Origin: Pelagibacterales bacterium SAG-MED31
GTDB taxonomy: Bacteria; Pseudomonadota; Alphaproteobacteria; HIMB59; GCA-002718135
DNA: 41,592 nt
Direction of reading: 5' to 3'
Assembly (NCBI GenBank): GCA_014653715.1
Contig: JACWEB010000007.1
Location: 1 to 41,592, forward strand
The translations under genes were made by a program, and so were the position numbers. Shown one piece after another: positions 1 to 41,592 of this stretch. The first letter of the stretch is position 1, and each line of letters opens with the position of its first letter. The notes below the pieces were generated by a model that ran no database searches, had not been told where the DNA came from, and saw only the letters and a program-made list of their open reading frames with translations.

Positions 1-252
1 CTCTTCTAATATATTAAATATCTTTTTAATGCTATTTAACTCTATTTCAATATTTTTAACGATGCTGGCATTGTTTGGGATAATAAAACTACCCCAACTT
101 TTACAGATGAAAGTATAAGATCTTCAGCTGGATTTGGTTTTAAATTTTATTCATTTATAGGGCCTATAGCCTTTACTTGGGGTTTCCCTATAGAAGATGA
201 AAGTTATGACATAAAAAGAATGTTTACTTTTTCTATAGGTAATATCAATTGA
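1..252 (+). CDS. bamA: Outer-membrane assembly protein BamA, C-terminal end (partial, frame apparently broken)
   Basis: From about position 40 the frame ending at the TGA at 250-252 encodes a typical last part of a BamA beta barrel: NDAGIVWDN, then SSAGFGFKFYSFIGPIAF and a closing FTFSIG strand. BamA folds proteins into the outer membrane, and its place just before skp and lpxD is the usual proteobacterial order. In the same frame there are stops at 7-9 and 37-39, while the frame starting at base 2 is open through this stretch. One extra T in the run at 53-57 would join that frame to the barrel end as SISIFFNDAG. So either a frameshift or a sequence error lies within the first 60 bases. Identity of the last 65 residues is fairly secure; the upstream part cannot be judged from 60 bases. 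Confidence 0.72.
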
Positions 253-776
253 TAAAAATTTATATATTTTTTTTTGCAACTTTGATTCTGTCTTTTAAAG
301 CTTATTCTACTAATATTGCAGTAATTGATATTAATTCTTTAATTAACAATTCAAAACAATTTATAGAAATTTCTACAAAGATTAATAATGCTCAAATTGA
401 ATATAAAGAAAAGTTTCAAAATACTGAAAAAAATCTATATGAAATAAAAGAAGAATTGGAAAATTTGAAGCTTATAATAAATCAAGATGAGTTTAATATA
501 AAAAAAGAAGAGTACTATAAAGAAGTTGCAAATTTTGAAAATGATGTAAATAATTTTAACAAACACTATGAAAGTGAAATAATCAATATTAAAAATAAAA
601 TCTTTGCAAAAATTTCTGAACTTATTCAAAAATATGCTGAGTCAAATCAAATTGATTTAATCCTTGAAAAGAATCAATATTTAATAGCAGCAGAAAAAAT
701 AAATATTAGTGAAGATATTTTTGCAAAACTAAATGAATTAAAATTAGATTTAAAATTTCAAAAATATGAAAATTAA
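249..776 (+). CDS. skp: Periplasmic chaperone Skp/OmpH family
   Basis: A 175-residue secreted coiled-coil protein. Residues 1-20 form a signal peptide (Lys at position 3, hydrophobic core IYIFFFATLILSF, likely cleavage after AYS). The mature protein opens with NIAVIDINSLINNS, the usual Skp/OmpH beginning, followed by a long charged helical stretch at about residues 40-130 that would form the tentacles. Skp carries unfolded outer-membrane proteins through the periplasm to BamA. The start is TTG at 249-251, overlapping the bamA stop by four bases (TTGA), so translation is probably coupled. Length matches the family. The next gene, lpxD, overlaps its 3' end by 11 bases. Confidence 0.88.
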   Translation: MIKIYIFFFATLILSFKAYSTNIAVIDINSLINNSKQFIEISTKINNAQIEYKEKFQNTEKNLYEIKEELENLKLIINQDEFNIKKEEYYKEVANFENDVNNFNKHYESEIINIKNKIFAKISELIQKYAESNQIDLILEKNQYLIAAEKINISEDIFAKLNELKLDLKFQKYEN

Positions 777-1752
777 TACTAAAGATATTAAAATATTATT
801 TTCTAATAATAATATTTCATACTTAACCAATTTACAAGATAATGATACTTTAGAATCTATTTGTTCTATTACTAATGCTGTTCCCAATTCTCTAATTTTT
901 TTATTTAATGAAAAGTATCTTAACGTACTTAACTCCACTAAAGCTAAATGTTGTGTTTTAAAAAAAGAATATCTAAATTTTTTGCCTAAAAAAATTAAAT
1001 ATATTGTTGTTGAAGATCCTTATTTAGTTTTTGCTCATTTAAGTAATATTTTTTATGAAGTTATTAAATCTAATGGTATGATTTCTAAAAATGTAATTGT
1101 AGATAATGGAACTCAAATAAATAAAAATGTTCAAATTGATAATTTCACTCAAATACACAAAAACTCCATAATTGAAAAAAATGTATTAATTGAGTCTAAT
1201 TGTACTATTGGCCCAAATGTTTATATTGCAGATAATGTTTCTATTTCTTCTAATTGTTCTTTATCAAATTGTATTATCGAAGAAAACACAATTATTAAAT
1301 CTGGAGTAGTTATAGGAGGAGAAGGTTTTGGATTTGAAATAAATTCTAAAAAAAGAATAAGACATTTTGGAAATGTTATCATTGGTAAAAATTGTTATAT
1401 TGGAGCTAATACATCAATAGATAGGGCGGTTCTTGAATCAACTATTATTTCTGATAATAGTAATTTAGATAATCTTATACAAATAGCTCATAATGTAAAA
1501 ATAGGTAAACATGCTGTTATAGCTGCTCAAGTAGGTATTGCTGGAAGTACTGTTATAGGTGATTATGTTAAGATAGGAGGTCAAGCTGGTGTATCAGGAC
1601 ATCTCTCTATTGGTGATAATGTAACAATAGCAGCGAAAAGTGGAGTAACAAAAAATTTAATAAATAATCAAATTGTTGCAGGTTTTCCTGCAATTGATAT
1701 AAAAAAATGGAAAAGAAATGTAATTAAATTTAATAAAACTGATGATAATTAA
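766..1752 (+). CDS. lpxD: UDP-3-O-(3-hydroxyacyl)glucosamine N-acyltransferase LpxD
   Basis: 328 residues. LpxD performs the third step of lipid A synthesis, adding a second hydroxyacyl chain from acyl carrier protein to UDP-3-O-acylglucosamine. Residues 1-100 are the less conserved uridine-binding part. From about 105 to 300 the protein is a left-handed beta helix of hexapeptide repeats (I/V-G-x-N patterns such as IGPNVYI and IGANTSI). The catalytic histidine is H242 in QIAHNVKIG, followed by the family motif VGIAGS. It starts inside the end of skp, and its own end overlaps fabZ by 11 bases, in the standard lpxD-fabZ-lpxA cluster. Confidence 0.95.
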   Translation: MKINTKDIKILFSNNNISYLTNLQDNDTLESICSITNAVPNSLIFLFNEKYLNVLNSTKAKCCVLKKEYLNFLPKKIKYIVVEDPYLVFAHLSNIFYEVIKSNGMISKNVIVDNGTQINKNVQIDNFTQIHKNSIIEKNVLIESNCTIGPNVYIADNVSISSNCSLSNCIIEENTIIKSGVVIGGEGFGFEINSKKRIRHFGNVIIGKNCYIGANTSIDRAVLESTIISDNSNLDNLIQIAHNVKIGKHAVIAAQVGIAGSTVIGDYVKIGGQAGVSGHLSIGDNVTIAAKSGVTKNLINNQIVAGFPAIDIKKWKRNVIKFNKTDDN

Positions 1753-2182
1753 TTTAGAAGAAATAAAGAATTTAATTCCGCATAGAAATCCTTTCTTATT
1801 TGTCGATAAATGTAAAATTATAGAACCGGGAAAAAAAGGTCTGTCAGAAAGATTTTTTTCAAAGGATGAATATTTTTTTGAAGGCCACTTCCCAGGGAAT
1901 CCTATTGTGCCTGGGGTAATTATAGTAGAAGCTATGGCTCAAACAGCAGGAATTGTGGTTTCCCATCAATTTAGAGATATAAAAGATAAATCTGTTTTAT
2001 TTATGAGTGTCAATAAAGCAAAATTTAGAAAACCAATATTGCCTAATCAGAATATTTCTTTTGAAGTTAATTACCTAAATAAAGTAAAAGATGTTTATAA
2101 ATTTCAAGGATCGGCATTTTATGAAAGCACAAGAGTAGCTGAAACAGAATTCACTGCAATGATAACAATTGGAAAGAAATAG
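1742..2182 (+). CDS. fabZ: 3-hydroxyacyl-[acyl-carrier-protein] dehydratase FabZ
   Basis: 146 residues with a single hot-dog fold. FabZ removes water from 3-hydroxyacyl-ACP in fatty acid elongation, drawing on the same hydroxyacyl-ACP pool that LpxA and LpxD use for lipid A. The active-site motif is complete: H49 in FEGHFPGNP and E63 in IVEAMAQTAG. N-terminal IPHRNPFLFVD is also characteristic. It overlaps lpxD by 11 bases. After it there is a 52-bp AT-rich gap before lpxA with no convincing promoter or hairpin. Confidence 0.96.
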   Translation: MIINLEEIKNLIPHRNPFLFVDKCKIIEPGKKGLSERFFSKDEYFFEGHFPGNPIVPGVIIVEAMAQTAGIVVSHQFRDIKDKSVLFMSVNKAKFRKPILPNQNISFEVNYLNKVKDVYKFQGSAFYESTRVAETEFTAMITIGKK

Positions 2183-2234
2183 TTTGAAATAAAATAAATA
2201 TATAAATTTCCTTAAAATTTTATAAAGATTATCT

Positions 2235-3005
2235 ATGAATTCAAGTCATATTTCGCCTTCAGCAAAAATTCATCCTTCAGTGAAAATTGGTCCTTATTGT
2301 ACAATAGGGGACAATGTTGAAATAGATGAAAATAGTATCCTTCACTCACATATTGCCATCTCTGGTTTTACAAAAATTGGAAAAAATAATGTATTTTTCC
2401 CATTTTCTTCAATAGGTAGTGATCCTCAAGATTTAAAATATAATGGAGAGAAAAGTTTTTTAGTTATTGGAAATAATAATACATTTAGAGAAAATGTTAC
2501 AGTCAATCCAGGCACGAAAGGTGGAGGTTTATATACTCGTATAGAAAATGATTGTTTATTTATGGTAGGGTCTCACATAGCTCACGATTGTATAATTGGC
2601 TCAAATGTTATTTTAGCTAATAATGCTACACTAGCAGGTCATGTCGAAATAGATAACAGCTCAATTATTGGGGGTAATTCAGCAATTCACCAATTTGTTA
2701 AGGTAGGTAAAAATGCTATGGTTGGTGGTATGAGTGGATTAGAAAAAAACCTTATCCCCTATGGCCTTTATATTGGTATACGTTCAAATCTAAAAGGTTT
2801 AAATTTAATAGGACTTAAAAGAAAGGGCTTAAATAATAATAAAATTAAAAACTTAAACCATTTTATTGAAAATATTTTTGATAAAAATGACTCAATTGAA
2901 AATAATTTGAATAAAATAAGTAATGATATTAAGTTAATTGATGAAGTCATAGAAATAATAAATTTCATAGCAAAATCAAACCAAAGAGGCTTAGTAACTT
3001 TATAA
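2235..3005 (+). CDS. lpxA: UDP-N-acetylglucosamine O-acyltransferase LpxA
   Basis: 256 residues. LpxA starts lipid A synthesis by moving a 3-hydroxyacyl group from ACP onto the 3-hydroxyl of UDP-GlcNAc. Hexapeptide repeats run from residue 6 to about 180. The family signatures are DPQDLKY (residues 63-69), FRENVTVNPGT and the catalytic H117 in SHIAHDC. The C-terminal 70 residues are the helical domain of the trimer. Length matches the family. The stop codon lies two bases before lpxI, consistent with one transcript through lpxB. Confidence 0.96.
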   Translation: MNSSHISPSAKIHPSVKIGPYCTIGDNVEIDENSILHSHIAISGFTKIGKNNVFFPFSSIGSDPQDLKYNGEKSFLVIGNNNTFRENVTVNPGTKGGGLYTRIENDCLFMVGSHIAHDCIIGSNVILANNATLAGHVEIDNSSIIGGNSAIHQFVKVGKNAMVGGMSGLEKNLIPYGLYIGIRSNLKGLNLIGLKRKGLNNNKIKNLNHFIENIFDKNDSIENNLNKISNDIKLIDEVIEIINFIAKSNQRGLVTL

Positions 3006-3007
3006 AA

Positions 3008-3823
3008 ATGTCTAAAATTGGAATTATATCTGGTGGAGGAAAATTACCTGTTTTGATAGGAAGAAATCTATTAAAAAAAAATTATGATGTAACTTTTTTT
3101 GTAATAAAAGATACTTTCAATAAGAAAATTTATTCAAATTTAAAAACAATAGAAATAGAGTTAAATAGCATTAAAAAGATATTTAATATATTAGAAGAGA
3201 ATAAAATTAATAAAATAATTTTAGCAGGAAATATAGCAAGGCCTAGCTTAAAAGATGTAAATTTTGATTTTGAAACAATTAAATTCGCTAAAAAACTTTT
3301 ATTAAATAAAAAAGGTGATAATGAATTGTTAATTGCAATTACTAAATTATTTCAAGATAAAGGTTTTCAATATTTAGACTGGAAAGATTATTGTCCTGAA
3401 TTATTTTCGAATAATAATAAATTAACGATTAAAATACCTTCTACAGAAGCTAATTTAAATTTATCCAAAGGATTAAAAATTTTTAAAAATTATGGTAATT
3501 TAGATATTGGACAAAGTTTAATTGTTCAAAATGAAATTGTGCTTGGGCTTGAGGCTGCAGAGGGCACAGATAAATTAATTATCAGATGTCATGAATTAAA
3601 AAAGAAAGGTGATAAGGGAATTTTGATTAAAGCCTCCAAGTATAATCAAAGTAATATTTTAGATATACCAACAATTGGGGCACAAACTTTACAGCTACTG
3701 ATAAATAATGATTATGAAGGTGTGTTTATTGAAAAAAATAATTGTTTAATTATTGATAAGGATGAAACTATTAGTTTAGCAAATAGTGCAAACTTATTTA
3801 TTTCCACATTTGAAAAAAATTGA
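3008..3823 (+). CDS. lpxI: UDP-2,3-diacylglucosamine pyrophosphatase LpxI
   Basis: 271 residues of the LpxI (formerly DUF1009) family. It hydrolyses UDP-2,3-diacylglucosamine to lipid X and UMP, the step done by LpxH in gammaproteobacteria; alphaproteobacteria typically carry LpxI. N-terminal GIISGGGKLPVLIGRN and the middle LAGNIARPSLKD are family features, as is the C-terminal QTLQLLINNDYEG region preceded by DIPTIG. Position between lpxA and lpxB is the usual one and strongly supports the call. It overlaps lpxB by four bases (TTGA), with the lpxB TTG inside its own final codons. Confidence 0.93.
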   Translation: MSKIGIISGGGKLPVLIGRNLLKKNYDVTFFVIKDTFNKKIYSNLKTIEIELNSIKKIFNILEENKINKIILAGNIARPSLKDVNFDFETIKFAKKLLLNKKGDNELLIAITKLFQDKGFQYLDWKDYCPELFSNNNKLTIKIPSTEANLNLSKGLKIFKNYGNLDIGQSLIVQNEIVLGLEAAEGTDKLIIRCHELKKKGDKGILIKASKYNQSNILDIPTIGAQTLQLLINNDYEGVFIEKNNCLIIDKDETISLANSANLFISTFEKN

Positions 3824-4950
3824 TACAAAACAAAAAAATATTTATTTGTTGCACTGAACAATCTGGAGAAAATATTGCATATAATATTTGTAAAAAACTT
3901 AAAAAATATAATTATCAAATAGACGGTGTGGGTGGATCATTATCTGAAAATTTTTTAACAAATAAATTTTTTGATATTAGTATCTTTAAATCTCTTGGAT
4001 TTATGGAAATAATTTTATCAATTCCAAAATTTATAAAAATTATAAATTTTTTATTTTTACAAATATTAAAAAATAATTATGATATAGTAATTCTTATTGA
4101 CTCACCAGATTTTAACTATCATTTAGCAAAGAAATTAAAACAAAATAAATTCAACAAGAAAATTATTCAAATTGTTGCTCCAACAGTATGGGCATGGAGA
4201 AAGGGAAGGGCAAAAAAATTTGCAAAAATTTATGATGAATTATTTACTCTATTTAAATTTGAAAAACAATATTTTGAAAAATATGGATTAAAAACTACTT
4301 TCATTGGACATCCTGTTTCTCAAATTAATTCAAATATTATTAAATTAAATAAAGAAAAAAAATTTATCGCTTTTTTATTTGGAAGTAGAGAAAACGAAAT
4401 AAATAAACTTTATCCTTATTTTCAAAATATTCATGATGATTTGATCAAAAGTAATATTAATAAATATGAATTGTTTATTCCTACACTCCCGCATTTAAAA
4501 AATAAAATTGTAGAACTTACTAAAAATTGGAAAATTAATATATTGGTATCTGATGATCAAAAATTGAATGAAAGTTATTATAATGAAGTGTTTGTAAGTG
4601 TAACATGCTCTGGCACTGCTTCATTGGAGATATCAAAAAGAATGATACCTCAAATAATCATATATAAATTGAATTTTATAACCTTTTTTTTATTTTCATT
4701 TCTAATTAAAATTAGATTTGCGAATATTTTAAATATTTTAAATAATAAAATGATTATAACAGAAGTTGTAAATAATAATTTAAATAAAAAAAAATTACTT
4801 GCAGCTTTTAATCAACTCATATCTGATAAATCTTATAGAGAAAATCAAATCAAGAAAGTTAAAAAAAGTTTTAGTGAGATAGATAGTAACTCTAATCCCT
4901 ATGCAATTTGTGAGGATAGAATTATAAAAATTATTTCCAAAGCCAGTTGA
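3820..4950 (+). CDS. lpxB: Lipid-A-disaccharide synthase LpxB
   Basis: 376 residues, GT19 family glycosyltransferase at the inner face of the cytoplasmic membrane. It joins UDP-2,3-diacylglucosamine and lipid X to give the tetraacyl disaccharide. Visible features are the N-terminal CTEQSGE-N motif, [19 protein letters not shown], the [14 protein letters not shown] block, [17 protein letters not shown] and the late [10 protein letters not shown] donor-binding loop. The start is TTG at 3820, overlapping the lpxI stop. The last 20 bases overlap the 3' end of gltA on the other strand, so the two transcription units converge with no terminator between them. Confidence 0.94.
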
Positions 4951-6280
4951 AAATAGATTTTTTCTCTCTTGTGGCTTCTTTTTGGAACTCTCTAGCTTTT
5001 TCTCCTAAATATAGTTGTCTAGGTCGACCAATCTTATTTATAGGATCTTCAATCATTTCTTTCCACTGCGATATCCAACCAACAGTTCTGCCTATTGCAA
5101 ACAATACAGTAAACATACTCGTTGGAAATCCTAAAGCTTTAAGGATAATCCCTGAGTAAAAATCAACATTAGGGAATAGTTTTTTTTCAATAAAATATTC
5201 ATCCTTAAGAGCTATCTTTTCTAATTCAATGGCGATTTTTAAGAGTGGATCATCAAGTTTATTTAACTCTTCTAGCACCTCGTGAGCACTTTCTTTCATT
5301 ACACTTGCTCTAGGATCATAATTTTTATAAACTCTGTGTCCAAAACCCATTAATCTGAAAGGATCATTTTTGTCTTTTGCCTTATTTATAAATTTAGGTA
5401 TGTTTTGAACATCTTCTATTTCTTCGAGCATCTTAATTACAGCTTCATTTGCTCCTCCATGAGCTGGTCCCCATAAAGATGCAATTCCTGCTGCAATACA
5501 TGCAAATGGATTTGCTCCTGACGATCCAGCAAGTCTTACTGTTGAAGTAGATGCGTTTTGTTCATGATCAGCATGTAAAATAAAAAATCTATCCATAGCC
5601 TGAACAATTTTAGGACTAATTTTGAATTCTTCAGTTGGTACTGAAAAAGTCATATAAAGAAAATTTTCTGCATAAGATAAATCATTCCTTGGATATACAA
5701 AAGGTTGCCCAATAGAATATTTGTAAGCCATAGCTCCAATAGTTGGTATTTTAGCAATTAATCTATGACATGCTACCATTCTTTGATTTATATCAGAAAA
5801 GTCAGTACTATCATGATAAAATGCAGATAGAGCGCCTACAACCCCTACCATAATTGCCATTGGATGAGCATCTCTCCTAAAACCCCTGTATAAATGTACT
5901 AGTTGCTCATGCAACATTGTATGATTTATAATTACATTTATAAATTTTTTTTTATCCTCTGAGGATGGTAACTCTCCATGCAATAATAAATAACAAACTT
6001 CTAAAAATTCACTGCTACTTGCAAGATCATGAATATTATAGCCTCTATGTCTTAAAATCCCTTTGTTTCCATCAATATATGTTATTGAAGAGTCACAGGA
6101 TGCGGTAGATGTAAATCCTGGATCATAAGTAAACATTCCAGTTTCTGAATAAAGTTTTCTAATATCTAAAACATCTGGGCCGTCACTACCTTTGATAACA
6201 GGAAGCTCATAAGATTTACCAGTTTCATTATTAAATAATGTAAAAGAACTTTTTTGTTTATTATCTTCGTAATCTGCCAT
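4931..6280 (-). CDS. gltA: Citrate synthase (type II)
   Basis: 449 residues. It condenses acetyl-CoA and oxaloacetate to citrate, the entry to the TCA cycle fed by the pyruvate dehydrogenase encoded further along. The three catalytic regions are present: [19 protein letters not shown] and the later VDFYSGI aspartate. [19 protein letters not shown] is the classic central signature. The N-terminal beta domain with the Gly-Asp-Gly-Pro-Asp-Val patch is that of the longer bacterial NADH-sensitive type. It lies one base after gltX and is the last gene of the lexA-gltX-gltA unit. Confidence 0.96.
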
Positions 6281-6281
6281 T

Positions 6282-7679
6282 TTAAATATTATATCTTTTA
6301 AGTCTTTCTAATGTTTTAGTTTTTCCTAATATCATGAATATATCTGTAATAGAAGGCCCATTATAATCATTAGTGAGTAAATACCTCACTGGTTTACCTA
6401 AAACTGGGAATTTAATATTATTTTTTTTTATAAATTCTTTAATCTCTAAATTTATATTTTCATATTCCCAATTATTAATATTTTTAATTAACTTTAAAAA
6501 ATCCTCATATATATAATTAAAATCTTGTTCAAAATTTTTATCAATTTTTTTTAAAAAATTATTAGAAAAATATATCTCAACAATATCAAGTAATTCAATA
6601 TATTTAGATATATCTTTTTTATAAACATTAAAAACTTTAAATAATTTTTCTTTATCAATATTTAATAATTTTTCTAACGCTGAATTTGATCTACAATATT
6701 CTTCAAAAATTTTAATATTAGTTTTGAGTCTCAAATAATGGTTGTTAAAGTAATCAAGTTTTTTATAGCTAAAAATACTGGCTGATTTTGATAAAGTTTT
6801 AATTTCAAATTTAGAAATTATATTTGCAAGTTCTATAATTTCATCATTTTGTTTTTTTGGCGACCAACCAAGTAAAATTAAATTATTGATTATAGCACTT
6901 GGCAAATAACCTTCATTTTTTAAATCTATTAAATTTACAGCACCATGTCTTTTTGATAATTTAGACCCATCTTCTCCATGGATTAATGGTATGTGTGCAT
7001 ATTCTGGAATTTCCCATTTCATATATTGATAAATAAATTTTTGACGAAAATAATTATTTAAGTGATCATCTCCTCTTATTATAAAATTTACCCCCAAGTC
7101 ATGATCATCAACAACAACAGATAGCATATAAGTAGGAGTATTATCTTTTCGAACAAGAACAAAATCATCTATTTCATAATTATTAACCTCAACTTGTCCC
7201 TGAATTAAATCTTTCAAAATTTCTTTACCAGTTGTTGGTATTTTAATTCTGATGACATATCCTATTTCAAGAGACTGAACCTTGTTATTATTTTCACAGG
7301 TAATACAGATTTTTTTTGTGTTAATTTCTCCAGAGTTAATTTTTTTTCTGCGTTCAGCTAACTCATCTTGACTACAGATGCACTTGTAAGCTTTTTTATT
7401 TTCTAACAAACTCTTAGCTACTTCTAAATGTCGGTTAATATTTAATGATTGAATTTGTAGGTTATTTTCCCATTCTATGCCTAACCATTTGAGGCTACTA
7501 ATAATATTTTTTTTATACTCTTCAGTTGATCTTTCTTTATCTGTGTCCTCAATTCGTAAGTATAATTTAGAGTTTGGGTGCTGCGATTTAAAAACATAGT
7601 TAATTAGAGCCGTTCTAGCACTCCCAATATGAAGATTTCCTGTTGGAGAAGGTGCGAACCTGGTAATATATACAGTCAT
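6282..7679 (-). CDS. gltX: Glutamyl-tRNA synthetase
   Basis: 465 residues, class I aminoacyl-tRNA synthetase charging tRNA-Glu. The HIGH motif is at residues 17-20 (NLHIGSART) and the KMSKS equivalent is KLSKRHG. A zinc site can form from CIC and CITC in the insertion between them (about residues 100-130). The C-terminal anticodon-binding half is lysine- and asparagine-rich, as expected at this base composition. The start ATG at 7677-7679 follows the lexA stop by 14 bases. Many alphaproteobacteria carry two GluRS paralogues, one acting on tRNA-Gln; the sequence here does not tell me which type this is. Confidence 0.94.
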
Positions 7680-7693
7680 TTCTAAAATGACTA

Positions 7694-8335
7694 TTAATTA
7701 TATTTTCTTATAATGCCAGATAAAGTACCTTGTATTTGCACATCTCCAAGATCATGCTCTTTTGTGTCATATGCTTTATTTGCAGGTATTAGGTATATTT
7801 TTTGATTTGTCATCTTGATTATTTTTAAGGTTATTTCGTTATCTAAAGTCAGTATAGCTGCAATTTTACCATTTTCAGCCGAAGTTGTTTTTTTGATGAT
7901 CGCAATATCTCCATCAAAAATACCCTCATCTATCATTGATAAACCTTTTACTTTTAATCCAAAATAAGTAGAATTTTTACTAACAAGAGATCTAGGGATA
8001 GAAATCATGGACTCTGATGAATTTATTGCCTCTATTGCTTCACCTGCAGCTATAGATCCAAGTAAGGGAATGTTCATGAAGCTCTCATTATTTGATGAAT
8101 TAATCATATTTACATTATTGTTGGGGAGATTTTTAGTAATTTCCATTGCTCTTGCTTTATGTTTTAGACGTTTAATGTATCCACGTTGCTCTAAACTAGT
8201 GATTAATCTATGAATTCCTGATTTAGATTTTAAGTTAACTGCATTTTTCATTTCTTCAAAGGAGGGGGATATGTCATTTGATGAAATATAGTTATTTAAA
8301 TAAACAAATAATTCTTTTTGTTTTTTTGTAAGCAT
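7694..8335 (-). CDS. lexA: SOS repressor LexA
   Basis: 213 residues. The N-terminal winged helix (about 1-65: LTKKQKELFVYL, SPSFEEM, SGIHRLITSLEQRGYI) binds the SOS box. The C-terminal S24-type domain self-cleaves when RecA is activated: the scissile pair is A97-G98 in SIAAGEA, with nucleophile S133 in KGLSMIDEG and K171 in ITLKII. The start fits the family N-terminus exactly. The alphaproteobacterial operator GTTC-N7-GTTC lies four bases in front of the ATG, so lexA is almost certainly self-repressed, and gltX and gltA downstream may be partly under the same control. Confidence 0.95.
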   Translation of the reverse strand: MLTKKQKELFVYLNNYISSNDISPSFEEMKNAVNLKSKSGIHRLITSLEQRGYIKRLKHKARAMEITKNLPNNNVNMINSSNNESFMNIPLLGSIAAGEAIEAINSSESMISIPRSLVSKNSTYFGLKVKGLSMIDEGIFDGDIAIIKKTTSAENGKIAAILTLDNEITLKIIKMTNQKIYLIPANKAYDTKEHDLGDVQIQGTLSGIIRKYN

Positions 8336-8339
8336 ATAT

Positions 8340-8354
8340 GTTCTATATATGTTC
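8340..8354 (-). promoter_or_regulatory. LexA operator (SOS box, GTTC-N7-GTTC) of lexA
   Basis: On the + strand GTTC at 8340-8343, seven bases TATATAT, GTTC at 8351-8354; on the lexA coding strand it reads GAAC-N7-GAAC. This exactly matches the direct-repeat SOS box known from alphaproteobacteria. It ends four bases before the lexA start codon. Occupancy would block both RNA polymerase and any ribosome-binding position, giving autorepression. Confidence 0.93.
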
Positions 8355-8372
8355 TCTTATGAATAAAAACAA
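8344..8372 (-). promoter_or_regulatory. Predicted lexA promoter embedding the SOS box, near-leaderless
   Basis: On the coding strand a -35 TTGTTT (8367-8372) is followed after 17 bases by a -10 TATATA (8344-8349), the latter lying in the spacer of the SOS box. A start seven or eight bases further would fall at about 8336-8338, one to three bases before the ATG. This suggests a leaderless or near-leaderless lexA mRNA. The -10 and -35 are each only partly consensus, so this is a prediction from spacing and position. Confidence 0.5.
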
Positions 8373-8390
8373 CTCTTTTTTTCAATTTTT

Positions 8391-8858
8391 CTAAATTTGA
8401 AAATTGCTTGATTTACCGCCTTTTTTTGAGACTAATTTAATATTTTTGATTGTAATCGATTTATTTAAGTATTTACACATATCATAAATTGTTAAACAAC
8501 TTACTGACACTGCAGTCAAAGCTTCCATTTCAACCCCAGTTTTAGAGCTAGTTTGCACTTTTGCTGTTACCTTTAATGAATTCGTTTTAATATTTTTTTT
8601 TATTTCAACATTAACAGAATCAATTGGAATATTATGACATAAAGGTATTAATCTTGATGTTTCTTTTGCTCCCATAATCCCAGCAATAATAGCGATATTT
8701 TTTATACTTCCTTTTTTTGATTTGAGTTTTTCAATTTTTTTAAAAGTTATTTTATCAAAAACTACCTCTCCTTGAGCTACGGCAATTCTTGTTGTTATAT
8801 GTTTATTTGCAACATCAACCATAATTGGATTGTTTTTTTTATCTAAATGACTAACCAT
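8391..8858 (-). CDS. moaC: Cyclic pyranopterin monophosphate synthase MoaC
   Basis: MoaC forms cyclic pyranopterin monophosphate in molybdenum cofactor synthesis. The sequence has MVDVANK near the N-terminus, the active-site LCHNIPIDSV and the KTGVEMEALTAVSVSCLTIYD signature. I chose the ATG at 8858, giving 155 residues, because MVSHLDKKNNPIMVDV matches the usual N-terminus; the frame stays open to an earlier ATG at 8894, which would add 12 unusual residues and overlap trpC by 44 bases rather than 8. In many alphaproteobacteria moeA follows between moaC and lexA; here it is absent and only the 55-bp lexA promoter region follows. Confidence 0.93.
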   Translation of the reverse strand: MVSHLDKKNNPIMVDVANKHITTRIAVAQGEVVFDKITFKKIEKLKSKKGSIKNIAIIAGIMGAKETSRLIPLCHNIPIDSVNVEIKKNIKTNSLKVTAKVQTSSKTGVEMEALTAVSVSCLTIYDMCKYLNKSITIKNIKLVSKKGGKSSNFQI

Positions 8859-9645
8859 TATTTGATAATCTTTTAATAAATCTAGAATAATCATTTGATC
8901 TCAAGATTGACTCCCCAATAAGAAAATTAAAAATTCCAAGCTCATTATACATTGCAATATCTGATGAAGATTTTATTCCACTTTCAGCAATAACAGTAAA
9001 ATCTTTAGAAATACTTGTAAATAGATTTGCCGAGTTGTTAACATCAGTTTTAAGATTTTTTAAATTTCTATTGTTTATTCCTATTATTGGGTAGTCTAAT
9101 TTTATTGCCCTTTCAATTTCTTCTTGATCATGAGTTTCAATAATTACATCCAATTTCAATTCTTTAGCAATTTCTAAAAAATACCTTAATTTAGTGTCGT
9201 TTAATATAGATACAATTAATAGAATAATATCTGCTTGATATACTTTGCTTTCATAAATTTGATATTCATCAATTATGAAATCTTTTCGTAAAATAGGTAT
9301 TTTTGTATTTTGTTTAATTAAAGACAAATGATCTATTTCTCCAGAAAAATAATTAGTTTCAGTTAATATAGAAATTGCTTTAATACCTGCAGTTTCATAA
9401 ATTTTTGCAATTTCAAGAGGGTTATATTCTTCAATAATTTGTCCGGCACTTGGACTTGATTTTTTTATTTCACCTATAATAAAGTTTTTTTTATTAACAA
9501 CAGAGTCAATGGCTGAATTTTTAAAATTTCTTTTTTCAATATTTTCTGAAATTAATTTCTTTAATGTCTTTAAAGAGCACTTATTTTTTGTAATTTCAAT
9601 TTCTTTACTTTTATCTTCACATATTTTTTTTAAAATATTAGTCAT
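8851..9645 (-). CDS. trpC: Indole-3-glycerol phosphate synthase
   Basis: TrpC closes the indole ring in tryptophan synthesis. It is a TIM barrel with EIKKSSPSAGQI (catalytic Lys), LRKDFIID (catalytic Lys), IGINNRNLKNLKTD and IAESGI in order. The start at 9645 (MTNILKKICEDK, about 264 residues) matches the family and overlaps the trpD stop by eight bases; an ATG at 9684 upstream in the same frame would add 13 residues deeper into trpD and is less likely. It ends in an 8-base overlap with moaC. Confidence 0.94.
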   Translation of the reverse strand: MTNILKKICEDKSKEIEITKNKCSLKTLKKLISENIEKRNFKNSAIDSVVNKKNFIIGEIKKSSPSAGQIIEEYNPLEIAKIYETAGIKAISILTETNYFSGEIDHLSLIKQNTKIPILRKDFIIDEYQIYESKVYQADIILLIVSILNDTKLRYFLEIAKELKLDVIIETHDQEEIERAIKLDYPIIGINNRNLKNLKTDVNNSANLFTSISKDFTVIAESGIKSSSDIAMYNELGIFNFLIGESILRSNDYSRFIKRLSNNG

Positions 9646-10639
9646 TAATAATTTTTGAAATAAATTCTTTTGTTTTACCTTCATTTATTGCTTTACGTGC
9701 AATTATTGAACCTTCCATTATATTTGAGCATTTTCTAGAAAGATAAATAGCTGCACCAGCGTTTAATTCTACAATTTTTTGAAATTGAGAGAAATTGCCA
9801 TCAATCATTTTTAAAAAACATTCAGCATTATATTTTGGATCTCCTCCTTTTATATCCTCTAAAGAAATATAATCATAACCAATTTCACGAGGATCTAAAA
9901 TATATCTGCTTATATTTTTATCTTTTAGTTCACAAATGTAAGTATTTTGACTTAATGTAATTTCATCTAAGCCATCCATACCATGAACGACCATTACATT
10001 ATTTGATCCAAGATCTCTTAATACTTCACAGTGAGTATTAAGCCATTTTTTATCATAAACACCTAAAAGTTGATTTTTAGCATTCGCTGGATTTGTTAAT
10101 GGACCTAAGAGATTAAATATTGTTCTTGTTTCTAATGCTTTTCTAACATTTATTACAAATTGCATAGCTGAATGATGATATTGAGCAAACATAAAGCAAA
10201 AATTATTTATATTTAGTTGGTCCTCTAGAATTTTTGGTTCATTTGAAATTTTATAACCAATATGCTGAAGCATATCAGCAGAACCAGATTTTGAACTAAC
10301 AGATTTATTGCCATGTTTTGCTATTTTGATGCCACAACTTGCGGCAACCAATGAGGCTGCGGTAGATATATTTAATGTATCAGACATATCTCCTCCAGTC
10401 CCACAAGTATCAACAGTATTATCTGATGAAAATATTTTCATAGATTTCGAACGCATAATTTTTGAAGCTCCCAATATCTCATCTTTAGTTTCACCTTTAA
10501 TTTTAAGTGCAATTAAAATGGCTGAAATATCAATGTCATTTAAATTTCCATTCATAATAAATTCAAAAAGCTGCATTGACTCATCAGGTGTTAAATCTTT
10601 TTTATTAAATAATCTGTTTTTTAAATAATTAATTTCCAT
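9638..10639 (-). CDS. trpD: Anthranilate phosphoribosyltransferase
   Basis: 333 residues. It transfers phosphoribose from PRPP to anthranilate. Signatures are DTCGTGGDMSDTLNIST (PRPP-binding glycine loop), AKHGNKSVSSKSGSAD and HGMDGLDE. Full family length with the N-terminal helical domain (LTPDESMQLFEFIMNG). It overlaps trpG by 11 bases upstream and trpC by eight downstream. It is a stand-alone protein, not the TrpGD fusion seen in some enterobacteria. Confidence 0.96.
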   Translation of the reverse strand: MEINYLKNRLFNKKDLTPDESMQLFEFIMNGNLNDIDISAILIALKIKGETKDEILGASKIMRSKSMKIFSSDNTVDTCGTGGDMSDTLNISTAASLVAASCGIKIAKHGNKSVSSKSGSADMLQHIGYKISNEPKILEDQLNINNFCFMFAQYHHSAMQFVINVRKALETRTIFNLLGPLTNPANAKNQLLGVYDKKWLNTHCEVLRDLGSNNVMVVHGMDGLDEITLSQNTYICELKDKNISRYILDPREIGYDYISLEDIKGGDPKYNAECFLKMIDGNFSQFQKIVELNAGAAIYLSRKCSNIMEGSIIARKAINEGKTKEFISKIIND

Positions 10640-11207
10640 ATTTTATTATTTTCAAGAAATTAAATAGTAAATTTTTTCCAACATTAGTCCCTATACTTTC
10701 AGGATGAAATTGAAATCCATAAATAGGCAGTGTCGAGTGAGCTATCCCCATAATTATTTTTTTTTTAGTCTCTGCAGTTATTATAAATTCTGATGATAAA
10801 GTATCCCTATCAATTACTAGAGAATGATATCTTGTCGCTGAAAAATTATTTTCAATACCATTAAAAATGTTGTGATTATAATGTATCATTTTATCAATTT
10901 TTCCGTGCATAATTTCTTCACATTTAATAATTTTAGCCCCAAATGCCTGCCCTATAGATTGATGACCTAAGCAAATGCCAAGTATTGGAAATTTATGTTT
11001 AAATTCTTCAATTAGTTTTAAGCAAATACCTGCCTCATTAGGGGTGCATGGACCTGGGGAAAGTACAATTGCTTTTGGTTTAAAACTATTAACATCCTCT
11101 AAAGATATTTCATCGTTTCTATATGTTTTAACCTCAGCACCTGCTTCATTTAAGTAATGCTTAACATTGTAAGTAAAGCTGTCATAATTATCTATTAGTA
11201 TTATCAT
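10629..11207 (-). CDS. trpG: Anthranilate synthase component II (glutamine amidotransferase)
   Basis: 192 residues, class I glutamine amidotransferase that delivers ammonia to TrpE. The oxyanion strand LSPGPCTPNEAG, nucleophile Cys in GICLGHQSIGQAFG and the catalytic His-Glu in FQFHPES are all present. The first residues IILIDNYDSFTYN are typical. It overlaps trpE by four bases (ATGA) and trpD by eleven. In some bacteria this subunit is shared with p-aminobenzoate synthesis; I see no pabB in the window. Confidence 0.95.
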   Translation of the reverse strand: MIILIDNYDSFTYNVKHYLNEAGAEVKTYRNDEISLEDVNSFKPKAIVLSPGPCTPNEAGICLKLIEEFKHKFPILGICLGHQSIGQAFGAKIIKCEEIMHGKIDKMIHYNHNIFNGIENNFSATRYHSLVIDRDTLSSEFIITAETKKKIIMGIAHSTLPIYGFQFHPESIGTNVGKNLLFNFLKIIKYGN

Positions 11208-12679
11208 GAGTTATACTTATAAGAGTCTTCTGCAGCAGCCATTATAGCACTAGCTTTATTTATAGTTTCTTGATATTCATCTTCAGGATTTGAGTCATAT
11301 ACCACACCACCACCAGCTTGAATATGTAACTTTCCATTTTGAACCAATCCACATCTCAAACTTATGCAGGTGTCCATATCACCACTTGAGTCAAAATATC
11401 CCATACAACCAGCATAGAAACTTCTATTTAGGTTTTCAAGTTCTTCAATTATCTGCATAGCACGAATTTTTGGAGCACCTGAAACTGTGCCAGCTGGAAA
11501 GCCTGCTTTAAGTGCATCAACTGCATCATATTTATCATCAATTGAACCCTCTACATTTGAAACAATATGCATAACATGGGAATAATATTCTATAATCATT
11601 TTTTCTGTAACCTTTACGGTCTTATTTTTTGCAACTCTGCCAACATCATTTCTTCCTAAATCTAACAACATTAAATGTTCAGCTAACTCTTTTTGATCAT
11701 TAAGCAGATCTTTTGATAACTCAAGATCTTCATTAGCATTTATACCTCTTTTCCTTGTGCCCGCTATAGGCCTTATAGTTATTTTTTTATTTCTTAATTG
11801 CACAAGTAATTCGGGGCTCGAAGCAACAAGGCCAATTTCACCAAAGTTTAAATTAACTAAGTATGGAGAAGGATTTAATCTTCTCAAGGATCTATAAAGG
11901 CTTACAGCTTCGAGGTCATATTTTGTTTCAAATCTCTGCGAGGTAACAACTTGAAAAATATCACCATTCTTAATATACTCTTTAGCTTTCGAGATAATAT
12001 AAAAATACTCTTCTTTAGAATAGTTTGATACAAATTTAAGTTTAGACTTAATTTTACTAGCTGGCTTTTGAATAAGATTTTCTTTCAGTTGACTTACTTT
12101 TAATTCTAATAATTCTTGAGCGTCATTATAGGCGTTTTCATAATCTTTTTTTTCACTGGGATATACAACTGTCATAACTGTTATTGTGTCTTTAATGTTA
12201 TCAAAAACTGAAACAATTTTAGGTCTTATTAAAACAGAGTCGGGTATATTTATATTGTCTTTGTTTTTTAATAATATTTTTTCCATATATTTAATCATCG
12301 GGTAACCCAAATAACCTACAAGAATTGGATATGGTACATCAATTTTACCTTTATCAAATTTTGAAAATTCAATTAAGTTTTTAAGTGATTCAATGGGTTG
12401 ATCTGAAATTTTATATTTATAATTTTCATAATTATATTTTATGGAGGCTGAATTATTTTCAACTTTCCAGACTAGATCTGGATCGCATCCCAACAATGAG
12501 TACCTACCTCGAAGACTTCCACCTTCGACTGACTCCAGTAAGAAAGAGTATTTTTGATTTTTTTTAATTTTAAGAAGACAGGATATGGGTGTTTCAACAT
12601 CACCGATTAAATTTTTAGTCAAAAGTTGAGGTTTGTTATTTTGTAATCCTGCTATAAAATTTTTTTTAAACTCATTCAT
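11204..12679 (-). CDS. trpE: Anthranilate synthase component I
   Basis: 491 residues. It makes anthranilate from chorismate with ammonia from TrpG. The N-terminal half carries LLESVEGG, the tryptophan-binding segment of feedback-inhibited enzymes. The C-terminal chorismate-binding half has IFQVVTSQRF, VASSPELLV, PIAGTRKRG, LGRNDVGRV and GTVSGAPKIRAMQII. The start codon shares its A with the ppiD stop (TAATG), so there is no space for a leader peptide or attenuator of its own; expression should follow ppiD. Confidence 0.96.
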   Translation of the reverse strand: MNEFKKNFIAGLQNNKPQLLTKNLIGDVETPISCLLKIKKNQKYSFLLESVEGGSLRGRYSLLGCDPDLVWKVENNSASIKYNYENYKYKISDQPIESLKNLIEFSKFDKGKIDVPYPILVGYLGYPMIKYMEKILLKNKDNINIPDSVLIRPKIVSVFDNIKDTITVMTVVYPSEKKDYENAYNDAQELLELKVSQLKENLIQKPASKIKSKLKFVSNYSKEEYFYIISKAKEYIKNGDIFQVVTSQRFETKYDLEAVSLYRSLRRLNPSPYLVNLNFGEIGLVASSPELLVQLRNKKITIRPIAGTRKRGINANEDLELSKDLLNDQKELAEHLMLLDLGRNDVGRVAKNKTVKVTEKMIIEYYSHVMHIVSNVEGSIDDKYDAVDALKAGFPAGTVSGAPKIRAMQIIEELENLNRSFYAGCMGYFDSSGDMDTCISLRCGLVQNGKLHIQAGGGVVYDSNPEDEYQETINKASAIMAAAEDSYKYNS

Positions 12680-14514
12680 TAATATTGGCTTATCAAGGCC
12701 TGTATTAAGTTGTCATTTGTTGATATATTTTTATTTTTGACAATTTCAGCTCCAAAAATACCTCTTAATTCAGAGCTTAAATTAATACCTTTTATATTTT
12801 CCTGATTACTTGGAAAAGTAACTTCGTTAGTTTTAGCAATAAATACTTCATCATTTGATACACTAAAATATATTTTATTTAATTTGCTTTCAAAAACACT
12901 ATTTTTAAAATTAGAAGAATAATCATTACTTGCAAGTTGTAAATCAATATTAGACATCTCAGTTTTAAAGTAAATAGACAGATCTTTTAGTGATTTAGAG
13001 TCGGCAATTGATTTATCAATATAGCTCTCTATCTCTTTAACCTTGATTGATTTTATCCAATCTTCAGAAACTTTTTTAAAAACTTTATTTAGCTCATAAG
13101 GTTTAGCAAATATTATATTATCAACATTTATAATTATTGACTGATTTTCATTAATCTCTTCAATATCGCTTACAAAATCTTTATTTATGGAAAAAGCTTT
13201 ATTAACAATTGTATTTTTAATTAAGTCATCAATTTTTGTGTCTATGTTTCTTTCAGCATTATTTATTTTTTTTATTAAAAGAGAATTATTGTTCGCAATT
13301 TCATTTAAAGACAATCCATCTAGTATTTGTTGATTTATAATATTTTTTAAATCTAGGATAAAATTATTTAACTCTACTTCCAATAAAGTATTAGAAATTT
13401 TATTTTGAGATTCTTTGATAGTATTTTGTTGTTCTGGATATATTTTGTTCACTATTACAACATGTTTTGCCAAAGCCGTCTCAACAACAGGAGAAATATT
13501 ATTTTCATTAAGCTTAAAAATAACTTCAGATAATTCTTCCAAAACTTCGTCTTCAGCAACTTCTGTAAATTTATTAAAAATTATTTTATTTTTTTCTGCA
13601 TACTCTATTATATTATCATAGCTTAATGATAATGTGTTATTCCTAAATTTTGTTGCTTCATCAAAACTTTTGAAATTGAATTGAATAAAATTTCTTTTTT
13701 CAGGATCCAAAAATAAATTTTTATTATTGTTATAATATTTTGCAATTTGATCAATTGATGGTGTAAATTGATCTGAATAATTTGATTTATCAATCAAAAT
13801 GTATGATATATCTCTTTTTTCTTGATTCATATATGCATCAATATTTTGATTAAAAAAATCAATAATTTCTGAGTTGTTTAAAGAAATTTTATAGTTTTCA
13901 ATGTTACTTAACTCATATTCATTTATTTTAAATTTTATTAAGTCTAAGTTTCTTGAATGATTGCTATGTTTATTTATTATATTTTCAAATTTACTAGGAA
14001 GATTTACATTAAAAAAAAGTTCGTCAAAAACTTTTGATCTGGTCTCATAATTTATAATTTTAACTAAGTCATCTATTTTTAATCTTTGTTGTTTTAGAAA
14101 GGAATTTAATGCATCTTCATTAATTTTATTATTTTTATTATATATGTTAGGAAATCTTTTTTTTGTTTCTGATGCAATTACTGTTTCATCAATAATAAAA
14201 CCTTTTGAGTCAAATTCATTTTCAAAAACAGCATTATTTATAAGACTACCAAGAGCCATGGAATGAATTTGAAAGCCTTGAATTTCCTCTGAAGTTAATT
14301 CTCGACCAAACATTTGACTATATTGACTAAGATTCAAATCTAGCACACGTAGAAACTTAGTTGTTGAAATTGGAGTTCCCGATACAGATGCAACTATATT
14401 GTCTGAGTCAAATATTCCAGAATATCGCGATGAACCCCTAAAGAAAAATAAACTTATTCCAAAAAGAATAGCTAGTACAAGTGCTATCTTTGACTTTCCT
14501 AAACTTCTAAACAT
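12679..14514 (-). CDS. ppiD: Membrane-anchored periplasmic folding factor, PpiD/SurA-like
   Basis: 611 residues. One membrane segment lies at about residues 10-27 (IALVLAILFGISLFFF), leaving a large periplasmic part. Residues 38-160 resemble the SurA N-terminal domain (VASVSGTPISTTKFLRVLDLNLSQ; LGSLINNAVFENEF). A degenerate parvulin-type region lies near 230-355, then a long divergent helical tail. The family helps outer-membrane and secreted proteins fold at the Sec exit. Its position next to trpE and divergent from tpiA is common in alphaproteobacteria. Sequence is much diverged, so isomerase activity is uncertain. Confidence 0.82.
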   Translation of the reverse strand: MFRSLGKSKIALVLAILFGISLFFFRGSSRYSGIFDSDNIVASVSGTPISTTKFLRVLDLNLSQYSQMFGRELTSEEIQGFQIHSMALGSLINNAVFENEFDSKGFIIDETVIASETKKRFPNIYNKNNKINEDALNSFLKQQRLKIDDLVKIINYETRSKVFDELFFNVNLPSKFENIINKHSNHSRNLDLIKFKINEYELSNIENYKISLNNSEIIDFFNQNIDAYMNQEKRDISYILIDKSNYSDQFTPSIDQIAKYYNNNKNLFLDPEKRNFIQFNFKSFDEATKFRNNTLSLSYDNIIEYAEKNKIIFNKFTEVAEDEVLEELSEVIFKLNENNISPVVETALAKHVVIVNKIYPEQQNTIKESQNKISNTLLEVELNNFILDLKNIINQQILDGLSLNEIANNNSLLIKKINNAERNIDTKIDDLIKNTIVNKAFSINKDFVSDIEEINENQSIIINVDNIIFAKPYELNKVFKKVSEDWIKSIKVKEIESYIDKSIADSKSLKDLSIYFKTEMSNIDLQLASNDYSSNFKNSVFESKLNKIYFSVSNDEVFIAKTNEVTFPSNQENIKGINLSSELRGIFGAEIVKNKNISTNDNLIQALISQY

Positions 14515-14522
14515 AATTAATG

Positions 14523-14550
14523 TTGCTTCTATAATAATAGTTTCTATAAG
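14523..14550 (+). promoter_or_regulatory. Possible tpiA promoter in the ppiD/tpiA divergent gap
   Basis: The 47-bp divergent gap holds TTGCTT (14523-14528), 16 bases, then TATAAG (14545-14550). A purine-rich AAGGGA at 14548-14553 precedes the ATG at 14562 by eight bases. The -35 matches consensus only in TTG. ppiD must also start from this gap or within tpiA, but I cannot pick a single site on that strand. Confidence 0.4.
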
Positions 14551-14561
14551 GGAAAATAATT

Positions 14562-15290
14562 ATGATAAAATTAGATGATTTTTCTTCATTTTTTGTAGCA
14601 AATTGGAAGTTAAACGGAAATTTTCAATTTATTGATCAGTTTATTAGTAATATTTCCTTACCTAAAGATAAGTCTAGATGTGTGGTTATATGCCCAACAT
14701 CCATTCATTTAAATTATATATCAAACAAAAAAAACGGATTTTATTTAGGTGCTCAAAATATCTCAGAGCATAAAGATGGTGCTTTCACTGGGGAAATTTC
14801 AGCAAACTCCCTCTCTGAGTTGGATGTTAATTTTTGTTTAGTTGGTCATTCTGAGAGAAGAAAAATTTTTTATGAAAAAAATAAAGAAATTAATTTTAAA
14901 TCTGCAAATTTAATTAATAATAATTTAATACCAATCATTTGTGTTGGAGAAACACTGGAAGAAAAAGAAAAAGGGTTAACTAAGTCTATACTTGAGGATC
15001 AATTAAAAAACTGTATACCGAACTCTTCTAATTTTAAAAATACTATAATTGCTTACGAGCCAGTTTGGGCAATTGGCACAGGTTTAACTCCTACAAGTGA
15101 AGAAATAGATGACACTCACAATTTTATAAGAAGTCATGTCGATAAATTTAATAAATATAAAATTTTATATGGTGGGTCTGTAAAGGGCAATAATGCTAAA
15201 GAGATAACTAATTTGCCAAATGTTGATGGTGCTCTGATTGGAGGAGCTTCATTAATATTAGAAGAATTTACGAAAATAATTAAGGATTAA
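14562..15290 (+). CDS. tpiA: Triose-phosphate isomerase
   Basis: 242 residues. It interconverts dihydroxyacetone phosphate and glyceraldehyde 3-phosphate. Active-site residues are K16 in ANWKLNG, H96 in VGHSERR and the glutamate of AYEPVWAIGTG; phosphate-binding LYGGSVKG and GALIGGASL follow. Length is slightly below the common 250. Start is ATG after an AAGGGA motif. It begins the long + strand run that leads through secG to pyrG. Confidence 0.96.
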   Translation: MIKLDDFSSFFVANWKLNGNFQFIDQFISNISLPKDKSRCVVICPTSIHLNYISNKKNGFYLGAQNISEHKDGAFTGEISANSLSELDVNFCLVGHSERRKIFYEKNKEINFKSANLINNNLIPIICVGETLEEKEKGLTKSILEDQLKNCIPNSSNFKNTIIAYEPVWAIGTGLTPTSEEIDDTHNFIRSHVDKFNKYKILYGGSVKGNNAKEITNLPNVDGALIGGASLILEEFTKIIKD

Positions 15291-15328
15291 TTTCTTGATT
15301 TATAATACTATATAAATATAAGTGCTTA

Positions 15329-15640
15329 ATGTTAACATTAATAATAATTCAGTTAATTTTAGCAATTCTTCTAGTAATTTTTGTTTTACTTCAAGGTAGT
15401 GACAATGAAGGCCTAGGCCTAGGTGGTGGTGGAGGTTTAGGAGGAATGATGTCTCCTAGAGGTTCTGCAAACCTTTTATCGCGATTAACTGCCCTAATAG
15501 CCACTTTATTTATGGTTATGAGTGTAATTTTGACAATCTTTGCATCAATAGGATCTGAAAAAAATGTCTTAGAATCACTCCCTTCTATTAATTCTGAAGA
15601 AAAAAAATCCCAAGAACCTGTAATTCCAGAAAACAATTAA
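15329..15640 (+). CDS. secG: Protein-export membrane subunit SecG
   Basis: 103 residues. Two membrane segments at about 2-20 and 52-73 flank a glycine-rich cytosolic loop (GLGLGGGGGLGG) and MSPRGSANLLSR, the usual SecG layout. SecG assists SecYE during protein translocation. The tail is short, acidic and variable. Location between tpiA and pyrG is the standard order in alphaproteobacteria. Confidence 0.93.
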   Translation: MLTLIIIQLILAILLVIFVLLQGSDNEGLGLGGGGGLGGMMSPRGSANLLSRLTALIATLFMVMSVILTIFASIGSEKNVLESLPSINSEEKKSQEPVIPENN

Positions 15641-15649
15641 TATAATTTT

Positions 15650-15680
15650 CTTGATATAGATTATGCATTTCTGTATCAGG
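15650..15680 (+). promoter_or_regulatory. 11-bp hairpin or promoter in the pyrG leader
   Basis: The arms 15650-15660 (CTTGATATAGA) and 15670-15680 (TCTGTATCAGG) pair over 11 positions, two of them G-U, around the nine-base loop TTATGCATT. The pyrG ATG is ten bases further on. No T-run follows, so it is not a standard terminator. The same bases also read as TTGATA-N17-TATCAG, a possible promoter. Which of the two it is cannot be decided from one genome. Confidence 0.5.
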
Positions 15681-15690
15681 GTTATCCGTA

Positions 15691-17301
15691 ATGCAATATG
15701 TATTTATTACGGGCGGAGTTGCCTCATCTCTTGGAAAAGGTATTGCTTCTGCGTCAGTTGCTTCTTTACTTCAGCAAAGAAACTTTAAAGTTAGAATTAG
15801 AAAACTAGATCCCTATCTAAATGTTGATCCAGGCACAATGAGTCCTTATCAGCATGGTGAGGTATTTGTAACAGATGATGGTGCCGAAACTGATCTAGAC
15901 TTAGGTCATTATGAGAGGTTTACAAATAGATCTGCTAAAAAAACTGATAGTACATCTTCAGGAAAAATTTACTCTAATGTTTTAAAAAAAGAGAGGAAAG
16001 GAGATTATCTTGGCGCTACAATTCAAGTAATTCCTCATGTAACTGATGAAATTAAGCTTTTTATAAATTCTAATTTTGAAGATGAAGATATAATAATTTA
16101 TGAAATAGGTGGAACTGTTGGAGATATTGAGTCCCTTCCTTTTTTAGAAGCTATAAGACAAATTAGAAATGATAAGAAAATTACATCAGCCTTAATTCAT
16201 ATGACTTATGTCCCTTATTTAAGTTCAGCTGGTGAATTAAAAACAAAACCAACTCAGCACTCTGTGAAAGAATTATTAAACTCAGGCATTCAACCAGATA
16301 TTATAATGTGCCGATGTGAAAAAGAAATTAATCTAGAATCGCTAGAAAAAATATCTCAATTTTGTAATGTAAAAAAAGACTCTGTAATTCCTGCATTAAA
16401 CGCAAAATCTATTTATGAAGTTCCATCAATCTATTCTCATGCGGGTTTGGATAGAGTGTTACTTGAGCATTTAGGTTATCAAGCCTCAAATTACCCTCTA
16501 AATTTAAAAGCTTGGGAAAATTTAACAAAAAAAATTAATGACTTAAAGAAAGAGGTAACTATTGGTGTTGTCGGAAAATATACTAATTTAAAAGATAGTT
16601 ATAAGTCTTTAATAGAGGCTCTTACTCATGGAGGTATTGAAAATAATACTATTGTAAAAATTAATTGGATAAATGCAGAAAAAATTAATACTACTGAATT
16701 ATTTGAAGAACTTAAATGTGTTGATGGTATCTTAATACCTGGTGGATTTGGTTATAGAGGTGTTGAGGGTAAAATTTTGGCAATAAAATATGCAAGAGAA
16801 AATAATATTCCTTTTTTTGGTATTTGTTTAGGAATGCAATTGAGTGTAATCGAAATAGCTAGAAATGTGTTTGGATTATTAGATTCTAATTCAACTGAAT
16901 TTCAATCTTCTGGTAATCCAGTAGTAAGTCTTATTACAGAATGGAGTAATGAGAGATCAATTGAAAAGAGAGATAAGACTAGCGATAAAGGAGGCACAAT
17001 GAGACTTGGTGCTTATAAAGCACTCTTAAAAAAAGGCTCAAAAGTTGAAGAAATATATAACACAAATGAAATATTTGAGAGACATAGACATAGATACGAA
17101 GTAGATTTGAACTACACTAAGGGATTTAATGATAAAGGTTTTTATTTTTCAGGGATGTCTCCTGATAATGTTCTTCCAGAAGTTCTTGAGAGCACAAATC
17201 ATAAATGGTTTATAGGTGTTCAATTTCATCCTGAATTAAAATCTAGACCTTTAGCTCCACATCCTTTATTTTCTTCTTTTATAAAACATTGCTTAAAATG
17301 A
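15691..17301 (+). CDS. pyrG: CTP synthase
   Basis: 536 residues. It aminates UTP to CTP using glutamine. The synthetase domain (1-265) has YVFITGGVASSLGKG, LDPYLNVDPGTMSPYQHGE and DLGHYERF; the amidotransferase domain (about 290-536) has the nucleophile in FFGICLGMQ and the His-Glu pair in VQFHPELKSRP. Full length. The stop overlaps the kdsA ATG by four bases (ATGA). Confidence 0.97.
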   Translation: MQYVFITGGVASSLGKGIASASVASLLQQRNFKVRIRKLDPYLNVDPGTMSPYQHGEVFVTDDGAETDLDLGHYERFTNRSAKKTDSTSSGKIYSNVLKKERKGDYLGATIQVIPHVTDEIKLFINSNFEDEDIIIYEIGGTVGDIESLPFLEAIRQIRNDKKITSALIHMTYVPYLSSAGELKTKPTQHSVKELLNSGIQPDIIMCRCEKEINLESLEKISQFCNVKKDSVIPALNAKSIYEVPSIYSHAGLDRVLLEHLGYQASNYPLNLKAWENLTKKINDLKKEVTIGVVGKYTNLKDSYKSLIEALTHGGIENNTIVKINWINAEKINTTELFEELKCVDGILIPGGFGYRGVEGKILAIKYARENNIPFFGICLGMQLSVIEIARNVFGLLDSNSTEFQSSGNPVVSLITEWSNERSIEKRDKTSDKGGTMRLGAYKALLKKGSKVEEIYNTNEIFERHRHRYEVDLNYTKGFNDKGFYFSGMSPDNVLPEVLESTNHKWFIGVQFHPELKSRPLAPHPLFSSFIKHCLK

Positions 17302-18122
17302 AAACTATTAAAATAGCAGATTTTGAAATATCAAATAAAAAAAATTTTTTTTTAATCGCTGGTCCTTGTGTAATTGAAAGTGAAAGTCACTCTTTAATGA
17401 TGGCTGAAAAAATAGCTACTATTTGTCAAAAACAAAAAATTAATTTTGTTTTTAAGTCAAGCTTTGATAAAGCTAATAGATCAAGCATCAGTAGCAATAG
17501 AGGTATAGGAATAAATCAAGCAGAAAAAATATTTAATAAAATAAAATCTAATTATAATTGCCCAATTTTAACTGATGTTCATAATGAAAGTCATTGTGAT
17601 TTTTTATCAAAAACAGAAAGTGTTGATATTCTTCAAATACCAGCATTTTTATGCAGACAAACTGATTTATTAATTTCAGCTGCAAAGACAAACAAGATCA
17701 TTAATGTAAAAAAAGGTCAGTTTTTATCACCATATGAAGTTCCAAATATTTTTAAAAAAATTGAAAGTTCAGGTAATCATAATATTCTGATTACAGAAAG
17801 GGGGACATCATTTGGGTATAATAATTTAATAAATGATTTTAAGTCTATAGATATCATGAAAAGCTTTCTTTACCCTGTAATTTTTGATGCTACTCATTCT
17901 GTACAAGAACCAGGTGGTTTGGGAGAAAAAAGTGGTGGTAAAAGAGAATTTGTTTCTACTTTATCCAAAGCTGCCGTAGCAGTTGGAGTGGCTGGAGTTT
18001 TTATTGAGACACATAATAATCCAGATAACGCACCTAGTGATGGTCCTAATATGTTGCATATTGAAAATCTAGAGACTTTAATTTCAAAACTAATTGAGCT
18101 AGATGCTATTTCAAAAAAATAA
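17298..18122 (+). CDS. kdsA: 3-deoxy-D-manno-octulosonate 8-phosphate synthase
   Basis: About 274 residues from the ATG at 17298; a TTG at 17289 would add three residues but the ATG makes a clean four-base overlap with pyrG. KdsA condenses phosphoenolpyruvate and arabinose 5-phosphate to Kdo 8-phosphate for the LPS inner core. Signatures are IAGPCVIES, FKSSFDKANRSS, LTDVH, KKGQF, and DATHSVQEPGG. Together with the lpx genes this shows the organism makes Kdo-containing LPS. Enolase, which supplies phosphoenolpyruvate, follows. Confidence 0.96.
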   Translation: MKTIKIADFEISNKKNFFLIAGPCVIESESHSLMMAEKIATICQKQKINFVFKSSFDKANRSSISSNRGIGINQAEKIFNKIKSNYNCPILTDVHNESHCDFLSKTESVDILQIPAFLCRQTDLLISAAKTNKIINVKKGQFLSPYEVPNIFKKIESSGNHNILITERGTSFGYNNLINDFKSIDIMKSFLYPVIFDATHSVQEPGGLGEKSGGKREFVSTLSKAAVAVGVAGVFIETHNNPDNAPSDGPNMLHIENLETLISKLIELDAISKK

Positions 18123-18156
18123 TTTTTATTTAATTTTTTAGTATAGAAGAGCAAAA

Positions 18157-19434
18157 ATGGAAAAAATAAAAGATGTAAATGCAAGAGAAATTTTAGATAG
18201 TAGGGGAAACCCTACTGTGGAATGTGATATAGAATTAACAGATGGATCATTTGGAAGAGCGTCAGTGCCAAGTGGTGCTTCTACTGGAATTCACGAAGCT
18301 TTAGAATTACGTGATGGAGATGCAACAAGATATCTTGGGAAAGGTGTTAAAAAAGCTGTTAAAAATATTAATGAACTGATTAAACAGAATGTTGTTGGTA
18401 AAGAGTTTATTAACTACAATGCTTTTGATAAAGCGCTATTAATCTTAGATGGAACAGAAAATAAGTCGAAAATTGGCGCAAATTCTACTCTTGCGGCTAG
18501 TTTAGCTTTTGCAAAAAGCTTAGCTGATAGTAGTTCTTCTACCTTTTATGAATACATTTCAGAGAGTGATAATTTTTTATTACCTGTACCGATGATGAAT
18601 ATTATAAATGGAGGATCTCATGCTGATAATGATGTAGATATTCAAGAATTCATGATTGCTCCAGTTGGAGCAACTTCCTTTTCTGAGTCTTTAAGATATG
18701 GATGTGAGGTTTTTCATTCCTTAAAATCTTTATTAAAATCTAAAAATCTTAATACTAATGTTGGTGATGAAGGAGGATTTGCTCCTAATATTAATAGTTC
18801 AGCTGAGGTAATAGAAATTATTTTAACCGCTATAGAAAAAGCTGGATTAAAAATAAATGATGATATACTTCTATCACTCGACGTTGCTTCAACAGAATTT
18901 TATAAAAATAAAAAATATGAATTTAAAGGAGAGGGAAAAACTCTCACTTCTGAAGATATGGTAAGCTACATTGAAAATTTATCAAATAATTTTCCTATTT
19001 ACTCAATTGAGGATGGAATGTCTGAAGATGATTGGGAAGGATGGATAGAATTAACTAAAAGAATTGGAAACAAAGTTCAGTTAGTAGGTGATGATCTTTT
19101 TGTTACAAATATCAAAAGATTAAAAATCGGAATAGAAAAAAAAGCAGGTAATGCTATTTTAGTAAAATTAAATCAAATTGGAACCTTGTCAGAAACTGTC
19201 GATGCTATAAATCTAGGAAAAAAAAATAATTTTTCTTCAATAATTTCTCATAGATCTGGAGAAACAGAAGACACAACAATTGCTGATTTATCTGTAGCAG
19301 TTTCAGCTGGTCAAATTAAAACTGGATCACTGTCAAGAACTGATAGAACTGCAAAATATAATCAGCTATTAAGGATTGAGGAAATGCTTGGTTCAAATGC
19401 GAAATATGCAGGAAAGTCGATTCTAAGATATTGA
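18157..19434 (+). CDS. eno: Enolase
   Basis: 425 residues. It converts 2-phosphoglycerate to phosphoenolpyruvate in glycolysis. The signatures are [35 protein letters not shown], the metal ligands in [14 protein letters not shown] and GDDLFVTN, catalytic [11 protein letters not shown] and SHRSGETED. The start at 18157 follows a GAAGAG purine block by a few bases. It sits in the pyrG-kdsA-eno-ftsB order common in proteobacteria. Confidence 0.97.
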
Positions 19435-19470
19435 CATAAACGTATAGGATCTGATTAACTGAAGAAAATT

Positions 19471-19785
19471 ATGAATAAATCAGTGATACTAAAGAATAAA
19501 ATAATTTTATATCTTTCCTTTCTAATAACATTTTTTATTTTTATTTATCTTGTTTATTTTTTAATTAATGGCCAGAGGGGGCTTTTAAAATATATAAATC
19601 TAAAAACAGAATTCCAAGAACTTAATCAAACGTTAGCTAATTTGAAATCAGAAAATAGTTACTATCTTGATCGTACAAAAAGGTTACAGCCCAATACTGT
19701 AGATTTAGATTTTTTAGATGAACAAGCAAGAAAAAAGCTTGGTTTAATTGACAAAAATGAAATTGTAATTATTTTAAATAAATAA
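19471..19785 (+). CDS. ftsB: Cell division protein FtsB/DivIC family
   Basis: 104 residues. A short cytosolic start, one membrane helix at about 10-33 (IILYLSFLITFFIFIYLVYF), then a coiled coil (LKTEFQELNQTLANLKSENSYY split over heptads) and a short C-terminal part with LDEQARKKLGLID. FtsB family proteins link early and late divisome parts together with FtsL and FtsQ. Identification rests on topology, the EQAR-LG motif and the position right after eno. Confidence 0.87.
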   Translation: MNKSVILKNKIILYLSFLITFFIFIYLVYFLINGQRGLLKYINLKTEFQELNQTLANLKSENSYYLDRTKRLQPNTVDLDFLDEQARKKLGLIDKNEIVIILNK

Positions 19786-19789
19786 ATAA

Positions 19790-19817
19790 TTGACAAAAAT
19801 TTACAATTTAATATTAA
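19790..19817 (+). promoter_or_regulatory. Predicted promoter of the pdh cluster
   Basis: A perfect -35 TTGACA at 19790-19795 is followed after 16 bases by TATTAA at 19812-19817. It starts directly after the ftsB stop and would give a leader of roughly 15 bases before pdhA. The perfect -35 stands out in this AT-rich window; the -10 matches at four of six positions. It overlaps the direct repeats listed separately. Confidence 0.55.
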
Positions 19818-19838
19818 AAAATTTACAAAAATTTACAA
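19791..19838 (+). repeat. Three phased AATTTACAA repeats in the pdhA leader
   Basis: AATTTACAA occurs at 19798-19806, 19820-19828 and 19830-19838, the last ending directly at the pdhA ATG. Start-to-start distances are 22 and 10 bp, close to two turns and one turn of the helix. The first and last belong to a longer 16-base repeat (19791-19806 and 19823-19838, one mismatch) 32 bp apart. A binding site for a regulator is a reasonable guess; no known regulator is recognised. Confidence 0.6.
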
Positions 19839-20801
19839 ATGAAAAAATTATCTAAAACTGATCACTTAAAAATATTTTCATATATGATGAAAATTAGAAG
19901 ATTTGAGGAAAGATCTGCACAACTTTACGGAATGGGCCATATTGGTGGTTTCTGCCATTTGTATATTGGTCAAGAGGCTGTAGTTGTTGGCGTTCTGATG
20001 ACAATTAAAAAAAATGACTCAGTGGTTACTACTTATAGAGATCATGGCCATATGATTGCTAGAGGCTTAGATCCAAAAAAAATTATGGCTGAGTTAACAG
20101 GAAGGGCTGATGGATATTCAGCTGGTAAAGGTGGTTCAATGCATATGTTTTCTAAAGAAAATAATTTTTATGGAGGTCATGGTATAGTGGGCGCTCAAGT
20201 TCCTATTGGAACCGGTATTGCTTTTACTCATAAATACAATGGCGACAAAAATATTTGTCGAACTTATATTGGTGATGGCGCAATGAACAACGGTCAAGTT
20301 TTTGAAGCCTTTAATCTTGCCGCTTTATGGAAACTTCCTGTTTTATACATAATTGAAAATAATAAATATGGTATGGGTACAGCTGTAGACAGAGCTGCTG
20401 CTGGTTCACATTTGTACAAAAGGGGTGAAGCTTTTGGGATAAAAGGTGAAATAATCGATGGAATGAATGTGTATTCAGTAATTAAAGCTGCTGCAAAAGC
20501 TGGAGAGTTTGTAAGATCAGGTAAAGGCCCTTATATTTTAGAAGTTCAGACTTATCGCTATAGAGGTCATTCAATGTCTGATCCTGCAAAATATAGAACT
20601 AAAGCTGAATTAGAAGAATATAAAAATTCGGACCCAATAGAAATTGTTAGAGAAGAAATTTTAAAAAAGAAGATTGCAACCAAATCTGAATTAGATAAAT
20701 TAGGAAAAAAAATAATACAAGAGATTAAATCTGCTGCTGACTTTGCTCTTGAAAGTAAATTTCCTTCTAGTGAAGAACTATATACAAATGTTTACTTATA
20801 A
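19839..20801 (+). CDS. pdhA: Pyruvate dehydrogenase E1 component, alpha subunit
   Basis: 320 residues. With PdhB it decarboxylates pyruvate using thiamine diphosphate. The cofactor motif runs from GDGAMNNGQVFEAFN to IENNKYGMGT, and the regulatory-loop region YRGHSMSDPAKYR is conserved. N-terminal MMKIRRFEER and GGFCHLYIGQEA are typical of the two-subunit E1 of alphaproteobacteria and mitochondria. The stop is immediately followed by the pdhB ATG. Confidence 0.97.
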   Translation: MKKLSKTDHLKIFSYMMKIRRFEERSAQLYGMGHIGGFCHLYIGQEAVVVGVLMTIKKNDSVVTTYRDHGHMIARGLDPKKIMAELTGRADGYSAGKGGSMHMFSKENNFYGGHGIVGAQVPIGTGIAFTHKYNGDKNICRTYIGDGAMNNGQVFEAFNLAALWKLPVLYIIENNKYGMGTAVDRAAAGSHLYKRGEAFGIKGEIIDGMNVYSVIKAAAKAGEFVRSGKGPYILEVQTYRYRGHSMSDPAKYRTKAELEEYKNSDPIEIVREEILKKKIATKSELDKLGKKIIQEIKSAADFALESKFPSSEELYTNVYL

Positions 20802-22169
20802 ATGAGTACAGAAATTTTAATGCCAGCTTTATCACCCACAATGACAGAGGGAAATTTAACTAAATGGCTGGTTAGTGAGGGGCAAGAAATAAAAGCAGGA
20901 GATGTAATAGCAGAAATAGAAACAGATAAAGCAACTATGGAAGTAGAAGCAGTAGATGAAGGTTTTGTTAAAAAATTACTTTATAAAGAAGGTGATACAA
21001 ACATACCTGTCAATAAGCCAATAGCATTAATTTCAGAACAAAAAAATTTATCTCAAGATAAACAAGATAAAGAAGATGATAAGATAGAAGACTCTATAAA
21101 ATTTGAAAATAAAAAGGTGACTCAAAATACAGAAAATATTGAGGAAAATAAGTCAATTTCTCCTGAAGTTAATAAAGTTTTTAGTAAAGATCAAATTACT
21201 ATTAGGCAGGCAATTAGAGATACTATTGCTGAAGAGATGAGAAAAGAAAAAAAAGTTTTTATACTTGGTGAGGAAGTTGCAGAATATGAAGGGGCTTATA
21301 AAGTTACCCAAGGTCTATTAGAAGAGTTTGGCCAAAAAAGAGTCATTGACACACCTATTTCAGAGCATGGATTTACTGGTTTAGCTATAGGTGCTGCTTT
21401 TAAAGGTTTAATACCTATAGTTGAGTTTATGACTTTTAATTTTTCTATGCAAGCGATTGATCAAATTATCAATTCAGCGGCAAAGACTCTCTATATGTCA
21501 GGTGGACAAATTAATTGCCCTATAGTATTTAGGGGACCGAATGGGGCCGCAGCTCAGGTTGCTGCACAACATAGTCAAGATTTTTCATCTTGGTATTCAC
21601 ATGTACCTGGTTTAAAAGTTGTTGCACCTTCTACACCTCTAAATGCTAAGGGACTTCTGCGTGAAGCTATTAGAGATCCAAACCCTGTAATATTTCTCGA
21701 AAATGAAATTTTATACGGTTTAAAAGGTGAAGTTGTGTCAGATAAAAATTTTACTATACCTTTTGGTAAGGCAAATATTACAAGAGATGGTAAAGATACT
21801 ACAATTATTACATACTCAATAATGCTTCATAAATCATTAGAGGCTGCTACTATTTTAAAGGAAAAACATAATTTAGATGTTGAAGTCATTGATCTTCAGA
21901 GCTTAAGACCAATAGACTCAGAAACTATAATAAACTCTGTTAAAAAGACTAATAGAGTAGTTACGGTAGAAGAGTCTTGGCCATTTGCGAGTATTGGATC
22001 AGAGATCGTTAATTTAATTCAAAAAAATGCTTTTGATTATTTGGACGCTCCAATAATTAAGGTCAATAGCGCAGATGTTCCAATGCCCTACTCAAGTAAA
22101 TTAGAGGATTTATACTTACCTCAAGTAGATGATATTGTAAAAGCTGTTAAAGAAGTTAATTATATATAA
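20802..22169 (+). CDS. pdhB: Pyruvate dehydrogenase E1 component, beta subunit, with N-terminal lipoyl domain
   Basis: 455 residues. Residues 1-79 are a lipoyl domain ([13 protein letters not shown]; lipoyl lysine K43 in ETDKATME), an arrangement characteristic of alphaproteobacterial PdhB. A charged linker covers about 80-125, and the transketolase-like E1-beta domain fills the rest ([39 protein letters not shown]). It supplies the second half of the E1 active site. The lipoyl domain would need modification by the LipA encoded two genes downstream. Confidence 0.96.
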
Positions 22170-22172
22170 GCT

Positions 22173-23402
22173 ATGTCTTCTAAAATTTTAATGCCGGCTT
22201 TATCGCCCACCATGACTGAAGGAACAATCAACAAATGGTTGGTCAAAATAGGAGATCAGGTTAAAGCTGGAGATATTATTGCTGAAATAGAAACTGATAA
22301 AGCCACTATGGAAGTGGAGGCAGTAGATGAGGGAAAAATCACTCATCTTCGTGATGAAAATCCCAATATTAAAGTTTCTGTAAATAGTGTGATTGCTATT
22401 ATAAATGGCAATGAAAATGACTCACTTGCTAAAAAACCACATAAAGATAAAAAAAACATAGCTAAAAAAGAAACCCCAACTCAAGATACTTTAGAATTAA
22501 ATGAAAAAAATGATCTTAAAACAAATATTATTCTTGATAAAAAAAATGCCAGAATGAAAGCATCTCCATTAGTAAAAAAAATCGCTTTGGATAAAAATAT
22601 TGATTTAACGAAAATGAATGGATCGGGCCCAGATGGAAGAATTATAAAAAGAGATATTATTTCAGATACTGGTACTGAAGCATCTATAATTCATGATATC
22701 AATCAAGATTTTGTTGTACCAAGTATGATGCGTAAAGTAATTGCTAAACGCACTTTAGAGGCAAAACAACAAATACCACATTTTTATTTAACTATAGAAT
22801 CCAATGTCGATAAATTGATTGAATTAAGAAAGAAAATTAATGAAAATAATTCAGTCAAAATATCATTTAATGATCTTATTGTTAAGGCACTGGGAATGGC
22901 GATGCAAAAAAACCCAAATACAAACGTATATTGGAAAAATGATAAAATTTATAATTTGAAAGATATTGATATTTCAGTTGCTGTTGCTATTGAAGAAGGG
23001 CTTATTACTCCAATTATTAGAGAAGTTAATAATAAAGGTCTTAATGAAATATCTAATGAGATTAAAGAATTAGCAAAGTTAGCAAAAACAAATTCTTTAA
23101 CCCCAAAACAGTATACCGGAGGATCTATTACTGTCTCAAACTTAGGAATGTTTGGTATTAGTGAATTTGCTGCAATTATAAGTCCTCCACAAGCATCAAT
23201 TTTAGCGGTTGGTAAGATTATTAAAAAACCTATAGTAATAAAAGATGTAATTAAAGTAGGAAGCACTCTTAAATGTACACTTTCAGCTGATCATAGAGTT
23301 TTAGATGGCGCTGTTGCAGGTAAGTTTCTAAAAGATTTTAATGATATAATTGAGAGTCCTTTTGAAATATGGATGAAAAGTAATGACATGGAAATTATAT
23401 AA
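22173..23402 (+). CDS. pdhC: Pyruvate dehydrogenase E2 component (dihydrolipoamide acetyltransferase)
   Basis: 409 residues. One lipoyl domain (1-80, lipoyl lysine K43), a linker, an E3/E1-binding domain near 128-165 ([29 protein letters not shown]), then the catalytic domain with ADHRVLDGA supplying the active-site histidine. It passes the acetyl group to CoA. The E3-binding domain implies a dihydrolipoamide dehydrogenase partner, yet lpd, often the next gene, is missing here; lipA follows after two bases. Confidence 0.96.
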
Positions 23403-23404
23403 AA

Positions 23405-24331
23405 ATGACTGAAGTTAGACATCCTGAGAAAATTAACAGAGCCTCCAATCCAATACCAAAAAAACCACCATGGATTAGGGTAAAAGCACCAACATCAAAA
23501 TTCTTTAAATCTACAAATAAAATAATTAGAGATAAAAAAATCATTACTGTATGCGAAGAAGCCGCATGCCCTAATATTGCGGAATGTTGGCAAAAAAAAC
23601 ATGCTACTTTTATGATTTTAGGGGATATTTGTACGAGAGCATGTGCATTTTGTAATATTAAAACAGGCAAGCCTGGATTTATTGATTTAGAAGAACCTAA
23701 AAAAATAGCAGAAGCAGTTAATGAATTAGGGCTTGAGCATGTGGTGATAACAAGTGTTGATAGAGATGATTTAATTGATGGAGGTGCTAATCACTTTACA
23801 AAAGTTATTAGAGCAATAAGAAAACAAAACCATAATTGCACTATTGAAATTTTAACTCCTGATTTTCATAAAAAGCCTGAGGCATTAGATATTATGTCTT
23901 CTGATTTACCTGATGTTTTTAATCATAACTTAGAAACTGTACCAAGGTTGTATTTAAGTATTAGGCCTGGATCTAGATATTTTGTAAGCCTTAAACTATT
24001 GGCAGATATAAAAAAAATTAATCCAAAAATATTCACGAAATCTGGATTAATGGTTGGTTTAGGTGAAACTAAAGATGAAATATATCAAGTAATGGATGAC
24101 TTACGAGCGGCAGATGTCGATTTTATTACAATTGGTCAATATTTACCCCCAACTCCAAAACATGCAAAGCTTGAAAAGTTTATTACTCCCAGGGAATTTG
24201 ATGAGTACAAGCAAATGGCTAAAGCAAAAGGTTTTTTGATGGTTGCTTCATCGCCACTTACAAGATCAAGTTATCATGCTTCAGAGGATTTTAGAATTAT
24301 GCAAAAAAATAGGGCTTTAAAAAATATTTAA
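23405..24331 (+). CDS. lipA: Lipoyl synthase LipA
   Basis: 308 residues, radical SAM enzyme that inserts two sulfurs into protein-bound octanoyl chains. The auxiliary cluster cysteines are C50, C55 and C61 ([12 protein letters not shown]), the radical SAM cysteines C76, C80 and C83 (CTRACAFC), and the C-terminal RSSYHA serine is present. It serves the lipoyl domains of PdhB and PdhC encoded just upstream. Its stop shares a base with the coq10 start (TAATG). Confidence 0.97.
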
Positions 24332-24768
24332 TGAAAAATTCAAAAAGAGAGGAAGTAATTTTTCATTCAGCGACAAAACTTTTCAATATAGTAATAGATA
24401 TAGAGACCTACCCAGAATATATTCCTTGGTGCACCAAAATGGTTATAAATCAGAGAAATAAAAATGAAATTTTTGCTGATATGTATGTTAAGTATAAATT
24501 TATTTTAGTTCAAAAATTTGGATCTCATGTAAAATTTGATAAAAATAATTTGATGATAACAACAAGTTATATCGAGGGTCCTCTAAAAAATTTGACTACC
24601 AAATGGCATTTTCAAGAAATAAATAAAAAAAAATCAAAAATTATTTTTGATGTAAATTTTGAATTTAAACATTATCTTCATCAAAAAATTGCAGAAACTT
24701 TTTATCCTTTAATTGAAAATAAGATGATATATTCATTTAAAAAAAGAGCAGATGATATTTTAGATTAA
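24331..24768 (+). CDS. Coq10/RatA-type START-domain protein
   Basis: 145 residues, polyketide cyclase/START fold. Visible signatures are the N-terminal LFNIVIDIETYPEYIPWC and the middle EGPLKNLTTKWHFQEI. In mitochondria and alphaproteobacteria members bind ubiquinone and help respiration (Coq10); the E. coli relative is RatA/PasT. Standing right after lipA is the common alphaproteobacterial order, which favours a Coq10 role. The last nine bases overlap the cinA 3' end on the other strand. Confidence 0.88.
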   Translation: MKNSKREEVIFHSATKLFNIVIDIETYPEYIPWCTKMVINQRNKNEIFADMYVKYKFILVQKFGSHVKFDKNNLMITTSYIEGPLKNLTTKWHFQEINKKKSKIIFDVNFEFKHYLHQKIAETFYPLIENKMIYSFKKRADDILD

Positions 24769-25224
24769 CTTTAATAAGTATTTAAAAATATAATTCACAC
24801 AATCTTTTTGTATATTCATTCTAGAACCTTTAAAATTTTTTTTAAGAACTTTTAATTTTCCATCTATCTTTATTCCAATGTAGATTAAGCCTATAGGCTT
24901 TTTTTTACTTCCACCACTGGGACCTGCTATACCCGTCGTTGATATACAAATATTAGTTTTAGTTTTTAAAAATAATCCTTCTACCATCTCCTTAGCTGTT
25001 TCTTTACTTACTGCACCATAATTTTGTATGGTTATTTTTTTTACATTAAGATCTTTTATCTTTAATTCATTAGAATAGGTTATGTATCCACCATGATAAA
25101 CCTTAGATGAGTTTTTATTTTTTGTAATACAATAAGCCAAAAGCCCCCCAGTACATGACTCCGTTGTTGAAATAGTAATTTTTTCTTTTATTAATTTACT
25201 TATAATTTTTTTATATAAATACAT
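24760..25224 (-). CDS. pncC: CinA C-terminal-type nicotinamide-nucleotide amidase
   Basis: 154 residues, only the CinA C-terminal domain. It deamidates nicotinamide mononucleotide, recycling NAD by-products. STTESCTGGLLAYCIT holds the probable catalytic serine, and YGAVSKETAKEMVEG and TTGIAGPSGG follow. It overlaps pgpA by 14 bases at its start. The N-terminal MoaB-like domain of full CinA is absent, as usual in this gene neighbourhood. Confidence 0.93.
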   Translation of the reverse strand: MYLYKKIISKLIKEKITISTTESCTGGLLAYCITKNKNSSKVYHGGYITYSNELKIKDLNVKKITIQNYGAVSKETAKEMVEGLFLKTKTNICISTTGIAGPSGGSKKKPIGLIYIGIKIDGKLKVLKKNFKGSRMNIQKDCVNYIFKYLLKLI

Positions 25225-25684
25225 TTAAAATTATTAATGTTATTACTGTATATAAGCCAGCAATTATATCGTCAAGAATTACCCCATAGCCATTTTTATA
25301 GTGTTTATCAAAATAGTTAGCCGGATAAATTTTTACAATATCAAAAAACCTAAATATAATAAATATTAATGAATATGTTAAAATATTATTATTTATAAAT
25401 ATTAAATCATAGAATAAGAATATAGTAAAGATGCCAAGTAATTCATCAATAACAATTTTTTTTGAGTCATATGAGTCAGTAATTGTAGAAAAATAATTTA
25501 TAAAAAAGTTTGATATAAAAAAACAAAAGATAAATATTATTGCAATAATCATAAATTGTAATCTTAACAATTCAAATAAAATATACATTATTGATAAAGA
25601 CACTATACTTCCCCATGTACCTGGTGCATATTTAATATAACCAACAAAAAAAATTGATACAAAAATTTTAGTAAAGTTTTTCAT
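25211..25684 (-). CDS. pgpA: Phosphatidylglycerophosphatase A
   Basis: 157 residues, integral membrane protein with about four hydrophobic helices. It dephosphorylates phosphatidylglycerophosphate in phospholipid synthesis. The family blocks are YAPGTWGSIVSL near residue 18, IVIDELLGIF in the middle and FRFFDIVKIYPANYFDK with GYGVILDDIIAGLY towards the end, which provide the acidic metal-binding residues. It overlaps ispDF by 17 bases upstream and cinA by 14 downstream. Confidence 0.93.
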   Translation of the reverse strand: MKNFTKIFVSIFFVGYIKYAPGTWGSIVSLSIMYILFELLRLQFMIIAIIFIFCFFISNFFINYFSTITDSYDSKKIVIDELLGIFTIFLFYDLIFINNNILTYSLIFIIFRFFDIVKIYPANYFDKHYKNGYGVILDDIIAGLYTVITLIILNVFI

Positions 25685-26807
25685 TTGTAATTTGCACTAT
25701 TGATTCTGCGGCAATTCCAAGACCATCGCCTATAAAACCAATTTTTTCATTGGTTGTTGCCTTTATTGAAATAATGTTTTTAGGTATTTCAAGAATAGCA
25801 GAAATTTTTAAAATCATTTTATTTCTATATTTTTTTATATTTGGTTGTTCACAGATAAAATTAATATCTAAATTAGAAATAAATAATTTTCTTTCTTTAA
25901 GTTTATTTTTTGCAAATTTTAAAAAATACTCAGAATTTTTATTTTTATATTTTTTATCTTTGTTAGAAAAATAATAACCTATATCTTTCATCGATAACGC
26001 CCCAAATATACTGTCACAAATTGCATGAATCCCTACATCTGCATCGGAGTGACCAATTAATTTGTTAAAATTAATTTTTACACCACATAATTTTAATCCG
26101 GATTTTATCTTTTTATCAATTTGATGGATATCATAACCAATACCCGATTTATATATCGGTTTTATAAAAACTTTAAAGTAATTTATATCTTCAGAATATG
26201 TTATTTTAATATTTAATTTTTCACCTTTAATGAATCTTAAATTTTCTTCAGAGAGTAATGCAGAATCATCTTTAGCATTAATTAATTTAGTATTTAAATG
26301 TGCGTTTAAAATTATCTTGAAATTAAAACCTTGAGGTGTTTGAATTAATTTTAAATTTTTATTAAATTCTTTTTTTAAAACTACTTTTCGATCTGGGCTC
26401 AGAACATAAGGTATTGCTGAAGCGTTTTTATTAAGTTTCTTTAATATTTTAGATATTAATCTATTAGAGCAAAAAGGTCTTGCGGCATCATGTATTAAGA
26501 CATTATTTGGTTTATATTTTTTTAATTTTTTAAGAGCATTTAGGGATGATAATTGCCTATTTTTTCCTCCTTCAACATAAATGAGTTTTTCAGAAGGGTT
26601 AATTGTTTTTATTTTTTTAAAAAACTTGTAATATGATTTTTTAATTACAATTACAATTATATCAAAATTATTAGTATCTATACGATCTAAAAAAAAATCT
26701 ATTAGATTTGTCCCATTAATTTCATTAAATTGCTTAGGTAATTTTTTTTTAAACCTTTTGCTAGAACCCCCTGCTAGGATAACGAGTGCATTTTTGTTTT
26801 TTTTCAT
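25668..26807 (-). CDS. ispDF: Bifunctional IspD/IspF, MEP isoprenoid pathway
   Basis: 379 residues. Residues 1-215 are the cytidylyltransferase IspD (LAGGSSKRFKKKLPKQF, HDAARPF, TPQGF). Residues 217-379 are the cyclodiphosphate synthase IspF (GYDIHQI, the metal-binding GHSDADVGIHAICD, DIGYYF and the late ATTNEKIGFIGDGLGIAA). The fusion is usual in alphaproteobacteria; the CDP-ME kinase IspE is not in this window. IspD is lysine-rich and somewhat short. The 60-bp divergent gap to ntrY holds only AT-rich sequence without a clear promoter choice. Confidence 0.96.
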   Translation of the reverse strand: MKKNKNALVILAGGSSKRFKKKLPKQFNEINGTNLIDFFLDRIDTNNFDIIVIVIKKSYYKFFKKIKTINPSEKLIYVEGGKNRQLSSLNALKKLKKYKPNNVLIHDAARPFCSNRLISKILKKLNKNASAIPYVLSPDRKVVLKKEFNKNLKLIQTPQGFNFKIILNAHLNTKLINAKDDSALLSEENLRFIKGEKLNIKITYSEDINYFKVFIKPIYKSGIGYDIHQIDKKIKSGLKLCGVKINFNKLIGHSDADVGIHAICDSIFGALSMKDIGYYFSNKDKKYKNKNSEYFLKFAKNKLKERKLFISNLDINFICEQPNIKKYRNKMILKISAILEIPKNIISIKATTNEKIGFIGDGLGIAAESIVQITNEKLY

Positions 26808-26867
26808 TTATAGGATGATTATATATTAATTATTATAGAATTAAAAAAATAAATAAAGTCTACCGTA

Positions 26868-29015
26868 ATGTTTAGTTTAACCAAAATATTAAACAGATTA
26901 TATCTTACTAAGTTTTCATTTTATTTATTATTAGCCCTAATACTTATTAGTTTTTCAATCACATTTTATTTAATGCTACCAAATAACAATTTAGTTAAAA
27001 ATCCTCTCCAATTACAATATTTTTTATTGGCTGATGTATTTTTTGTAATTTTACTTTTAGCTCTAATAATAAGGCAGCTTATATTGATAATAATATATAG
27101 AAGAAGTCAAAAAGATGAATCTAAATTATATATAAAATTTGTAAATCTATTTACAGCTATGGCTGTGGGGCCAACTATTGGTCTTGTTGTAATAACCTCT
27201 CTCTTTTTTAATTTAGAGTTTAGAACATGGTATGGTGGCGCAGTTCGAGAAGTAGTAGTTAATTCTAATATCGTCGCTAGAGATTATGAAAATGAAATAC
27301 AGGCTGAGATTATTTCTGATACACAATTGATAATGAGAGAAATTGTTAAAGTTTCAAGAAATAATGAAGTTAATATAAATTCGATCAATCAAGGATTAAG
27401 TGAATTCATAAATTTAAGAACAATCTCAAATATTTATTTATTTAATAATGAAGGAGAAATATATTTAAATTTTAAAGATCAAAAAAATCAAAATTTTTTA
27501 TTACCTTCAGATGATATTTTTGAGATATTAGATGAAAATAGAGTTTATATTTTTCAATTAAATAAAAATTCTATTTCTGCATACAAAAAAATTAATTTCT
27601 TAGGAGATGTTTTTATGCAAGTTAATAGAGAACTTAACACTAATATATGGGATCATGTTTCAGCTACTAAAGATGCATATGATATTTACACTACCAAAGA
27701 AAATGAAAGTGCTGGTATTCAAATAACTTACTCAATGATATTCGTGTTATTTTCAATTGGTTTTATTTTAATAGCAGTTTTAATTGGGTTTAATTTAGCG
27801 AGAAGGCTATCAAAACCAATATCTAATCTTATTGAGTCAGCAAATGAAATTTCTAAGGGTAATTTCGATGCAAAAGTCTCTGAAATTGATCAGTTTGAGG
27901 AAATAAAAGTTTTAATTTCTTCATATAATAAAATGATAAGTGAGATTGAAAATAAGCAAAACCAACTTATTTCAAAAAGTAATGAAGATGAAGAAAAAAG
28001 GTTATTTATTGAAGCAATTCTGAGTTTACTTACAATTGGAGTAGTTTCATTAGATAGAAATTTTAATATTATTTTTTTTAATCAAACAACTAATTCTCTA
28101 TTCAAAGGTACAAAAATACTTGAAAATAATGATAATTTTTTATTGATATTTTCTGATTGGAAGAAAATTTTTAATAATTTTCAAAAATCAAAAAAAATTC
28201 TTGAAAGTTTTCAAACAGAAATATTAATAAAAGATGATCTTAGAAACTTTAATGTGAGAATTATTAAAGAATTTAAAGATGAAAAAATTAATGGTTATAT
28301 TGTTGCAATTGATGATACTACCTCTTTTATTTTAGCTGAAAAACATGCCGCTTGGTCAGATATTGCTAGAAAGATAGCACACGAAGTAAAAAATCCTTTA
28401 ACACCAATAAAGTTATCTGCTGAAAGAATTGAAAAAAAATATATCAATAAAGAATTTGAAAATGATGACATTAAAACCCTTACAAATACTATTTCAAGAC
28501 AAGTTGATGACATTGGAAAATTAATTGATGAATTTTCTTCATTTGCCAGAATGCCTGAACCAGAAATTAGACTTGATAATTTATCTAAATGCTTGCATGA
28601 GTCTTACTTATTATTTTCCAATTCTCATAAAAATATTAAATTTAATATTAATCAGGATAAGCAAGACACTTATTATCAATTTGATAAGTTTCAATTATCA
28701 CAATGTTTTAATAATCTTATTAAAAATGCTGTTGAGGCAGTTGAAAAAATACCAAATCCTTCAATTTTTATCAATTTAGTATCTAAAAAAAATACTATTT
28801 GTATTGAAATTATTGATAATGGTATTGGAATATCCCAGGAGATGGTGAATAAAATATTTGAGCCATATTTTACTACAAAAAATAAAGGAACAGGACTAGG
28901 TCTTTCAATAGTAAAAAAAATAATTGAAGATCACAATGGAAAAATTAGAATAGAAAAAAATAAGCAGATGGCGGGTACCACTAGCTCGATTTTATTTGAG
29001 AATATAAATGCTTAA
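26868..29015 (+). CDS. ntrY: Sensor histidine kinase NtrY
   Basis: 715 residues. Membrane helices lie near 16-37, 51-77, 92-113 and 288-310, enclosing a periplasmic sensor region of about 170 residues. A HAMP linker follows (310-362, ARRLSKPISNLIESANEIS), then a PAS-like domain near 375-485. The HisKA motif is IARKIAHEVKNPLTPIK with H505. The ATPase part has an N box (NNLIKNAVEA), DNGIGIS and GTGLGLSIVKKI. NtrY/NtrX is linked to nitrogen and redox/envelope control in alphaproteobacteria. It overlaps ntrX by eight bases; ntrB, ntrC and dusB, often just upstream, are absent. Confidence 0.95.
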   Translation: MFSLTKILNRLYLTKFSFYLLLALILISFSITFYLMLPNNNLVKNPLQLQYFLLADVFFVILLLALIIRQLILIIIYRRSQKDESKLYIKFVNLFTAMAVGPTIGLVVITSLFFNLEFRTWYGGAVREVVVNSNIVARDYENEIQAEIISDTQLIMREIVKVSRNNEVNINSINQGLSEFINLRTISNIYLFNNEGEIYLNFKDQKNQNFLLPSDDIFEILDENRVYIFQLNKNSISAYKKINFLGDVFMQVNRELNTNIWDHVSATKDAYDIYTTKENESAGIQITYSMIFVLFSIGFILIAVLIGFNLARRLSKPISNLIESANEISKGNFDAKVSEIDQFEEIKVLISSYNKMISEIENKQNQLISKSNEDEEKRLFIEAILSLLTIGVVSLDRNFNIIFFNQTTNSLFKGTKILENNDNFLLIFSDWKKIFNNFQKSKKILESFQTEILIKDDLRNFNVRIIKEFKDEKINGYIVAIDDTTSFILAEKHAAWSDIARKIAHEVKNPLTPIKLSAERIEKKYINKEFENDDIKTLTNTISRQVDDIGKLIDEFSSFARMPEPEIRLDNLSKCLHESYLLFSNSHKNIKFNINQDKQDTYYQFDKFQLSQCFNNLIKNAVEAVEKIPNPSIFINLVSKKNTICIEIIDNGIGISQEMVNKIFEPYFTTKNKGTGLGLSIVKKIIEDHNGKIRIEKNKQMAGTTSSILFENINA

Positions 29016-30342
29016 AATTTTAATAGTTGATGATGAGAAGGATATTTGTTTTTTAATATCTGAAATATTAAAAGACGAGAAATATCTTACTTTTTCTGCA
29101 ATTAATTCTAGTGAAGCTATATCTCATTTTAACCAATATAATCCAGATTTAGTTATTCTTGATGTGTGGCTATCAAATAGTAAACTTGATGGTATTGAAA
29201 TATTAAAAGAATTTAAAAAAATTAACAACAATGTTCCTGTAATTATTATTAGTGGTCATGGCACAGTAGATCTGGCAGTTAGCTCAATTAAAAATGGTGC
29301 TTATGATTTTTTAGAAAAACCTTTCAATAGTGATAAACTTGTAATTTTAGTCAAAAGAGCTATTGAAAGCTCCAGACTAATAGATGAAAATAAAAACTTA
29401 AAAGAATTAGTATCCCCAGATATAAATCTAGTAGGAAAATCAAATTTTATAAATCAAACAAAAAAAAATATTGTAAATTTTTCTAAATCAAACTCACGCC
29501 TTTTAATTGAGGGCTCATTCGGTGTTGGAAAAAAATTAATAGCTAATAAAATTCATCAAAATTCAAAATATAAAAACAAGATTCCTATTTATATTGATTT
29601 TGCCACATTAAATGAAAGTAATCTTCAAGTTCTTTTTTCAGAAGATATTAAAAATTTAAATGATAATCTTTTTATCAGATCAAATATGAATACTTTAATT
29701 TTGTCAAATATTGATCAAATTCCTCTAAAATTTCAAAAGCAATTTTTATTCTTTATTGAGAATACAGATTTTTTTAATTCTTCTAATATCTTATTAGATC
29801 AAAAAATTATTACAATTTCTGAAAAAAATTTAAAAGACGAAATAGACAACGGAAATTTTTTGTTTAGATTATATGAACGTATCAAAGTGGACCATTTGAA
29901 ATGTCCGAGTTTATCTGAAAGAGTTCCTGATATACTGCCAATTTTAAATTATTATATTTCAAAATTTAATTCTAGAAAAATGGAGTTGGTTTTTTCTAAT
30001 TCAGCAATTTCTAAATTAGAGATGTTTGATTGGCCTGGAAATGTTGCACAATTAGTAAATTATATTGAAAAAACTGTTATTTTAAATCAAAGTTCAAATG
30101 ATCGTTTAGTACTTGATATTGATAATTTAGCTCTTGAGATGGGAGATTATAGTAAAGATCAGATTGCCACTAATAATTATGATTTATCATTAAAGGATGC
30201 GCGTATGGAGTTTGAAAAAGAATATTTGTTATCGCAAATAAAAAGATTTAATGGTAATATAACTAAAGTATCAGAATTTACTGGTATGGAAAGAACAGCA
30301 CTTTATAGAAAACTTAAATCTCTAAATATTTCAGTTAAATAA
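29008..30342 (+). CDS. ntrX: Response regulator NtrX with degenerate AAA+ domain
   Basis: 444 residues. The receiver domain (1-120) is intact: D8, D9, phosphoacceptor D52 and K104. The central AAA+ part (about 140-370) keeps a Walker A-like GSFGVGKK (169-176), but the Walker B position reads TLILSNID, without the Asp-Glu pair, and the stretch that should hold GAFTGA is shortened and replaced by LFSEDIKNLNDN. The Fis-type helix-turn-helix is intact at 410-442. It is therefore unlikely to activate sigma-54 promoters and more likely binds DNA as a phosphorylation-controlled sigma-70-type regulator. It overlaps ntrY, its kinase, and is five bases from trkA. Confidence 0.93.
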   Translation: MLKILIVDDEKDICFLISEILKDEKYLTFSAINSSEAISHFNQYNPDLVILDVWLSNSKLDGIEILKEFKKINNNVPVIIISGHGTVDLAVSSIKNGAYDFLEKPFNSDKLVILVKRAIESSRLIDENKNLKELVSPDINLVGKSNFINQTKKNIVNFSKSNSRLLIEGSFGVGKKLIANKIHQNSKYKNKIPIYIDFATLNESNLQVLFSEDIKNLNDNLFIRSNMNTLILSNIDQIPLKFQKQFLFFIENTDFFNSSNILLDQKIITISEKNLKDEIDNGNFLFRLYERIKVDHLKCPSLSERVPDILPILNYYISKFNSRKMELVFSNSAISKLEMFDWPGNVAQLVNYIEKTVILNQSSNDRLVLDIDNLALEMGDYSKDQIATNNYDLSLKDARMEFEKEYLLSQIKRFNGNITKVSEFTGMERTALYRKLKSLNISVK

Positions 30343-30347
30343 ATAAA

Positions 30348-31712
30348 ATGAAGACAATAATTTGTGGCTCTGGTGATGTTGGTTATAGTATAGCAGACAA
30401 ACTATCAAAAGAAAATTTTGAAGTTACTGTTGTTGATGAGTCATCAAAGAAATTAAATAAAATATCAGAAAATTTAGATGTTAAAGTCATTACAGGTATT
30501 CCTAGTTTACCATCTGTTTTAATGGAGGCAGGAGCCAAAGATTGTGAGATTTTAATTGCTGTTACAAAAAGTGATGAAACAAATATGATCGCATGTCAAA
30601 TCGGTCATTCGTTATTTAAAATTCCAAAAAAAATTGCAAGAATTCGACAACAAGATTATTTAAAAGGTGAATGGCAAAATTTGTATACAAAAAATGATTT
30701 ACCAATTGATGCTATTATTTCTCCTGAGCAAGAGGTAGCAAGTGCATTTCATAGAAGGATTATCTCACCTGGAACTATTGATATGGTTGAACTATCAGAG
30801 AAACAATTAAAGTTAATAGGTTTTAAATGTGGTGATAATTGCACTCATATAGGATTAACTGTAAGAGAATTATCTGCAAAATTTCCTGATTATTTAGCAA
30901 ATATTTTATTTATTTTTAGAGGTGATAAAAAATTTATAATAAATTCATCAACAAAAATAGAAAAAAATGATTTAATTTATATGGTTGTTGAGACTCAAAA
31001 CTTAAAAGATGTTTTAAAAGAGTTTGGTCATAAAGAATTACAAGCTCAGAAAATTGTTATAATAGGGGGAGGCAATATAGGCTTTTCTTTAGCAGAATTG
31101 ATTGAAAAAAATGATAACGGTATATCTACCGAATTAATAGAATTAGATAAAGAAAGAGCACAATTTTTGGCATCAAATCTAAATAATGTTACAGTTACAA
31201 ATGGTGATGGATTAGATAATCAAATTTTAGATGAAGTAAACATTTCAGAGGCTGGGTATTGTCTTGCAGTTACAGAGGATGATGAAGTTAATGTTTTGGC
31301 ATCATTGTTAGCTAAAAGAGCTGGAACTGATCAATGTATGGCTTTAATTAATAATAGTTCATACACCTCACTTCTTTCAAATATAGGTATCGATATAACA
31401 ATAGACCCAAAACTTATTACAATTTCAAAAATATTAGAAAAAGTGAGAGGTGGTGGTATAATGAATGATTATTCAATTGGTGATGGATTTGGAGAGGTAA
31501 TTGAAGCAATGATTCAAAAGCAATCATTGCTTTGTAATAAAAATTTAAAAGAATTAAACTTACCAAAGAGTATTAGAATAGCATCAATTTTAAGAGACGG
31601 CAAAATTATAATACCAAATAGCAATACAAATTTTAAAGAAAATGATGATGTAGTTTTCTTTGCAGAAACTCAATATATAAATAAATTAGAAAAATTACTA
31701 TCTACTCACTAA
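30348..31712 (+). CDS. trkA: Trk potassium uptake regulatory protein TrkA
   Basis: 454 residues with two RCK units. The first nucleotide-binding loop is ICGSGDVGYSIAD (about 4-16), the second IIGGGNIGFSLAE near 235. Each is followed by a TrkA-C domain. TrkA is the cytosolic NAD(H)-sensing subunit that gates TrkH/TrkG potassium channels. The channel gene is not in the window. ntrX-trkA adjacency is common in alphaproteobacteria; the hfq and hflX genes often next are replaced here by a metabolic set. Confidence 0.95.
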   Translation: MKTIICGSGDVGYSIADKLSKENFEVTVVDESSKKLNKISENLDVKVITGIPSLPSVLMEAGAKDCEILIAVTKSDETNMIACQIGHSLFKIPKKIARIRQQDYLKGEWQNLYTKNDLPIDAIISPEQEVASAFHRRIISPGTIDMVELSEKQLKLIGFKCGDNCTHIGLTVRELSAKFPDYLANILFIFRGDKKFIINSSTKIEKNDLIYMVVETQNLKDVLKEFGHKELQAQKIVIIGGGNIGFSLAELIEKNDNGISTELIELDKERAQFLASNLNNVTVTNGDGLDNQILDEVNISEAGYCLAVTEDDEVNVLASLLAKRAGTDQCMALINNSSYTSLLSNIGIDITIDPKLITISKILEKVRGGGIMNDYSIGDGFGEVIEAMIQKQSLLCNKNLKELNLPKSIRIASILRDGKIIIPNSNTNFKENDDVVFFAETQYINKLEKLLSTH

Positions 31713-31715
31713 TTT

Positions 31716-32555
31716 ATGTCTGATATAGTTTTTTTAAATAATAAATATTTTAAATTTAAAGAAGCAAAAATCTCTATAGAGGATAGAGGTTTTCAATTTT
31801 CAGATAGTGTTTATGAAGTTGTAGCAGTATTAAATAAAAAAATTCTTGATTTTGACTTTCATATTAGAAGATTAAAATATTCTACATCAGAGCTTAAATT
31901 TAATTATAAAGTAAATAATAATTTTATAAAAAATATATTTCAAACTTTAATTAAAAGAAATAAACTAAACAATGGAATAATTTACTTACAGATTACTAGA
32001 GGTGTTCAATCTCGTGAACATGTTTATACAAAAAAACTTATACCAAATGTCATAATATACACAGCAAAGAAAAAATTCAATTTGCCAAATAAAAATTATA
32101 AAGGTGTTAAGGCTATAACTTATCCTGATATACGTTGGGGAAGGCCAGATATAAAAACTACTTCTCTATTAGCCAATATAATTGCTGCAACAGAAGCCAG
32201 TAAAAAATTTGCTTATGAAGCAATTTTAGTAAAAGGTAAAAAAATTACAGAAGCAGCTCATTCAAATGTTTGGATTGTTAAAGATAATAATATTATTACT
32301 CATCCAGCAAATAAAGAGATTTTAAAAGGAGTTACAAGAACTGTTTTAATTAATATTATAAAATCTTTGAGATTTAAATTAATTGAAAAAGAGTTTTCTA
32401 TAAAAGCTCTTTTTAAAGCAGATGAAGTTTTTATTACTAGTTCAGCAAGTTTTGTTACACCTGTAATTCAAATTGATAATGTGAAAATAAATAATAAAAA
32501 AATAGGTAAAATAACTAAGTCACTTGCATTAAATCTCTACAAGTCTATTAATTAA
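31716..32555 (+). CDS. Class IV aminotransferase, D-alanine aminotransferase-like
   Basis: 279 residues, PLP fold type IV. SIEDRGFQFSDSVYEV at the start is the family opening; the PLP lysine is in DIRWGRPDIKTTSLLANI, matching the D-amino acid aminotransferase pattern D-I-R-W-x-R-x-D-I-K; EAAHSNVWIV and GVTRTVLI bind the cofactor phosphate. Likely reaction is transamination between D-alanine or other D-amino acids and 2-oxo acids, feeding peptidoglycan or scavenging. A branched-chain role is possible but less likely given the RWxRxDIK motif. Spaced three bases after trkA. Confidence 0.87.
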   Translation: MSDIVFLNNKYFKFKEAKISIEDRGFQFSDSVYEVVAVLNKKILDFDFHIRRLKYSTSELKFNYKVNNNFIKNIFQTLIKRNKLNNGIIYLQITRGVQSREHVYTKKLIPNVIIYTAKKKFNLPNKNYKGVKAITYPDIRWGRPDIKTTSLLANIIAATEASKKFAYEAILVKGKKITEAAHSNVWIVKDNNIITHPANKEILKGVTRTVLINIIKSLRFKLIEKEFSIKALFKADEVFITSSASFVTPVIQIDNVKINNKKIGKITKSLALNLYKSIN

Positions 32556-32560
32556 AAGTT

Positions 32561-33367
32561 GTGATCAATCAAAATGATTTAAGAGAAATTTTATTTACAG
32601 TTAGTAAAAATATAATATTGCCAAGTTTTGGTGCTTTAGAAAAAAAACAAATCTCTTACAAAGATGGCAAAGATATTGTAACTGATATTGATATTTCAGT
32701 TGAGAACGAATTAAATAATTTTTTACCAAAATTAATAAAAAACTCAAAATTTATTGGAGAAGAAACATATTCAAAAAATCCAAAAATTCTTAATTACTAC
32801 TTAACAGAAGAATATTGTTGGACGGTAGATCCAATTGATGGAACGAGTAATTTTGCTAAATATAAAGAAAAATTTGCTGTAATGGTTGCGCTGACAAAAA
32901 AAAAAGAAATTATTCAATCATTTATTTATAAACCTCTTTCTCAAGATTATATGTATGCTGATAACACAGGAACATATCTAAATAACAAAAAAATTAATTT
33001 GAAAAAAATTATAAAAATAGAAAATGCTACTGGTTCTATAAGTACAAAATATTGGGAAGAAACAAAAAAAGAAAAAATAATTTCTATAAAAAATCAATTT
33101 CATAAAGTTAATTCTTATGGTTCTATTGGGTGTGAATATTTTGATATAGCACTTGGAATTAGAGATTTTGCTGTTTTATCAAGACTATACCCTTGGGATC
33201 ATATTCCTGGAATTTTTATTGTTAGACAAGCAGGAGGTCATGATTGTCATTTTGATAAAAAAGAATATAAATTTTATGATCATTCTAAAAATTTGATTGT
33301 AAGTAATTCAAAAAGATTAAACTATGATATTTTAAACTTAATTGATGAGGAGAAAGATGGAAATTAA
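32561..33367 (+). CDS. Inositol monophosphatase family protein
   Basis: 268 residues from a GTG start at 32561; the nearby ATG at 32573 is out of frame. The family metal and substrate motifs are KDIVTDIDISVE, the glutamates of FIGEETYS, WTVDPIDGTSNFAKY and the late YPWDHIPGIFIVRQAGG. Members act on inositol-1-phosphate, PAP/CysQ substrates or histidinol phosphate (HisN type). The motifs alone do not settle which. It overlaps the next dehydrogenase gene by 11 bases. Confidence 0.88.
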   Translation: MINQNDLREILFTVSKNIILPSFGALEKKQISYKDGKDIVTDIDISVENELNNFLPKLIKNSKFIGEETYSKNPKILNYYLTEEYCWTVDPIDGTSNFAKYKEKFAVMVALTKKKEIIQSFIYKPLSQDYMYADNTGTYLNNKKINLKKIIKIENATGSISTKYWEETKKEKIISIKNQFHKVNSYGSIGCEYFDIALGIRDFAVLSRLYPWDHIPGIFIVRQAGGHDCHFDKKEYKFYDHSKNLIVSNSKRLNYDILNLIDEEKDGN

Positions 33368-34229
33368 AAATGTAACTTTTATAGGTCTGGGTGTGATGGG
33401 CTATAATATGGCTGGACATCTTAAAAAAAATAATTTTAACACAACTGTTTACAATAGAACATCGTCAGTGGCTGAAAAATGGATCAAAGAATTTATGGGA
33501 GAGTCAAAACTAACTCCTCGTGAAGCTGTTTCAAATGCAGATGTTGTTTGTATATGTGTTGGAAGAGATGAAGATTTAATCTCTGTAATGGAAGGCAATG
33601 ATGGAATTATTAATAATATAAAAGATAATACTATCATTGTTGATCATACAACTGCTTCTGCTGATATTGCTAGAAAGTATTATCAAAGAGGAAAAAAAAG
33701 TAATTTTTCTTTTCTTGATGCTCCTGTATCAGGAGGCCAGGCTGGAGCTGAAAATGCCATCTTATCTGTAATGGTTGGCGGCGATCAAGATCAATTTGAT
33801 AAAGCTAGACATGTTATGAGTTCGTATGGAAAAACAATTCAATTAATTGGTAATGCTGGCTCTGGTCAATTGGCAAAAATGATTAATCAAATCTGCATAG
33901 CTGGATTAGTCCAGGGTTTGTCAGAGGCAATGGCATTTGGTAAAAAAGCTAATTTAGATATGGAAAAAGTTTTGCAAGTTATATCAAAAGGTGCTGCACA
34001 ATCATGGCAAATGGAAAATCGTTATAAAACAATGCTAAAGGGTAAGTATGAATTTGGCTTTGCCGTTGACTGGATGCGTAAAGATCTTTCAATCTGTTTT
34101 AATGAAGCTGAAAAGAATGGGGCATCACTTCCAGTCACTAAAATAGTTGATAAATATTATGAAGATGTACAAAATAATGGAGGATCGCGATATGATACTT
34201 CATCTTTGATGACTTTAGTTGATGATTAA
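33357..34229 (+). CDS. 3-hydroxyisobutyrate dehydrogenase family oxidoreductase
   Basis: About 290 residues from the ATG at 33357, which is preceded by GAGGAG at 33347-33352, one of the few strong ribosome-binding sites in this window; an in-frame TTG at 33342 is less likely. NAD(P)-binding GLGVMGYNMA opens the Rossmann domain; DAPVSGGQAGAENA is the substrate motif and the catalytic lysine is in GSGQLAKMINQI. Family substrates include 3-hydroxyisobutyrate, tartronate semialdehyde and succinic semialdehyde; I cannot choose among them. Confidence 0.9.
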   Translation: MEIKNVTFIGLGVMGYNMAGHLKKNNFNTTVYNRTSSVAEKWIKEFMGESKLTPREAVSNADVVCICVGRDEDLISVMEGNDGIINNIKDNTIIVDHTTASADIARKYYQRGKKSNFSFLDAPVSGGQAGAENAILSVMVGGDQDQFDKARHVMSSYGKTIQLIGNAGSGQLAKMINQICIAGLVQGLSEAMAFGKKANLDMEKVLQVISKGAAQSWQMENRYKTMLKGKYEFGFAVDWMRKDLSICFNEAEKNGASLPVTKIVDKYYEDVQNNGGSRYDTSSLMTLVDD

Positions 34230-35127
34230 TAATAAAAGTGTCTATTTTGCTTTTGTGTTACTAATCGCTTCTTCTTTATTTTGGTCAGGTAATTTTTTTA
34301 CTGGTAAAATTGCTTCTCTTTATGATTTGGCTCCTTTTAAACTTAGTTTTTTGAGGTGGTCTTTAGCTTTTTTTTTATTGCTACCTTTTACTTATAGAAA
34401 AATAATATTAGATTTTGAAAAATATAAACAAAATCTTCCATATTTGATAATTACTTCAATTCTTGGTGTCACAATTTTTAATTCATTTACGTATTTATCT
34501 CTTCAAACCTCAATGGTTATTAACTCTTCAATAATGGCCTCTATTACACCTTTATTGATAATACTTTTTTCATGGCTAATTTTCAAAACTCAGACATATT
34601 TTATGCAATTTTTTGGCATAATATTATCAATTGTGGGTGTTTTACTCATTATTTCAAAAGCAAATTTCAATAACTTAGTTAATTTAAATTTTACAATTGG
34701 TGATTTGTGGATGCTTGCAGCTGTTTTTTCATGGGGTTTATATTCTGTTCTATTAAAAAAAATTGATAGTACTTTGTCTCAACTTGCTACTTTGGAAGTA
34801 ATGATATTTATTGGTTTGATTTTTATTTTCCCATTCTATTTTTTTGAGTCTTTAAATAACTCATTTTTACCGAAAGATTCTAATGAAATATTAATGATTA
34901 CTTACGTGGCCATATTTGCAAGTATCACTTCTTTTTTTGCCTGGAATAAAGGTGTATCTATTGTTGGAGCAAATAAAGCTAGCTTATTCCTTCATTTGAT
35001 ACCCGTTTTTAGTTCTATGTGGGCAATTCTTTTTTTAGATGAGATATTCTCTCTCTTTCATTTATTTGGAACAGTCTTTATTATTTTTGGAATTGTTCTA
35101 TCTAATGTTAATAGAAAAGCATTATGA
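34222..35127 (+). CDS. EamA/DMT-family permease
   Basis: About 301 residues with ten hydrophobic helices in two five-helix halves, each an EamA unit (first half SSLFWSGNFFTGKIAS, second half GDLWMLAAVFSWGLYS). Members export or import small metabolites such as amino acids; the substrate is unknown here. The ATG at 34222 is chosen over TTG at 34219; either overlaps the previous gene's stop. It shares ATGA with msrB downstream. Confidence 0.9.
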   Translation: MINNKSVYFAFVLLIASSLFWSGNFFTGKIASLYDLAPFKLSFLRWSLAFFLLLPFTYRKIILDFEKYKQNLPYLIITSILGVTIFNSFTYLSLQTSMVINSSIMASITPLLIILFSWLIFKTQTYFMQFFGIILSIVGVLLIISKANFNNLVNLNFTIGDLWMLAAVFSWGLYSVLLKKIDSTLSQLATLEVMIFIGLIFIFPFYFFESLNNSFLPKDSNEILMITYVAIFASITSFFAWNKGVSIVGANKASLFLHLIPVFSSMWAILFLDEIFSLFHLFGTVFIIFGIVLSNVNRKAL

Positions 35128-35519
35128 AAAAAATTATTAAATCTGAAGAAGAATGGAAAGAAATACTTTCAGAAGAAGAATATTATGTTACCAGACAAAA
35201 AGGAACTGAGCCGGCATTCTCTGGCAAAGCTTTTGATGTTACTAAGGATGGGATATTCAAATGTAGATGTTGCGGTGCTGAATTATTTGAGAGAACTTCT
35301 AAATATGAGTCAGGATGTGGCTGGCCTAGTTTTTTCAAGGGTATTTCAAACGATGCAATTAAAACTGAGCAAGATACTTCACATGGTATGATGAGAACTG
35401 AAATCATGTGTGTTACTTGTGATGCACATTTAGGGCATGTATTTGATGATGGTCCAGAGCCAACAGGGCAACGTTATTGTGTTAATTCACTATCTATTCA
35501 ATATCAAGAATTTGAATAA
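35124..35519 (+). CDS. msrB: Peptide methionine-R-sulfoxide reductase MsrB
   Basis: 131 residues. It reduces the R form of methionine sulfoxide in proteins. The structural zinc cysteines are C47/C50 (CRCC) and C96/C99 (CVTC), the catalytic cysteine is C119 in QRYCVNS, and a possible recycling cysteine is C65 in SGCGWPSF; GHVFDDGP is the family core. It is the last gene of the ntrY-msrB run. Its stop lies two bases from the stop of a gene on the other strand, with no terminator between. Confidence 0.95.
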   Translation: MKKIIKSEEEWKEILSEEEYYVTRQKGTEPAFSGKAFDVTKDGIFKCRCCGAELFERTSKYESGCGWPSFFKGISNDAIKTEQDTSHGMMRTEIMCVTCDAHLGHVFDDGPEPTGQRYCVNSLSIQYQEFE

Positions 35520-35521
35520 AA

Positions 35522-35782
35522 TTAATTAGGATTTTGCTTTAAAAATTCTAAATAATTAACGACGTCATTAAATTTGTCATCAGGAATATCTTTGTACGTC
35601 ATTTGAAAATGAGTTTTTACCTCCAGAGCAACGTGAGCATAAGGATTTCGACCTTTAGGATGATTCGGGTGATCAGGAAGTTTACCTAACAACTCATCGC
35701 CAGTTTGCTGAATTAATCTCCAAATTTTAATGGCGTTTTCTTTATTCAAAATTATTGTGCTAAAGCTCCCATTGGATCCCAT
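35522..35782 (-). CDS. Small protein of unknown function, weak ORF6C-like tail
   Basis: 86 residues if started at ATG 35782, which overlaps the end of the upstream peptidase gene by 31 bases. A TTG at 35749 in the same frame would give 75 residues with no overlap and may be the real start. I do not recognise it with certainty. The tail HVALEVKTHFQMTYKDIPDDKF followed by a short helix (given here only as a pattern: H-x-x-F-x-x-x-Y-K-D-I-P-x-D-K-F) resembles the C-terminal ORF6C module of phage regulatory proteins. It has no membrane segment or signal peptide and probably shares a transcript with the peptidase. Confidence 0.62.
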   Translation of the reverse strand: MGSNGSFSTIILNKENAIKIWRLIQQTGDELLGKLPDHPNHPKGRNPYAHVALEVKTHFQMTYKDIPDDKFNDVVNYLEFLKQNPN

Positions 35783-37074
35783 GGTTTTAGAGTTATGGGT
35801 TCGATATCAAGATATTTTAATAACTTTTTGCTTAAATATTTTTTATCAACAACAACTTCATATGTATATTCATTAAACCACTCATCAGTCATCATCATAT
35901 ACCCTTTGTTGCCACTTTTAGTGCCCCAACTATTTTCAATTTTCCATTTAGCTGATTTTCTGTTTTTAATATCTACACCTGTTAGTAACATGGCGTGCGT
36001 CATTTCACTATCTCCATATTCTAATCTAGTTTGTTTATTCATTTTAAAAGAAGTTTGAAAAACATTTTCGTAATCAAAGATACCTATATCAAGAACGCCC
36101 ATGTCTCTACTAAATCTCTTACCAACATCACATCCAAACCAAACAGCTTCATTATTTTTAATTGATTGCATAGCTAATTTTTTTAATTCAGCTATCTCTA
36201 AATTTAGATATTTTATATTTTGTCCCCCAACAACATTACCTAAATATTCAACAGTATAAGTTGTGTTAAATTTTTTATTACTCATTGGCGCATGAATAAG
36301 GCAAACTTTATCATTAATATTAATGTCCGCATATTTTTTACAGAAATCTATAGGTGTCATATCTGAAATTGATATGTATTTATTATCTTTATCCCTTGTT
36401 GACCAGTTAACTACTTCTGGAGGTTGTCCAAGAAACATAGCTAATAAATTATAAATAGTTTCCATCATATCTTTCTTTAAGGCTGCTGATTGTTTTGCAG
36501 ATTTCTTTCTGAGGATAGAGGCAAAATCTCTTAACTTATGGGTTAAGATATAATTCATTGCCATTGATTTACTGCTATGATTTGTTTCTGGCATGACATC
36601 TTTTGGAACAGCACCATATTTTTCTATAAGATTTACGAACATATCCCACTGCCCACCATCTTGCACTGGCGCTTTGACAAGATGCATAATTAACCTACTA
36701 TCGTAATCTTCATCTCTTGTTTTGATAATATTTTCTAAAAAATAATTTGCTTTTTCCAACTTATCCCAAAACATAAAATAGTTTTGAGAAAACTCAAAAT
36801 TTGTTAAACCTAATTTTTTGACAACTTCGAGACGCATTAAATTTAATCCTGCAAAACCCCAACATCGTCCAGATGCCATTTGATTCGTAGCTGGTAATTC
36901 TTTATCAATTAAGTGTGAAAAGTGATGATTAATTTGACTAAAATTTTCCCAGTTAAGAGCAACTGTATTTAAATCATTTTTTATTAATGCGTTTCTAGAT
37001 GCAGTATTTTTATTATTTCTAAGAAATTTATTTTTGAATTTTTTAAGGTCATTAAGTGATATATTTTTAGGCAT
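35752..37074 (-). CDS. pepC: Bleomycin hydrolase / aminopeptidase C family cysteine peptidase
   Basis: 440 residues, peptidase family C1B. The oxyanion Gln is Q65 and the nucleophile C71 in NQMASGRCWGFAG; the catalytic His is H360 in MTHAMLL and the Asn N381 in IENSWG. The C-terminus KPWDPMGALAQ closely follows the family end that reaches into the active site of the hexamer and makes it an aminopeptidase. No signal peptide, so it acts in the cytosol on short peptides. The family is best known from lactic acid bacteria, Bacteroidetes and eukaryotes. It sits between topA and msrB, with a small unknown gene after it. Confidence 0.9.
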   Translation of the reverse strand: MPKNISLNDLKKFKNKFLRNNKNTASRNALIKNDLNTVALNWENFSQINHHFSHLIDKELPATNQMASGRCWGFAGLNLMRLEVVKKLGLTNFEFSQNYFMFWDKLEKANYFLENIIKTRDEDYDSRLIMHLVKAPVQDGGQWDMFVNLIEKYGAVPKDVMPETNHSSKSMAMNYILTHKLRDFASILRKKSAKQSAALKKDMMETIYNLLAMFLGQPPEVVNWSTRDKDNKYISISDMTPIDFCKKYADININDKVCLIHAPMSNKKFNTTYTVEYLGNVVGGQNIKYLNLEIAELKKLAMQSIKNNEAVWFGCDVGKRFSRDMGVLDIGIFDYENVFQTSFKMNKQTRLEYGDSEMTHAMLLTGVDIKNRKSAKWKIENSWGTKSGNKGYMMMTDEWFNEYTYEVVVDKKYLSKKLLKYLDIEPITLKPWDPMGALAQ

Positions 37075-37081
37075 AATATAT

Positions 37082-37105
37082 ATTTAAGACTATTTTATCT
37101 TAAAT
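37082..37105 (-). promoter_or_regulatory. 8-bp inverted repeat before the pepC start
   Basis: ATTTAAGA (37082-37089) and TCTTAAAT (37098-37105) are perfect inverted arms around eight bases, in the 41-bp gap between topA and the peptidase gene and seven bases from its ATG. On the coding strand a TTGATT partly overlaps the upstream arm. An operator or a short hairpin is possible; in AT-rich DNA chance is also possible. Confidence 0.35.
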
Positions 37106-37115
37106 CAAATTGATT

Positions 37116-37590
37116 CTATTTTTTCTTTTTTTTTAAACCTATTTTTTGCTTTCTATCATCAATTAATTTAACTGCATCTTCTAATGTTAAACTATCAATT
37201 GTTTGATCACCCAGTAGGGAAGCATTAATTTTACCACATTTTACATAAGGTCCATACTTACCATCATGGGCGGTTATATTTTTTTTATCTATGGGATGTT
37301 CACCAAAACTTTTTAGCGTTGCATTGCCTCTTTGAGTAGGTTTTGCAATTAATTCAAGAGCTCTTTCTAGCTCTATATCAAGAATATTATCTGTTTTTTC
37401 TAGCGCTTTATATTTTTTATCATGAAGAATGTATGGTCCGTACATTCCAATTCCTGCACTTACAGTTTTATTATTTTCAGGGTTAAAACCAAGTTTCCGT
37501 GGCAATCCTAATAATTGTATGGCTGTATTCAAGCCTATCTCATCAGGTTCAAAATTTTTAGGAATAGAGACTCTTTTTGGTTTTTTTTTC
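37116..37590 (-). CDS. topA: DNA topoisomerase I, C-terminal part (out of frame with the rest)
   Basis: This frame encodes the C-terminal basic repeats of bacterial topoisomerase I: PKRVSIPKNFEPDEIGLNTAI (residue pattern P-K-R-V-S-I-P-K then P-D-E), GMYGPYILHDKKYKALEK, GKYGPYVKCGKINASLL and a lysine-rich end. An ATG at 37625 precedes it in the same frame but yields nonsense (MVFICKLVKE) until it meets the A9 run. It therefore is the tail of the upstream topA frame, not a separate gene. Removing one A from the run joins both into a protein of about 837 residues. Confidence 0.88.
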
Positions 37591-39630
37591 CGGCGTTCCT
37601 TCACCAACTTGCATATAAAAACCATAAGGCCCTTTTCTTAGCGTAATCATTTCATTTGTTTCAGGATAAATACCAATCTCTTTTGGTCCACTTAATGATT
37701 TGCCATCTTTATCATTTAATTGGTTAAACTGAACAGTGTATTTGCAATCAGGATAATTAGAACAACCAATAAACCCTCCAAATTTTCCAACTTTAATTCC
37801 TAATCTTCCATTTTCACAGGTTGGGCATTTTCTACTTTCATCTTTTCCCTCTGGAGGAAAGAAATGAGCACCTAAGGCATCATCAAGCACATCAATTACT
37901 TCTCTATTTGATTTACTTACTGTGTCATCGCATAGTTGTTTAAAAGTTTCCCAAAAATTTCTTAAAACCTCTTTCCAATCTAATTTACCGTCAGATATTT
38001 CATCTAATTGATTTTCTAAATCTGCCGTAAAGTCATACTCTACGTATTGGTTAAAATATTTTTCAAGAAAAATAGAAACAATACGACCTCTGTCATGCGG
38101 GTTAAAACGTTTTTTATCCAAAATAACATAATCTCTATCTTGCAAAACTTTTATTATTGATGCGTAAGTGGAAGGCCTACCAATACCTAGTTCCTCTAAT
38201 TTTTTGACTAAACTAGCTTCTGTGTAACGAGGAGGTGGCATAGTGAAATGTTGATTTTTAATTACCTCTTTAAGATTTAATTTGTCTCCCTCATTCATTA
38301 TTGGAAGAATGGTTTCTTTTTCTTCATCTTTATCATCATCTTTTGCTTCTTGATAAACTTTATACATCCCAGGAAATTTAATAGTTGAACCATTAGCACG
38401 CAAACTTATCTGTTTATCTTCAGTTATTATGTCTATTGCTACTTGATCAAGAATGGCACTAGCCATTTGTGAAGAAACTGCTCTCTGCCAAATGATTTCA
38501 TATAATTTATACTCTTCACCCGTAATATATTGCTTAATATTTTTTGGAGTTAAATTTATATTTGTTGGACGTATACATTCGTGCGCTTCTTGAGCATTTT
38601 TTGCTTTAGATTTATATACTCTTGGAGCTTCAGGAAGATATTCTTTTCCATAATTCTCACTTACAAATTTTCTAACCTGATTAATAGCTTCATTTGACAT
38701 AATAACACTGTCAGTTCTCATGTAAGTAATTAATCCTGTTGTCTCTCCATCAATTTCTGTACCTTCATAAAGTTTTTGTGCTGTACGCATGGTTTGACTA
38801 GCGCTTAATCCTAATTTGCGACTTGACTCAATTTGCATGGTAGAAGTTGTAAAAGCAGGATAAGGATTTCTTTTTGCTTCTTTTTTCGTAATATTTCCGA
38901 CATTAAAATTTGATTTTTTAATTGTTTCATAAATTTCACTAGCTTGTTTTTCATTTTTAATATCAAGCTTATCAATTTTATTTCCATCAAATAATGTTAA
39001 TCGTGCGTTAATATCTTTATCATCTTTATTTAAAAAATTTCCTTGAATAGACCAATATTCTTGAGGATTAAACTTTTCTATTTCTAACTCTCTTTCACTT
39101 ATAATTCTTAAAGCGACAGATTGAACTCTACCAGCAGATTTTGACCCAGGAAGTTTTCGCCAAAGCACAGGAGAAAGAGTAAAACCAACTAAAAAATCTA
39201 ATGCACGTCTTGCTAAATAAGCATTAACTAAATTTTCATCTATTTGACGTGGTTCTTTCAAACTTTCTAAAACAGCATTTTTAGTAATTTCATTAAATGT
39301 GACACGATGAATATTAAGTTTAGATAATGAAATATTATCTCTTAAAAGTTTTTCAACATGCCAAGCAATCGCCTCTCCTTCTCGGTCAGGATCAGTTGCC
39401 AGATAGAGGTTTTCAGAATTTTTAGCAGCATCAGTTATTTCTTTAATAACTTTTTTCCCTCTATCACTTGTTTCCCATTGCATTTGAAAATCATTTTCTG
39501 TGTCTATGGCATTATTTTTAGCAGATAGATCGCGGACATGGCCAACGCTTGCAAGAACTTTAAAGCCAGGACCTAAATATTTATTTATAGATTTTGCTTT
39601 GGAAGGAGATTCAACAATTAATACATTCAT
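37558..39630 (-). CDS. topA: DNA topoisomerase I, main part (frame ends early at an A9 run)
   Basis: 690 residues as it stands. It relaxes negative supercoils. The Toprim domain has LIVESPSKAKSI and ATDPDREGEAIAWH; the catalytic tyrosine is Y303 in LITYMRTDSV; GRVQSVALRII and GLSASQTMRTAQKLYEG follow. A four-cysteine zinc finger lies near 620-650 (CPTCENG, GCSNYPDC). The final residues after GEGTPEKK are out-of-frame reading past the A9 run. Even the truncated form retains the whole catalytic core and zinc finger but loses the C-terminal DNA-binding repeats. Upstream, plsY is 66 bp away; dprA, often beside topA, is absent. Confidence 0.95.
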   Translation of the reverse strand: MNVLIVESPSKAKSINKYLGPGFKVLASVGHVRDLSAKNNAIDTENDFQMQWETSDRGKKVIKEITDAAKNSENLYLATDPDREGEAIAWHVEKLLRDNISLSKLNIHRVTFNEITKNAVLESLKEPRQIDENLVNAYLARRALDFLVGFTLSPVLWRKLPGSKSAGRVQSVALRIISERELEIEKFNPQEYWSIQGNFLNKDDKDINARLTLFDGNKIDKLDIKNEKQASEIYETIKKSNFNVGNITKKEAKRNPYPAFTTSTMQIESSRKLGLSASQTMRTAQKLYEGTEIDGETTGLITYMRTDSVIMSNEAINQVRKFVSENYGKEYLPEAPRVYKSKAKNAQEAHECIRPTNINLTPKNIKQYITGEEYKLYEIIWQRAVSSQMASAILDQVAIDIITEDKQISLRANGSTIKFPGMYKVYQEAKDDDKDEEKETILPIMNEGDKLNLKEVIKNQHFTMPPPRYTEASLVKKLEELGIGRPSTYASIIKVLQDRDYVILDKKRFNPHDRGRIVSIFLEKYFNQYVEYDFTADLENQLDEISDGKLDWKEVLRNFWETFKQLCDDTVSKSNREVIDVLDDALGAHFFPPEGKDESRKCPTCENGRLGIKVGKFGGFIGCSNYPDCKYTVQFNQLNDKDGKSLSGPKEIGIYPETNEMITLRKGPYGFYMQVGEGTPEKKTKKSLYS
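37581..37589 (-). other. A9 homopolymer (coding strand) at the topA frame break
   Basis: Nine T on the + strand, nine A on the coding strand. With nine, the upstream frame runs on to a stop 20 bases later; with eight, GAA-AAA-AAA-CCA-AAA-AGA continues straight into the C-terminal repeats. It is the exact point where the two homologous frames meet. Confidence 0.9.
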
Positions 39631-39696
39631 ATAAATTTTAGTCCAAATTTCAGTTTAAACTTACTTCGTCAAGAATTTTTTAAAAAATATAGAATA

Positions 39697-40299
39697 CTAC
39701 TTAGATAATTTTATTTTATTTTCTGAACCATTCATCAACTTTTTTATATTTTCAAGGTGTTTTAGTGATATTATTAAAAATAAATAAAGCAAAAAAATAC
39801 CAACAAAATTATTCGGATTTATGAAAAAAAAATAGAGTGGAGCTACTAAAGATGCTGTCAATGAGCTTAGAGATGAGTATCTAGAAATACAAGCAACAAT
39901 AATCCAAGTTAATAAAAAATACAGTCCAATAAGGAAATTCAAACCAATTAAAAATCCAATATATGTAGCTACGCCTTTACCGCCTTTAAATTTTAACCAA
40001 ATAGGAAAAATATGACCAATTATTGCAAAGTGACATAGAAATATTGAATGCAAAGTATTAGTATCATAAAGAGAACTCAATATAATAAAAGGTAGAAGTC
40101 CTTTAGAAATATCTAAACAAAGTACTGCAAATGCCAAATATTTATTTCCGGTACGAAGAACGTTCGTTGCCCCTACATTACCTGAGCCAATATCTCTAAT
40201 ATCTCCATGTCCTAATAACTTTGTAAGTATTAATGCAAAAGGGATTGAACCAATAAGATAGAAGACAGTTATAAATAAAAAATTAGTAACTAAGGACAT
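39697..40299 (-). CDS. plsY: Glycerol-3-phosphate acyltransferase PlsY
   Basis: 200 residues with several membrane helices. It moves an acyl group from acyl phosphate to glycerol 3-phosphate, the first step of phospholipid synthesis. The three family blocks are GSIPFALIL, SGNVGATNVLRT, and FKGGKGVATYIGF. Start overlaps the pyrB end by 17 bases. The partner PlsX is not in the window. Downstream 66 bp lead to topA and contain a 14-base A/T palindrome at 39675-39688 and a TTGACG on the coding strand at 39667-39672 that might be part of a topA promoter. Confidence 0.95.
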   Translation of the reverse strand: MSLVTNFLFITVFYLIGSIPFALILTKLLGHGDIRDIGSGNVGATNVLRTGNKYLAFAVLCLDISKGLLPFIILSSLYDTNTLHSIFLCHFAIIGHIFPIWLKFKGGKGVATYIGFLIGLNFLIGLYFLLTWIIVACISRYSSLSSLTASLVAPLYFFFINPNNFVGIFLLYLFLIISLKHLENIKKLMNGSENKIKLSK

Positions 40300-41428
40300 T
40301 ATCTCTATTTTTAATTAGTATATCTAAACAAGCCATACGTATTGCAACACCCATTGCAACCTGTTCTTGAATCAAGCTTCTTGTAATATCATCTGCTAAC
40401 TTAGAGTCTATTTCAACTCCTCTATTCATTGGGCCTGGGTGCATCACAAAAGCATTTTTTTTTGCGTATTTGAGTTTATTATAATCTAATCCATATTTAT
40501 TAAAATAAGTCTTTTGATTTGGCATAATTTTTCCAACAATTCTCTCTTTTTGAATTCTTAGCATCATTACAATATTACAATTTTTAAGACCTTTTTTCAT
40601 ATCTGTATAAACTTCTACAGGAAGTTTGTTGATATTTTTTGGTAACCATTGTTTGGGGCCAATAACATTTATTTTTGCACCTAGTTTAGATAAGATGGTA
40701 ATATTAGATCTTGCAACTCGACTATGAAGAATATCACCACAAATAGCTATTTGTAATTTTGAAAAATTATTAAATCTATTCTTGATAGTTAGAGCATCTA
40801 AAAGGGCTTGAGTAGGGTGCTCATGACTTCCGTCACCTGCATTGATTACGCAAGCATCGACATTATTTGAAATTCTTTTACTAATACCTTCTTCTGGATG
40901 TCTTACTATTAAAACATCTGGATACATTGAATTAATAGTTGTCATAGTATCTAAAAGTGTTTCACCTTTATTTATAGAGCTATCTTTTACGGCAACATTG
41001 ATAAGATCCGCACCTAATCTTTTAGCAGCTACTTCAAAACTTGTACGTGTTCTTGTTGAGTCTTCAAAAAATAAATTAAAAATTGTTCTTCCTTCTAGTA
41101 TGTTAATTTTTTTAACTCTTTTTTTATTAAAATTAATAAATTTTTTTGCTTCATCTAAAATAAATTCTATTTCTTTTTTATTTAAATCAGCAGTTTCAAC
41201 TAGATGAATTTTTTTATATATATTATTTGATGTTTTTTTAATTTTGTCACTAATTCCAAATGAAGAATAGTTTTTTAAGGCTATTTTTTTTGCTTCCTTT
41301 AATATTTTTGAACCTGTTGATGAGCGAATAGCTCTCTTTTTTGGTAATTTTAATTTCATTTGCCAATATTGAGAATTTTCTCTTTTGTATAATTTAATAT
41401 GTCCAGACTCTAAAAATATTGATTTCAT
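40283..41428 (-). CDS. pyrB: Aspartate carbamoyltransferase with an N-terminal integrase-type DNA-binding extension
   Basis: 381 residues. From about residue 72 (KKIHLVETADL) it is a complete catalytic subunit, about 310 residues: carbamoyl-phosphate loop DSTRTRTSF, HPEEGISKR, DGSHEHPTQALLD, HSRVARSN, MLRIQKER and HPGPMNRGVEI. It makes carbamoyl aspartate in pyrimidine synthesis. Residues 8-58 are extra: HIKLYKRENSQYWQMKLKL, then RAIRSSTGSK and a helix KEAKKIALKNY. This beta-beta-beta-alpha pattern and the YKRxNSxxW / STG / EAxxIAL residues resemble the arm-binding N-terminal domain of tyrosine recombinases. No in-frame ATG, GTG or TTG occurs between the ATG at residue 23 and the start of the enzyme part, so the extension is normally translated unless a rare start is used. 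The usual next gene, pyrC, is absent. Confidence 0.93.
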   Translation of the reverse strand: MKSIFLESGHIKLYKRENSQYWQMKLKLPKKRAIRSSTGSKILKEAKKIALKNYSSFGISDKIKKTSNNIYKKIHLVETADLNKKEIEFILDEAKKFINFNKKRVKKINILEGRTIFNLFFEDSTRTRTSFEVAAKRLGADLINVAVKDSSINKGETLLDTMTTINSMYPDVLIVRHPEEGISKRISNNVDACVINAGDGSHEHPTQALLDALTIKNRFNNFSKLQIAICGDILHSRVARSNITILSKLGAKINVIGPKQWLPKNINKLPVEVYTDMKKGLKNCNIVMMLRIQKERIVGKIMPNQKTYFNKYGLDYNKLKYAKKNAFVMHPGPMNRGVEIDSKLADDITRSLIQEQVAMGVAIRMACLDILIKNRDNVLSY

Positions 41429-41455
41429 ATGTGTTAAAAATGTGTTGATATGTGT
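41429..41455 (-). repeat. Three ATGTGT repeats with helical spacing at the pyrB start
   Basis: On the + strand ATGTGT lies at 41429-41434, 41440-41445 and 41450-41455, spacing 11 and 10 bp; on the coding strand they are ACACAT and the first directly touches the pyrB ATG. There is no purine-rich ribosome-binding site. They fill the whole gap between ruvX and pyrB. Confidence 0.7.
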
Positions 41456-41487
41456 AAACTAATTTATAGAGTATTTCTACACATATC
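41447..41487. repeat. 10-bp perfect inverted repeat spanning the ruvX end
   Basis: GATATGTGTA at 41447-41456 and TACACATATC at 41478-41487 are exact reverse complements separated by 21 bases. The first arm contains the third ATGTGT repeat; the second lies in the ruvX C-terminal codons. No T-run follows directly on the coding strand, so a simple terminator is unlikely. Confidence 0.65.
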
Positions 41488-41592
41488 TAAATAACCTTGT
41501 AAAATATAAGCAGCTGATTGTTGGTCTAATTTTTTTTTAATTTTTGAAGAACTAAAATCAGATTTTCTTAATTCTTTAAATATAATATCGGA
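41464..41592 (-). CDS. ruvX: Putative pre-16S rRNA nuclease / Holliday junction resolvase-like RuvX (YqgF), C-terminal end
   Basis: The 42 codons at the window edge, read on the minus strand and ending at TAA 41464-41466, give SSSKIKKKLDQQSAAYILQ then GYLDM. The pattern K-K-x-L-D-x-x-A-A-x-I-L-Q-G-L-D is the conserved C-terminus of RuvX/YqgF, including its last active-site aspartate region. The gene continues beyond the window. ruvX-pyrB adjacency is common in alphaproteobacteria. Confidence 0.85.
   Translation of the reverse strand, partial: SDIIFKELRKSDFSSSKIKKKLDQQSAAYILQGYLDMCRNTL

Follow-up and report, generated by a model that had tools for sequence, protein, structure and literature searches.

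An integrase arm-type domain and direct repeats at an alphaproteobacterial pyrB gene: a candidate self-repressing aspartate carbamoyltransferase

INTRODUCTION

Why should a gene for aspartate carbamoyltransferase, pyrB, whose product acts early in pyrimidine synthesis, encode an additional N-terminal domain and be preceded by three phased copies of ATGTGT (ACACAT on the coding strand) that run up to its start codon? This question is raised by the window, i.e., the whole stretch of 41,592 nucleotides analyzed here, which is contig C59 of genome G000 (0.94 Mb, 54% complete). The initial annotation had offered two explanations: a remnant attP-type array captured together with the domain from a tyrosine recombinase gene, or an operator through which PyrB controls its own synthesis. 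Integrase arm domains are DNA binders, and known aspartate carbamoyltransferases are trimers.

Autoregulated integrases and self-repressing enzymes with DNA-binding domains, such as PutA (PMC8249747), are both already known. In prophages associated with tRNA genes, KplE1 among them, the int promoter overlaps the recombination region (attL), and for this reason the integrase reduces its own expression; the −10 box of KplE1 intS coincides in part with an arm site, and mutation of single IntS arm sites left repression in place (PMC2951348). PutA binds only the spacer between putA and putP and represses transcription of the put genes (PMC8249747).

RESULTS

The genes around the array are arranged on the minus strand in the order ruvX, pyrB, plsY, topA, where plsY and topA are putative names assigned by reading the sequence (Table 1). 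The ruvX fragment matched RuvX with 24.6 bits, under the cut-off of 29.2. The gap between ruvX and pyrB comprises 35 bp and ends, on the pyrB strand, with TTTACACATATCAACACATTTTTAACACAT directly before the ATG. The three ATGTGT copies, spaced by 11 and 10 bp on the plus strand, and their contact with the start codon were found as initially annotated. PyrB combines carbamoyltransferase domains with an arm-type N-terminal domain; Pfam matched the carbamoyltransferase domains only, from residue 75 on, and no catalytic recombinase domain. Among 17 representatives, chosen at a third-position identity under 85%, identity amounted to 83% for residues 7 to 55, 47% for linker residues 56 to 72, and 89% for residues 75 to 375. 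There was no tRNA gene in the window, no att core was recognized at the pyrB locus, and G000, a genome about half complete, gave no Phage_integrase match.

Table 1. Features at the ruvX-pyrB junction of the window
Feature	Position	Strand	Remarks
pyrB start codon ATG	41426-41428	-	
Repeat 1, outermost, core ACACAT	41450..41455	-	CACA at −26..−23 from pyrB ATG; 78/78 loci
Repeat 2, core ACACAT	41440..41445	-	CACA at −16..−13; 78/78 loci
Repeat 3, core ACACAT, touching pyrB ATG	41429..41434	-	CACA at −5..−2; 78/78 loci
Candidate −10 element TAAATT, overlapping ruvX stop codon	41461..41466	-	TTTACACA of repeat 1 follows after 2 nt; putative
PyrB residues 1-55, integrase arm-type DNA-binding domain (by homology)	41264..41428	-	
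PyrB residues 56-74, variable linker	41207..41263	-	
PyrB residues 75-381, aspartate carbamoyltransferase catalytic part	40286..41206	-	PF02729 + PF00185
ruvX 3′ end, upstream neighbor of pyrB, cut by window end	41464..41592	-	

A collection of 84,980 species contained 77 loci with an N-terminally extended pyrB (the search may omit entries from G000 itself or from a very near genome), which gives 78 loci with the window. According to their records, most derive from single-cell or metagenome assemblies of uncultured Alphaproteobacteria; G037, from the sister family, is a single contig of 1,410,127 bases. The pyrB gene is full length in 73 of the 78 loci, whereas it reaches the contig end in four and is frameshifted in one. 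In the latter (L027, G028:C7:66041-67172) the frameshift lies just after the arm domain and may be an assembly error or a true break. The CACA cores occupy the same three positions, beginning at −26, −16, and −5, in all 78 loci. In this count the choice of the start codon favored one preceded by ACAT, which hardly matters, since in 75 of the 77 loci the match start was itself that codon. Within the 17 representatives all 12 core sites were invariant, compared to none of the 68 fourfold columns of pyrB (Fisher p 1.7e-14, which is indicative only, as the sequences are related). Pairwise identity was 78% at the other 18 leader sites and 45% at the fourfold sites. The repeats of pyrB are thus under strong constraint.

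The exact three-copy pattern with zero mismatches occurs once in the window, and with up to three mismatches 0.02 matches are expected from shuffles of the window. A search of the genome for further ATGTGT arrays, suggested in the initial annotation, was performed with a longer pattern and up to three mismatches, and gave a single match in G000, at pyrB. In the genus, the whole array with up to three mismatches yielded 33 rows, one per genome, in 33 of 41 genomes, and by sequence all of these represent the pyrB array. A looser pattern was matched in 80 of 110 family genomes; 77 of the 87 rows were the pyrB array and 10 were not, and the reversed control gave 6 matches. A regulon was considered and rejected: paired sites of the form ACACAT-N4/5-ACACAT occurred only 11 times outside the pyrB array in the 110 family genomes compared to about 70 times for the reversed control, and a strict paired-site regulon is therefore not visible. 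The array is dedicated to pyrB, and there are no consistent sites at other genes.

The initial annotation had also pointed to a 10-bp inverted repeat that includes the outermost copy. It is present (GATATGTGTA, 41447-41456; TACACATATC, 41478-41487) and has a hairpin z of −3.0 in the window, its right arm falling in the last ruvX codons. Within the 60 bp before pyrB, each arm was found in 1 of 78 loci, namely the window's own, for which reason we rejected a function as operator or hairpin and assign it no role in the system. As the nearest relative, G006, lacks it, the inverted repeat is most likely accidental.

The ruvX-pyrB gap was compared between relatives with and without the extension, as the initial annotation had proposed. 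The repeats precede the extended pyrB in all 78 loci and are absent before all 10 unextended pyrB genes examined, namely nine from the sister family and that of G067, a member of another genus of the family; here, not even a relaxed repeat pair was found within 150 bp upstream (0/10). Five genomes that represent other genera of this family were fetched (G066, G069, G073, G095, and G128), and in each of them pyrB is extended and has ACACAT repeats running up to its ATG. The 10/11 spacing is kept in G073, and that of the other four is 11 bp; the outermost copy is degenerate in G066, G069, and G095. For G161, searches alone indicated both extension and repeats. In a FastTree analysis of pyrB, plsY, topA, and ruvX, G067 fell together with four genomes that bear the domain (support 0.97, or 0.96 when pyrB was left out), the sister of this group being a second domain-bearing clade; the exact place of G067 inside the group was weakly supported. 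Since the tree nests G067 among domain-bearing genomes, it probably lost both extension and repeats. The two elements are adjacent and one deletion could remove both, so that G067 provides no independent evidence of coupling.

These data bear on the idea that the array is a passive leader that was inherited with the domain and serves as an unstructured, ribosome-friendly sequence or as part of a promoter, with the domain being employed otherwise, e.g., in protein binding. The repeats do abut the AUG, the sequence is rich in AT and AC, and DNA binding by the domain is a prediction. Such a leader does not fit well with 12 invariant core positions amid leader positions of 78% and fourfold sites of 45% identity, with paired ACACAT sites that are rarer elsewhere than in the reversed control, or with the missing repeats at the 10 unextended genes, and we consider this explanation unlikely.

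A profile built from 18 PyrB domains was searched in 385 alphaproteobacterial genomes and matched 17 of them at E ≤ 0.01, two through pyrB itself (G000 and G065). In 13 of the other 15 genomes, reading of the translations identified the matches as N-termini of tyrosine recombinases, some of them in short frames; the two weak matches L298 and L302 were not tyrosine recombinases. The top integrase E values were 6.9e-8 (G296), 1.1e-7 (G487), and 1.6e-7 (G372), followed by 3.2e-7 (G484), 7.3e-7 (G261), and 5.5e-6 (G170); the leading integrases as a whole spanned 6.9e-8 to 3e-5. Of seven matched recombinases scanned with Pfam, five were above the integrase-family cut-off and two below. The best bacterial integrase scored 29 bits with the PyrB-domain profile, and nine viral integrase arms scored 37 to 45 bits, these viral integrases having been fetched through their catalytic part and not through the arm. 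Viral relatives were reached only through the integrase profile: domain queries gave nothing significant against viral contigs or plasmids (one chance match, E 8), nor did domain or integrase queries against phages, and neither Pfam nor PHROGs contained a family matching the window domain. Plasmid integrases were reached through a full-length query (25 records, of which 7 were fetched). Weak early domain matches to TrpB and photolyase were discarded as chance.

The AlphaFold2 (AF2) model of the domain (pLDDT about 94 for residues 1 to 50) has a beta-beta-beta-alpha topology (E11-15, E23-26, E34-37, H43-63), i.e., the three-stranded beta-sheet and C-terminal helix known from arm domains. Like the model, the P4-like integrase arm domains of HPI (3JTZ, 3RMP) and HAI7 (3JU0) have strands followed by a helix, and 55 to 59 residues could be overlaid with Z scores of 4.7 to 5.4 and 8 to 13% identity. 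In the VIA comparison, 3RMP (Z 5.4), 3JTZ (5.3), and 3JU0 (4.7) ranked with the better rows, as did an AP2 domain (5.3), unrelated folds scored equally, and the top row was an unrelated protein. Foldseek gave no row at an E value of 0.001 or better against the PDB and its best named viral integrase had an E value of 0.097; a profile search of the PDB found no significant sequence match. The model of full-length PyrB was poor (pLDDT 57) and was not used. We regard sequence homology, not the fold comparison, as decisive, and judged by the profile matches the PyrB extension shares ancestry with the arm domain at the N-terminus of tyrosine integrases from Alphaproteobacteria and viruses.

The family's own resident integrases were considered as donors and rejected, as their arms, which are mostly of another type, gave no significant match (hmmsearch not significant; hhalign E 0.26). 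Within the order, the search revealed no int gene whose arm is closely similar; the nearest was that of G109 with an E value of 1.3e-4. Two genus genomes carry integrase genes about 7 to 8 kb from pyrB (G003:C7 and G130:C13), with arms of another type. In the sister family, Phage_integrase matches were mostly 1e-36 or better and lay in XerC/D-like frames of 329 and 286 amino acids. The best matches in the own family were mostly about 1e-14 to 1e-28, many of them to one conserved frame of 365 amino acids, and some of its genomes, incomplete ones included, had no match. The dimer-resolution recombinase of the family may be unusual.

Direct repeats were also found upstream of int genes, in several loci between the tRNA end and int. 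L288 has three copies of CTTACACAGTTCTTACACACTTTTACACATG at 11 and 10 bp, and the repeats upstream of int are CTTACACACCACTTACACAT in L292, ATTACACATTCGCTACACAC in L293, and CTTACACAGCCCTTACACAT in L294. ARAGORN detected a tRNA gene in 8 of these 14 int loci (including L288, L292, and L293 and excluding L294) and in 9 of 12 other int loci. For counting, 67 integrases were reduced to 47 by removal of 18 near-duplicates (ungapped filter) and of 2 whose upstream sequence was short; an uncounted number of loci that lacked arm coverage or scored under 60 bits had already been left out. Within 300 bp upstream, no 5-mer recurred at a distance of 10 or 11 bp more often than ACACA, which did so in 15 of the 47 integrases, compared to a mean of 0.14 and a maximum of 2 in 500 sets of first-order Markov sequences. 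The distances between ACACA pairs peaked at 11 bp (15 pairs; the next distance had 3), and no TGTGT pair occurred at distances of up to 40 bp. After a gapped duplicate filter, the strict ACACA pair remained in 14 of 44 integrases (85% filter), 10 of 27 (60%), and 6 of 18 (45%), and a VCACA pair was found in 25 of 44. The strict pair was present in 8 of 13 integrases with an arm score of at least 20 bits and in 6 of 31 below that score; L296, L304, L312, L344, and L361 lacked it despite arms of at least 20 bits. That only 14 of 44 integrases have the strict pair, and that 5 of 13 with such arms do not, suggests that sites and arms drift. Same-order recombinases with XerC/D-like and other arm types, serving as control, showed no ACACA pair (0/44; 0/22 after the same filter).

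Among the closest viral relatives, the int genes L308, L311, L315 to L317, and L326 adjoin tRNA-Thr and have the pair directly before the int ATG, in a diverged form in L317 and L326. The int leader of L315 ends with TTATAGACTTTACACATATTTTACAC followed by ATGAAGAAA, that of L308 with GTTTTACACATATTTTACACA followed by ATGATAAAA, and the pyrB leader of G069 with ACATAATTTACACATATTTTACACAT followed by ATGAAAAAA. All three share TTTACACATATTTTACACA[T] at or next to the ATG, and the stretch identical with G069 pyrB measures 19 bp in L308 and 20 bp, running into the ATG, in L315. From this match at the ATG we conclude that the leader repeats, start codon, and arm domain of pyrB are most likely those of an int gene of this kind, whose 5′ end it carries. 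Like integrase arm sites, the pyrB array consists of direct repeats of the same motif in one orientation at 10 to 11 bp.

Alternatively, the array could be the operator of an unrelated regulator and its likeness to integrase arm sites a coincidence, given that AT-rich genomes frequently contain short motifs rich in AC, that other bacterial pyr regulators exist, and that 30 of the 44 integrases lack the strict ACACA pair. We consider such a coincidence highly improbable in view of the first rank of ACACA among the 5-mers before domain-sharing integrases, with its sharp 11-bp peak and single orientation, the 19 to 20 identical bp lying equally far from the ATG, and the lack of consistent sites at other genes.

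A scan for sigma-70-like promoters found none on the pyrB strand in the ruvX-pyrB gap, and we can therefore only infer the position of the pyrB promoter. Positions −38 to −33, the candidate −10 element, are conserved, in part because of the ruvX stop codon. AT-rich hexamers lie beside the array in viral int genes as well as in other genera; in the pyrB leaders that were compared they adjoin the first TTTACACA, and in the viral int L315 the hexamer TATAGA lies 1 nt before TTTACACA.

Control might instead be exerted on RNA, with the domain binding the G-poor ACACAU repeats of the pyrB leader and blocking the ribosome at the AUG. In each of the 78 loci there is direct contact between the last repeat and the start codon, the gap has no clear promoter, and pyrB follows so closely behind ruvX that the two may be cotranscribed. 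On the other hand, the similar repeats between tRNA and int genes presumably act as DNA, integrase arm domains bind DNA, with the title of entry 3RMP referring to attP recognition, and the spacing near the helical repeat fits DNA; we therefore give control on RNA only a small chance.

DISCUSSION

The reading we prefer, and hold to be likely, is that the 5′ end of an int gene, operator and arm domain together, was captured by pyrB, which now represses itself in the manner of many integrases. An integrase origin of domain and repeats is well supported by the sequence comparisons; binding of PyrB to the array and repression of pyrB are proposed by analogy with the known systems. The two options of the initial annotation, a captured arm-site array and a PyrB operator, thus appear to be both true. 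Capture of an attP-type array agrees with the homologous arm domain and with the ACACA repeats at 10 to 11 bp that many such integrases share; the notion of a remnant has to be given up insofar as it implies decay, since none of the 78 loci deviates in the cores.

In the proposed course of events, an ancestor of the family (order of HIMB59/AEGEAN-169) would have fused the 5′ end of a tyrosine integrase gene to pyrB, thereby capturing the arm-type domain along with the arm-type repeats (TTACACA, 10 to 11 bp) before the int start codon, and selection would have maintained both as a switch that needs no other part. PyrB would bind as an oligomer, probably a trimer, to the phased repeats via N-terminal domains on flexible linkers, would cover the promoter or 5′ leader and the start codon of pyrB, and would so repress pyrB and perhaps also the downstream plsY. 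This repression would set a ceiling on the level of the PyrB enzyme. The match of three repeats to a trimer, raised in the initial annotation, is still only suggestive: with the third copy degenerate in three of the five genomes from other genera, it is attractive and not required.

KplE1 intS resembles pyrB in that the arm sites lie next to the sequence that encodes the arm domain; at pyrB, in contrast, the putative regulator is a metabolic enzyme without a recombinase domain, and the window has no tRNA gene. PutA and other trigger enzymes share with PyrB the combination of an enzyme with a DNA-binding domain, assigned by homology in PyrB; they differ in enzyme and origin, PyrB's domain and operator appearing to be derived from a mobile element. 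Among the literature matches listed, from a search mostly outside subscription journals, no description of a fusion between an arm domain and pyrB was found. To our knowledge, a metabolic enzyme owning both halves of an integrase autoregulatory loop has not been described.

SAR11 bacteria are described as poor in canonical regulatory suites (PMC10308909). For a streamlined ocean lineage of the SAR11 type, the joint uptake of a protein and its target site from a mobile element may have been a single step to feedback control of a key pathway. The locus offers a concrete candidate protein-DNA pair, TTACACA and a domain of 55 residues, and arm domains could seed new transcription factors. More tentatively, and with somewhat less than even confidence, we suggest that the int 5′ end, in which promoter-proximal arm sites are combined with the arm domain, is a portable and self-contained autorepression cassette that bacteria graft onto ordinary genes, pyrB of this family being one case.

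Genome G098 encodes two PilM-PilN fusion proteins with an arm-like N-terminus (L381, 240-2351, and L382, 168-2303, both on the minus strand; E 3.9e-6 and 1.7e-4 with a mixed arm profile). Upstream of them, TCTAACACA occurs in four copies in L382 (2438-2571; 0.04 expected) and in five in L381, arranged as pairs 20 to 21 bp apart plus one single copy in one locus. Judged by these sequences, the fusions are a possible second case of the cassette; their host is uncertain because G098 is a metagenome-assembled genome with 4% contamination. In G109, of the same order, the tRNA-Leu-adjacent recombinase L383 has an arm (E 1.3e-4) like the N-termini of the PilM-PilN fusions, with ACACA sites around it.
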